Shown one piece after another: positions 1-64,000 of a DNA stretch of 64,000 nucleotides (its first letter is position 1; each line of letters begins with the position of its first letter). Origin of the DNA: Cordilura impudica (Eukaryota; Arthropoda; Insecta; Diptera; Scathophagidae); NCBI GenBank assembly GCA_963682025.1, contig OY821517.1:55648216-55712215 (forward strand), read 5' to 3'. The position numbers and the translations under genes were made by a program. Below the pieces are notes generated by a model, which saw nothing but the letters and a program-made list of their open reading frames with translations, made no database searches and was not told the origin of the DNA.

Positions 1-126
1 TTTCGCTATGAAACGTGGATATATCATAAAACACGATAAGTGACCCGTAATTTTTTAGCTGCTCATCTCATAATTTTCACTTGTAACACAAAGAGACCAT
101 ATCCAAATTGGACCTTATATACGAGG

Positions 127-163
127 CACTTTGGTCAATATTTTGAGGTAGCGGCCAAAACTC
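127..163 (+). repeat. Transib left terminal inverted repeat
   Basis: It starts with the heptamer CACTTTG, followed by a 23-bp spacer and then AAAACTC. The outer flank is CGAGG at 122-126. It matches the reverse complement of 3877-3913 at 29 of 37 positions, differing at repeat positions 4, 5, 14, 16-18, 22 and 29. Confidence 0.88.
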
Positions 164-851
164 CTTTTGGTTTTTGTTCTCCGATTTTAAAGTTATTAGA
201 GTCATATGAAAGTAGACAGTAGTAAACCTCGGGAGCCAAAAAATTAGAACTCCACTTCAACTATTTCACTGAGAACAGGGTGGTCCAAAATGGGCTTTTT
301 CAGAATTTAGTAAATTTATGATATTTTTAGTTAATTTTTAAAGTTTAAATGATCATAACTTTTTTGTTTTTCAAGATTTTTGGACGAAATAAATTTTGTG
401 TTGTAACTTAACTTATTTCCTATTACTCTTCTGTTTTCAGAACAATTTAAATTTTTTTTTTTAAAAAGGTCAAATTTCTCGGAAATTTCCTACTTCATAG
501 AGCACAACTCCTGTGAGTCAAGCTGAGTCAAAACACAAATTTACTATTTTGTAGTCCTAACTCTCCCCTATATTCCTATATATACATGTCCATGCATCGG
601 GACTGCACTTTTTGAGCTACAGAAATTTTTCTGACCCAAGGTAAGATATTCGGTACAAATGCACGTCATATTTTTTGAGAAGTTATTTGTATGTGAAAGT
701 GGCTATTATGCATATATTTTGATGAAATTTTGTACAAGAGTTCTTATTGACCCAAAAAATAATTCTGTTGAAATTAGGAGAAGTTGGCCCATATTTGGAC
801 CTAGTCCACATAGAAGGATGTATCAAAATTTTGACAAAAATGACAATAGAA

Positions 852-1165
852 CTCTCAAATTATGTGGTATCTGGCAATTCATTTGGAAAAGGTAAAAAAG
901 ATTTTATTGCCTTCTAATATTACATAACTTAAGTACGTGAAAATTGCAAATAAATTTAAAACCAGTGGAAATAACTGGTAAAACCAAGTACCTTTTATAT
1001 TATTGCCAGTACCTGTTAACTCTCAAATTATGTGGTATCTAGCAATTCATTTGGAAAAGGTAAAAAAGATTTTATTGCCATCTAATATTACACAACTTAA
1101 ATACGTGAAAATTGCAAATAAATTTAAAACCAATGGAAATAACTGGTAAAACCAACTACCTGGTA
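852..1165 (+). repeat. Tandem duplication of about 168 bp in the Transib 5' region
   Basis: A block beginning CTCTCAAATTATGTGGTATC at 852 starts again at 1020, and the following ~145 bases match with few changes. The unit lies wholly inside the Transib leader, upstream of the transposase start. The DNA just before it (659-850) contains a diverged stretch resembling the DINE-1-like repeats elsewhere in the window (a '...GGACCTAGTCC-CATA' core). Confidence 0.85.
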
Positions 1166-1263
1166 TATTATGTTTCAAAGAGGTAAAAAAGATCATGTTG
1201 AAACTTCGAGCAATAGTATATTAATCCATGCATTCATTTTTTTTCTTCATTATTGTTTAAACA

Positions 1264-3270
1264 ATGGCTAAATTCAGTTATAGTGTTCTATCTGATATAT
1301 ATTTTGAACGGAAAGATGAAAACGACATTATTTTACATATAATGAATAATCCATTCTTCAAAATATGCGACAAACAAGAAATTAAAATTCATAACTTAAA
1401 AATAAAAAACTTTTTAAATACTTTAAAAAAACGGTACAATCAATGTTCCAGAAACAAGAAATTGTTTTACTTACGCAACCAAGAATGGCTAAGAAATAAA
1501 CTTATTTTTAAAAAGCCATCAGTAACTACCACGGAAACTGGAAAAGGTGGTCGACCAGCAAAGCCAATTGATAATTGTAGTGAAAGATCACGAAGACGCA
1601 AGCTTAAACATATCAATGAAGAAGTTTCTTGTAGCATCATAAAGGATTCATTTCTGCATCAAATTCAACCATCGAAAACTAAAAAGGGTAAAATTGCTAT
1701 CATTGAAAAAATAGTGGAAGCAAGCCCCAGACGCACAAAAAGGATTTTAGAAAGTATGCCGACACCAACTGAAGAAAATAAATTTACTCCAGAAGAAGCA
1801 TTTGCACTATTTTTGGATTTGAAAATGACTAAAAACCAATATACAGAATTGCGGAAGCGAACCAATGAAAAAAATTGTGGAATTTTTCCATCATATCGAG
1901 ATATAGTTTCTGACAAAAAAGATTGCTTACCTTCACCAACTGCTATTAGTGTAACTTCAAGTTCAGCAGAAATAAAATTGCAGGATCTTCTTGAACACAC
2001 TGCAGAACGATTATTAAAGACATTTGATGCTGACTATTTAAAGAAGTTTAAAAATTGCAGCATGACTTTAATTTCTAAATGGAGATGTGATGGGTCCTCT
2101 GGCCAGAAACAATACAAACAATGTAATGCGGAAAATTCATCAGATGCCAATTTATTCATGATTTCTTTCGTTCCATTACGTTTAACAAAAACTTATATTG
2201 GTTCAGAGCCGTCAACTAGTAGAGCTGCAGAGATAGATGTATGGAAGAATGAAATTCCCTCGTCAACAAAATTTTGTAGACCAATAAAGTTTGTTTACAA
2301 AAAGGAGACTCAAGATGTCATAGATGAAGAAGTTCAAAAAATAAATGATGAAATTAAAGAACTTCAACCAGTAACATTTAAATTTGATGACCAAGACATT
2401 GAAGTAAATTTTAAAATGTGTCTCACAATGATTGATGGAAAAGTTGCACAAGCTTTAACCAAAACAAAGTCATCGTCAAGCTGCACCATATGCCAAAAAA
2501 CATCAAGTCAATTGAGCCAACCATCAACACAAGGCGATAGTTTTAATGAAGCATATGAATTTGGAATGTCACCTCTTCATGCTAGAATTCGTTTTATGGA
2601 GCATATTCTTAAATTGGGATACGATTTGGAATTTGGCCCGTTAGGCGAAACAGTGAGAAACAACAAAGAAAATTTGGAAAAAAGAAAGCAAAAAAAAAAA
2701 GATATTCAAGAAAACTACCGTGAGATAGGCCTTATAATTGACCAGCCAAAGCAAGGAGAAGGAAATTCTAACGATGGAAACACAGCAAGCAGATTTTTTA
2801 CCGATCCAGAAACTGCAGCTTCTATAACTGGAGTAGATTATGATTTAATACGACGATTCCAAATCATATTACAAGTTATAGCATGTAGCAAAAAGATAGA
2901 TGCAAAAAAATTTGGTCAGTATGCTAATGAGACAGCAACCCTTTATAACCAAAAATATTCTTGGAGATATATGCCAACCACAGTTCACAAAATTTTGTTC
3001 CATGGGGAACAAATAATTCAGCACAATATGCTTTCAATTGGAGATCTCTCAGAAGAAGCCCAAGAAAAAAGGAACAAAGACTACAGATTCTTTCGCGAGC
3101 ACAATACACACAATACAAGAAAAATTTACAGATATTGTACTAATGAAGATCTTATTAATATTTTGTTGTGCACATCAGACCCATATATGTCCAGTATTCG
3201 ACAAAAATGGAAATCAACCTCATTAGATTTAGATGAAGAAGCTAAACAACTACTGCAAAATGAAAATTAA
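1264..3270 (+). CDS. Transib transposase (RAG1-like DDE recombinase), intact
   Basis: A 668-residue uninterrupted reading frame starting at ATG 1264, within the usual size range of Transib transposases. It should act in the nucleus as a DDE endonuclease cutting at the CAC termini of its own element. The catalytic triad can be placed by alignment to the RAG1 core from memory: Asp276 in CDGSSG (RAG1 D600), Asp391 in MIDGK (D708) and Glu601 in SEEAQEKRNK (E962). The zinc ligands also fit: Cys407/Cys410 in CTIC, and His575/His580 in VHKILFH with the same five-residue step as RAG1 H937/H942. The N-terminal ~150 residues are basic and probably bind DNA. No RAG2-like partner is present. The flanking terminal repeats and target duplication support the assignment independently. 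Confidence 0.92.
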   Translation: MAKFSYSVLSDIYFERKDENDIILHIMNNPFFKICDKQEIKIHNLKIKNFLNTLKKRYNQCSRNKKLFYLRNQEWLRNKLIFKKPSVTTTETGKGGRPAKPIDNCSERSRRRKLKHINEEVSCSIIKDSFLHQIQPSKTKKGKIAIIEKIVEASPRRTKRILESMPTPTEENKFTPEEAFALFLDLKMTKNQYTELRKRTNEKNCGIFPSYRDIVSDKKDCLPSPTAISVTSSSAEIKLQDLLEHTAERLLKTFDADYLKKFKNCSMTLISKWRCDGSSGQKQYKQCNAENSSDANLFMISFVPLRLTKTYIGSEPSTSRAAEIDVWKNEIPSSTKFCRPIKFVYKKETQDVIDEEVQKINDEIKELQPVTFKFDDQDIEVNFKMCLTMIDGKVAQALTKTKSSSSCTICQKTSSQLSQPSTQGDSFNEAYEFGMSPLHARIRFMEHILKLGYDLEFGPLGETVRNNKENLEKRKQKKKDIQENYREIGLIIDQPKQGEGNSNDGNTASRFFTDPETAASITGVDYDLIRRFQIILQVIACSKKIDAKKFGQYANETATLYNQKYSWRYMPTTVHKILFHGEQIIQHNMLSIGDLSEEAQEKRNKDYRFFREHNTHNTRKIYRYCTNEDLINILLCTSDPYMSSIRQKWKSTSLDLDEEAKQLLQNEN

Positions 3271-3540
3271 AGCTATTTTTAAGAAATTTTTACTAATATT
3301 GTTTAACTAATACTAGTTTAAAGATTATAATTTGTTTCTAATTTTAGTATAAATTTTTATTAATACATTTAAATAAAATATATGTGCACTTTAAATCAAT
3401 AGTAAAAGTTTACTTAAAATTTTATCGATGTTGTGTTCTGTATATAATATATCCAAATGGTATTGATATTGTTGGGAATTTCAGTGTTATTTTTCAGTTT
3501 AATCCTCACAAGAATTAGCTTTCTTCCAAAAAAACCAACC

Positions 3541-3586
3541 TTTGGCCCCTGTGAATATTGAGACTAAATAAATGTCAGGGGCCAAA
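3541..3586. repeat. Perfect 11-bp-arm hairpin in the Transib 3' region
   Basis: TTTGGCCCCTG (3541-3551) and CAGGGGCCAAA (3576-3586) are exact reverse complements around a 24-base loop, about 270 bases after the transposase stop codon. It could fold in the transcript. A role in 3'-end formation is only a guess. Confidence 0.75.
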
Positions 3587-3876
3587 TGTTGGCATTTTCT
3601 GACCAAAATTAAGTTTAGGAATAATAAATAAGTATTGGTTGTAAAATACGATTGAAGAAAATAAGAAATTATAAAAAAAAATACCTATTTAAAATGTCAA
3701 AATATTCAACTTTTACATGGAAACTCAACAAAAAATTAAAATGCATTTTTAACTCCAAATTACTTACGTTCCTATCAGTCGATTTTTACGTTTGAACACG
3801 CAAATTGAAGCTTAAAGTCCCTCCTATTGAACAAAATAAATTGCGTAAAAAAATACCAATCCGGTCAAAAGTTATA

Positions 3877-3913
3877 GAGTTTTGACCGCTATCTCGCGAA
3901 ATTGACCACTGTG
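3877..3913 (-). repeat. Transib right terminal inverted repeat
   Basis: Read inward on the minus strand it begins CACAGTG, identical to the consensus heptamer of vertebrate recombination signal sequences, followed by a 23-bp spacer and AAAACTC. The outer flank is CGAGG at 3914-3918, matching the left flank. Confidence 0.88.
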
Positions 3914-4029
3914 CGAGGGCGGTAGCAGTAGAACCTAGTAGTTTGGAAAAAATTACTTTGGTGAAAATTGGCGTCCATATAAAACACATGTTTTAAGTTC
4001 AAGGCGCCACGCTGTTTCGTATTTTTCTT

Positions 4030-4990
4030 TTCTTTTTGCAGTCATCAAAACTAAACGATCTCAGTGAATTTGTAAACATGGATAAAATTGGTTACCGTTT
4101 TGTAATTCAATACTATCATCTGAAAGATCTCAGTCCAACTATCATTAAAGCCAACCTAGATTCTACTCTGTTGGAGTCTACTCCTTCGTTTACAGCAGAG
4201 TTTAAACGTGGCTGTACGACCTGCCAATACGAACGAAGGTGCGTGCGTTAGCTGAAATGATAGTCATTTAAAAAAATGTTTTATATCGCATATTGGCCGA
4301 ACATTTAGAGTTGAGAAAGCTGTCCGCCAGATGGGTGCCGCGTTTGCTCATAACAGAAAAAAAACCGCGTCATGAAGATTCAATAGAGTGTTTGGCGATT
4401 TATCACCACAATAAAGACGAGATTTTGCATCTATTCGTAACCATGGATGAGACATGGATCCAAGACATCACATCTGAGACAAAGAAACAGTCGAAACAGT
4501 GAACTGAAATGGAAGAATTGTATCCAGAAAGGCGAAGACAGTTTCATCTGCAGGCAAGATTATGGCCTCTGGTTTTTGAGATGCGTGTGGAATAATTTTT
4601 ATTTATTATCATCAAAAAGGATTTCCTATTGTAGCGTTTAAGTGTCGCAATTAAGAAAAACAGGCCGCATTTGTCGAAAAACAAAGTGTTGTTTCATTAA
4701 GTCGCATCTACCATTGCGATAATCAAAATATATGAATCAAAGTTCAAATTGTTTCGTCACGCACCTCATTCGCCAGATTTAGCTCACTCGGATAATTTTC
4801 TATTTCCAAACTTAGAAAAATGGCTCGCTGCATGATGATGATGATGCGGATGACAGATATTTTAAGGAGCTAGGTAGTTCTTCCTGTTAACAGGGTATCG
4901 AAGTTGTTGAATATCATTGAGAAAAGGGAATCGAGCTGGAAGGAAATTAAGTTGAGAAATAAAGATAATTTTTCCCAAATTTGTTGTTTT
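4030..4990 (+). pseudogene. Degenerate mariner transposase (mauritiana-like)
   Basis: Conceptual translation in shifting frames recovers most of a ~345-residue mariner transposase. The N-terminus starts at ATG 4078 (MDKIGYRFVIQYYHLK). Then come LRKLSARWVPRLL with the first catalytic Asp in VTMDETWI (about 4440-4460), and HAPHSPDLAPSDNFLFPNLEKW near 4755-4820, which carries the last catalytic Asp. The C-terminal tail is readable to ~4985. Several stops and frameshifts make it inactive. I could not find terminal repeats. It begins about 115 bp beyond the Transib target duplication. Confidence 0.8.
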
Positions 4991-5515
4991 CATTTTTACC
5001 GTAAATGATATTTGCCAAAAGCTATCAACTAGAATATACGACATGCACGATCATGCTCGTGTGAAACTCAGAATTATTACACACAGTTCTATTTTAGTGA
5101 GAACGTAAATGTTCGATAAAGCGGCTAGTGTATGATACCTTCTTTTGACCACTAATATGTGATTGAGAGGCTAATAAAAAATACATCTCAATTATTTCCT
5201 TCGCGTTCTATAACATCTCCAAGTTTCTTCGTGATCTGCTGGTGCCTCCCATGAGACCTTCCTTGCAAGTACAGTCATATTTTTAGAAAAGAAAAGTTGC
5301 TGTTTTTTTAAAGAACTTCAAGACTTTTCCAAGAACGTTTTTGAAATAAGGATTAATTGGATGCCAAATCGATTAACTTCACCTTAAAATTTGTGAAAAT
5401 GTAAATGACAAAGCGTTTGTTAGCGACTAACTGTTTATATTCAAACAAATTTCTCTAATAATAAGGATTAACACCATTAAGACCAGTTTAGTAGTAGCGA
5501 AATTTGTTTTGAATA
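4991..5515. other. AT-rich spacer, no feature recognised
   Basis: No coding similarity or terminal repeat seen. A motif GCCAAATCGATTAACTTCAC near 5350-5380 recurs inside the hairpin at 50.8 kb. Confidence 0.5.
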
Positions 5516-5883
5516 TCTCTAATATTAATAGGCTAGGCGATTTCTTGTAACCCATGTTTTGTTCTACCGTTTTATCCCGATTTTGACCAAACGTATATTA
5601 TTTGAAAGGTATTTCTTTTTAGCCGTTTTGCAGATTTTTAAACTTTTTTCTTTATTTTGAGTAAATTGCATTTAAAGTTGCTACTAACACATACATAAAA
5701 TTATACAATGCTATGTGTGTGTTTATTAAATTTGTTAATGTGTTTGTAATAAAAATGAGTTTGTTTTTGTGTTGATTTGTGAATTGGCTATAATTGATTA
5801 GCATTAATTTATGGTCTTTATTTAATGAAAAAATAAAATTTCCTAGAATGTGCACTTGAATTTCGAGGACGGGAATCTGCTAG
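5516..5883 (+). mobile_element. Non-autonomous Helitron, ~365-bp family, copy 1
   Basis: It begins TCTCTAATATTAATAGG after an A and ends in the hairpin-prone block near 5856-5866 followed by ATCTGCTAG, with T as the next base. This is the Helitron pattern: 5' TC, a 3' hairpin about 10 bases before CTAG, and insertion between A and T. Other copies are at 5886, 7857, 8732 (minus), ~23620 and 55014. It has no coding capacity and would need a Rep/helicase supplied in trans. Confidence 0.75.
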
Positions 5884-5885
5884 TA

Positions 5886-6250
5886 AATTATTAATAGGCT
5901 AGGCGATTTCTTGTGACCGATGTTTTGTTCTATCATTTTATCCCGATTTTGACGAAACGTATATTATTTGAAAGGTATTTATTTTTAGCCGTTTTGCAGA
6001 TTTACGGATTTTTAAAATTTTTTCCTTTATTTTGAGTAAATTGCATTTAAAGTTGCTACTAACACATACATAAAATTATACATATGCTATGTGTGTGTTT
6101 ATTACATTTGCGAATGTGTTTGTTAATGAGTCTGTTATCTTCACTCACAATAATAATAAACCAAAAAAGTGTTGGTTTGTGAACTGGCTAAGTTGAAAAA
6201 TAAAGCTGCCTAGAAATTGCACTCGAATTTCGAGCGCTGGAATCTGCTAG
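5886..6250 (+). mobile_element. Non-autonomous Helitron, ~365-bp family, copy 2
   Basis: Placed head-to-tail directly after copy 1 and lacking the initial TC. It carries the shared body GGCTAGGCGATTTCTTGTGA and the 3' end CTCGAATTTCGAG...CTAG, where the palindrome is perfect. Confidence 0.75.
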
Positions 6251-6689
6251 TATAAATTATTAGCCGCCAATCAAGCGCTTTGAAATTAAAATTTTCATAA
6301 ATTTCATTCGATTTGGCAAGTGAGGCATTCAATAGAGATTATCAAACATTTTTAGTTGTGGAGATTTTATAAAGAATATCTGAAACTTTTATTTTTTTTT
6401 TATGAAATATCTTTTTTTAATCAAATGAAAGGCAATTTTTTAAACAGAAATTTGGAAATTCATTAACTTCAACGTAGTAAGAAACTTCTCTTGAGTAAAT
6501 TTTTCGTGGATGTTTTAAACACTGGTTACAAACTTCATCTTAGCGTCGAATATGACAAACAATTGCATTAATACTACATGGAGTGAAAACTCCGTGGCCT
6601 AGCATAGAGATGGCCAAGTGCCAATATTTTTCTGTTTTTTTCTATTATTTATTCCTGGCATTTCATTAATTAGAAAAAAAATTATGGAT
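6251..6689. other. AT-rich spacer, no feature recognised
   Basis: No terminal repeats or coding similarity found. Confidence 0.5.
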
Positions 6690-7575
6690 TGATAAACATT
6701 ATTACGGTGAATCTCGTCGTCATATTCAATGGTTAAAAGGTGGTATTCCGAATTTAAACTTGGTCGTACGAGTACATATGATGTAGATCGTCTAAATGAG
6801 GCAGTTACAGAAGAAAACGCAAGAAAAGTGCATCAGATTGTAAAAGATTGCTGGCATCATAAAGATATCAACCGAGTAAGTTCGGCATCACATGATCATT
6901 TAAATATGAAAAAGCTTTCTGCTCTATGTGAGCCGCGATTTTTATCAGCAGAATAAAAACTGAAACGTGTTCATGATTCAAAGTATGCTTTGGAGATATT
7001 TGAAGTAAATTCAACTGAATTCAATGGATGAGACGTGGATTCATTATTATACACCGGAGTCCAATAGACAGTCTGCGGAGTGGTTACAAGCGTGCGAAAG
7101 CCAACCAAAGCGGCCAAAGACACAACAATCGGCTGAATAGGTAATGGCCAACGTTTTTTGGGATATACATCGTATAATATTTATTGATTATTTGGGGAAA
7201 GGAAAAACAATAACTGCCAAGTACTATGTTGAGTATTTGGACAGATTGGATGAAGAAGTTAAGAAAAAAACGACATCACTTAAATAAGAAAAAAATCTTG
7301 TACCATCACGACAATGCATCGGCGCATTAATCTGATTTGGCTTCAGAAAAATTTAAGTCTTTATATTACGAATAGTTTCCAAACTTGAAAAGATGGCTCC
7401 AGGGAAAGACATTTTTTCCACAAATAAAGAAGTCATAGCAGAGGCGGAAGCCTATTTTGTAGAGTTAGATGAATTGTATTTTTTCAGGGGTATCAAAATG
7501 TTGCAAGATAGTTAGTATAAGTGCATTTCACTTATCGGAGATTAAGTTGAAAAATAAAATTGATTTCAAATTTAA
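6690..7575 (+). pseudogene. Degenerate mariner transposase
   Basis: Broken translation shows the mariner order. MVKRWYSEFKLGRTST (from 6729) and the VTEEN...KVHQIVKD helix-turn-helix region are followed by a degraded QFNSMDETWIHYYTPESNRQS-like first catalytic block (about 7010-7070). Next comes MANVFWDIHRIIFIDYLGKGKT (7144-7210), then FPNLKRW...EVIAEAEAYFVELDE to about 7500. Multiple stops and frameshifts. It resembles the irritans type more than the 4-kb copy does. No intact terminal repeats were seen. Confidence 0.75.
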
Positions 7576-7589
7576 AAATCCGGGTTTTC

Positions 7590-7810
7590 ATTGTTAGACC
7601 AGATCTGGCTCCCAGCGATCATTATTTGTTCCCAAACTTGAAAAGATGGTTCCAGGGAAATGAAAGAAGTCATATCAGAGACGGAAGCCTATTTTGAAGA
7701 GTTTGACAAATCGTATGTTTTCAAGGCTACCACGATGATAAGGATCGTTGGAAGAAATGCATTTCACTCAACGGAGATTACGTTGAAGAATAAAATTGAT
7801 TTCAATTTTT
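7590..7810 (+). pseudogene. Second copy of a mariner 3' end
   Basis: The last ~200 bases of the preceding mariner (FPNLKRWFQGN ... EAYFEEFDKSYVFK ... NAFHSTEITLKNKIDFNF) occur a second time directly downstream. This copy starts at the SLAPSDHYLFPNLKRW block. It may be a local tandem duplication or a second truncated insertion, and it differs from the first copy at many positions. Confidence 0.7.
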
Positions 7811-7856
7811 AAAACAATAACTGTTAGGTAAACATTTTTATGAAAATTTAAATATA

Positions 7857-8182
7857 TCTATAATATTAATAGGCTAGGCGATTTCTTGTGACCGATGTTT
7901 TGCTCTACCGTTTTATCCCGATTTTGACCAAACGTATATTATTTGAAAGGTATTTCTTTTTAGCCGTTTTGCAGATTTACAGATTTTTAAATTTTTTCCT
8001 TCATTTTGAGTAAATTGCATTTAAAGTTGCTACTAACACATACATAAAATTATACAATGTTATGTGTGTGTTGATTAGCGAATTGGCTATAATTGATTAG
8101 CATACCTTTAGGGTCTCTATTTAATGAAAAAATAAAATTTCCTAGAATTTGCGCTCGAATTTCGAGGGCTGGAATCTGCTAG
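7857..8182 (+). mobile_element. Non-autonomous Helitron, ~365-bp family, copy 3
   Basis: It starts TCTATAATATTAATAGGC after an A and ends with the CTCGAATTTCGAG palindrome and ATCTGCTAG, then T. It is about 40 bases shorter than copies 1 and 2 owing to an internal deletion. Confidence 0.78.
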
Positions 8183-8731
8183 TATATATAAATATATTAC
8201 ATCATTTGCTGTTAGTACTTTAAAAAATTTCTTTTGAGAAAGAGTCGATGTTTCGAACCTACAAAAATCAAGAGATATTGAAGTCTTCCCAACATCCTTT
8301 CTTAGCAAGTTTTTAAAAATTCAATCGATTTAAAATACAAATCGTTCACTTTATTCCAACTAAAATTTACTTAAAGAATATTTATTCAGACATTTATGTC
8401 TTTAAGGATATGTTGCAGAAAAATGTGGTCAAAGGAGAGGCATTAAAAAAAAATACAAATTTCAGATATAAATGTTTGGAAATCATCTTTCCAAACTGGT
8501 GTTAAAATAAAAAAGTGCTTGAAAATTGGTGGAATTAACTCAAATAACTCAAAAAATGCAAGGTATTACAAAAGTTTTTAATACGTATTTGAAGTATGTT
8601 ACTTGATTACTTTATTTAAAAAGTTTTATTTTGCAGCAAAACTAAATGGCAGTTCGAAAATATTTTTTCTCAAAATGTTTGGATTTTAACTTTCGAAAAA
8701 AAAAAAATACTAATAGTTATATTAAAGGGAA
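8183..8731. other. AT-rich spacer, no feature recognised
   Basis: No reading frame with recognisable motifs and no terminal repeats seen. Confidence 0.5.
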
Positions 8732-9095
8732 CTAGCAGATTCCAGCGCTCGAAATTCGAGTGCATTTTCTAGACAGGTTTATTTTTAAACTTAGCCAATT
8801 CACAAACCAACACTTTTATGGTTTATTATTATTGCGAATGAAGATAACAAACTCATTAACAAAAACATTAACAAATTTAATAAGCACACACATAGCATAT
8901 GTGTAATTTTATGTATGTGTTAGTAGAAACTTTAAATATAATTTACTCAAAATAAAGGAAAAAATTAAAAAAAATCTGTAAATCTGCAAAACGGGTAAAA
9001 AAAAATACCTTTCAAATGATATACTTTTGGTCAAAACCTGCCGGTAGAACAAAACATTGGTCACAAGAAATCGCGTAGCCTATTAATATTATAGA
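8732..9095 (-). mobile_element. Non-autonomous Helitron, ~365-bp family, minus copy
   Basis: Reverse-oriented copy. The plus strand begins CTAGCAGATTCCAGCGCTCG with the palindrome CTCGAAATTCGAG, and ends CCTATTAATATTATAGA. Read on the minus strand it has a TC start and a hairpin plus CTAG end. Confidence 0.78.
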
Positions 9096-10164
9096 TGAAC
9101 AAAGACTTCGCTTTCTTATTACTTGATCTACTATTGCAGAGATCAATAAAGCTATAAAAGTGTTTAAATTTTTTTTACATAGCTTTTTTTTACCTTCTAT
9201 CTCTCTCTAATTTAGCGGTGCTTAAAGAAATTTTTGTTTCGCATTCTTTGACTACGTCTTTTGCATTTCTTTCTTGTTTAGCTTGAAATTGTAAAAACAT
9301 TTTTTTTTAATATTCCTTTTTAAATTGCTTTATTACCACACACCAAAAGTTAAAAAGTTAATTGTAACATTTATGCAACGCAACCATCTACACTCGCTGT
9401 TCAAGAGCAGACAATATTTTAAACATTTATATTGGCAAAGGCATCGAAAGCAAAGAACGCCTGGATAATCATCGATACCACACACAGGAATAAAATTGCA
9501 GGCAGAGTATGGACAAATAAAAAAAGCATACTTCAGATATGCCACACATCTCTAATACCCTGCACTTCTTTCTTTAAGAAGTGAAAAAAAAAGAGAAAAA
9601 TTGCTGGGTAATTTTATGACACTTTAGTGGTGGTCAACAGTCAGTCGGAGTTCGTAAGATACACTCAATTGCTTAACGTATCAAGGATATATGGCCGCAC
9701 GATCTTTTTAGCTATTTCTTACATTTAACAAAAATTAGAAAACAAATCTGTTTATGACATCTGAAAGAGCACTAAAAATTAATAAGAGAAATTAATTTAG
9801 AAAAGCAATAATAAATTATGTACTAGTTTTAATGATTTGTACCAATTTGTTAATTTTTCACACAATTATTCTGTTTTTAAGCTTTTAAATTCACAAATTA
9901 TTCATTTCATTTGTCAAAGTTTTATATTACATATATAATTTTATTGTCTATAAGGATTTATTCCATAATAAAAATTCAAGAAGTAAATCCAACCGTTCAG
10001 TAGGAAGTAAAAGCTAGATTTTCACAAGCGCCAACAACTCAACGAAAACTGCCAAATATCTCACGAATGTGACCAAAATGTCTCCCGATGGACAGCAAAT
10101 CGCATAGTGCAGCAGTCTTCAGTAATTCGTCGGCAAAAAAATGCAAAATGCGCCATGATTACTG
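9096..10164. other. Spacer of ~1 kb without a supported gene
   Basis: AT-rich. It contains a short cysteine-rich open frame on the minus strand (9333-9545) that lacks an ATG and is not called as a gene. Confidence 0.45.
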
Positions 10165-10830
10165 GGTTGGCACAAAAAGCAAGTTTGCTTTTTACTAAAA
10201 ATAATATGGTAATTCTTTGCAATCTGTAGACAACATTATCTGTAAAAATAATTATTTGTTATGAGAAAAAGTTTAACTTACACAGTCCGGATGGCTACAA
10301 TTCGTACTGGAGAGATTGATTTACGTAAGACCCCCCACGATATTTTTCCAAAATAAATTTTAGTGGTTTGGGGTGCAACTTGTCGATGGTGTGCTAGAGT
10401 TAGATTCCCGAGTATAAAAATGAGTTCGACAGAATACACAACTCTACTTCAGACAAGTCTCAAATCATTTTTTGAATAAAATCGTGAGAAAAATATGATT
10501 TCCTAGCTAAATGATGCCACTTTTCATACCAGTAAGCAGTCTCGCATGTGGTTAGAGACACACAATATAACTCAACTGCAATGGCTAGCCTGTTCTCCTC
10601 ACCAGAATCCCATGGAAAACATCTGGCAAATCATGGTACGCAAAGTCTTTGATGGCAATTAGAAATACGACACGATTGATGACCTCCGTGGTAATTGAAG
10701 ATTGGGAGACAATCACAAATGATGTTCCTTTAAACCCTGTAAATAGTATGAAGCAAGGAATCTTTGAGCTTATCTCCAACAATAGAGGCCGTACTCAGTG
10801 TTAGCTTTAAACTAGTTTTTAGATTAAACT
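10165..10830 (+). pseudogene. Degenerate Tc1-like transposase (central and C-terminal part)
   Basis: Broken translation gives SSTEYTTLLQTSLKSFF (10410-10470), then SKQSRMWLETHNITQLQW and SPHQNPMENIWQIMVRKVF (10530-10650). The second of these matches the Tc1 'SPDLNPIENLW' block with the last catalytic Glu retained. The tail is NSMKQGIFELISNN..GRT at 10745-10795. Stops and frameshifts are frequent, and the N-terminal half is missing. Confidence 0.75.
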
Positions 10831-10862
10831 AATGTTTTTTATAATGATTTTAATGTTAATTT

Positions 10863-12075
10863 TTAGATCTAAAACCCTGATGCTCTATGGGTCACAACAC
10901 CCAGTTGAATGCAACTCCACGTCGAACTGTATTCTTCCCGCGATTTTGGGCTACTACAAACACCATGAAACTTCTAGAGGAGCCGGTTCCCGAAAAAGCC
11001 ATTTAAGGATTCAATACATCCTTGTCCATCATTAGCAGAACTTGCAAGTACACACACACCACCCCAAAATTCTTGTCTCCAACTTATCCTCAATGGTCTC
11101 TTGCCACTGGCTCAAGCACACTCTTGGACCTCGCTTTCAGCTCATGTTCTCAACAATTTTCCCTTCTACTCATTCTCAATGCCTCTCGTCAGTCCATCTT
11201 GCCTTCCACTCCTTGCCACCACACTGCCCACCCATGATTTCGCACATCGGGATAGCAATGATAGCTTTACGAATTCGTTTCCAACTCATGTACCTCCTTT
11301 CGGCACTCTCGTCTACTACACTCCTTCTTCCTGCTACCTCTATCATCCCTATAGCAGCACATGCGAGATGACTTTGATAACATTCCGAACTCGTTTTTCA
11401 ACTACTGGTCCATCTTATGTCTACTACGCTTATTCTTACTAATTGTCGCTATCATGCAGGGGTCATGCTATCGACAACGTTCCGAGCTCGCTTTTCAACT
11501 TCTTCAACTAGTCTCCTACTAGTCTTGGACGCTGTAGTGGCATTCTAGTGTTACCTCAAGCGCCCTTGACTCGTCTTCGATCCAACACTCATGCTTCCAA
11601 CTTCTCCGTAATGGTATCTTGTCAGTGTTAGCTGACTTACCCATTCTCGGCCTAGTTTTCCACTCATGTCCCATCAACTACGTCTTCAACTAATCGGCAG
11701 TAATCTTGTCAGTATGGCAGCTGACGCAAAAACCATCGGACTCCGTTTTCCAATTTACAACACTCTCGTCTACTTCGCCCATTCTTCCTGCCGAATATCG
11801 GGACTGGGACTGATATCGACGAAACTCCAGACTTCGCTTTTCAACTCATGTTACCATCATTGCTATTATTTCCATCTTTTACAACTTGGGACACCAACAC
11901 AATTATGGGATGTGACAACAGTTTCTCTGTTAGGTTTTGACACTTCCAGTTTGTTCGTTCTGTCTCTGCTATGCCCAATTCAATGATTCCGACCGTAGGG
12001 CATATGGCTTACCCATGGTACCAATTTAGCACTTTTGGTGATCCCTCGTTAACAAGTCTTGCCACTGCCAGGTTT
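10863..12075. repeat. Interspersed repeat of unknown class, copy 1
   Basis: A ~1.2-kb stretch, less AT-rich and rich in CTCGT, CTACTAC and CTTCTTCCTG words. It matches 37147-38085 over most of its length, for example TGATGCTCTATGGGTCACAA near 10880 and 37160. Unrelated short open frames overlap it, so it does not look like conserved coding sequence. Blocks of the type CTCTCGTCTACTACACTCCT recur inside. Confidence 0.7.
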
Positions 12076-12436
12076 TTTGTATACTTTGGGTCCAAACATT
12101 TGTTGACTGGTCGTCGCCATAGGGTCTGCCGTTGTTTCGAAAACGTAGAACTTCTATTTATTTCCAAATATTTGGATCCTTATGGAGGTGGGTTTTTGCA
12201 AACCGCAAGCGCTGCTGAATATTTTTCTGAAACACATTTGGTTTTTCCTCGCTATGCGTCCATCAAGATTATTTTCAGTCAGACGTCTACATGCGGTCCT
12301 TGCCGAAATTTCAGTGCCAGTTTCCGACTCCATGCACGATCTAATCTCAATTGATATGAGTGATGGGTCAATTTTGCTTATGCTAAACATAAGCTTATCT
12401 TCCGCTTGTTTCGTCTTTGCAAATTATCAAAAGTCT
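12076..12436 (-). pseudogene. Tc1-like transposase fragment (N-terminal helix-turn-helix)
   Basis: On the minus strand the frame from 12390 reads ESETGTEISARTACRRLTEN, typical of the second Tc1 helix-turn-helix ('ISARTVRRRLNEA'). It is followed by GNK-KFYV and TADPMATTSQQMFGPKVYKK down to about 12080. The central catalytic part is broken by stops. Confidence 0.6.
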
Positions 12437-13290
12437 TAATTTTTTTTTAAGTAATTGACCAACACCCAGGGGATGGCCCCTACAGATGCAGTGCATTGTG
12501 TTGATCTCAGGAAAATAGGTTATGGGAAGGAGGAAAGAGGGAGTAGTGTTTGTGGATATTTGACTTAAATTTAATTAGATTATAACTGTCAGGAAAGACC
12601 TCTGCGGGGAGTTTATTCCACATACGGCTAGTTCGACTGATAAATGAATTCTCTCTGTAATGCGTTATGCGGTCCAATGATGTTCCAATGAGTCAATAGA
12701 GTTGGATACCCTACTGCCATTGATGAGCGCCAACGCCCTCCTTTGCACACGGTCCAGTAGCTCCAAAACAGACTTTGAAGCTCCTGTCCATATATGAGCT
12801 GTATTCCATTTTCGGTCCGATGTAAGTGGTATAGATTTTAAGATTACATAGATAGAGTGAAGTAATTTTTGCACTTTTATAAAACCAAGACACTTGAATG
12901 CTTCTTTCGACACTTGAAAAAAGCTCGTTCCAACGAACATCACATTGAATTCTCATGCCTAGAATATCAAGAGTATCCGATGCCTCAATACATATACCAT
13001 CCATATATTCAGATGACATTGTTGAATCCATGGCCCTATGGGTCAACATACAACATTGAGTCTTCAGCGCATTAAAATCAACACTATACCCTTTACCCCA
13101 CTCGGAGATTGTTAACAGGTCTTGATTGAGTGTGTAATTCATTGTCCGTCTTTAGCCCCCAACATCCAAAAGGCTTGGCCTACAGTTAAAGGAAAATGAA
13201 TGACAAATGTTGCTGTCATCTGCGAAAGAGTATATAGAATTAAAAGTTTGACCAAGGTCGTTCAGAAAGATAAGAAAAAAGCAATTCCAA
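12437..13290 (-). pseudogene. 5'-truncated LINE, reverse transcriptase 3' part, copy 1
   Basis: Minus-strand translation shows the reverse transcriptase palm motif FADDS (frame 13152-13334). Next come TLNQDLLTISEWG, the thumb region (LGMRIQCDVRWNE), and the C-terminal LELLDRVQRRA / RVSNSIDSLEH block (12665-12943). The minus-strand 3' end is a T-run on the plus strand (12439-12448), i.e. a poly(A)-like tail. A second copy is at 19634-21055 and a third 3'-end fragment at 46334. The clade is probably jockey or CR1-like but not settled. Confidence 0.8.
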
Positions 13291-13934
13291 ATGATGTCCC
13301 TTTCAGCGGCTGTGTAGCTCTCATTTTCAGCCATAATTTAACAACGTTAAATGGAACTACTACAAAAGGTGCTGAAACGTTTTAAAGGACCAATAAAACC
13401 CTTTTTTGGTTATCATAAAGTTTTCTTAATACAAATATTTACTTTCGATAATCAAAATGACTTAATTATTTGTACACTTAATTTCGGCGATGTGTTAAGA
13501 ATGCACCGTTACTTTTTCCTCGGAAAAATATATTGCATGAGTAATTTTATTGCATGTCCACAAGTGTATAACGACGATTTCCGGAATTTCAAACGTTAGG
13601 ACAAACTAACAGTTGCGCGTAGGGTACTAAACATATCTTGAAAAAATATAATATTTTTCAACAGAAAACCTTTAAGAAATATTGCACGTTTTACCATTAC
13701 CATGTCTCTCGCTCTCTTTCTTTTTGTTGTTACAATTTTTCAAAGTGATTATCAGGCGAACAATATTAAGATAAACGATCTAATGAAAGGCAAAAAAAAA
13801 AAACCGAATGCAACTAAGAGATTCGAAGAGACCAAAAAGAATGAAAAAACTCAAATAAGGCGTTTACAAGCCCATGAAAAAAAAATCCAGAACAGACTTG
13901 TTGCACACCAAATATACTTATTCTCATGAATATT
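13291..13934. other. Spacer without recognisable gene
   Basis: One lysine-rich open frame (13702-13929) is probably chance. No element termini seen. Confidence 0.45.
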
Positions 13935-14621
13935 TACACCCTATACCACTCTGTGATCGGGGTAAAATGACTTTGTAACAACCAAAAACATTTGACTTAG
14001 ATTTGGATCTTTTATTATATCGATCGAGTCAGAATCATTTTCTGAGTAGATTTAGGAGATGTCCGTCCGTCTGTCTGTGTGTCCATCTTAATCCCTTGTC
14101 ATCAAACTACAGGTAGCAAATATATTTTGATGGAATTTGGTGTATAAGCTTTTATTGGCCTTTTGTTGAAATTGCAGAAAATCGATGCATGTTCGGAACT
14201 AGTCCCCATATGAATGTCCCCTATGAGATCGACTTAAGTTGCCATAAGATCCAAATTGTCATATAGATCTTGGTCAAATTTGGGTTGAGTGTGATTATTA
14301 CAGCGATTAATCAGTAGTCCAAAAATAAACCCTATATGACAATTCTTAGTTGTAGCCCCCATATGAAGCTGCCTCCCGATCTCCACTTAAATCTTTCAAG
14401 AAACAAAAATTTTGCACAGATTTCTTTGTACATGGTTTGGTTTGTACATGTTTTTTGCAAAAAATAAGTGTCTGTATCAAATATGATCAGGATTGGTCCA
14501 CTAAAATTTGGTTTCTGTTTATTTTCTATATCCAATCAGTTGGAACTAAAACCCTTGCTCTAAACGCATGTTATAGGTTATCGTATAATCGGTCTAGACC
14601 GATTAAAATTTTCTTTCATGT
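13935..14621 (+). mobile_element. DINE-1-like (Helentron-associated) element, copy 1
   Basis: A ~690-bp member of the commonest repeat in the window. It starts at ACACCCTATACCACT and carries the GTCCGTCCGTCTGTCTGTG tract near 14061. It ends with the palindrome AATCGGTCTAGACCGATT (14587-14604) and a TTTTCTTTCATGT edge. The order 'ACCCTATACC...GAGTCAGAAT...GTCCGTC' parallels Drosophila INE-1. Other copies are at 29314, 33673, 40859, 58078 and 60310. Confidence 0.7.
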
Positions 14622-15886
14622 TTTTGTATCCTTTTAATGAATGAAAGTCTTTATTTTTTTTTTTTTGTTCACGATCCACGATCACAAAACGAAGTGTTAA
14701 ATAACGATCTTTGGCCGTTCCTTCTGCTGACCATGACTTTGAAATTAAATTAAAGGCTGGAGTTATTTTAAAGATTATGAACATTTTAATGAGAATTTAT
14801 GTTGTGTTAAGTTAACAGAATTTGTTTGGTAATCACATATGAGGTAACAAATGACAATCTGTCAAGGAGTATGCAGATTATTTAAACGTGGGATTATTCA
14901 TCGTGATTTTTTATGGCTTCAAAACCAGATCATAAAATTACAAGAATTTCGGTTAATTCAAAGATGTCGTTTGCCCAAACAATATTGTGGTTAAAAATCC
15001 ATCATTAAAGTTCTGAATGGAATAAAATCTTATGTAATTTGTTGAATGAATTGCGTGTTGTGTAGCAAAAGTTAACAACAACAACAACAAAAATCATACA
15101 AAGTAAGATGTTAAGTTAATGATATTTTAATGGAGTCTTATATGTTGCTAAGTGTTGTTGCTTTTTATGTAAATCATCTTCATTATCATCAACATCACCA
15201 TTGTGGATCACAAGGTCAGTTTAATAAGCTTAAAGCCTTGGAAATTATATAAGAAAAAAGGGCCGCCTTAATATTAAAAAAAAACTACGAGTTTCCTCGA
15301 AATTACTACAGAAATAAGAAGAGTCTAATACAAGTAACAATTACAACAACACATTTCATGTGTGTGACCCAAAACCCAAAAAATTAAATTATCCTTTTGT
15401 TTTCGTTTTAGTTCGTCTATTTATGTGTGCAGTCAATGAATTTTTGCTGGTCTCATTCACAGACTCAGACGAACACACAATTTGAATGTCTAAAAACAAT
15501 CAAAAACCATAAAATACATTTTAAATGGTGCCATTATTGTCGACTTCAAGCATTAAAAAACCGCCTTCAATTATTACCGCGCAACGGAGTGGTGGAGAGT
15601 GGCCTGAAAATGAGTCTCACAAAAAGCCATAATAAACTAAACAAAAACGGCAATAACAACAACAACGATAACTAAAATCAGAGCAAGTATTTTTATTTCT
15701 TAAGAAATGAGATTTTTATCACAGCAAGTGTCCTTCGTCTCCATTTCGTGTTTTAGTCAACTAAATACAAGAACCTTAACAAAAATAAGCAGCTCTAGTA
15801 AAACAATGGCATTCCTATGAAATTCCACTTATTACATCATTTATATTTCCCCCATTAACGTTGCAAGGATTCCTGATATGACCGAA

Positions 15887-15904
15887 ACACACACACACAC
15901 ACAC
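15887..15904. repeat. (AC)n microsatellite
   Basis: Nine AC units in a row. Confidence 0.9.
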
Positions 15905-16513
15905 ATGCGGTAATTAATTGAAGGTGTTGGAAAATAATGTGTATAGTCCAGGATTTTTGTTTTTCCTTTTTTTTCTATTTTGGTTAAAATCTCTTAAGAA
16001 AAGACAAATTTAAAGTCAAAATCCCCTCTATTATCCGAAAAATGGGAAAACGGCGGCAAAGTTCACTTGTTTCGTGTTGTTTTTTTTACCACTTTTTGAT
16101 TTTGTGTTTTTGTTTTAGATTTTGGTTAATGCATTTCCAGGAATTCCATCATAATTTTTATATATTTTTGTTATTTTATTTCTTTAGCCAGTTTAATGTT
16201 GGCATGTCTGTGTTGATATTGCAACAAGTATCCTAAAAGATTGTTAGCACATACAAATAGTCCGTCTTTCAAAGAGATTTTTTATTTTTTTATTTGACAA
16301 CACGATCATCATTTAAGGCAGCACCGACAGCAGCAGAAACAGCAACAAGCCAGCACAAGCAAAGCATTCGTGTGAAATGTCGAATTTTAAGATTGGAAGG
16401 TAAATATTTGTGTTGTCTTAACACAAATACTTATTGTATGCCCAAATAATTAATTTTATATATACATATATATTTTATGAAAACAGTCACAGTAGGACTT
16501 TATTTTATGGTTT

Positions 16514-16556
16514 TCTCTATCTCTCTCTCTCTCCCCCTCTCTCTCTCTCTTTCTTT
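16514..16556. repeat. (CT)n microsatellite
   Basis: Interrupted CT run with a CCCC break in the middle. Confidence 0.9.
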
Positions 16557-16787
16557 CATTTTGTGAAAATTGTGAAACAATTAAACAAGCAGAAGGAATG
16601 CAACTACTTTAGAGTTCTGCAGGATTTACTAGGAAATATAAAAGTGAAAATTAATATTTGTTCAAACATTATCATGCACCATACACTTGGTAGCATAAGT
16701 CTACGTACACAAGTTTTGTCTAACAAAAGTCTAAAAAAATGCATTAAACGATGTACATTTATGACACGAACAACCGGGAGATCCAAG

Positions 16788-17639
16788 TAGAGATACTTTT
16801 TTCAATAGCCTTTTTTTGACAGATCACGTGTAAGTCGTGTCATGCTGTCATGTTATTTTTGTTTTGTATTGTTTGACATTTTACGCCTGAACGTTTACAA
16901 ACCGTTCAACTTTATCACGTTCTGTGAAGAATGTATTTCGTGCACTTCGCTCAACTTATGGTCAACATAATCGGCCTACTGAGCGTACTATTCGCAGCAC
17001 CATCACCCATCTACAGACCCAGCATTCATTATTGGATAATATTCGACCGAATAGACCATGTCCAGCACGCAGTGAAGAAAATATAGCGGCCGTAGCTGAG
17101 AGAGTACACGAAAACCGTGGAGAGTTGATACGGCGCCGTTCGCAGCAACTCGGACTGACGTATGATGCCTGAAATTGAAGCTCGTGATCTCGGCGACATT
17201 TGATTTCAACAAGACGGCACCACTTCCCACACAGCGCATCAACCAATGGATTTATTGAGAGACCACTTCGGTGAGCAGATAATTTCACGTTTTGAGCCGG
17301 TCGATTGGCCATCAAGATCGTGTGATATCACACCGTTAGACTTTTTCCTGTGGGGATATGTAAAGTCTAAAGTTTATGCGGACAATCCCGCTTCGATTCA
17401 GGCCACGCGCGTCATTCGCCAGTTACCAGTCGAAATGCTCGAACGAGTCATCGAAAATTGGACTCAACGGATGGACCATCTGAGACGTAGCCGCGGCCAA
17501 CATTTGATAGACATAATCTTCAAAAAATAAATGCCAAAGAATGTTCTTTCAAATTATAATAAACATTCCCCATTAAATTAGAACTTTCTGTGTTTTTTTT
17601 CTTTCAAAAAAGTAGGGAACCTCGAAATGGATCACCCTT
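16788..17639 (+). mobile_element. Internally deleted DD41D mariner-like element
   Basis: The transposase has an N-terminal piece (KNVFRALRSTYGQHNRPTE, from 16924) to QQLGLTYD. It then jumps to the catalytic end (FQQDGTTSHTA ... CDITPLDFFLWG ... RRSRGQHLIDIIFKK, ending 17530), losing roughly 150 codons including the first catalytic Asp. Counting from the Asp of QQD to the Asp of PLD gives 41 residues between them, hence DD41D. The right terminus reads AAGGGTGATCC on the minus strand, next to TA at 17640. The left end is degraded but shares TTTGACAGATCACGTG with the element at 61878-63183, its closest relative here. Confidence 0.82.
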
Positions 17640-17835
17640 TATATTTATACCCTTCACACCACTGTGCATAGGCTACAATTTCCAAAAAGGTCAATTATTT
17701 TTCTTGAAAAACAAAACAACAGCTACTGTTAGATATTGTTATTAGTATTCTTTCAAATTGTGAAATAACTAGAGTTCAATCTGCTCTCCTCTCCCGAATA
17801 TATCTCTCTCACGAAACCTAGGTATTTGCATCATA

Positions 17836-19417
17836 AAGTCAGTCAATTAAGTTTGTATGCAAGCGAGTAGCTAATCCTTATAACATCAAAAAATATATAT
17901 TCACTGTACAACGATGAAAGAAAATCTATTTTTTTAAAAGAAAATATGGGAAATTTTATTTAGAAACAAAAAAAAAAAAAAAAAAAAAACAAAGAGAAAC
18001 TTAACGTCTTCAAATAACAACAACTTAAGCGAAAATATCTTCAAAAATATGTCAAAAAAGTATGTATGCAAATCTGTCAGGAAAAGGTAATTAATTTTTT
18101 CATAGGTTAAACAGTTAATTATCCAATGTTCAATGCTTAGTTGGAAAGTCTTTATTTGTTATGACTGCTTTTAGACGGTTTTGCATCGATGACACCAGGT
18201 TCGTGATAACGCTCGGTAGTATTTTCTCCGACTCTTCTAAAAGGGCCTTTTTCAAGTCTTCTTTGCCTCTTATGTCGTGTTTTCTGATTTGGCGTTCCAG
18301 GTGGACCCACAAATGCTTAATATGATTAATAACGGGCGACTGGGGTGGGGTTTTAAGTTGTTTTTTTTCTTTATGGAGGAACCACGCTTTGACAATAAGC
18401 GAGGTGTGCTTGGATCGTTGTCTTGCTGGAACATAAGTGACTCGGAATCCCAAGTTTAGCACCACTTATATGCAAGTTATTTTTATAAATATTTAAATAG
18501 ACAAACCGATCCATTGTACCATCTATAAAAACTAGTTTACCTACTCCAGAAGCAGCCATACATCCCAAACGAGTACTGGTGCACCACCGTGTTTGACTGT
18601 GCTCATCATGTTATGTGGCTCAATCTCAGAATTTGGTATTCGCCATACCTCGGCTCGTCCATCTGATCCGAATTTGCTTTCGTCCGAAAAAATAATGGTG
18701 TTCCAAAAGCTTTGGGCGGCTGTATTACATTGTTTTGCGACTAAGAGTCCCTTTTTCGATTTATTGGGCTTACAAACGGATTTTTGCAACTTTGACGGTT
18801 ATGGTATCCAGCCGAATGGAATACTTTGCGAATTGTTGCTGTAATACAAACTTTTCCCACCTCATTCTCAATTTCTATCTGTAATTTCGGTGCAGAAATT
18901 TTCGGATTTTTTTGTATATTGCGCACCACAATTCGTTGCTCACTGGGTGTGAATGTGGTTGGCCGACCAGATCTTGGTTTATTATTATTTGGACAGTTGT
19001 CTTTGAGTTTTGTGCTCCAGGTAGAGTTTTATTATCACTTCTCTGAGATCCGAAGATGTATGTTTTTAATGTAATTTTCCAAATATACAACCAACACTTT
19101 TAAAAACACTGTAAATCCTAATCAAAATATAAAATAATTGTTCTGAAGTTCACTTTGGCACCTTACACGCAAAGACCGGAATAAACTGTGCGTTTTGCAT
19201 ACAAACTATATTTTCAATATTTTTACATCAATCGGAAAAACAATTGCTTGCAAATCTAACGGTGCTTTAAAAACTGGTTAGTCTAACTAGATGGTGGAAG
19301 CTAACTTAATAAACAACGAAACAGAAAAATAAAGACGGCAACGTAATACACGGAGTGTGAAAAATTTTGAATTGAATTTCGATTTACAGTTTGCATACAA
19401 ACTTTGTTGACTGACTG
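17836..19417 (-). mobile_element. Tc1-like element with IR/DR ends, degenerate
   Basis: A 1,582-bp element flanked by TA on both sides, with 27-bp terminal repeats (24 of 27 match; the core AAGTTTGTATGCAA is shared). A second copy of the TTTGTATGCAAA-type site lies inside each end, near 18062 and 19195, giving four sites in the IR/DR layout. The broken minus-strand transposase reads SAPKLQIEIENEVGKV (helix-turn-helix, ~18900), IIFSDESKFGSDGR (first Asp, ~18700) and VKHGGAPVLVWDVW. The last block is QSPVINHIKHLWVHLER (~18340), where the expected catalytic Glu is Lys. Frameshifts make it inactive. Confidence 0.85.
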
Positions 19418-19633
19418 TATTTGCACCAGCATTAAAGTTTTTAACAAAACGGTATTTAATTAGTTATTTTTTTGCATTCCTCATCATAAGTCGAAAATAT
19501 TTGTAAATTTTGTGATACTTAAAGTGATAAAAATATAAATTTATGATGTGGCAAATTTCTGCGTCTGTCAAAAATGTGGTTATTGAAAAGACTGAACTTT
19601 GAACTTGGTTATTCTAGCCGTAAAGTCGCAGAT

Positions 19634-21055
19634 TTTTTTTCTTTATTTATTAACCATTACCCTGGGGATGCCACCTAACGATACAGTGCGTTGTGTTGAT
19701 CTAAAGAAAATAGGTTATGGGAAGGAGGAAAGAGGGAGTAGTGTTTGTGGATATTTTATTAGATTATAACAGTCAGAAAAGACCTCCACATATCGTTAGT
19801 TCGACTGCTAAACGAACTCTCTGTGTAATGCCTTGTGCAGTCAACTGGACAATAGACTACAAACGGTTGGGATCTACTAGAGAAGGGGGAAGGGCGAACC
19901 GAAAATCTGGCACTTTGAATAAGTTCACTATTCTCAGTAGAACATTTCCCATGGTAGTATCTATTCCTACGATGTTCCAATGAGTCGATAGAGTTGGATA
20001 CCCTACCGTCATTGATGAGCATCAACGCCCTCCTTTGTACACGGTCCAGTAGCTCCAAAATAGACTTTGAAGCTCTTGCCCATATATGGGAGTTGTATTC
20101 CATTTTCGGTCGGATGTAAGTGGTATTGATTTTAAGGAGATCAGAGGGAGTGAAGTAATATTTGCACCGTTTTAGAAAACCAACCAACACTTGAAAAACA
20201 TGCTCGTTCCAACGAACATCACATTGAATTCTCATGCCTAGATCTTCAAGAGTATCTGACTCCTCAATACCTATACCATCCATATATACAGATGACTTTG
20301 TTGAATCCATGGCCCTATGAGTCAACATACAACATTGAGTGTTCAGCGCGTGAAAATCAACCCTATTTGCTTTACCCCACTTGGAGATTGTTAATAGGTC
20401 TTGATTGAGTGTGTCATTCATTGCCTGCCTTCGCCCCCCAAGCTCCAAAAGAATTGGTCTACAATTGAAGGAAAATGAATGACAACTGCTGCTGTCATCT
20501 GCGAAAGAGTATATAGAATTAAAAGTTTGGCCAAGAAGGTAGTTCAGAAAGGAAAAGATAAGGAGAAATAACGGAACCTTGGGGTAGCCCCTAAATTAAG
20601 CTGCAACTCATTAGATGAGACCCCATCAATAACAACACGTATTGTGGGGTCTCTGAGAAAACTCGATATAAATCGAGAGAAGTCATTATTGACCCCAATA
20701 AGCTTTGTTATCAATGCACCGTGCCACACACGATCGAATTCCCTGGAAATATCTAGAGCAACCGCTTTACTTTCGCCAAAATTGTAAATGGATCGACTTC
20801 AGCGCTCAAGCCATACTGTCGATCATTAAGAAGTGAGTTGGCCTCTAGGTAGTTTCACGTTTGAGAGCGCAGAACAGATTGCAATTGGACGGTCATTTTT
20901 AGGGTTATTAGTCGCACCCTTTTTAGGGATTGATTGGACATTAGCAACCTTCCAGCAAGAGGGAAAGACTCTCGCACGGTACGAAAGGCTGAAAAGGTTG
21001 GCCAATGGACTGACTAGCGTCGAAGAGCACTATTTTAGCACCAGTGCTGCATAAG
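19634..21055 (-). pseudogene. 5'-truncated LINE, reverse transcriptase 3' part, copy 2
   Basis: This is the longer LINE copy. Minus-strand translation in broken frames gives WKVANVQSIPKKG near 20950 and ALDISREFDRVWHGALITKL near 20740 (first catalytic Asp block). Then come SSNELQLN-GATQGS-like sequence, FADDSSSCHSF near 20490, and a 229-residue open frame (20448-19759) running through the thumb and C-terminal region with LELLDRVQRRALMLINDGRV. The 3' tail is a T-run on the plus strand near 19635. The 5' half is absent, as in typical truncated LINE insertions. Confidence 0.85.
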
Positions 21056-21080
21056 TCAACGTTCAGTACTTAGAATAATA

Positions 21081-21890
21081 CGAGGGCGGCTCAATAAGTC
21101 CGTGACTTTTAGAATGAAACAATTTTTTTTTTGCAAAAAAAATTTATTTTTCAACATAATCTCCATTTAGCTCAATACACTTAGTCCTACGTTTCTCCAA
21201 TTTTTGTATCCCTTCCAAAAAATAGAATTTTTCGAGGTCCACAAATAGGCATTTTTGATCAATAATTTCATCGTTGGAACTAAATCTCTTTCCACCGAGC
21301 CATTTCTTTAGATTTGGAAATTAGAAATAATCAATGGGGCGGATGAGGTACCAATTCGTAACCCAATTCATGTAATTTTGAAGTTGTCACACGATTACGT
21401 TTATGGTCAATTGAGAGCAAACGCGGCACCCATCTTGCAGAGAGCTTTCTTAAACCCAACTGATCAAATCGAAACCACACTACCATATGAAATGCCTATG
21501 GCATCAACAATCACGCACTTTACTCTTCGATCGGCCATTACCTCAATTGGCTGTCCAGAACGTTCAGCGTCATTTGTATTTGTGCAATCACAACGAAAGT
21601 CAGTAAACCACTTTTTTACCATTGAAATCGATGGTGCTGAGTCCCCATAGTATTTATCAAGCTTTTCCTTGGTTTGATTGACGGTTTTTTTTCGCAAAAA
21701 ATAATGTTTAATGAGTACTCGAAGTTCACTTTTTATGTTTTGAACAGCTGTTAAACGCAAAGTAAATGACGGAACTTGCTAAAAATTTTACAGTAGTCTA
21801 CTAACAGATGGTACTTGATGGAAGCAGTGTTGCATTTCATATAACTACGAGGGAAGTTCGAAAAGTCACGGACTTATTGATCCGCCCTCG
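21081..21890 (-). mobile_element. Internally deleted mariner with intact terminal repeats
   Basis: An 810-bp element flanked by TA (21079-21080, 21891-21892). Its 30-bp terminal repeats begin CGAGGGCGG and differ at one position (29 of 30). Only the transposase N-terminus remains on the minus strand (frame 21760-21464: RLTAVQNIKSELRVLIKHYF, KWFTDFRCDCTNTNDAERSG, the mariner helix-turn-helix region), and the catalytic part is lost. A solo 3' end of the same family sits at 27050-27213. Confidence 0.85.
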
Positions 21891-21892
21891 TA

Positions 21893-22974
21893 AAACAAGA
21901 TAAAAACTTTAACCAGGAAAAATATTTTGTGCCAAAAAAGGAAGACGAAGAAAATTTCAGCAAAATTTCAATTTCAGTTTTGGCTGTATCAACAAAGTCA
22001 GTAGATGGAAAAAGAGCTCTTAAAAGTGTTGGCTGAAAGGCAAACATTAAAAAGAAGAAACCAAAATAGTCACGAAAAATCGTGAACGCATTCAAATTAT
22101 TTTTCACAAAATACCAGTCTTGGACAATATCAGATTGGGAAAGGGTAATGAATTTTTTTTAAATATTTTTTTAATGATTTTTTTATTTTTTAGATTATTT
22201 GGTCTGATGAAACAAAAATAAACCGAACCCAATCTGATGGGAAGGTGTGGTACTGGGCAAAACCATCAACTCAAAATCCGGCACACGTTAATCAAACCAT
22301 AAAGCATGGCGGGGGTTCTTTAATACTCTTATCAGAATAGAAGGAATAATGCGTAAAGAGGACTATCCTCGTATTTGAAGGAGAATTTGCCGATAGCACT
22401 CACTGAAATGCTTCATGAACCCGAAGATGTGTATTTCAGCACGACAATGATCTAAAATATTTTGCGCAAATTGACAAAGAATGGCTTAATTTACAGATGT
22501 TTGGGGTCATGGATGGCCAACACAGAGCCCGGATCTGAATCCGATAGAAAATGTGTGCGCATTTTTGAAAACTCGCCTGGCAGATTATGAAGAGGCTCCA
22601 AACAGCATATATCAACTGTGGGAGAGAATTCAAGTCGAAAGACAGAATATACCTGTGGATTACATAAAAAAGTTATACGGATCCATGTCAAACAGGATGA
22701 CACAATTGAAGAAATCCAAGGGATACTGGACGAAATACTGAATTAAGGATCAGTGCAATATTGGCGCAGTTTTGGTGCAAAATTGCAGCTATTCTATCAC
22801 GAGGAATCTGTTGATTTTATTAGATACTTAAGATGTGAATATATTTTTTTGTTTTGGCTATTTATTCTTAGGGCATAAATATATTTATTTTGTAAACTAT
22901 TTGGATTAAATAAAATAAATGATAAGAAACAATGAAATATTCTTTTTTTTTGCTAAACTTTTGCACCACACTCT
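21893..22974 (+). pseudogene. Degenerate Tc1-like transposase with a short intron
   Basis: Broken frame with YQSWTISDWER, then a 49-nt GT-AG insert (22145-22193). It continues IIWSDETKINRTQSDGKVWYW (first catalytic Asp), IKHGGGSL, a degraded QDND region, and WPTQSPDLNPIENVCAFLKT (22505-22575, last catalytic Glu present). It ends IYQLWERIQVERQNIPVDYIKKLYGSM...SKGYWTKY at 22740. The right end near 22974 reads GAGTGTGGTGCAAAAG on the minus strand. The left end abuts the mariner at 21890. Stops and frameshifts inactivate it. Confidence 0.8.
22145..22193 (+). other. Probable 49-nt spliceosomal intron in the Tc1-like transposase
   Basis: GTAATG at the 5' end and a T-rich tract ending TTTTTTAG at the 3' end. 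Removing it joins DWER to IIWSDETK in frame, exactly across the first catalytic Asp block of Tc1 transposases. Confidence 0.7.
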
Positions 22975-23260
22975 ATATCAGTTTGTCATTCCGTTTGTAA
23001 TGAATCGAAAAATGCATTTGCGACCCCAAGAAGTACATATATTCTTGATCCTTATAACAATTCGAGTCGATATAGATTTGTTCGTCTGACTGTTGAAATC
23101 ACACTCACGAAATAAACCATTCAGCTGGGTAAAGTTATAATTAAATTGCTTGCCATTATTTCGAGCGGGTTGGTATTGAAAATGGGGTAAATCGGACATC
23201 ATTGTGCCGAGATATGTCCAAGAAAATGAACATTTCAAAAAAATGTTAAAAATTAGTATT
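22975..23260 (+). mobile_element. DINE-1/INE-1-like fragment
   Basis: Contains GCGACCCCAAGAAGTACATA, then TATTCTTGATCCTTATAACA and GAGTCGATA. This follows the INE-1 order 'CGACCCCATAAAGTATATATATTCTTGATCAG...GAGTCGATCT'. A related fragment on the opposite strand is at 27510-27790. Confidence 0.6.
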
Positions 23261-23619
23261 AAGTTTATCAAATGATCAAATTGTTGTTTTCTAAAATATT
23301 TTGTTTACGTCTATATAGTAATACGTGAAGGTAAATTTATCTACCCCCTTTTAAGCAAAATGCGCGCAAGGAGGATTGTAAAATTTGGCATATTTATAGT
23401 TCTTATGGAGGAGAAGTGCAGAATGATAAAATTTACGTATAATATGTGTTGAAACTCTATTAAATTAAATAAAATAAAATATTTAAAATAAATAATTTTA
23501 TAAGAGCCTATCGATTTGCTAATCAATTTTAGCCAATTCACAACTCATCGCCTGTGCATTTGTTATCGATGGTTTCAAAAAACAGTACATTTTAATCGCC
23601 CTGTGTTAAATTGTGAATA
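23261..23619. other. AT-rich spacer
   Basis: No coding or element terminus recognised. Confidence 0.4.
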
Positions 23620-23882
23620 GCCTTTAATTGATTAGCGTACCTTTAGACTCTTGTAAAATTATTTATTAACAATCCCATTAATATTTTCTCTGTGTGTTCA
23701 TCAAATATTTATAATGAAATTAAATGAATTTTATTTAAAAATTCACAATTTAATGAATTTTATTAAATATTCATAATTTTTTTTACATATAAATAGATTA
23801 AAAAACATTGAAAGAATAAAATTGAATGAAGAATAAATGTTGTAGAAGTTGCACTCGAATCTCGAGTGCTGGGCTCTGCTAG
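23620..23882 (+). mobile_element. Diverged non-autonomous Helitron, 3' part
   Basis: Shares TTGATTAGCGTACCTTTAG with copy 3 (7857-8182). It ends with the hairpin ACTCGAATCTCGAGT, GGGCTCTG and CTAG, then T. The 5' half is not recognisable. Confidence 0.6.
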
Positions 23883-24345
23883 TTTGTTATAAATAGTGCA
23901 ATAAGTCATTAAGCTCACGTATATAACAAATTATCACGCACAATTTACAGTAGATACATTTTTTTAAATACATTTAGCAAAATTCAAGTGATTAAATTGC
24001 ATTTCAATCACGATCACAAATGGTTTACGCACGCTCACGAATTTATGCTCACGTACTACAATTTATGTAACCAAAAGCTACATATATTATATTATACTTA
24101 TATTTTATTTCATATTAATTTAGATAGTTTTCAATAGTTTTGGTTGGAGAAAATTCTATAAAAGTGCACCCTGAGTTACTATTAATGATGATGGATTGAA
24201 AAGTGTGTAACGTAATTATGGACACAAATTCTACACAGAAGTTTTATATATATATATGTGGGGCCACAAGTAAGAAGCTTAATTCTGGTTGTATGTAGTT
24301 CATTCTACACTTATCGTCTAAAATCAAAACTCGCAAAATTACGCA

Positions 24346-24720
24346 TCCAACAGGAGATTCGAGAAAGAACTGGTAATTCTAAAGACGGCAATACTGCTTG
24401 AAGTTTTTTCAGAACGCAATAATTTCTGCTGAAATCACAAAAGTGGGTAAAATGCATACAATACCAAATGTTGGTCCTTGTGGTCATGATATTTGTTTGG
24501 AAAATTTTCGTAGATTTGCTCACATCACTCAATACTTCGTTGAAAACTATCAGTGGCTTTACATGCCTCCCCACTTAGCATAAATTTTTTATTCACTGAC
24601 ACGCAAAAGTCAATTCGAGAATTATCGGAAGTAGCTCAATAAGGAAGAAACAGAGATTTTAAAAATTATAGAGGGCACTTTATTCGTACATGCAACATGT
24701 CGAGAGTATTGTGTCGAAAT
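24346..24720 (+). pseudogene. Degenerate Transib-like transposase fragment (C-terminal)
   Basis: Broken translation parallels the intact transposase at 1264-3270: GNSKDGNTA (intact copy GNSNDGNTA), NYQWLYMP (YSWRYMP) and IRELSEVAQ.GRNRDFKNYR (GDLSEEAQEKRNKDYRFFR). The last block carries the region of the third catalytic residue. Stops and frameshifts interrupt it and its termini are not visible. It indicates an older, diverged Transib lineage in the same genome. Confidence 0.65.
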
Positions 24721-25149
24721 TTCAAGTAAATCGGAGCAAAACTAATGAAGATACAGCTTTTCAAGCGATCGGCCCTCGTGCTCGATTTAGATACCTGCCT
24801 AAAGCTGTCCCTTTGTAGTTTCCAAAGAACTTTCTACTTTTATGACAGTGTTTCACTGTATTCACTGGATATTTTTAATTGAACATTTTTTCAACGTGTT
24901 TATCAAATAAATAATCCAACATTATTCATATCTCCAAAAACAAAAACAAAATATGAAATGAAATAAAAATACTTGTAAAAATTATTAGATTGATTAACAA
25001 AAATTCAAATTGGACTTTCAAAATAATTGCTAGAAAATCCAAAGCTTCGAGAAATACCATTTCGCGTATCAAACTATACTACTCAGCGTTTAACCGTTGA
25101 TAGGAAAAAATGTTTTAATAACCGAAATGCTATCAAGAAGTAATCGAAC
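24721..25149. other. AT-rich spacer
   Basis: No gene or element ends recognised. Confidence 0.4.
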
Positions 25150-25380
25150 AAGTACTTGTTCAATGCTCTGAGGTTTTTCTCAGAAAAGTTAAAAAGATGG
25201 AAGGGCTAAAGTCATAGAAAGTCCAGAAAGTTCCTGACAGAAATTCCAAAAAGAATAGTGATGCAAATAAGAGACCCAAAATACTTTATAAAGATTCCTT
25301 TAAGAAATTTGATTGCTGCGTTATGGACGATGACACTTATATTCTTGGAGATATTTCGCAGCCTGCAGCATTCAAATTTT
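25150..25380 (+). pseudogene. Fragment of a Tc1/mariner-like transposase
   Basis: Broken frame KVPDRNSKKNSDANKRPKIL..KDSFKKFDCCVMDDDTYILGDISQPAA. It matches the 38.5-kb fragment (KVQKVPDRKA ... CCIMDYKTYILGNF). The MDDDTY block is the expected site of the first catalytic Asp. Only ~75 codons are left. Confidence 0.6.
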
Positions 25381-25620
25381 CGCAGTCGTAAGCGATCGTA
25401 TTTTTACTCGAACGTGCGAATTTTTGTACTTTTGGGATTTTCTTATAACGATAACGAATAACATGTAACGAAATTACTGATTTTGTGATTCGATAACCAG
25501 TGATCATTCGAATGCAACCCTGTCAAATTTTACTCGTTTGCAAAATAGTATGCGAAAAGACATTTTTCTCTAATAAAGAGACAAAAAAAAGAAAATGTTA
25601 GTGCACAATATACATATATA
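25381..25620 (+). repeat. Fragment related to the 31.3-kb inverted-repeat element
   Basis: Shares, with changes, the order TTCGCAGTCGT ... TTTTGGGATT ... CGATAACGAATAA ... GATTCGATAAC(C/G)AGTGATCA with the minus strand of 31640-31798. Confidence 0.5.
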
Positions 25621-25625
25621 ATATA

Positions 25626-26831
25626 CTAGCAGTAACCCGATGCGCTTCGCTACACCCATCGTAACGAAATAAAAAGCAGGCAATACATTTTGTAGAAAAC
25701 TATTGTTTTGTATAGGAGGTGCCACACCCATTAGTCTCATTTCGCCCATTTTTTAGGCAACTACTCATATTAATAACTTATGAATTAAAACAAAGTCGCT
25801 AGACTTTCATTATTATAGTACTCCAGTAATGCTATATTAAATACTTACTTTGTATGGGGGGTACCACGCCCACTGGTTGAATCTCGCCCATTTTTTTTAT
25901 GGAACTACTCACATTAATAACTCATTAACTCAGTCAAAGTTCACTATTACAGTACTTCAGATATATGACATTATATATTTACTTATCACGCCCTCTGATC
26001 TGATTTCGCCCATCTTTTAGAGTACTAACGTTGATAACTTATGAACTCAGACAAAGTCTCAAGACTTTACCTATTACAGTACTCTAGATATACGACATTT
26101 ATTATTTACTTTGTATGGAGGGTACCACGCCCATTGGTCCCATCCAGCCCATTTTCCCGCTACTCGAATTATTTTAATATGTATATGTATATAGTTTCAG
26201 AACTCTTGTAGTCGTAGTACTCCATATATTACATGTTAAAATTAGATGTTAAAAATTCACCTTGTATGCGAGGTGACACGCCCACTGGTCCGATCCTGCC
26301 CATTTTTTATGAGACTACTCACATTAATAACTCATGAACTCAGACAAAGTTGCAAGGCTTTCACCATTACAGTACTTCGTATATATGACATTATATATTT
26401 ACTTTGTATGGGAGGTACCACGCCCACTGATCGGGTTCCGCCCACTTTTTTTCGAGTACTAACGTTGATAACATATGAACTCACACAAATTTAATATTTA
26501 CTTTGTATGGTGGGTACCACGCCCATTGGCCCGATCACGCCCATTTTTTCCGCAAGTCTTCGAATTATTTAAATATGTATATAGTTTCAGAACTCTTGTT
26601 GTCGTTGTACACCAGATATTATATGTTAAAATTAGATGTTAAAAATTCACTTTGTATGGGAGGTGCCACGCCCACTTGAAAAATCAAAAAACAATATAGC
26701 CTATTTTTCCTTCCGGATAGGCAGTTACCTACTGTAAAAATTTCAAGACCATCGGTCCAGTGGTATAGTCTCCTATAAACCACAAACAAACAAACACACA
26801 AACATACACATCTCTATTTTTATATATAAGA
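25626..26831 (-). mobile_element. Non-autonomous Helitron made of tandem repeats
   Basis: On the minus strand it starts TCTTATATATAAAAATAGAG after an A. It ends with the hairpin-capable GCGAAGCGC followed by GGGTTACTGCTAG, next base T, which fits the Helitron TC...CTAG rule with A/T insertion. The 1.2-kb body holds about eight diverged units of ~90-150 bp sharing TTTGTATGGGAGGTACCACG and CCC(A/T)CTGGTC. No coding sequence. A related truncated copy is at 55830-56137. Confidence 0.75.
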
Positions 26832-27049
26832 TTTAAAAAAATATTAATTTTAGTAATTTTAGGTCAAAAATAAATATATAAATAATAAAATTTTTAAATT
26901 TATATAAATTTGCAATCAGAGTCAATGAAAACATTTTATCAATTTTTTTTATGGAAAAATTTCGATTTTGTATGTGTCCGAATGAAAAAATATTTAAAAA
27001 ACTTAGCTTCAAAAGTTTTTCCGTCATTTACTTTGCCTATTTTATGGAC

Positions 27050-27213
27050 CTCAAAAAATCCTATTTTTTTGGAAGGGATATAAAAATTGGAGAAACGTTG
27101 GACAAAGTGTATTGAGCTAATAGGAGATTATGTTGAAAAACATTTTTTTTTTTTGCAAAAAAAAAAAAACTGTGTTTTATTCTAAAATTCACGGACTTAT
27201 TAAGCCGCCCTCG
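27050..27213 (+). mobile_element. Solo mariner 3' end
   Basis: Carries the C-terminal transposase tail (KSYF...KLEKRWTKCIELIGDYVEKH in broken frame) and the terminal repeat ending in CGCCCTCG next to TA at 27214. It has the same terminal sequence family as 21081-21890. Confidence 0.7.
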
Positions 27214-27509
27214 TATTAATATTAAAAATAGCTAATTAGCTAGTAATTGTTAATTATTAATTTTGAAATTTTCAGTTTTCATTTTCTATTTTTCATTTTT
27301 CGTTTTTCATTTTTCATTAGAGATTATAATTTTCTTTCATATTGGCGATTTTATTTTATTATATCGTGACAACGGTAACAAACTATGTGGCAATACTACT
27401 AACATAGCTAATGTCTTTTTCTCTTTTTTTGAACTTTGAATATTGTACAATAATTATGTTCGGCCACTAATATATTAAAACAAACACATTGGGTTTTTCG
27501 TTTTTTTTA
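27214..27509. other. AT-rich spacer
   Basis: Contains a TTTTCATTTTTC-type simple repeat near 27270-27320. No gene seen. Confidence 0.4.
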
Positions 27510-27790
27510 AGAGGTGTCTAAAAATTTTTGCTCATGTCTCAGCACAATGATTCCCGATTTGCTCCATTTCAAGTACCAACCTGGTGGAAATTATGGCAAA
27601 CAATATAATCGTAAGTTTACCCAGGTAAATGGCTTATTTTGTGATTTCAACAGACAGACGGACAGACGGACTCGAGCTGTGATAAGGATCAGGAATATAT
27701 ATACTTTATGGGGTCGGAAATTAGTTTTTCGATACGTTACAAACGGAATGACAAACCTATATATACCTTCTGCCACATGGTGTGGAAAAC
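27510..27790 (-). mobile_element. DINE-1/INE-1-like fragment, opposite orientation
   Basis: Minus-strand counterpart of 22975-23260. It contains AGACAGACGGACAGACGGAC and GGATCAGGAATATATATAC TTTATGGGGTCGG. The DD41D element at 27796 follows immediately and may have inserted in it. Confidence 0.6.
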
Positions 27791-27795
27791 ATCTA

Positions 27796-29111
27796 AAGGG
27801 TCCGCCATCTAACGTTTTTTTTTTCAACTAGTGCTTGTTTCGTGAATGGTAACACTTAGCTCATGTCTGATTTGACAGATAATAACTTTTATCCTTCCGC
27901 TGAACGAATATGGTTGTGTGTACGCTTGAACAACGCTGGGAAATATTGCGACATTACTTTGAAAATCATGGAAATGTTGCAGAACGTGTGCGAAAATTGC
28001 GTACGGATTTTGGAAGAAGAGAAGCACCGTCAGCTCCGTATGGTCGTTATCTTGTGAAAAAAAAGTGAAAGAAACTGGCATCCTCATCGATAAACCAAAG
28101 CGTTAAAAGCCAAAAACAGTGCGTACACCCGAGAATATTGCTGCTGTGGCAGAAAGTGTGCGTGAAGCGCCATCAACATAAATTCACCGTCGTTCTCAAG
28201 AATTGAACATTTCGGAGGCATCATTGAGACGAATTTTGCATAAAGACCTTGGTATGACGCCATACAAAGTCCAATTGGTTCCGGAGTTGAAGCCAACTGA
28301 CCATCCAATGCGTTTTCGCTTCGCTAAGTGGGCCTGCGATCGACTTACAGAAGATGCCGATTTTGGCAAAAAAAAAAATAATCTTTTCAGATGAAGCTCA
28401 TTTTGATCTTGGCGGGTATGTAAACAAGCAAAATTGTCGCATTTGGGGCACAGAAAATCCGCACGCAGACATTGAAAAGCCGATACACCCAAAACGAGTC
28501 ACTGTTTGGTGCGGATTTTGGTCCAGAGGCATAATTGGGCCATTTTTCTTCGAAAATGAGCAAGGAGTGGCCGTTACAGTCAATGGCGATCGTTATCGGG
28601 CCATGTTGAACGAATTTTTGTTCACAAAAATTGAAGAGGAGGATATTGGCAACATTTGGTTTCAACAGGACGACGCTACGTCCCACACAGCCGAAGCTAC
28701 ACTCGATGTTTTGCGCCCTGTTTTTGAAGATCGCATTATCAGCCGCAGAGCTGATGTCGTTCGGCCACCTCGGAGCTGCGATTTGACACCGTTGGACTAT
28801 TATTTGTGGGGTGCCCTCAAAGATAAGTGTTACGCCAACAAGCCAGAGACAATTGACGCTTTAAAGGACAATATTCGTGAAGCCATTGGTGAAATACAGC
28901 TGCACACAATCGATAATGTGCTTAAAAATTGGACCGATCGTGTAGGCTACTGCATGGCCAGCCGAGGCAGCCATTTGAATGAAATTATTTTCCATTATTA
29001 ACCGGAAGGATTGTACTTTCAAATAAAAAAAGAAATTTGAGATAATATTCAGTAGTTTTTTTTTTTATAGCATTTTCAAAAAAAAAAAAAAAAGTTATTT
29101 GGCGGACCCTT
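27796..29111 (+). mobile_element. DD41D mariner-like element, copy B
   Basis: A 1,316-bp element with termini AAGGGTCCGCC / GGCGGACCCTT flanked by TA (27794-27795, 29112-29113). It encodes a degenerate transposase (next entry). Near-identical relatives are at 39486-40786 and 44175-45440. Confidence 0.9.
27910..29001 (+). pseudogene. DD41D transposase, frameshifted (copy B)
   Basis: From ATG 27910 the frame begins MVVC and contains the paired helix-turn-helix (RWEILRHYFENHGNVAE ... NISEASLRRILHKDLGMTPY). It breaks at an A-run (11 A, ~28368-28378) just before IFSDEAHFDLGG, the first catalytic Asp. The second block is FQQDDATSHTAE and the third CDLTPLDYYLWG, with 41 residues between the two Asp. 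It ends GSHLNEIIFHY at 29001. Other lesions are a frameshift near 28060 and stops near 28105 and 28181. The family is annotated in animals as mariner/SETMAR-like. Confidence 0.88.
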
Positions 29112-29313
29112 TAGAAAAGTTAAAAAGCGTCACTTTGGATAAGTGTGGTAAAATATGTAAAGGAGATATTTTAAAATTGGTTAAGTCGATGCCAAATCAA
29201 TTCACAGAGGTCCGGAAGCACAAAGGATATCTTTCAAGTAACTAATTTAAGTAATATGAAATGTAAATTTAGTTTTTCTTTAATTAATATTTCAAATGTA
29301 CGAGTACTTATAA

Positions 29314-29925
29314 TTATACCCTATACCTCTATGTGGATTGGGTATAATGACTCTACTGCTGTTTGTAGCTGCCAAAAATATTTGACCTCGATCCATCTTT
29401 TATTATACCAATCGACTCAGAATCACTTTCTGGGTCGATTTAGCGATGTCCGTCCATCCGTCCGTTTGTGTGTCCATGAAACCTTGTAATACAGGTCGCA
29501 AATATGAATATATTTTGATGAAATTTGGTATATAAGCTTTTGTCGGCCATAGGATGAACGCTATTGAAATTGGTGAAATTCGGTCCATGTTCAGACCTAG
29601 TCCCCATAGAAAGGGCCCCTATGAAATCGACATAAATTGCCATAAGATCAAAATTTTCATATATATCTCAGTTAAATTGGGTTTGTATGTGTTTATTAAT
29701 CTGTAGTCCAAAAATAATACATAGGACAATACTTAGTCATAGGCCCCATATAGAGCTGCTTCCCGATCTTCACTTAAATCTATAAAAAAAAAAAAAACAA
29801 AAATATTGCACAGATTTTTCTCAAATTTGGTTTGTATATATTTTTTTCAAAGTGACTTTACCAAATATGGTCAGGATCGGTCCATTTTTCGACCTAGTCC
29901 CCATATAAATATAGCACTTGTTTTT
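29314..29925 (+). mobile_element. DINE-1-like element, copy 2, 3'-truncated
   Basis: It starts TTATACCCTATACC and carries GATGTCCGTCCATCCGTCCG near 29446, with the body shared with copies at 13935 and 58078. It stops at the GACCTAGTCCCCATATAAAT block, so the terminal palindrome found in other copies is missing. Confidence 0.7.
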
Positions 29926-31312
29926 TCTTGTTTTTACGATTTTTACGTCAAATATATATATGTATATATACTAGAAGAAAAAAAAATAGGACAGCATAAT
30001 TAATTGTTTTTATTTTTTTCGTGGGGTTTTAATTTTAGGTGTACGGACACTTTTTCTAGCAAGTGCATGGTTATGATTTTTGAACTCGTAAAAAAATTAA
30101 AGCGGATATTAAACACTGCTGTTTTCTTATTTAAAATTTTGCACGTGTTCTAAAGAATTTTTTTTTTTTAAATTAGGAAAACTGCATAATTAAAAACAAT
30201 TCTGTCTAAGATTTTCTGTACCCACACCTACTTAAAGATAAGAAATACCTTGAGTGCTCAATAAGAAGAACAAGGCGTATATTTTTCCATTTTTGAGCAC
30301 GGGTTTACTTAACATTTATCGGTTTTTGATCCCTCTACCAACAATTGGCATAGATTTTGGATAATTTATGTTTAACGTTTGCATACAATCTTCTAATGAA
30401 AAATCGACCTACTGAAAGTGTGGGAACCAAAATTATTTCCACTACGATACTTAATAATGTAAAAAAAATAAACACGACAGGACATCGAGATGGAAAAACA
30501 GTGCCTGGTTGTGTGTCTTTTTGGTTAGTGCACAAGCCAGACACAGGTTGTGAACGTGAAGAGCATGAGTTACAACCATGTGCCAACAACAAAAAGCACG
30601 AGTTGTTGAGCGATGTCGAGAGAAAAAAAAAACAAGAACAACAAAAAAAAAAAAAAAGATCGTGTTGAGCCAGGATTTTACTAAATGCACATACAAGTGG
30701 CCAAGAAACTAAATTGATAATATTTCAGAAATATGTACATATTTGTATAAAGAAAAACTGTTTTTCTTAAAGATTTATTTAACAATTCAAGTGCTCAACA
30801 TGTGAAGAACGTGGGAAGAATATTTTCTATCTTTCGGTCTTCTGACAATGAGCCTAGTATTGAAGACTTGAATTTGTTGCCTGCATTTTCCAATTTCCAA
30901 AAGTAATAACAAATATCTTTGGTTAAAGTACAATTGTCATTTAGATTCTCTATTGTTGGCTAGAATTTTAATTAAAAAAAAAAAAAAAAAAATAAAATAA
31001 AAAAAACTCGTAGTCATGTCATTGCAGGAACTTTTTGAGCATATGTTAATACATATAGAATTTTTTTTATCATTCCTTAATTGAATACCATCTAATTATT
31101 TGGGAGAATTTTCAAAAATTCAAAAATTTTCTATTATCTGAAATAAGTTGATGGAGTTCTTTAACACGAGCGAACATATTGTTCATAAACATCATTTTTG
31201 TTTGTTATTGTTGTTGTTGTTTATGATAATGTGTCGAAAAATACGTTACGTTTAGCACTTTCTTGAGTCATGTTGTACACACATTTACACATTAGGGTGA
31301 CTTTTAATATTC
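29926..31312. other. 1.4-kb AT-rich stretch without recognised gene
   Basis: Contains long A-runs (30640-30658, 30972-30990) and GTT repeats. The lysine/glutamine-rich open frames here look like low-complexity chance frames. Confidence 0.45.
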
Positions 31313-31798
31313 GGGGGCTTAGTTTTCGCAGTCGTGATCGAAATTATGCCGTATCGGAATTTATTTCGATAGTGTAAATATTTCTACTATCCTTACTCGT
31401 TAAGAAACGAAACGATTTATTGTTTCAGTATTGTCAGATAGAAATAAATATTTTTTACGATACTGCATACATTAAAGAGAAAATGTAAACAAAAACCATA
31501 TGTTTATTCTAAAATTGAAAAGAAAAGTATGACATTTATTTTATTCATCATCTTCTAACTCCAATGAGAATGAAAATCTCAAATTCATTATTTTTGATCT
31601 AAAATTTTTTTTCACTATATTAAGAAAAACTTCTTTTCGCTTGCTATTTTGCCAATGAGTAAAATTTCGCAAGGTTGAATTCGATTGATCACTCGTTATC
31701 GAATCCCAGAGTCAGAAATTTTGCCACATATTATTCGTTATCGTATTAGATAATCCCAAAAATTCAAAAATTTGCACGAATACGAAACTAAGGTCCCA
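31313..31798. mobile_element. Short inverted-repeat (MITE-like) element
   Basis: About 486 bp bounded by imperfect terminal inverted repeats. The left is GGGGGCTTAGTTTTCGCAGT and the right, on the minus strand, is GGGACCTTAGTTTCGTATTC. No coding capacity. A related piece is at 25381-25620. No clear target duplication seen. Confidence 0.45.
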
Positions 31799-32099
31799 GG
31801 ATAAAGTTTCTGTGGAGTGTCTGCTATTACACAGAGGTTTCAAATGCAATATACTTTAAAAAAAAACAGAGGAATAGAAACTTTTCGATTTTTGCCGAAA
31901 AACATGAGGTTAAAAACATAAGAAAATTCTCGTTTAAGCAGCATTGAATACGTCGAAAACTTATACACAACATTTAGACTTAAGAGACCGGAGCATAATT
32001 TTCTTAAGGTCATTGGTGAGCTGATCTCTCCAATAACTAATTGATGTAGCAAGTATGAGGTAATTTTCAGAGTCCGTGTGCTTAAAAACTTTTGGATAG
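31799..32099. other. Spacer
   Basis: No gene or element terminus recognised. Confidence 0.4.
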
Positions 32100-32478
32100 G
32101 ATACAAGGATGAGTCAATAAGTCTTTAAAAAAAATATAAGGAGCATGTTGCTAAAAAGTTGTAAATGACGACTGGCAAAGTTTTGGGCAAATCCGTCATT
32201 TAGTTTTACTTAAACAATCTGTAGATTGAGACTGCTTTAACTATTTCTGAAAAATGGAAACAAGTGAGTTTCGTTATGCCATCAAACACTTGAAAGACAG
32301 AACACAAAAAGAATGCAAAGATGAGATAGACGAAGTCCGTGGCACATTTGCATTAGCGATTAGGGCACTCTAAAATTGGGTGAATGAATTTATTCCACAA
32401 ATGATGAACCTTCGTTCTGAAAATCAAGTTGAGGTAGTTCCTTCAGAAATCAACGATAAACTCCTCGATATACAGGGT
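32100..32478 (+). pseudogene. mariner N-terminal fragment
   Basis: ATG at 32254 opens METSEFRYAIKHLKDRTQKE, then CKDEIDEVRGTFALAIRAL, a stop, NWVNEFIPQM..., and VPSEINDKLLD. This is the helix-turn-helix half of a mariner transposase. The upstream GATGAGTCAATAAGTCT resembles the terminal repeat of the 21081-21890 family. It is cut off at 32478. Confidence 0.7.
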
Positions 32479-32789
32479 GGACCATATAAGTTCTGCAATT
32501 TGATTTTGCTATGAATAAAAAACACAATATGTTTGCATTCGGCTTTTTCATTCGGTAGCGGTTAATTATGGATCCTTCAAATGACTTCATCGGCTGGCCT
32601 TGCAGTAGCCCATACAACCGAAATAAATAAAAAATGAGTTAGTGAATGGTACATCTTTTTTATTTACCTTTTTTTTTTTAAATAAATTGTCGAATTCAAA
32701 ATATTCATTGATAGTACAGTTTTTATGTTGAACTATTATATCTCAAATTATTATAGATTATATTACAGTTAAATTATCTGTGTTATTAC

Positions 32790-33320
32790 AGATGACGTCC
32801 TTGTTAACGTATTCGTTATTCTTACTCAATTTAGGAGAATCTGTAGCTGATTTTAGGAAATCAGTAGATTGTAGATTTTTTTTTTTTTTATCAGCTTTTG
32901 GAATTTTGTGCAAAGCTGATACTGCTCGCAGTGCTGAACGCTTTAATTCGTCATGTTTCTGTTACGGCGAAACTGTAAAAATGTCGCGAAGTTGTTGGAT
33001 GTATTGATATAGGCTAAATAGGACTGTATCGGGACAAATTTCGACTAAACGTACGGTTATCAAAGAAGTTAATATTTGTATGTCATTGTGTTCATAAAGT
33101 TCAGTTTGCACGTGTTCTAGCTCTAAAAGCCTGTACATGCATTCAAATACGGCCTTGCGAATATCCACTCCATCACCAAATGTGTGTTTATTAGGATCAT
33201 TTCGACTTCACGAATAAGTTCATTTTTGACTTTTGTTTCTAAGTACAGCCAAGGTAAAAGTGTTGGTAGAAGTTCGTGCACCAGACTAGGCATTTTATGA
33301 ATCACTGAGTTACAAGCAAC
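32790..33320 (-). pseudogene. Cand1: Fragment of host CAND1 (C-terminal ~170 codons), broken
   Basis: Minus-strand translation aligns with the C-terminal HEAT-repeat end of CAND1, the protein that exchanges substrate receptors on cullin ubiquitin ligases. Visible blocks are [73 protein letters not shown] and, after a stop, KHDELKRSALRAV and LHKIPKADK. Lesions are frameshifts near 33170 and 32890, an in-frame stop near 32978 and a loss of ~10 codons before KHDELKRS. There is no intron over ~520 bp. It starts abruptly where mariner sequence begins. It could be a retro-copy or a fragment carried by a transposon; the parent gene is not in the window. Confidence 0.82.
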
Positions 33321-33672
33321 CATCTACAATTGGGTAAATTAATTTAAATGTGGTCGGACATCCGCACATGATGATCCTCGTTCTAGACGTCCAGGTTAAA
33401 AGTCCACGATATAGTTTTTAGTGACCGAGAAGCTAAAGCACGACAAATTGGGTATGAAAAAGCTCTTGGTAAGATGGGTGCCACCCACGTGTGCTAACAA
33501 TCGAGAATAAATGCAATCACAGCAGGTTTAGAGCTCTTCCGTCTCGGTCCTGATTAATTTCTTCGTCGATAGCTAAGTTTCGAAAAAACATAGATTCAAA
33601 GAATGGATTTTACCAGGTGAATCTGCCGCGAATAAGACGAAAGAAAGTTTAATCGGAATTATCTTCTTGAAT

Positions 33673-35221
33673 ACAAGTAAGAAAATTCTGGTCGGTCTGG
33701 ACCAACCATACAATACCCTATAGCATACGTTTCGAGAGAGGATCTTGGATCCAACCTTTCTGAGCCAATAACAGGATATAGAAAATAAGCATAAACCACA
33801 ATTTAGTGCTATCGTTACTAACTTGTGGCGTGTAGATAAGAAAAAGCTCATATCTGACGTTATTTTTATATGGGAACTAGGTCAAAAATTGTACCAATCT
33901 TGACAATATTTAGCAAAGTACTGTACTTTTTTCAAATACATATAAAAACTAAATTTGAAATAATCAATGCAATATTTTTATTTGTTTTTTTTTTTTAGAT
34001 TTAAGTGAAGTGTTAGTACCAATAAGGTCACTCAAGAACAACATGGACCCAGGTTTAGATGGCATTTCACCTGAACTGCTAAAAACCGATCCACATATTA
34101 GTGCACAGATAATTTTGCCCCCCCATCTGTACAACTGAATCACCAACCAGCGAGCTTAAAGGCGCGATCCTTAAAATTCCCTAAAAATGCGACCTTAAGG
34201 ATCGAAACAACTGGCGAGGAATAACTCTTCTCAGCATGGCCAATAAAATAATTGCTCACATAATCACAAAGCGAGTTTAGGACGTAATTACACCAGTATT
34301 GAGAAATGAGAATATCCAGTAATGACCATGTCGATATCCTGAACAGTCGGCTGAAAAGCGATCGTCACTATATCTCTGCTTTGTCGATTTGGAAAAAGCA
34401 TTTGACACATTGGATCGCAACGTTTTATGACAAAACTATTCTCCCTGATTCAAAGTTTATATCACCAGGCAGCCTGCCGAATCCTGCATGAAGGGAAATT
34501 AAGCAAGCAAATTTCAGTAGCCGTTGGAGTACCCCAAGGTTGTGTTTTACCAGCACTTCTCTTAGATATTGTCCTCGACACTATTATGGCTAAGGCTATG
34601 CAGAATGGCAGAGGCATAAGGTGGGGTCTGCATGGTAGCTTAAGTGACATATATTACGCAGACGATATCAGTATTATGATACACAACTTCGAGGATATGA
34701 TAGTCAAACTGTTACAGCTAGTCGATTGTAACCGTGAACAAAAGTTGGGAATAAATAAAATACCTCGCCCAAGATAAAGCACATTGGAACGACGGGAACA
34801 TATATATATATAAGTGAAGATCGGTAATCAGCTTTATATGGTGACTATGACCAAATATATTCCTGGTTTATAAATGGTTTATTTTTGAACTACTGGCTCG
34901 TATAATAAGCACACATACACATACATAAAAATATTAACGAGGCCTAGGTCTGTACATGCGCCGATTTTCACAAAATTTATTATCGTTCGTACCTATGTTC
35001 GATAAAAGCTCATATACTAAATTACGTCAAAATATATTCATATTTGCGACCTGTAGTTTGATCACAAGTTTAACATGGACACACAGACAGATGGACAGAC
35101 GGACGGGCATCGCTAAATCGAGTGAGGGATTCTAAGTCAATCGGTATAACAAATATTGCTGGTAGTTACAAACAACAGTACAAACTCATTATACACTCAC
35201 CACAGAGTGGTATATGGTATA
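33673..35221 (-). mobile_element. DINE-1-like element, copy 3, carrying a nested LINE
   Basis: Plus-strand start ACAAGTAAGAAAATTCTGGT, with a degraded GGTCGGTCTGGACCAACC palindrome, and the body interrupted at 34010/34811. It resumes with AAGATCGGTAATCAGC and ends at the ATGGTAT edge near 35221, including the AGACAGATGGACAGACGGAC tract. It is orientated opposite to copies 1 and 2. Confidence 0.72.
34002..34819 (+). pseudogene. 5'-truncated LINE reverse transcriptase with 9-bp target duplication
   Basis: The insertion at 34011-34810 is flanked by the exact direct repeat TAAGTGAAG (34002-34010 and 34811-34819). Broken translation shows KNNMDPGLDGISPELLK, VGVPQGCVLPALLLDIVLD and GLHGSLSDIYYADDISIMIH. 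This gives the reverse transcriptase order with the YADD catalytic box. The 3' end is a short (AT)n tail rather than poly(A). It is a different LINE family from the FADDS copies at 12.4 and 19.6 kb. Confidence 0.82.
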
Positions 35222-35665
35222 AAAAGGATACACAAAAATGTAGGAAGTTATTTACCATTATTGGGCCAATTAAGCGAAGAAATCAAGAAATCAAAACCCC
35301 CGTTTAGCAAAACAAAAAAGTAACCCTCTATCAAGATAAAGCTCGACTGCAAAATTGGAATGGCAAAAATACAACGAATTGAGGTTCAAATAGTTAACGC
35401 ATCCACCTTATCCCCCAGATTAGCCTACCCAGCTACATTTTCCAGTTTCCAAATTTAAAGAAATGGTTGGGCGGAAAAAGGTTCAAGTCGAATGAGAGGG
35501 TCATCTCTACAAAAAAAAAAAAAAACCTATTTGGAGGACCTTTCAAAATCTTTCATTTCGGACGGTATAAAAAAGTTGGAGAATTGCTGGATGAAGTATA
35601 TCGAGCAAAGAGCATAGTCATAGTCTCCTTGAGAAATAATAACGTATCAACACCAAAAAAATGTG

Positions 35666-37146
35666 TTTTTTCCATTTTAGTTAAAAGCCAATGTCATTGT
35701 GAGTTGCTGAGGGTGAAGGTCCAAACAAATAAGTGCCACCCATCATATAATATTGTGTACATTATGCACGTTACAATTGAATAGAAAAAAATAAACAACA
35801 AACAAAATTTCAAGGAATAGTCGCTGCTGGCCGTCTATTGAGCGCAGTGACTGCGAATGCAATGTGTATGGGTAAGCGCAACTCAATTATCGCAGCACAT
35901 AGAGCTCAACATTTGTTAATAGAAGACGGCGCGCGAATAAATACAAGAATAAATTTCCTCCCTCTGCAGTTGTTGAGCTCTTATGAGATGGGGGCCCACA
36001 TACCACCACCATTACCATACTCAACTAATTGTACGATGACTACGACTACGACGAAATGATACCTACCCACAGAAAGTCAGCCAAAAAAAAAAGCCAACAA
36101 CAAAGACAACAACACGACACTTAAAGTACCCCAGAACGAACTCTTGGAAAACTCATATAAATACACATTTGTAACGGCTCTGACGGCTCAACGCTCAACA
36201 TAATACAAATCTAGAAAATACTTATAGCAATTCTTTTTTATTGTTTTTTTTTCTTCTTCTTCTTGTTATGTATATCGTTGATAGACATCAAACACACACT
36301 CTGTGCAAGCACAATCGTGTATCGTAGTTTCTCTGCGCTCACTTATGAACATTTTATAAAAATGTTCAGATTGTGAGTTATGTTGAGTCAGTCGTACCTA
36401 AATATCTGTGTATGTGTATATGTGATGCAGCTCATAATTGCCATGGTGGTGGTGGTTGAATGGAAAAATAATATGTGGACAAAAAAAAAAAAGAAAAAAA
36501 ACTTTTGTAACGGACAAAATTTCTTTTAGGTTTTTTCCACTCCGTGCATTAGTCAAAAGTTCTTACAAAACACCACACCACAACGAAACAAAACGCAACT
36601 CAACATAAGAATTCTGGTTGCTTTGCTTTGCGCCTGCTTTGTTTTTAACTTTAACCTCTCCTTCTCTACGAGTAATCATGCTCTATACTCGTTTTCATGG
36701 TAAATGCATCTACTCGTCGTTAACGCATTTCTTCTATATAGACATTCATATATCTTTCCGTCACAGACTTTGTTGTAGGTATATCTCGATCGTTCGTATG
36801 TTTGGCTCAACATGAATATGAGATTTTCTCGAAAAAAATAAAACTAAAAAAAAAAATTATAAAGACCCAACCTAACATATTGTTCTTGGTAAAGACGGAG
36901 CTTACCATTACGTGGATTAATTGAAAAGTAAATGTAAGTTTAACGGATTTTTTTAGAGAACAATATTCATGGCAAATAAAGTAAAATCATACATAAGTCT
37001 CTTGTGCTTAACGTGAGCTCCTGTCTTGAAGACATATCTCACGGTGATTAAACACTAGACAGATACTATGCGTCCGCCCAGCGCCCTGCCATAAGACAGT
37101 TTGCAAACTAGGACAGTTTGCAAACTTAGCTGAAGAATCGGGCCGA
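35666..37146. other. 1.5-kb intergenic or intronic stretch without recognised gene
   Basis: Contains simple repeats (GACTACGAC near 36038, TTCTTC near 36253, GGTGGT near 36445, A-runs at 36481 and 36842). A TATAAATA word lies near 36157 and could be a core promoter element, but no following exon is supported. No TE termini seen. Confidence 0.4.
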
Positions 37147-38085
37147 TCTAAAACGCTGATGCTCTATGGGTCACAACACCCGGTTGAATGCAACTCCAGA
37201 TCGAACTGTGTTCAACCAAAAAGCTCCCCGAGAGCCGCTCCCAAAAAACCAATTTAAGGGTTCAACACTTTCTTGTCCACCATTAGCAGAACTTGCAAGT
37301 TCACACACATCTTTTCTGACATCTCTTGACACTTTTTGATAACACTCTCGTCTAGTGCAGTCCTTCTTCCTGCTACCTCTGTCATCCCTATGGTTACACA
37401 TGCGAGATGGCATTGACATCTTTCCGAACTTGAACTTCTGGTCCATCGTTTCAACGCTCTCGTCTACTACACTCCTTCCTGCTCCGTTTATCAACCCTAT
37501 GGCTGCACTGCGAGGTGACATCGATAGCTTTCTAAACTCGTTTTTCAACTACTGGCCCATCATCTGTCTCTTACGCACATTCTTCCTGATTGTCGCTATC
37601 ATGCAGGAGTGATGCTATCGACAACGTTGCTAACTCACTTTTCAACTTCTTCAAATAGTCTCCGACTCGTCTTAGACGCTGTATTGGCATTCACGGCTAC
37701 ATCAAGCGCCTTTGACTCGTCTTCAACCCAATGCTCTTGCTTCTCCGTAATGGTATCTTGTCAGTGGTAGCTGACTCACCCGTTCTCACCCAAGTCTTCA
37801 ACTAATCTTGTAAGTATGGCAGCTGACGCAAAAACCATCGGATTTCGTTTTCGAACGTACAACACTATTGTCTACTTCGCACACTTTTCCTGCCGCCGAA
37901 TATCAGGACTGGGACTGATATCCCCTACACTCTAAACATCGCTTTTCAACTGATGTTCTGCCTCTGATATGGACAATTCCGTGATTTTCCCTGTATGGTA
38001 TATGGTAGGGCACTGGTACCAATTTAGTGCCTTTGGTGAGGCTTCATTACCAAGCCTGGCCACTGCCCTGTTCCTATCAGTTGCT
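37147..38085. repeat. Interspersed repeat of unknown class, copy 2
   Basis: Parallels 10863-12075 in the same orientation, starting at GATCTAAAACGCTGATGCTC and running to about CCAAGCCTGGCCACTGCC, with several deletions relative to copy 1. No conserved frame is shared. Confidence 0.7.
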
Positions 38086-38480
38086 CCCAAACTATGATTT
38101 ATTTGCCGCTACTCTGTTTATTTGTAAAATAATTATTTATGTAATTAGTGAAAACGAAAAAAAATTTGCACGTTTTTCCTTTTAACTTTTTTCGCAATTA
38201 TTATTTGAATTTTTTTTTTTTTTTTTGATTAAGGTATCCTTGAAAAAATGTCAGTTATTATGTTTAATGACAATCCTATTCATATCTATTAATTTGATTA
38301 AAATGAGTGATGAAATAGCAGGAGTATGTGCTATATTTATTAAATATTTTCAAAAACTTCCAAATTGGCCCCACAAAAAGTTGATACCGTCAAACTGTTT
38401 CCCATGTTATTGGAAAGTATCAGAAGAATTGGACTATTGATAGGAAACCTGGTGCGGAAAGAAAGGAAGCATGTTGAACA
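38086..38480. other. AT-rich spacer
   Basis: Includes a 16-base T-run at 38211-38226. The small open frame at 38225-38440 begins with a non-ATG codon and is unrecognised. It may be a degraded N-terminal part of the transposase fragment that follows. Confidence 0.35.
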
Positions 38481-39125
38481 GAGCTCCTAACATATCCGGT
38501 AGAAAACAGCAACCCGTTTGATCGTACTTTATGATTTGAATGAAGGTTTGAAAATACACAAAGTCCAAAAAGTTCCAGACAGGAAAGCTGTACAAAATTT
38601 AGGGGGTAAAAAACATAGCACGGGAACTAAAATCATGTTTCATAAAAAATACTCCTGCTGCATAATGGATTACAAAACGTATATACTGGGAAATTTTTGT
38701 AAGATTCCGAGTCAACAGTTTTATGTTGCTAATGCTCGAGGAAATGTCGAAATAAGTTTACGAACCAAAGCAGACGAAATTAAAAAAGAGTTCCTAGCAT
38801 GGTAAGCAATATGCAATTGCGGCAAAAGAAGCAAGCTATTTGCTATAATAGGCTATTTAAATACCGAAATTTGTATTAAGGAATGTTTGCAAAAAGACTC
38901 CTTCCTTTCATAGGGCAACACAATTTGTCCACATATTTTTGGTTTAATTCGCCATCTCGTCACCACGGTAAGAAAGAACAATAACTTGGTTTTTGAACCA
39001 AGGAAAGCAAATCCTCCAATATGCGGAAGATTTTAAATGGAGATGAACTACTTGTTCCAAAAATGTGACGGAAACCACTATAAAATCTCTAATGGAAAGG
39101 TTTCCGCAAATAGTCCATAAGTAGT
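38481..39125 (+). pseudogene. Degenerate Tc1/mariner-like transposase
   Basis: The open frame 38518-38805 reads KVQKVPDRKA, CCIMDYKTYILGNF (first catalytic Asp block) and SQQFYVANARGNVEISLRTK...EIKKEFLAW. Broken frames follow with CLQKRLLPFI-like and FWFNSPSRHH-like remnants to about 39120. It belongs to an insect Tc1/mariner lineage in which the first block is MDDETY. Its sister fragment is at 25150-25380. Confidence 0.6.
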
Positions 39126-39485
39126 GATTAGAACTATAAAAGTTATCTTTTTTTTTTTGTAAGCTCTAATATAATTTCAATAAAAAAAAATTCAAAACTA
39201 GGTTCAGTGTTTTCCTTGTTATTACATTTTGTGCATGTTAAAGTTTTTCGATCTCACTGTTTATGTAATATACACACTAGGCTGTTCGCAGCTTGTATGG
39301 GATCTTTTATTTTTTTATTTTCTTAATACACTGAAATCTCCAGTAGGCGGACACCGGCCGTCACAGCAAATTTGATCGTTAACGGGAGGTGTCCGTCTTC
39401 TGGATAGTTCATTTAAAAAGGTAAGGATTAATATTTAATATGCTATTATGAGTAGAACAAATTTAAACGCATTGCAACTTAAATA
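39126..39485. other. Spacer
   Basis: Includes AATCTCCAGTAGGCGGACACCGGCC...GTGTCCGTCTTCTGGATAG (39336-39409), which may be an imperfect inverted repeat. No gene seen. Confidence 0.35.
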
Positions 39486-40786
39486 AAGGGTCCGCCATCT
39501 AACGTTTTTTTTTCAACTATTGCTTATTTCGTGAATGGTAACACTTAGCTCATGTCTGATTTGACAGATAAGGATAAATCCTTCCGCTGAACGAATATGG
39601 TTGTGTATACGCTTCAACAACGCTGGGAAATATTGCGACATTACTTTGAAAATCATGGTAATGTTGCAGAATGTGTGCGAAAATTGCGTACGGATTTTGG
39701 AAGAAGAGAAGCACCGTCAGCTCCGTATGTTCGTTATCTTGTGAAAAAAGTGAAGGAAACTGGCATCCTCATCGATAAGCCAAAGCGTGAAAAGCCAAAA
39801 ACAGTGCGTACACCCGAGAATATTGCTGCTGTGGCAGAAAGTGTGCGTGAAGCGCCATCAACATCAATTCACCGTCGCTCTCTAGAATTGAACATTTCGG
39901 AGGCATCATTGAGACGAATTTTGCATAAGGATCCTGGTATGACGCCATACAAAGTCCAATTGGTTCAGAAGTTGAAGCCAACTGACCATCCAATGCGTTT
40001 TCGCTTCGCTAAGTGGGCCTGCGATCGACTTACAGAAGATGCCGATTTTGCCAAAAAAAATCATCTTTTCAGATGAAGCTCATTTTGATCTTGGCGGGTA
40101 TGTAAACAAGCAAAATTGTCGCATTTGGGGCACAGAAAACCTGCACACATACATTGAAAAGCCGATACACCCAAAACGAGTCACTGTTTCGTGCGGATTT
40201 TGGTCCAGAGGCATAATTGGGACATTTTTCTTCGAAAATGAGCAAGGAGTGGCCGTTACAGTCAATGGCGATCGTTATCGGACCATGTTGAACGAATTTT
40301 TGTTCACAAAAATTGAAGAGGAGGATATTGGCAACATTTGGTATCAACAGGACGGCGCTACGTGCCACACAGCCGAAGCTACACTCGATGTTTTGCGCCC
40401 TGTTTTTGAAGATCACATTATCAGCCGCAGAGCTGATGTCGTTTGGTCACCTCGGAGCTGCGATTTGACGCCGTTGGACTATTATTTGTGGGGTGCCCTC
40501 AAAGATAAGTGTTACGCCAACAAGCCAGAGACAATTGAAGCTTTAAAGGACAATATTCGTGAAGCCATTGGTGAAATACAGCTGCACACAATCGATAATG
40601 TGCTTAAAAATTGGACCGATCGTGTAGGCTACTGCATGGCCAGCCTAGGCAGCCATTTGAATGAAATTATTTTCCATTATTAACCGGAAGGATTGTACTT
40701 TCAAATAAAAAAAGAAATTTGAGATAATATTCAGCAGTTTTTTTTTATAGCATTTTCAAAAAAAAAAAGTTATTTGGCGGACCCTT
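39486..40786 (+). mobile_element. DD41D mariner-like element, copy C
   Basis: 1,301 bp with termini AAGGGTCCGCC / GGCGGACCCTT flanked by TA (39484-39485, 40787-40788). It is the best preserved of the three close copies. Confidence 0.92.
39597..40683 (+). pseudogene. DD41D transposase with a single frameshift (copy C)
   Basis: ATG 39597 opens a 159-codon frame with the paired helix-turn-helix. After DADFAKK the A-run (8 A, 40053-40060) shifts the frame, and the rest continues in another frame from IIFSDEAHFDLGG to GSHLNEIIFHY at 40683. All three catalytic Asp are kept (FSDEAH; QQDGATCHTAE; CDLTPLDYYLWG, 41 residues between the last two). One base in the A-run is the only clear lesion seen over about 360 codons, so it is either a young pseudogene or a slippage-dependent gene. 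Confidence 0.9.
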
Positions 40787-40858
40787 TATATATGTTTATT
40801 TATTTATTAAATTCATTTTAGTTTATGTATGAAACATACACATAAAACATATAACAAA

Positions 40859-41631
40859 ACAAGTAGGAAATTATAGTCGGTCTAGACCGACTATACGATA
40901 CCCTATACCTATCTCTTCGGTCCAACTAATTCGATATAGAAAATAAGCATAAACCAAATTTGAGTGGCATTGTCATTAATTTTTTTTGGCTGCAGATATG
41001 AAAAAGTTCATATCGGATGCTATATTTATATGGGGACTAGGTCGAAATATGGACCGATTCTGACCATATTTGGTAGTCGCTTATATTTTGAAAAAATAAA
41101 TACAAACCAAGTTTGAGAAAAATTTGTGCAATATTTTGGTTTTTTGATAGATTTAAGTGAAGACGGGAAGCAGCTCTATATGGGGCCTATGACTAAGAAT
41201 TGTCCTATGGGGGTTATTTTTGGACTACTGATTAACGAATATAATAAACACATACAAACCCAATTTGACTGAGATCTATATGATAATTTGGATCTTATGG
41301 CAATTTATTAATTTGCATAGGGGTCATTTGTATGGGGCCTAGCACTGAACATCGGCCGAATTCCACCACTTTTAATAGCGTTCATCCTATGGCCTATAAA
41401 AGCTTATATACCAAATTTCATCAAAATAGATTAATATTTGCGACCTGTTGTTTAATTACAAGGTTTACATGGACACACAGACGGACAGGCGGACGGACGG
41501 ACATCGCTAAATAGACTCAGAAAGTGATTCAGAGTCGACCGGTATAATAAAAGATATAGATCAAATATTTTTGGTAGTTACAAACAGCAGCACTAAGTCA
41601 TACCCAAACCACATGCTGGTATAGGGTATAA
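40859..41631 (-). mobile_element. DINE-1-like element, copy 4
   Basis: Plus-strand start ACAAGTAGGAAATTATAGTC with the perfect palindrome TAGTCGGTCTAGACCGACTA (40874-40893). The CACACAGACGGACAGGCGGA tract is near 41474, and the edge GGTATAGGGTATA is at 41631. Confidence 0.78.
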
Positions 41632-41689
41632 TGAGATCGATCTTTTTTAGTATAAAAAAAATTACTTCAAAAAACTTCAATTTATGTGG

Positions 41690-43210
41690 TAGTGAAAAAG
41701 AACTGGCGGATTGTAGCCTGCTTAGAGTTCGCTTGCTTCCATTTTTTGTGCATTTCTCCAAAACGGGTTTCCAAATTGTTTAATTTTTTATATGACATAA
41801 AATCACTTAAAGCAAAAGCTTTCAAACATGCAATCTGTGTTAGGGCTTCTTCGAACGATTTAATTTTATCGATTTCTTGCTCTGCAACATCCTCTTCTGA
41901 ATCACTTGATAATATTTTGAAGTTTATTTCAATGTCACCATTTTATGCAGTGTTATCGATGTGTAAAAATTCTTCAAAACTAGGCTCATCAGTTTCTGAA
42001 ATTCTTCGAAAATTCAGAAGTGTTGCTAATGGCACATCATCTTCGGGTTCAAATTCGTCTACAATTTGGTTTTGATCCATGAATCCGGCTTTGCGAAAAC
42101 AGTTTTTTATTGTAGAAGGTTCAACTTTATTCCATGCGATTTTCATAAAACATTTTGCGTCCAGAACAGTGATACTCTTTGAAAGCTCTGATACTGATTT
42201 GGCCGAACTCATTTTTGAGATTACGTAATTCAAAATCAAACTTCTTTAGTTAACTTTAAAATTTTGAACTATGCCTTGGTCCAGAGGTTGGCAAATCGAT
42301 GTTGTATGTGCTGGCAAAAAGCTTACATTAATATTGGTAAGTTACAAGTCCCTAGGATGAGATGCAGCATTGTCTAAAAATAAAAGAATTTTTCTATTGC
42401 AAGACTTAATTTTGTTATCCAAATGATGCAACCACTCGCTCATTGTGTCTCCCGTCATACAGGCCTTTTTATTGGATTTCCTTTTTTTTAAATGCGGGGG
42501 GCGAGCAGCTTCACCAATAACTAACATTATTTCTTTCACCCACCATGTTTACACAAAACAAGATTGTTAACCTTTTTTTGACAATTTACTTCCGGTACAT
42601 TTTTCTGATTTAAGGCCAAAGTTTTTATAGGAAGTGCTCGAAAAAAACCACTCTCGTCTGCATTGTAAATGTCTTCGGGCTTATAGTTACAAAGTATTGA
42701 AGGGAGTTTTGTCTTAAATTGCATCACATCTTCTGGAGTAACGTCCGCGGCCTCTCCTGAAATGCACCTAAAAGCAACACTGTGTCGCTTGCGCCATTTT
42801 TGTAGCCACCCACTTGAAGCAGAAAATCTATGATAATCAATTTTCTCAGCTATTTTTTTCGTCTTTGCCTTTACATTTGGTCCTGATATAGGCAAATTCT
42901 TGCTTCCGGTAATTACAAACCAATCAAAACACATATTGTCAACTTCCGAACCTTTTGTCGAAAAACAATTCTTTTTATAATTAATGTTAAATCCAGATTG
43001 CCATCTGGCTCTAAGATGTTCATTATCTTTTAGAATGCTCGCAGACTGAGTTTTTCCAATATTAAATCTTAAAAAATATAAAATGTTTAAAAATTTTTTT
43101 TTTTTATTGCAATACCTTTTTGCAATTTCACGTACTGAAAGATTTTCTTGTTCTTGAACATTTATAATTTTAATTTTTTCTTTTAATGTAAGAGAATTTC
43201 GCCCAGCCAT
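41690..43210 (-). pseudogene. pogo/Tigger-type transposase, degenerate
   Basis: From ATG 43210 the minus strand reads MAGRNSLTLKEKIKIINVQE (CENP-B-like N-terminal helix-turn-helix). A second DNA-binding domain follows (KIDYHRFSASSGWLQKWRKRHSV), then the DDE_1 catalytic start DIYNADESGFF near 42660. Next come SNKKACMTGDTMSEWL and ILLFLDNAASHP (second Asp) in frame 42342-42539. After frameshifts, LPAHTTS..QPLDQGIVQNFK leads to a C-terminal acidic tail ending near 41690. Several stops and at least one frameshift. I found no convincing terminal repeats. Confidence 0.85.
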
Positions 43211-43409
43211 GTGACAATTAAAGTTCTTCAATAAATTGTTATAACACCTTACTCCCAAATGAACTCGCTTAAAAAAACAAGAAAACCATGCAACAAACTT
43301 TCAATGATCAATTGGATAAGGGGGAATGGGGTGCACCCATGGCAGACAGACAGACAGAGAGTATGAGTTAAAAGAGAGAGTTTAAAAATAAGTACCGTTT
43401 TGACATTAA

Positions 43410-43860
43410 TTTAGAACGGCATAACAATAGATGGGATGCTAAATACTTTACACACGATCATTTTGGGATCAGGAGAATGTAAAAATGTTGTTGTTGTAAA
43501 TTATTTCAATGTCTTTACAAATGTGAGCTCGATTTTCTTAATCAAGTGGTCTGCGGCGTAATTATTGCCTGGGGAACTTGATATAACTTGGCTATTTTTC
43601 AACTGATAATAGATTTTGTGATTTTATTAGAAAGATAATTGAAACGCAATTACTAATATCAAAATTTTTGTGAAAAATAATTTTTTTTTTGATAATTTTT
43701 ACATATAAATGCATATTTGAACTTTGAACTCAATGCGCGTCCAGAAGGCATTGTCCGATTCGGCTCAAATTTTGCGCACTAAAGTTTTAGATCCAGTATC
43801 ACATACCGATCCGCACACCCCAAAATTCGACCAAAAATTTTTTTTCGTAAAAACCGCTGT
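43410..43860. repeat. Repeat family ending in GTCACCCTA, copy 1
   Basis: The first half (43410-43600) matches the reverse complement of 63480-63715, for example ATTTAGAACGGCATAACA and TCTTAATCAAGTGGTCTGCGGC. The second half (43680-43860) matches the reverse complement of 57590-57790 (CAATGCGCGTCCAGAAGGCATTG). It ends GTCACCCTATTG, like an element terminus. No coding sequence recognised. Confidence 0.65.
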
Positions 43861-43891
43861 CACCCTATTGTCTATAGACGTATAATTTTTA

Positions 43892-44113
43892 TAATTGGAC
43901 CCCCTTGAATGGTTACAAAGAGACGATTACTGTGCTAGCAACTTTCAACATTTAAACGTTGTGAACGATGCAGCAGAGAGAGCAGTTAAACTTTTAGCGG
44001 AATTCAATCGCTCCTTGACCTACGATGAGCAAGATAAGCAGTTCCTACTTCAAGTTGTTGAGCACTATCGTCAATTATATCCATCTCACAACAAATTCGC
44101 TTTCATGAATTAA
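43892..44113 (+). pseudogene. Unrecognised protein fragment (~72 codons)
   Basis: An open frame without ATG, cut off at its 5' end by a stop at 43892. It reads LEWLQRDDYC..., HLNVVNDAAERAVKLLAEFN, YDEQDKQFLLQVVEHYR and stops at 44113. Its charged amphipathic composition looks like true coding sequence and it resembles the C-terminus of an insect transposon-associated protein family that I cannot name. The DD41D element D begins 62 bp downstream. Confidence 0.4.
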
Positions 44114-44174
44114 TAACAAACATCAGAATAATCCGCCGAATGGTGATGGGTTTACAAATAACGATATCTATATA

Positions 44175-45440
44175 AAGCGTCCGCCAAATAACTTTTTACT
44201 TTGAAAATGCTATAAAAAAAAACTAATGAATATTATCTCAAATTTCTTTTTTTATTTGAAAGTACAATCCTTCCGGTTAATAATGGAAAATAATTTCATT
44301 CAAATGGCTGCCTCGGCTGGCTCGATTGTGTGCAGCTGTATTTCACCAATGGCTTCACGAATATTGTCCTTTAAAGCTTCAATTGTCTCTGGCTTGTTGG
44401 CGTAACACTTACCTTTGAGGGCACCCCACAAATAATAGTCCAACGGTGTCAAAACGAAGCTCCGAGGTGGCCAAACGACATCAGCTCTGCGGCTGATAAT
44501 GCGATCTTCAAGAACAGGGCGCAAAACATCGAGTGTAGCTTCGGCTGTGTGGCACGTAGCGCCGTCCTGTTGAAACCAAACGTTGCCAATATCCTCCTCT
44601 TCAATTTTTGTGAACAAAAATTCGTTCAACATGGACCGATAACGATCGCCATTGACTGTAACGGCCACTCCTTGCTCATTTTCGAAGAAAAATGGCCCAA
44701 TTATGCCTCTGGACCAAAATCCGCACCAAACAGTGACTCGTTTTGGGTGTATCGGCTTTTCAATGTATGCGTGCGGGTTTTCTGTGCCCCAAATGCGACA
44801 ATTTTGCTTGATTACATACCCGCCAAGATCAAAATGAGCTTCATCTGAAAAGATGATTTTTTTTTTTTGGCAAAATCGGCATCTTCTGTAAGTCGATCGC
44901 AGGCCCATTTAGCGAAGCGAAAACGCATTGGATGGTCAGTTGGCTTCAACTCCTGAACCAATTGGACTTTGTATGGCGTCATACCAAGGTCTGTATGCAA
45001 AATTCGTCTCAATGATGCCTCCGAAATGTTCAATTCTTGAGAACGACGGTGAATTGATGTTGATGGCGCTTCACGCACACTTTCTGCCACAGCAGCAATA
45101 TTCTCGGGTGTACGCACTGTTTTTGGCTTTCCACGCTTTGGTTTATCGATGAGGATGCCAGTTTCTTTTACTTTTTTCACAATATAACGAACATACGGAG
45201 CTGACGGTGCTTCTCTTCTTTCAAAATCCGTACGCAATTTTCGCACACATTCTGCAACATTACCATGATTTTCAAAGTAATGTCGCAATATTTCCCAGCG
45301 TTATTCAGGCGTATACACAAACATATTCGAACAGCGGAAGGATAAAACTAATTATCTGTCAAATCAGACATGAGCTAAGTGTTAAAATTCACGAAATAAG
45401 CACTAGTTGAAAAAAAAAAAACGTTAGATGGCGTACCCTT
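44175..45440 (-). mobile_element. DD41D mariner-like element, copy D
   Basis: 1,266 bp flanked by TA (44173-44174, 45441-45442). Its termini AAGCGTCCGCC (plus) and AAGGGTACGCC (minus) each have one change from copies B and C. Confidence 0.9.
44300..45324 (-). pseudogene. DD41D transposase, frameshifted and C-terminally deleted (copy D)
   Basis: ATG at 45324 (MFVYTPE) is followed by a stop in the seventh codon after it. The body then matches copies B and C with the helix-turn-helix domains, IIFSDEAHFDLGG, QQDGATCHTAE and LTPLDYYLWG. The A-run before IIFSDEAH is 12 A (44867-44878 as T on the plus strand) and breaks the frame. About 50 bp near the 3' end are deleted, so the reading frame ends EIQLHTIEPAEAAI instead of the normal GSHLNEIIFHY tail. 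Confidence 0.88.
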
Positions 45441-45444
45441 TATA

Positions 45445-46330
45445 TAAAATTCATTTTCTGTTTGTTTGTTTGTTTGACCGCTATAGAAATTTGTATTTTT
45501 AACGGATTTCTCTGAAATTTGGTACACACAATATCTGTACCTCACGAAAGGTCCCCATATGCTTTTTACAGGCCACGCCTACTTTTACGCCTACTTTTTA
45601 TATACAATTCATTTTCTGTTTTTTGGCAAATTTTTTCGCTATACAAATTTTTATTTGTAAACGGATTTCTTTTAAATTTGGTAAATACAATCTCTTGCTT
45701 CTTGTTGGCCACGCCTACGTTTACGTCCACTTTTTATATAAAATTCCTTTTCTTTTTTTTCGTATATTTGTTCACTATACAAATATTTATTTGTCAACGG
45801 ATTTCTCTAAAATTTGGCAAACATGATCTCTGTACACCAGGTAAGGTCACCATATGCTTCCCATCCGCCGCGCCTACTTTTACGCCCACTGTTTATATAC
45901 AATTAATTTTCTGTTTTTTGGTAAATTTGTTCGCTATACAAATTTTTATTTGTAAACGGATTTCTCTGAAATTTGGTACATAAAATCTGTGTACTCCAGG
46001 GAAAGTCACCACATGCTTCTTACCGGCCACGTCTACTTTTACGCTCACTTTTCATATAAAATTTCTTTCCTTTTTGTCGTATATTTGTTCACTATACAAA
46101 TTTTTATTTGTTAACGGATTTCTCTTAAATTTGGTACACATGATCTCTGTACCCCAGAGAAGGTCATCATATGTTTCTGATCAGCCACGTCTACTTTTAT
46201 GCTCACTTTTTTAATTTTTAAGGGTTTCGCTCGAATTTACTGCACATTATTCTCATATCCATGGCAAGGTGGTCGTCATATATTTTAATTGGCCACGCCC
46301 ACTTTTTAATTTTCTATATACGCTTTTGGT
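45445..46330. repeat. Satellite-like tandem array, ~150-160-bp units
   Basis: Five to six diverged units sharing CGGATTTCTCTGAAATTTGG, ACATGATCTCTGTAC, GGCCACGCCTACTTTTACGC and ATATAAAATTC. Unit marks AAATTTGG fall near 45517, 45677, 45811, 45970 and 46127. The GCCACGCC word is shared with the 25.6-kb tandem-repeat Helitron. The long hydrophobic open frame over it (45519-45983) is a by-product of the repeats. Confidence 0.8.
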
Positions 46331-46333
46331 GTT

Positions 46334-46437
46334 TGTTTTTTTTTTTTTAATTAATCAACACTCAGGGGATGCCCCCTACAGATGCAGTGCATTGTGTTGA
46401 TCTCAGGAAAATAGGTTAAGGAGGAAGGAGGGAGTAG
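46334..46437 (-). mobile_element. LINE 3'-end fragment, copy 3
   Basis: Matches the 3' ends of the LINEs at 12437 and 19634 (AGATGCAGTGCATTGTGTTG, then AGGAAAATAGGTTA). A T-run precedes it on the plus strand, i.e. a poly(A) tail on the minus strand. Confidence 0.78.
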
Positions 46438-46445
46438 TGTGTTAA

Positions 46446-46549
46446 TTTTTTTTTTTTTTGCAGCGACAGACCAAAGCCTCTGGTGGGAATCGAACCCACG
46501 ACCCCTCGCATGATAGGCGAGCACGCTACCTACTCACCTACCGGGGCGC
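46446..46549 (-). mobile_element. tRNA-derived SINE
   Basis: Minus strand: GCGCCCCGG start, A box TAGGTGAGTAGG (46529-46540), and a perfect 5-bp anticodon stem CTCGC/GCGAG around CTATCAT. The B box GGTTCGATTCC (46486-46496) sits in a perfect T arm. About 18 unrelated bases and an A-tail of ~14 follow (T-run on the plus strand). The acceptor stem does not pair, so this is a SINE or retro-copied tRNA, not a working tRNA. Internal RNA polymerase III promoter boxes are intact. Confidence 0.75.
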
Positions 46550-46960
46550 TTAACATATTTTAATGTTTCAATGGACTTCCCTAAAACTTTGTGCATAAAT
46601 CTCTTTACTTACCACTCTTTGAGTTTACACCATTATGAAATAAATATTGTAAATCAACATAGTACAAATATTCCCGTCTTGCCTTTTTTACTATATGATT
46701 TGTAACACCCTAAAATTAGGACAGATTTATTTGATGATTGAACAGATACAGGTTGACTACCACTGTAGGATTACTCCGATGAGGTGAATTAATACAAATA
46801 TTTCCATCTCGCCTTTTTAACTACATTGGAAAGCAACTTATTACAAATATTTCCATTTCATCGTTCTCACTGTATAAGTGAGTTGTAAAGGTGTAAAAAG
46901 AACAATTTGCAATTGTGACTTGCACATGAAAGCATAGCATATAGGCCGTACTACACTAAC
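46550..46960. other. Spacer, possibly the 5' part of the Helitron below
   Basis: Holds two imperfect copies of TACAAATATTTCCATCTCGCC-like sequence (46667 and 46794), with a third weaker one near 46840. No gene seen. Confidence 0.4.
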
Positions 46961-46979
46961 AAAACTCTAGAGAACCCGA

Positions 46980-47450
46980 TCAGACCCAAATTCGTATCGA
47001 GTCTCAACGAGTTAGACAACCTGAGTCGTTAAATGCTGAAACACCCGAGCAAAACCAATAACGTCTTGAAGCCCACAGATCAAGATCAAGCTTTGTTAAG
47101 AGAAGCGGAAATGCCCGAAGCTACTCAAGTGCGTCTAGAAATCCAGCGGCTAAGACAAGCTGAGTCGAGAGAATGTGAACCTCCTGAAATGACTGTAATA
47201 TCCCTACCAGAAATCTTTTTTAGGTTGGTTCCTTCATTGCCAGAGATGGTACAAAAGTTTTTCCTAACATAACGTACATAAGAGGACAATCTCTTACGGT
47301 AGCAGGCATCAACTTAGAATCTCCCTGTTTTTCTCATAGACAATTATATGTCGCCTGCGCCAGAGTTGGGAGCCAGCACAATCTTTTCGTGTATGCACCA
47401 GGAGGAAAAACCAGAAATGTTGTATATCTCAAAGCTCTAGAATAAAATTC
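46980..47450 (+). pseudogene. Helitron Rep/helicase remnant (fused N- and C-terminal ends)
   Basis: The 5' part has the ETPEQ-type repeats found at the N-terminus of Helitron proteins (LNAETPEQNQ, LRQAESRECEPPE). It then jumps to the last PIF1-helicase motif: RGQSLTVAGINLESPCFSHR, QLYVACARVGSQHNLFVYAP and GKTRNVVYLKALE, with stop near 47443. Motif VI of superfamily-1 helicases is the VACARV segment. The Rep domain and helicase motifs I-V are deleted, so it cannot be active. Confidence 0.8.
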
Positions 47451-47744
47451 ATAACTTTTAGACATCATACACTCAAAATAATCCATGCATAAACGTAGTT
47501 AGTTGTAATGGTAAGGAGGTACTAAGTACTTAGTCCCTAGTAAGCAAATTCTCAAAAAAAAAAAAAAAAAAAAATGAACTTATCCCCCAAAAATTGGGGA
47601 ATAACTTCACGATGAACAAATTCCCCAAATTTTCAAAAAAAAAGGTCCCCAAAAGAAATGAACAAATTCCCCATACTGCTCCCAATATCTGTCCTACAAC
47701 AAACTTATTTAAAATCTGTATTCTTTTCAATAGCATCATTTCGG

Positions 47745-48215
47745 TGCACAGAAGCGTCGCGGAAGTGGCGCGCGGACGTGGACGCGACGCACTCGCGGAA
47801 CACAGCTTGACTGAAATATCGGAATGATCTAAAAAATATATTGGCAATTAAAATAAGTTGACAACAACTCCGCGGCAGCACTGGTGTGGCTGCCAAACGC
47901 GCGGATGCGACGCGCGCACGGAAGACAGCTTAGCTAAAATAATGGAATGATCTGAAAAATATAATTTGGCAATTAAAATAATTTGCCAACAACTGCGCGG
48001 CAGCAGTAGTGTGGCTACCAAACACGCGGAAGTGGCGCGCGAACACGGACGCGACGCGCTCTCGGAACACAGCTCAGCTAAAATATCGGAATGATCTGAA
48101 AAGTATATTTTGGCAATTACAATAAGTTGACAACTGCGCGGCAGCTCGGGTATAGCTGCCAAACGTGCGGACGCGGTCGCGACTCGCTCGCGGAACACAG
48201 CTCAGTGAGAAGTCT
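47745..48215. repeat. GC-rich tandem array, ~125-145-bp units
   Basis: About 3.5 units sharing GGCAGC..TGTGGCT.CCAAAC, GCGGACG.GACGCGAC, CTCGCGGAACACAGCTCAGC, TAAAATATCGGAATGATCTG and GGCAATTAAAATAA. GGAATGATCT occurs at 47821, 47944 and 48088. It is much richer in CpG than the surrounding DNA. Confidence 0.85.
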
Positions 48216-48268
48216 TATGATAAATTTTATCTACGTATGTATGTGCAATAAATACTATACATATTCTA

Positions 48269-49566
48269 AAGGGTTTTTCAATAAGAGCGCTACAAAAGTT
48301 TTTTTAAATAAAACAAAAACGGTTTTGGATATCAATGAAATTCTTTATTCCTGTGAAAGTACGTTTGATGCCATTATGTATGGAAATCGACCTCTTTTGC
48401 ATGGCCACCACGGGCACGTTTGCAGAAGTCCAGACACTGAACCCAATTTTCGACGGTTTTCAAGCATAAATCGGCCGATACTGCTGCAATTTCACGTTCG
48501 ATATTCGTACGAAGTTCATTAATCGTCGCTGGCTTGTTGGCATAGACCACAGACTTGACGCAGCCCCACAGGAAATAGTCCAACGGCGTCAAATCGCACG
48601 ACCGAGGCGGCCAATCGACTGGACCATTTCGTGAGATAACACGTTCTCCAAACTTGGTTTCCAATAAATTGATTGTGACATTCGCTGTGTGGCTTGTGGC
48701 GCCGTCCTGTTGGAACCACATGTCCTCCAAGTCCATATCATTTAATTGGGGCCAAAAATATTCGGTTAGCATTGAACGGTAGCGATTCCCATTCACAGTA
48801 ACGTGCCGGTCTTGATCATCACGGAAGAAGTACGGCCCAATGACGCCGCCGGCCCATAAACCGCACCAAACCGTAATTTTTTCGGGATGCAATGATGACT
48901 CATGGAGTACGTGTGGATTGCTGTCTGACCAATAACGCATATTTTGTTTATTGACGAAGCCATTCAACCAGAAATGAGCCTCATCGCTAAAGATGATTTT
49001 TCGATGAAAATCCGAATCATTTTTAAGTTGTTGCTCAGCCCAGTTCACGAACATACGACGCTTCTGGTGGTCAAGCGGCTTCAGTTCTTGCGTCAATTTG
49101 ATCTTGATGTAGGCCAAGATCTTTTCGCAACATTCGCCACAACGACGTCATAGAGATGCCCAACGCTTGAGAACGACGTGTGAGAGACACATTTGGGCTT
49201 TCTTCAACTGAAGCCTCAGCGGCAGCAATATTCGCGACACTACGGGCACTTCTTTGTCTCACTGGCACGGGAACATTTTGTACTGTGCCTGTGGATTCAA
49301 ATTTTTCCACTAGACGCTCAATTTTTGATCTGCTAAGACGATTATGACGACCATAAATTGGACGTAGCGCTCTTAACGTTGAGGCCACTGACTCCGAATT
49401 TCGGTAGTAAATTTTAATAATTTCGACTCGTTTTTTGCTCGTATGTCATTCCATCATGAAATGGCAAACCTTACTGAAGAGAAATGTCGAAAGAGCGGCA
49501 AGAAATATGGCGTCGTTTGCTGTCCCTGTCTTTCTACTTTTGTAGCGTCCCTGTTGAAAAACCCGT
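48269..49566 (-). mobile_element. DD41D mariner-like element, copy E (distinct lineage)
   Basis: 1,298 bp flanked by TA (48267-48268, 49567-49568). The ~32-bp terminal repeats (left AAGGGTTTTTCAATAAGAGC, right ACGGGTTTTTCAACAGGGAC, both continuing to GCTACAAAAGT) are longer and different from those of copies B-D and F. Confidence 0.92.
48374..49457 (-). pseudogene. DD41D transposase, two lesions (copy E)
   Basis: Starts at tandem ATGs near 49457 (MME), followed by TGA where a Trp codon (TGG) is likely. It then reads RVEIIKIYYRNSESVASTLR, the HTH repeats SRSKIERLVEKF and SLTRRSQALGISMTSLWRML, and RKDLG. A 1-2-base frameshift near 49110 precedes YIKIKLTQELKPLD. The catalytic part is uninterrupted: IIFSDEAHFWLNGF, FQQDGATSHTAN and CDLTPLDYFLWG (41 residues between the last two Asp). 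It ends at 48374. Confidence 0.9.
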
Positions 49567-50798
49567 TATAAGCAGTTGCTTAAAGCAACCTTGCGGCACA
49601 ATTTTAAACGTAGCATTCATTTCTCATTTTTGAAAGTTCTATGATGATGATCACTTATTGAATGAAGCAATTCAATTTTTAAAAGTTCTGATTCCTTTAA
49701 TTTGCAAACGATTCCGTTATATTTGAGGTTTACAAAATAAATAAACTTTAAAAAAAAAGTGGGTTCACAGCTTATATTTGAGCACTTTTGTTGTAGCGTC
49801 TTTTAAAAAATCTTCTAAATTCAAAAATCAAAAAATTTTAAATTGAAATAAAAAATGAATTTTCTCCCCCAAAAATGTAAACATTGGGGAATTTGTTCAT
49901 CATACAAATTTTGGGCATAAAGTTGAACTTTTTGGGGAATTTGTACTAAGTACTCAGTACCTGGTAAGCATAGTGAACCATTTTCAAGTCAAAGGCATTT
50001 GGATCCCGGGCAAGACCGGTAAAAAACAGCTAGTACGATTATAAATTTTGACTACTGTATATATCAAAAGAAAGAATCAATGAAGCTACTTATCAATTAG
50101 CCAACGTTAAAATAACACTTCTCTGCATATATTTTTGGATTGTTGGTTCTCTATCACCGATTCCCTGGCTTAATTGTTTTGTGTGTACATCTCAAAAAAT
50201 AACACACCATGATTTAACGGCCGTTACTTTTTCTTTACTTGGTTATGGTTTCCCTTTTCTTTATTTTTTTTTTTTTTTGATAATACTTGTTCATTTGTAT
50301 ATAGAGAATGACAAGTTCTATCGGCGCCCGCGCTTTTTCTTTCCCAACATTATCGTATGTATACTCGTCGTCAGCTTAGAGTATGTGCGGTGTGTAGAAG
50401 AATCTCTACCAGCAAAACCAGTATAAATATTATTATGTGTACGGCTCAATATCACAACAAGAGCTCATTTATGCTCAATAAAGTTTATTAAAAGTTAGTT
50501 TTTTTTTTTAGTATTTTAAATCAATTATTAGGCTCTTAATAAGTATGAAGACATATATGGGATCGTTTGTGGTTTAGTTTTGTTGTTTTGTTTTTGTTTT
50601 TGTGATACCATAGGGAATTCAAAGGGACCATCATTTAGATAAATATTATTATAAAAATATGTGATAATAAAGTTCATATGTTATCTAAAAATATTTTTAA
50701 AATTCATAAGTGATTTTTAAAATTTTTAGTAAATCTTTCTTCCATTATATTGAGTTAATTTGTGTAAAATCCTGCTTTTATTTGGAAGCCTCACTTGC

Positions 50799-50888
50799 CA
50801 AATCGATTAACTTCACTTTCTGATTTATAAAAATTCTAATGCTTGATTTACAATTTTTATGAATCAGAAACTGAAGTTAATCGATTTG
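50799..50888. repeat. Inverted repeat, ~37-bp arms
   Basis: CAAATCGATTAACTTCACTT... (50799-50835) pairs with ...CTGAAGTTAATCGATTTG (50852-50888) with one or two mismatches around a ~16-base loop. It is probably a small foldback element. Confidence 0.75.
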
Positions 50889-52454
50889 ACAACTGAGGGA
50901 TCCATTTAGAAAACAACAGAATCATTTTGAGGAAATTAAAAAAAAAAAAAACATAAAAAACCCATGGAGGTGTTGATTCTATAGAAACCATTACGTTAAA
51001 AGGGGGACGCAACATTCCCATGACAATGTTGTAACGCAGTCATGTTATTAGGAATCATTAAAGGCAGTTTCAACAAAACCCACATTTAAGCCACATTCAG
51101 TTTTATTGCTTTTGATGGCAAAAACATGGACTTTATGATTTCGATTTTATTATTAGACATTAGATTTGTTCTTGTTGTTCTGCAATTGAATGCCTATAGA
51201 GAGCATGAGATCAGCACAAGGATGGCTGGCAGGCAGTCACTCAGGTAATCTCTACTAAATTCACAAAAATTTCCTATTATGTGAAGCGATGAGAAAAATT
51301 GCAGGTGAAATGAGAATTGAAATGATGGTGCAATGTTTATAGGAGCACTTGATGATGTGGCTCATTGTTTGAATTTATTGTCGATGGCTCAACAAAAACA
51401 ATGCATAGACAGAATCTTTTGTTAAGCCATCTTGAGCTCACTGTATGACCAACAACTACTGACTTTTCATATAATTCCATGATTTGGAGATTCTGCTCTT
51501 CACAGGCTGTGATTTTCCCATAAGACGACAAGAAGAAAACTAAAAAAAAAAAAAAAAAAAAAAATGATATCCTAAACACCAGCTGATTGCTTTCGAAAAT
51601 TCTCATAGCTCTACTTTGCTCAAAGTGTTGTTGTTGTTGCCGTTAAACGTTGAGCCACAAGTTGAACGAACGAACCAACAGTTAAATTGTAGACATAACA
51701 GGACAGGTTAAGGAAACTAACAACAAATAAAGTCAGACTAAGGATAATTTCTTCTCAGGATGTTAGTTGTTGTTGACTCTCAGAAAATCTTTAATTCTTT
51801 TATATTTACAAAAAAAAAAAAAAAAAAAAAAAAAAACAAAAATATTTCTTACGGAGAAAACTGATATGTCAACCTGACAAACGGAACGAAATGCCAAATA
51901 ATCAACCGTTTAAGTGGCCTGGGTAAATATTAAATGACTTTTTGTGCCTTGACATTTTGTTGTTTAGTTTTTCAATCTTCTGCACATCGTAGTCAAATTG
52001 TTGTTGCTGCTGTCTATGGCCAATGCACAAAGTGCACAACAACAGCAGGATATTTGGCATAACGTTATGGTCTCCCTCAAATATTTTAAGAGGATGTGAT
52101 AAACATGTACTTGTCGGTTATTAATTGACCATCTATACCAGTGAAAACTAAATACGCTGGGAAAAAAATACGATTTTTGTTGCTCTTTACTGTTATCTCT
52201 CTGCCCAAAGAGGCGAACACGTTTGAGATAATGTTTTTCGTAGTTTGATCACAAAATGAACTCAACAACAATAAACCAATATAAGAACGAATATCTTGGG
52301 CTAAATATCCTTAAGCAGGGCAGTGAAGGATTTTAAAGTATCGTATATCAAGAATACCGTTTGTTGATGACATCCACATAGGACCATTTATCTTTCAAAC
52401 AACAACAAAAAAAGACCGAAATAAAATGTTGTTTTTTCTTTTCTTATATTACAG

Positions 52455-52503
52455 TATGAAAACGGTTTTGGGCAAGATTCCCAGGCGTAACTTATTCCAT
52501 AAG
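52455..52503 (+). other. Candidate short host exon
   Basis: A strong acceptor (TTTTCTTTTCTTATATTACAG, ending 52454) is followed by 49 bases and a good donor (AAG|GTAAAA). The open frame inside reads MKTVLGKIPRRNLFHK. The product is not recognised. It is a splice-signal inference only. Confidence 0.3.
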
Positions 52504-53007
52504 GTAAAAAAGATTTATTCGGAGAATAAAGATAACGTTGGTAATTATTTTAATGTTGTGTATATTGTTACATTTATTGTGTATATATAAACATATATTG
52601 GGTATTTTAACCTTGTCTTGAAAGCCATCAACAGTTAATGCAAGTAATTTATATTAGAAAATAATTTTCTAAAAAATTTAAATGGTTTTGCTTTGCTCTG
52701 TTTCACAATAAACTTGGCGCAGAAAATATTACAAGGATTTTATAACTTGTCTTTAATCAAGTCTTTATTAAATTTATATAACTTATAATAAAAAATTAAC
52801 TAATTACGAGTACTTACCCTGACTCGATCCTGGAATAAAGAAAATATATAAATTATTAAATTTATTTTTATAATTTTTTTTCTTTTTAATATTTATTAAA
52901 GTAGAAAATAAGACGAGAAGAGTTCAAATTTCTCAATTTATTATATCATTTTGAGATAAGAAATTATCATTAAATCATAAGACTGGAGGTTTTCAATAGC
53001 TTCTTAA

Positions 53008-54993
53008 CCCATTAACCGCCAAAATGAAACTAGCAGTGATAATTAATAAAAAAGTTTATTTTTTATTCATTGTATACAAAATTAATATAAAAGTATGAAA
53101 AAATTAAAAAAAAAATAATAATAAATGGGCGGAGTAGGGTGGGTGTACTCAACTGAGTACAGTGGCGGGTTACAGGTGAAAATTTTCAAAACATTTTTTT
53201 TCAATGCATAATGTTTTTAAACACTCTTGCATTGCCAGCGAACTCTTGCATGACATAAAACACATCTTAATTGTTTTTCTAACTTTTCGGGGTAATGACC
53301 TATACCATCTTGGGGTAGTCCTAGGACCAATGAAGATTAAAGTCGAGATTTATTTTGCTCGTTTTAGCGTAAATAGTACCTTGCAATGGAGCGTCGGAAT
53401 AAAAGTGATCCATGCTATCGTTATGACTCATTACATATAACCGCCAAGCGTTTGCAATTGCCATATCTATTATATAGGTAAACAATGCCCACCACCATTT
53501 CTTACCGCGAATGGCAATTCTGTAGAGTGAAATGGATTGGTCCAGTTCATCTACTCCTCCCATATGTTTATTATTTATAAGACTGAAACACCTTTGGTAG
53601 GATGATGACCAAAATATTTTACCAACGACTCATCAATGGAAATATGCTCGTGCAATACTCCCCACTGAAGAAATTTCTTCATTATAACATCAGCTAATGG
53701 CCGAACTTTAAACATTTTGTTCCTAGTAGTGTCAGCTTCGTCATTGTTCACAAGATGAAGATTCTTTTTGATATCTCGATATCTTTGCCTAGACATTGAT
53801 TTTGATACCATTTGTATGCCAACATCCTCATCGTAAGACCAGTATAAATCCTCTCTGGGTAATTTGTGATACCCAGAGAATATCAGTACACCCATAAATT
53901 TTTTGATGTCGACGGGGTCAAGTTGAAAGTGATGTCTATTATTTTGATTGGCATATAAAATTGTATTGCTGATAATCAAACTAGTCACTTCTTCATCAAA
54001 TATTTTCTCGAATACTTATACTAGGTTGAGATTACTAAACAACTTCCTTACATCTTCTTGTCTTTCGGGCACATCAGTCGATACCTGAGATGTTGAAAAA
54101 TATGTTGGTAAGCACTTACGCCACGCTGGTAGTTAACTGCGGCCTCTCTTTACCTTTTCGGCCAACGGTTCATCATCGCTACTGTCGATGTCATCACTTA
54201 AAATTATGTTATTATTGCGTCTAAACACCTCAATATTACCTGGCACATCTCTCGGCAAGTTGTCAGCTACCATGATCTCATCACCACCTTCTTCTTCATC
54301 TGATAAAACACTCGACTCCGGCGGAATGATTGCGAAATCATATAAAGAATCACTGTCACTATCTTCCAATATTGCGTTAACAGCTTCTTCTAATCCTTTG
54401 AAACCATTACAAACTTTAAAGCGTTTAGAACTCATCGTACCTTATAGTCTCAACACAACTTATAAATGTTTAATCTAACACTAAACAGCTTTTTTCAAAT
54501 CAGTCACTACCAGTAGAATTGATATTTTGGGAATCCCCTTGTTACATAGATAAACACGTAAGTATGTATTGCAGAAACACGCAATTATCCATTTCTGTAA
54601 ATATAATAGTGATGCCACAATTTTTATATGGATTCCGCCAGCTGTATTTAAAATACGATAACTTTCTAAAAGGAAATGGCAAACCATTTTTTTTACATAT
54701 TTTAAAAAAAGAAATACTTGCCTTTAGAAAACTAAAAAAAAAAAGAAAATTGCAATACAGTAAAAGCAAAAAAAAAAAATGGAAAATCTGAGTTTATCTC
54801 GCCACACCAATTTTGTATAAGTTTAAGAGTCCATTTGTGACAGTTGATATGTATATACCAAACTTTTTTTTTTTGTTATTTTAGCTAGGTGCGGGATTCT
54901 TTTAAGGTTAAAACGCAAAAAAAAAACCAAAAGCTTTAAAAATTTCACATAATGTTTAGGTGTACTCAATTGAGTACATCGGTGCCAAATGTG
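53008..54993 (-). mobile_element. piggyBac element, internally deleted
   Basis: Bounded by TTAA at 53004-53007 and 54994-54997, the piggyBac target site. Inner ends are CCCATTAACCGCC (left) and CACATTTGGCACC (right, minus strand), a weak inverted match. A GTACTCAA(C/T)TGAGTAC palindrome lies near each end (53145-53160, 54962-54977). The gene inside is on the minus strand. Confidence 0.65.
53321..54435 (-). pseudogene. piggyBac transposase (PGBD-like) with central deletion
   Basis: ATG at 54435. An acidic N-terminus (EAVNAILEDSDSDSLYDFA ... SDDIDSSDDEPL) is typical of PGBD proteins. After a frameshift near 54125 and a stop near 54010 comes the DDE_Tnp_1_7 domain (DIKKFMGVLIFSGYHKLPRE, MSRQRYRDIKKNLHLVNN), with the first catalytic Asp in ISIDESLVKYFGHH. 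Sequence then jumps directly to MGGVDELDQSISLYRIAIRG, where the third Asp lies in GGVD. The roughly 150-200 codons between, including the second catalytic Asp, are missing. The C-terminal cysteine-rich domain is not visible. Confidence 0.85.
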
Positions 54994-55013
54994 TTAAGTG
55001 CAATAATGACAAA

Positions 55014-55380
55014 TCTATAATATTAATAGGCTAGGCGATTTCTTGTGGCCGATATTTTGTTCTATCATTTTATCCCGATTTTGACCAAACGTATATTATT
55101 TGAAAGGTATTTCTTTTTAGCTGTTTTCCAGATTTACAGATTTTTAAGTTTTTCCTTTATTTTGAGTAAATTGCATTTAAAGTTGCTACTAACACATACA
55201 TCAAATTATACATATGCTATGTCTGTGTATATTAAATTTACTAATGTGTTTGTTAATGAGTTTGTTATCTTCATTCACAATAATAATAAACCAAAAAATT
55301 GTTGGTTTGTGAATGGGCTAAGTTAAAAAATAAAGCCGCCTAGAAATTGCACTCGAATTTCGAGCGCTGGAATCAGCTAG
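55014..55380 (+). mobile_element. Non-autonomous Helitron, ~365-bp family, copy at 55 kb
   Basis: Complete copy: TCTATAATATTAATAGGC after A, ending in the CTCGAATTTCGAG palindrome, GCGCTGGAATCAG and CTAG, next base T. Confidence 0.8.
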
Positions 55381-55829
55381 TTTAATATAAAAACAAAAAC
55401 GTGTGAAAAATTTGTATAACACGAAACATTCAATTTGTTTGTTAATTCATTTGTTTTCTAAAGTGAATGTTCGACACAGAAAAAATATTGGTTGAAGTTC
55501 GGTTACCACTAGAAAAATTTATTGAGGTAATAAGAATTTATATTATTCTTTAATATTTAAAAATACTATATACTTTCATCAATAACAATCACATAAACAT
55601 AGTCAATCTAAAATTAGTTCCGAGTACCATTCAAAGTATTTAAACATATAATAAAACTGATTTAATTGAGGCAACTTAATTAAATCGACTACAACATGCT
55701 TCAATCCTAAATATTGGTGATTGTAACTACTAAATATTATACCCAATGTTGAGTACGGCTACAACTTTAAATTTTTCAATTTTCATTTTTCATATTGACG
55801 TGCAGAAAGTTTCAAGACTCTGGCCACCA
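55381..55829. other. AT-rich spacer
   Basis: No gene or element terminus recognised. Confidence 0.4.
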
Positions 55830-56137
55830 TAGTACTGTAGACATATGATGATATGTATATAACATGTATGGGGGGTGCCACGCCCACTGACTTGATCGCG
55901 TCCATTTTTAGCCCGACTTCTCAAATTATTAATTTATATACTACTACAAAGTTTCAGGATTCTTAAAAATTTTTTATATATGGGAGGTGCCACGCCCACT
56001 TCATATATTAAAAAAGTATATAGCCTATTTTACTTTCCCGATACAAACTTACACACTGTGAACATTTTAAGAAGATCAGTCCTTTGGTTAAGCCACCCAT
56101 TAATGTCAAACAAACCCACAAACAAAGAAATTTTATA
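55830..56137 (-). mobile_element. Truncated tandem-repeat Helitron relative
   Basis: Two units with GTATGGGGGGTGCCACGCCC and GGGAGGTGCCACGCCCACTT, then the 5'-end region (AAACAAACCCACAAACAAAG) of the 25626-26831 family. The outermost end is cut where the Tc1-like element at 56140 begins. Confidence 0.65.
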
Positions 56138-56139
56138 TA

Positions 56140-57579
56140 CACTTGTGCTCACATAATTAAGTCATGGGTATGCAATGAAATGTTTTTGTAGTTTTTCTCT
56201 TAAGCCTATTTCTTCCGGTTCTAACCTTACTATGCGAGCAGTTGTTTACATTGATTGAAGCAAAATTAAAAATATAGATATTCCCCGAAAGATGTGGAAA
56301 ACATCAAAAAAAAGTCATATGCGCTGGGCTCACATAATTAAGTCACCACGGGTATCGTGAGCAAATTAGTGTTTTGAAGATTTTTTTTGCGGTTTAAATA
56401 ATAAATAAATTAAAAACTAATAAATTAAAAACAAATAACATCAGCTGAAACTCTATGGGTAAAAAAAAAGTTCGAATTCGGCTGAACGGAAAATAGTATG
56501 CGATTGTTTCAAAAGATACAATAATATTGCAAAAGTAGTGGAGATTTTGAACTTTTCTCGTGATAAAATTACAAATGCCATTACGCATTACAAAAAATAT
56601 GAGACTTTTGAAAATATTCCGCGCCAATAATCGAGAAAAACGACTTTAAATGATGACAGACGCATTGCAAACCTGAGTAAAACTGATCCTTTTTTAACTT
56701 CGTCGCAAATCAGAGCTAAAATGGAAATGGATTATGGCGTAAATGTTTCGTCGCAGACCATAAGACGACATTCGCAAGAATATAATTTGCATTGATGAAT
56801 GGCCAGGAAGATACCGTTGGTTTCCTTGAAGAACACTAAGAAGCGGCTCCGATTTGCGACTGACCATCTTGCTAAAGGCTAAAATTTTTGGAATTTAATT
56901 GTTTGGAGCGACGAATCCAAGTTTAATGTTTTTGTAAATGATGGTAGACCATATATGCGACGTTCTCCACTTAAGCAGTTGGATCCAAAATACACCAACA
57001 AAACTGTGAAACACGGTGGCTCATCAGTCATGGTATGGGGTTGCTTTACCGCATTCGGTGTGGGTCCTATAGTCAAGATTGACGGTATAATGAATGGGGA
57101 AATGTATAAGAATATACTTAAGGAAAATTTGGTCACCAAATATGCTGACAATTTGCAACTTGCGTGGATTTTCCAACACGACAATGACCCGAAGCATTGT
57201 TCGAAGGTGGTTAAGTCTCTTGTAGCTAGCATGTCAAAGGGACGCTCCACAGTTTTGAAGCAAAAAGGTTATGCTGCTAAATATTGAGGTAAGCTAATAA
57301 AAAAAATGAGACTCTCGACAGAATTTATTACTTATTTCTACAACTTCAACCATTTTTTTCAGATGACTTAATTATGTGAGCAGCTCTTTTTGGCTAATTT
57401 CCAAGTTTTTTATTTTTTTTGGAAAGAACCAAAATTTTGTAATTTTTAATTTCACTGTAAATTGATTGCTAACATATAAGAATAATAAAAAAAATTATAT
57501 TAGAATTAAAAAAAAGGGTTTACGTATTTTTGATAATGTCGATTAGCATACTAGTGACTTAATTATGTGAGCACAAGTG
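56140..57579 (+). mobile_element. Tc1-like element with four identical 18-bp terminal sites
   Basis: 1,440 bp flanked by TA (56138-56139, 57580-57581). The 25-bp terminal repeats are perfect. Their core GCTCACATAATTAAGTCA occurs at 56147-56164 and 56328-56345, and inverted at 57364-57381 and 57555-57572. That is an IR/DR arrangement with spacings of 181 and 191 bp. The gene inside is broken (next entry). Confidence 0.93.
56459..57287 (+). pseudogene. Tc1-like transposase lacking its last catalytic block
   Basis: The frame starts near ATG 56456 (MGKKKSSNSAERKIVCDCFK) with two helix-turn-helix regions (NNIAKVVEILNFSRDKITNA; TSSQIRAKMEMDYGVNVSSQ). It has a stop after NIPRQ and frameshifts near 56790-56880. 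Then come LIVWSDESKFNVF (first Asp), TVKHGGSSVMVWGCF and IFQHDNDPKHCSKVVKS (second Asp). It jumps straight to the C-terminal tail SKGRSTVLKQKGYAAKY. The SPDLNPIE block with the third catalytic residue is deleted. Confidence 0.87.
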
Positions 57580-57589
57580 TATATGGATT

Positions 57590-57810
57590 AGGGTGACGTG
57601 ACAGCCATTTCCTTTTTTTTTTTTTTGGAATTTTAAGACTTGCTGGTCGGATTACTGTGGGATTAAAATTTGAGCCAAATCGGACAATGCTTTCTGGACG
57701 CGCATTGAGTTCAAAGTTTAAATATGCATTTATATGTAAAAATTATCAAAACAAAAAAAAAAAACATTAAAACAAAAATTCTGATATTAATAATTGCCTT
57801 TCAATCAAAT
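57590..57810. repeat. Repeat family ending in GTCACCCTA, copy 2 (inverted)
   Basis: Reverse complement of the right half of 43410-43860, including GGACAATGCTTTCTGGACGC and AAATATGCATTTATATGTAA. It begins TTAGGGTGACGTGACAGCC. Confidence 0.65.
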
Positions 57811-58077
57811 TAATTAATAAACCATATTCCGGAGCATAGGTTCCCACTTTAATTTGCTTCACGGACTTCTTGAGACATTTTTACAAGCTCGCGGACCCAC
57901 AAATATTTTTATTTTAAAAAATTAATAAAACAAATGTGAAAATAATGAAAAAAAAAATGTGTTTATTATTAAAAAACGTTAAAAACTAAATAAAAAAAAA
58001 TTTTAAAAAATGTTTTGTAAAAAAAGAAAAAAAATCTATTTAAATTAATAAATAAAAAAACATTTATAATTCAAAAA

Positions 58078-58872
58078 CAAGTAAGAAAATTATAGTCGGT
58101 CTAGACCGACTATACGATACCTTATACCATGCGTTTAGAGACCCTATCTCTCAGACCCAACTAACTGGATATAGAAAATAAGCATAAACCAAATTTGAGT
58201 GGGATTGTTATTAATTTTTTCGGCTGCAGAGATGAAAAAGTTCATATCGGATGCTATATCTATATGGGGACTAGGCCCAAAAATGGACCGATCCTGACCA
58301 TGTTTGGTAAAGTCTCTTGTATTTTGCAAAAATATATACAAACAAAATTTGAGAAGAATCAGTGCAATATTTTTGTTTTTTTGATAGATTTAAGTGAAGA
58401 TCGGGAAGCAGCTCTATATGGGGCCTATGACTAAGAGTTGTCCAATAGGGATCATTTTTGGACTACTAATTAATGGATGTAATATGTACATACAAACCGA
58501 ATTTGACTAAGATTTGTATGATAATTTGGATCTTATGGCAATTTATGTTGATTTCATAGGGGTCATTTGTATAGGGGCTAGGTGTGAACATGGACCGATT
58601 CTCACCAATTTCAATAGCGTTCATCCCATGGCCGATAAAAGCTCATATACCAAATTTCAGCAAAATATATTCATATTTGCGACCTGCAGTTTGATTACAA
58701 GCTTTACATGGACACACAGACGGACGGACGGATGGACATCGTTAAATCGAATCAGATAGTGATTCTGATTCGATCGGTATAATTAAAGATGGGTGTAGGT
58801 CAAATATTTTTGGTTATTACAAACAGCAGCACAAAGTCATTATACCCAAACCACATATTGGTATAGGGTATA
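58078..58872 (-). mobile_element. DINE-1-like element, copy 5
   Basis: Plus-strand start ACAAGTAAGAAAATTATAGT with palindrome TAGTCGGTCTAGACCGACTA. The ACACAGACGGACGGACGGAT tract is near 58713, and the end GGTATAGGGTATA is at 58872. About 795 bp, the fullest copy here. Confidence 0.8.
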
Positions 58873-58984
58873 ACAAATAACAGAAACTTTTAAAGTTCAA
58901 AAAGGCACTTATTCAAAAAGGAACAAAACATTTCAAAATAAATGGATTTATCCCATTTCAGGAATACTAAATAAAAATTAAAAT

Positions 58985-59249
58985 ATATCGATGGCTTAAT
59001 ATAAAAAGGCCCTAACTCGATTTTTTGTTACTTGACAGGAGAAGGAAAAAACTTAATAAAAACCGTAAAATTTTAGATACACAAAAAAAGTTTTATACAA
59101 TTTCCAAAAATGTGTTGCCTCTTTTTATAAAAATTGCATTTAAACTTTTTTTGTATCCAAAATTTTACGGATTTTATTAAGTTTTTTCCTTCTCCTGTCA
59201 AGTAACAAAAAATCGAGTTAGGGCCTTTTTATATTAAGCCATCGATATC
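58985..59249. repeat. Long hairpin: ~108-bp inverted arms, ~48-bp loop
   Basis: The left arm begins ATATCGATGGCTTAATATAA and the right arm (minus strand) ATATCGATGGCTTAATATAA. Both run through GGCCCTAACTCGATTTTTTG, TTACTTGACAGGAGAAGGAA and AAAACTTAATAAAA to GATACA(C)AAAAAAAG. Only about three or four differences are visible across the arms. No coding sequence. Confidence 0.9.
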
Positions 59250-59415
59250 GAAATAATAACTAAAATAATAAATACATGAGATAACATTTGTAATCAGTTG
59301 GAACATAAATACTCACTTCAAAATTTGTTTTGAAACACAAAATACATTTTTAACTAACACAAGCATAAAAGTCTATTAAAAATAAAATATAATTTAAAAT
59401 ACTGTATAATGAGGT

Positions 59416-61820
59416 TCATATTTTTAAAGTCTCAAATATAATTCTTTTGCTTGACAAGATCTGTAATGTTTGAGATATTTTGGATAGCGCACATCTAATA
59501 TCGCTTTCAACATCCAAACGTGAGCGGTACTTATTTTTAATGCATAAAAGGACAGAAAAGCTGGTTTCACATAAATATTTTGTTGAGAACTGAATTAAAA
59601 GTTTTAATGATTCAGATCTAACATGCGGATACATTTCCATAGAACCGAAGTCATCATTTTTTGCACATGAGTTGCACTGTAGCTCTATTAATTCGTCTTG
59701 AAGGCATCGGGTATGTCACCAATAGTCACATTAAAAATATTGCTAAGTAAATTAGTTTGCAAAGAGTCCGTTTGGAACTCTGGAAAATATTTGGTGAATT
59801 CATCATGCAGCGTGCAATTTTTAAATTTATATTTTGGATATCGCAAGAATCCATGATGTCATTAAGATGCGGAAAAGATGAATATTTCGGCGTAGCTGTT
59901 TGAAGACGACTTTTCCACAGTAAAATTTTAGACATAAAAAAGCATTAATTGAATCAAATGCTATAAAATTATTTATTTGATTGCCTTGTAATCTTAAGTT
60001 AAGGTTGTTTAATGCTTCAAAAAAATTAGTAATGTATGCGAAATAAAAAATAAATGTTGCATCCGTAAATCTTTCATAAAGATTGCCCCTTTTTTCTTTC
60101 AAAAGAAATATTTCGACCTCAGTCTTTAATTCAAACAACCTTTTTAGCATATTTCCTTTTGAAAGCCAACGCACCTCTGTGTGGAAAAAATAATTTTGTT
60201 TGCTCTGCACTTTTCAGTTCATCTGGAAGGGTTTTAGCAGCAAGTGTTTGTCGATGAATTATGCAGTGTGACACAATCATATCTTTTTTCATATCTTGGG
60301 CTAATTTTAACAAGTAAGAAAATTATAGTTGGTCTAGACCGACTATATGATACCCTATACCATGCCCTATCTCTTATGTCCAACTAACTGGACATAGAAA
60401 ATAAGCAAAAACCAAATTTGAGTCTGATTTTTATTAATTTTTTTGGCTGCAGATATGAAAAAGTTCATATCGGATGCTATAACTATATGGGAACTAGGTC
60501 CAAAAATGGACCGATCCTGATTATGTTTGGTAAAGTCTCTTGTATTTTGCAAAAATATATACAAACAAAATCTGAGAAGAATCAGTGCAAAATTTTTGTT
60601 TTTTAATAGATTTAAGTGAAGATCGGGAAGCAGCTCTATATGGGGCCAAAGGGATAATTTTTGGACTACTCATAAATGGACGTAATGAATGCATATAAAA
60701 CCCAATGTAAGTAAGATCTATATGAAATTTGGATCTTATGGCAATTTATGTCGATTTCATAGGGGTAATTTGTATGGGGGCTAGGTCTGAACATGGACCG
60801 ATTCTCACCAATTTCAATAGCGTTCATCCCATGGCCGATAAAAGCTTATATGCCAAATTTCATCAAAATATATTCATATTTGCGACCTTTGATTACAAGC
60901 TTTACATGGACACACAGACGGACGGACGGACGGACATTGTTAAATCAACTCAGAAAGTGATTCTGATTCGATCGGTATAATTAAAGATGGGTCTAGGTCA
61001 AATATTTTTGGTTGTTACAAACAGCAGCACAAAGTCATTATACCCAAACCACATAGTGGTATAGGGTATAAAAACCCAGATCGAGAACCCATCATTGACG
61101 GTACACCATCAGTGCATATTCCCACTACTTTTTTCCAGGGAATATTGTTTTCCATTAAAAAATCAGAAAATGTCTGAAAAATATCAGTTCCTTCTGATGT
61201 TGTAGGCAACGCTTTCATAAATAAAAGCTCTTCACAAATTTCATTTTCTTCAATAAATCTGCAATAAAATAAAAGTTGGCTTGAATAAGAAACGTCTGTG
61301 GTTTCATCACATTGAAGACCAATGAATGGTGAATTCTTAATGTTTTCTAATAACTGCCATATCATTAATTCTTTTTTTTTACAGTGTTTTTTGACAGAGC
61401 TACTTTCATCAGCTAATCTTTATTGGCTGTATCAAGCATTACGTTACCAACTGCGGCAATACAAGGTTTAATCAAGTCTTCTCCAATTTGTGTGTGGCTT
61501 TTTGTTTTTAGCAATTAACATTGCTATTTTATAGGAAGCTTCCATAGCCCTTTCCTGTTCAACATTTAAATCACCTGAGGAATCCAATCCTACTTTATTC
61601 AGTGATCTGATTTTAGAAGCAAAAAAAAATCTACATTCTTATCTTTAAATTGTGGGTGGTTTGTAATTAGATGCCTCTCTAATTTTGCTGGTTTCATAGC
61701 ATCATTGGAAAGGTTTTTGAAGCAAATTACACACTGAGGCATTACAATATCGTTATTTTTCACAAATGTAAATCCGAAATTCATATAACTTTCGTCAAAT
61801 TTTCTTTTTTTTTTTGACAT
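59416..61820 (-). pseudogene. hAT transposase (BED zinc finger, ZBED5/FAM200-like), split
   Basis: ATG 61820 opens MSKKKRKFDESYMNFGFTFV, then a BED zinc finger (QCVICFKNLSNDAMKPAKLERHL ITNHP). Frameshifts near 61365-61600 follow. The catalytic part is IGLQCDETTDVSYSSQLLFY, VVGICTDGVPSMMGSRSGFL. Here a DINE-1-like element (60310-61070) interrupts, and the frame resumes at LKLAQDMKKDMIVSHCIIHR, followed by TEVRWLSKGNMLKRLFEL (59827-60210). C-terminal pieces end at 59416 with CETSFSVLLCIKNKYRSRLD, the hAT dimerisation region. A further frameshift occurs near 60190. Confidence 0.85.
60310..61070 (-). mobile_element. DINE-1-like element, copy 6, inserted in the hAT gene
   Basis: Plus-strand start ACAAGTAAGAAAATTATAGT with the palindrome in the form TAGTTGGTCTAGACCGACTA and a long GACGGACGGACGGACGGAC tract near 60917. 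It ends GGTATAGGGTATA at 61070. The interrupted host frame (SRSGF | LKLAQDM) confirms both edges to within a few bases. Confidence 0.82.
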
Positions 61821-61877
61821 ATTTTGGATTTTATTACTAGTTAAAAAACACACACACGACTAACGACAATATATGTA

Positions 61878-63183
61878 ACGGGTGATTTTTTAAGAGCTTG
61901 ATAACTTTTTTTTAAAAAAAAACGCATAAAATTTGCAAAATCTCATCGGTTCTTTATTTGAAACGTTAGATTGGTCCATGACATTTACTTTTTGAAGATA
62001 ATTTCATTTAAATGTTGACTGCGGCTGCGTCTTAGGTGGTCCATTCGGAAAGTCCAATTTTGGGCAACTTTTTCGAGCATTTCGGCCGGAATAGCCCGAA
62101 TTTCTTCGGAAATGTTGTCTTCCAAAGCTGGAATAGTTGCTGGCTTATTTCTGTAGACTTTAGACTTGACGTAGCCCCACAAAAAATAGTCTAAAGGCGT
62201 CAAATCGCATGATCTTGGTGGCCAACTTACCGGTCCATTTCTTGAGATGAATTGTTCTCCGAAGTTTTCCCTCAAAATGGCCATAGAATCGCGAGCTGTG
62301 TGGCATGTAGCGCCATCTTGTTGAAACCACATGTCAACCAAGTTCAGTTCTTCCATTTTTGGCAACAAAAAGTTTATTAGCATCGAACGATAGCGATCGC
62401 CATTCACCGTAACGTTGCGTCCAACAGCATCTTTGAAAAAATACGGTCCAATGATTCCACCAGCGTACAAACCACACCAAACAGTGCATTTTTCGGGATG
62501 CATGGGCAGTTCTTGAACGGCTTCTGGTTGCTCTTCACTCCAAATACGGCAATTTTGCTTATTTACGAAGCCATTCAACCAGAAATGAGCCTCATCGCTG
62601 AACAAAATTTGTCGATAAAAAAGCGGATTTTCTGCCAACTTTTCTAGGGCCCATTCACTGAAAATTAGACGTTGTGGCAGATCGTTCGGCTTCAGTTCTT
62701 GCACGAGCTGTATTTTATACGGTTTTACACCAAGATCTTTGCGTAAAATCTTCCATGTGGTCGAATAACACAAACCCAATTGCTGCGAACGGCGACGAAT
62801 CGACATTTCACGGTCTTCAGCAACACTCTCAGAAACAGACGCAATATTCTCTTATGTACGCACTGTACGCATTCGTGTGGTTGGTTTAATGTCCAATAAA
62901 GTAAACTGAGTGCGAAACTTGGTCACAATCGCATTAATTGTTTGCTCACTTGGTCGATTATGTAGACCATAAATCGGACGTAAAGCGCGAAACACATTTC
63001 GAACCGAACACTGATTTTGGTAATAAAATTCAATGATTTGCAAGCGTTGCTCGTTAGTAAGTCTATTCATGACGAAATGTCAAAGCATACTGAGCATCTT
63101 TCTCTTTGACACCATGTCTGAAATCCCACGTGATCTGTCAAATACTAATGCATGAAAATCCTAACCTCAAAAAAATCACCCGT
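61878..63183 (-). mobile_element. DD41D mariner-like element, copy F
   Basis: 1,306 bp flanked by TA (61876-61877, 63184-63185). The 14-bp perfect terminal repeats are ACGGGTGATTTTTT. It is the full-length relative of the deleted element at 16788-17639. Confidence 0.93.
61985..63070 (-). pseudogene. DD41D transposase with a single nonsense codon (copy F)
   Basis: ATG 63070 starts MNRLTNEQRLQIIEFYYQNQ. A single in-frame TAA at 62852-62854 (after RMRTVRT, where relatives have a PEENIA-type sequence) interrupts an otherwise continuous ~361-codon frame ending at 61985. Domains are HTH 1 (SVRNVFRALRPIYG), HTH 2 (SIRRRSQQLGLCYSTTWKIL), ILFSDEAHFWLNGF, FQQDGATCHTAR and CDLTPLDYFLWG, the last two with 41 residues between their Asp. 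The C-terminus is RRSRSQHLNEIIFKK. Apart from the stop codon all expected catalytic residues are present. Confidence 0.92.
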
Positions 63184-63479
63184 TATATGAAATGAAAATA
63201 AAAAGATCAGCTGATTTATCTAGTGATGGTAAACATGGTATATGTGATATCAGTGTTGATCGAAAGGTACTTTATAAATTTTATTACACAATTATCAAAA
63301 GCTCTTTTTTATTGCAAGAGATGTAATATTTTATTTGAATTACTTATATGCTTAAAAACCAAATATTTAAATTTTACAAATACATTTTTTATCATAATTT
63401 TATCAAATGAATTCTTTTTTTTTAAATTATTTTAATGGGTTGGATATCTTACTCAAGAGTGCTGTTAATTTCTTTTTTT
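63184..63479. other. AT-rich spacer
   Basis: No gene seen. It contains T-runs. Confidence 0.4.
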
Positions 63480-63715
63480 TAAGTTTCGTTTTAAAATATT
63501 ATGGGTTGAAAAACAGCCAACTTATATCAAGTGCCCAAGGCAATAAATGCGCCGCAGACCACTTGATTAAGAAAATCGAGCTCACATTTTTAAAGACATT
63601 CAAATGATTTATAACAACAAAATTTTTGCATTCTCCTGAACCCAAAATGATCTGTTTTAAAGTATTTTGCATCTCGTCTGCTGTTATGCCGTTCTAAATT
63701 AATGTCAAAAATTTT
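63480..63715. repeat. Repeat family ending in GTCACCCTA, copy 3 (inverted, partial)
   Basis: Reverse complement of 43410-43600, including GCCGCAGACCACTTGATTAA and GTTATGCCGTTCTAAATTAA. Confidence 0.65.
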
Positions 63716-64000
63716 TCAAAAATTTTGTTCAACAAATTTACCGAAATCAACGATTGGACTTTAAGGTCTTATTAACAGAATATATGGGATTATAAGTGCC
63801 AAATATTGTAGGTATCCTGTTCTTAATTTGGCGAGGGCAGTGTTTTTATTTCAACGGATTTGAAGAAAAATTCGATTTTTCATACTTTTTCAACTTTTAT
63901 GCTACATCTTTTTCGTCTTTTCATATTTCAAATATCTTTTGTCAAAATGTTATACCACTTGAAATAAGTTCTCAATCCTGGAAATTAAGGTTAAATTGAA
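63716..64000. other. AT-rich end of window
   Basis: No feature recognised. Confidence 0.4.

Follow-up and report, generated by a model that had tools for sequence, protein, structure and literature searches.

A full-length but damaged Transib transposon, probably left by one past burst, in the fly Cordilura impudica

Is a transposon with an open transposase frame, paired termini and an exact target duplication a transposon that still moves? The question is raised by a Transib element at positions 127-3913 of the window, the 64,000-nucleotide stretch of Cordilura impudica DNA analyzed here, which the first-pass annotation presented as complete, apparently intact and a candidate for a currently active relative of the V(D)J recombinase. 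The observation was correct and the interpretation too strong: the superfamily is a known one, and the element belongs to a burst family in it and is damaged. With a probability of about nine in ten, we read the window copy as complete in length yet impaired, the product of a single past burst of a Transib family.

The anatomy of the element bears out what was first seen in it. The sequence CGAGG at 122-126 recurs exactly at 3914-3918 as a 5-bp target site duplication, its fourth base departing from CGNCG, and the 37-bp terminal inverted repeats inside it (127-163 on the plus strand and 3877-3913 on the minus strand), read from their outer ends at 127 and 3913, both start with CAC and are identical at 29 of 37 positions, the right one with the outward heptamer CACAGTG. 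Other copies in the genome share the boundaries at 127 and 3913. On the plus strand, two internal repeat copies (850-1003 and 1018-1171, spaced by 168 bp) precede an uninterrupted ORF of 668 amino acids (1264-3270), with an ATG start and no internal stop. A homology search with this ORF matches residues 169-651 of HzTransib from Helicoverpa zea (PDB chain 6pqn and related entries; phmmer E 7e-106) and gives weak matches near the third catalytic residue to RAG1L (6b40; E 6.5e-4) and vertebrate RAG1 (6xnx; E 0.0075). Because a Pfam search of the ORF returned no family above the cut-off, homology was established from the matches to PDB chains and proteins; the protein search found 122 relatives at E <=0.001, the best 120 of which include named insect proteins, and PF26100 is present in many of the homologues. 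Residues D276, D391 and E597 are present in the window copy and in all 41 homologues that we chose, mostly full-length ones, from those best 120; the alignment, read with RAG1 biology in mind, makes them a candidate DDE triad. Transposase homology with the three acidic residues and terminal inverted repeats starting with CAC, which is described as the key feature of the heptamer (PMC8355894), place the element in the Transib superfamily. The 5-bp G+C-rich CGNCG target of Transib is likewise a property of the family, the window copy's own target being CGAGG.

Comparison with sister copies revealed changes that are hidden in a single sequence. Of the 3777 positions that can be compared with the majority of the 31 other copies aligned, the window copy differs at 37, and 27 of these differences occur in it alone. 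Twenty of its codons are not those of the majority: 17 changes are missense, 1 is synonymous and 2 are stops, with the second stop and one missense change lying downstream of the first stop; counted strictly, the private coding changes are 1 synonymous, 15 missense and 2 stops. The premature stop, TAA at 3268-3270, stands where 30 of the 31 sister copies have glutamine and one has a gap, and it ends the frame 12 codons before that of the family, which runs for 677 codons to a stop at 3304-3306. The C-terminal tail that it removes shows little conservation across homologues, and the protein may therefore do without it. At 3100-3108 lies a private insertion of 9 bp, absent from all 31 sister copies, which repeats HNT and thereby adds three residues at a place where none of the 41 homologues has any. 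Three private substitutions fall on residues that are the same in 41 of 41 homologues: G274R (2083-2085), two residues before the candidate catalytic D276 and glycine in all 31 sister copies as well; R509S (2788-2790); and P591S (3034-3036), all of these coding changes being on the plus strand. The 13 other missense positions that we examined are less telling since their residues vary among the 41 homologues, although at S622 serine is present in 36 of the 41. At the left end, base 131 of the heptamer is T in the window copy and G in all 31 others, two of which (L012 and L037) have lost the left CAC. Relative to its family, then, the window copy carries lesions in its transposase and is no intact autonomous Transib, and the description "apparently intact" falls with the premature stop, the private insertion, the three changes at invariant residues and the altered heptamer. 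The 668 open codons, the intact candidate triad and the poor conservation of the lost tail are points against the damage reading.

The family to which this copy belongs is large. In the 1.49-Gb genome, the 37-bp pattern of the left end has 959 matches at up to three mismatches and that of the right end 943, against none for reversed control patterns of both ends; a DNA search with the element gives at least 50 matches at 91-100% identity (best 39 of 4076 candidates scored). Among the loci that match the window best, we cut 32 copies end to end, the window copy included, and added five chosen by position for their exact left end within 18 Mb of the start of contig 1; L025, L028-L031, L035 and L039, which were incomplete or unresolved end to end, were left out of the alignments. 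These 37 copies represent less than 4% of a family of roughly 950 and are mostly the window's best matches, so that younger clusters could be missed. The five position-picked copies are all full length, with exact duplications and one internal repeat unit each.

Exact left ends make up 88 of the 100 matches listed, all on contig 1. For 67 of these 88, an exact right end from among the 100 listed lies no more than 12 kb away, the median spacing being 3617 bp. Of the 67 pairs, 28 span 3550-3640 bp, which corresponds to one internal repeat unit, 5 span 3730-3830 bp, corresponding to two units as in the window, 9 are shorter than 3400 bp and 13 longer than 4200 bp. Among 39 fetched copies, the repeat of 168-bp spacing upstream of the ORF has one unit in 5, two in 31, three in 1 and four in 2. 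We dropped the idea, taken from the first set, that two units are the norm: one unit is commoner among the position-picked copies and the end-to-end spacings, and the first set is therefore biased to the window's form. Variation in unit number was singled out at window positions 850-1171 and at L033, L034 and L039.

The sampled copies appear to have been drifting since one burst, as both the shape of their tree and their synonymous share suggest. The tree of the 37 copies is a star, with tips summing to 0.434 and inner branches to 0.016, and its members look about 1% diverged from their founder; the window's tip (1.18%) lies close to the median (1.08%), and the shortest, that of L002, is 0.43%. 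Within the 32 best-match copies, the closest pair is 0.93% apart and the window's nearest relative 1.3%. These 32 copies carry 418 private coding changes, of which 305 are missense, 89 synonymous and 24 stops. The synonymous share is thus 21.3% (89/418), and the mutation spectrum of the copies' own noncoding sequence predicts 21.5% in the absence of selection (p = 1.0); the window copy alone, with 1 of 18 synonymous, shows no significant departure from that expectation (p = 0.15). Private changes are denser outside the ORF (9.7 per kb) than inside it (6.4), a difference that presumably reflects repeats and noisy alignment of the noncoding parts but could hide weak constraint. As one of many ageing copies with a damaged-looking enzyme gene, the window copy is most likely an ordinary relic, not an active element.

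A copy that is dead as a gene could nevertheless be mobile in trans, moved by the working transposase of other copies, and open frames in the family bear on this. The full 677-codon frame is present in 3 of the 32 copies (L012, L026 and L033) and in none of the five position-picked ones. A protein search, which favors good frames, found a 678-codon stretch without stops at 12 loci besides the window, those three included (best 66 of 44579 candidates scored), and this number is a lower bound. With at least 12 other full frames, some activity may persist elsewhere in the family; open frames are not rare here, and the window copy is not the best candidate. Its ends, moreover, are largely kept. 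Against mobility in trans, the star tree, with its shortest tip at 0.43% and its closest pair at 0.93%, gives no indication of recent movement in the sample, the pooled coding changes bear no sign of selection, and a base of the window copy's left heptamer is changed. On balance we consider it doubtful that the window copy still moves with borrowed enzyme.

The commonest lesion that we noticed in the family is an A-rich stretch at 2664-2712, out of frame in 20 of the 32 copies, for which homopolymer slippage and assembly error are both possible explanations. The protein relative P0001, which has 95% identity over 71% of the query and probably belongs to the same family, ends at 487 amino acids, close to this stretch, and several genome copies here are frameshifted at the same place.

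It is very improbable that the window copy is an active element today, with its own protein cutting and joining its own ends. The copy has the open frame, both ends, the exact duplication and the candidate catalytic triad that such a copy would have; against these stand the premature stop, the three changes at residues invariant in 41 of 41 homologues, the changed heptamer base, the insertion found in none of the other 31 copies, a tip of only average length and a nearest aligned copy, among the 32, that is 1.3% away. The first-pass suggestion of a currently active element thus gives way before the lesions, the position in the star tree and coding changes of the kind expected without selection. 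Domestication of the window copy by its host would account for a frame that has stayed open in a set of 32 copies whose frames are mostly broken, but it is hardly credible. We rejected it on the make-up of the coding changes, since 15 missense changes, 1 synonymous change and 2 stops are the opposite of purifying selection, both ends and the target duplication are still present, and other open-frame copies exist.

The insertion sites show that the family integrated as Transibs usually do. An exact 5-bp duplication flanks 35 of the 37 copies (30 of 32 in the best-match set and all 5 position-picked), and 26 of these 35 duplications have the form CGNCG (23 of 30 and 3 of 5, respectively), the sequence given as the Transib target (PMC4735498). 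For each of the 37 copies, we joined the flanks, keeping one duplication, and compared the result with the window and the fetched loci. Three of the 37 have gap-free paralogous empty sites across the junction. The join of L019 matches window positions 44949-45148 at 98%, ungapped over 200 of 200 bases; that of L022 matches window positions 28576-28775 at 96%, ungapped; and that of L020 matches L006 at 96.5%, ungapped, a junction that is less telling because the target of L020 is a GACG-type simple repeat. From the ungapped joins of L019 and L022, both insertions sit in copies of a repeated transposon-like element, unoccupied relatives of which lie in the window. Copies of this element were seen at 28088-28998, 39591-40683 and 44300-45300, and one of these unoccupied relatives has a DUF4817 helix-turn-helix domain at 39591-40076, which we take to be mariner-like.

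The search for empty sites thus succeeded for these other copies; for the window copy, it found no second locus spanning the join among the best 40 of 59 candidates scored. The window join matched the two halves of its own locus and, besides these, parts of the repeat that neighbors it in the right flank; two of these parts, 82-83% identical, extend past the junction by 7 to 10 bases to the left. This degenerate repeat runs from 3937 onward, about 18 bases past the right target duplication, and many copies of it, at 71-83% identity, occur in the genome; the Transib lies beside it, not inserted within it. Elsewhere in the window there is a DDE_Tnp_1_7 fragment at 53578-54015, presumably piggyBac-like, and other mobile-element fragments at 42539-43300 and 34406-34774, with HTH_Tnp_Tc5 / CENP-B_N and a piece of reverse transcriptase.

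In 5 of the 37 copies, the CACAGTGG terminus of another Transib-like element, read outward, lies directly past the 5-bp duplication, on the left in L002, L013 and L051 and on the right in L016 and L032; the abutting terminus of the type seen in L002 is about 80% identical to the family's right end. The simplest reading suggests that existing CGNCG-like Transib target duplications serve as new targets. It is possible, though unlikely, that some of the approximately 950 copies encode a working transposase and that the family would thus provide a naturally active RAG1-like Transib that habitually inserts in target duplications beside older Transib ends.

In established Transib and RAG biochemistry, the ends are cleaved with hairpins formed on the flanks, and the freed ends then undergo strand transfer. 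If the window copy arose in this way, a working transposase would have paired the two ends and excised the element, leaving hairpins on the flanks, and would have joined the ends to target strands presumably 5 bp apart at a CGNCG-like target. Function would have been lost in the window copy later, through substitutions, the 9-bp insertion and the premature stop.

The window copy changes no open question. What it illustrates is that an open frame and an exact target duplication are insufficient to mark an active transposon, as both can outlast function. The family, with about 950 matches per end, boundaries that are known and 12 or more full frames, forms a natural set for studying the end and target preferences of Transib. 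Among the publications compared, mostly by title, no title points to this Transib family, which we do not on that account present as new.

Among known systems, the nearest with a structure is HzTransib, described as functional (PMC8355894), which is a separate family with a different sequence; its chain conserves G274, R509 and P591, whereas the window copy departs at all three. Six further proteins (P0002-P0007) are full length and 53-57% identical to the window transposase. The RAG1 and RAGL recombinases have CAC ends and 5-bp duplications in common with the window element. RAGL transposons combine RAG1L with an adjacent RAG2L, whereas the window element shows no RAG2-like gene among ATG-started ORFs of at least 80 amino acids; only one such ORF overlaps positions 1-5000, so no RAG2-like gene of such size is seen. 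Transib1 of Drosophila, likened here by description and not by sequence, is likewise a fly Transib DNA transposon, and its very recent invasion is reported to have spread through D. melanogaster in 2013-2016, so that flies are already known to harbor active Transibs (PMC12230796). Set against that spread of a few years, the sampled copies of the window's family look about 1% diverged from their founder.
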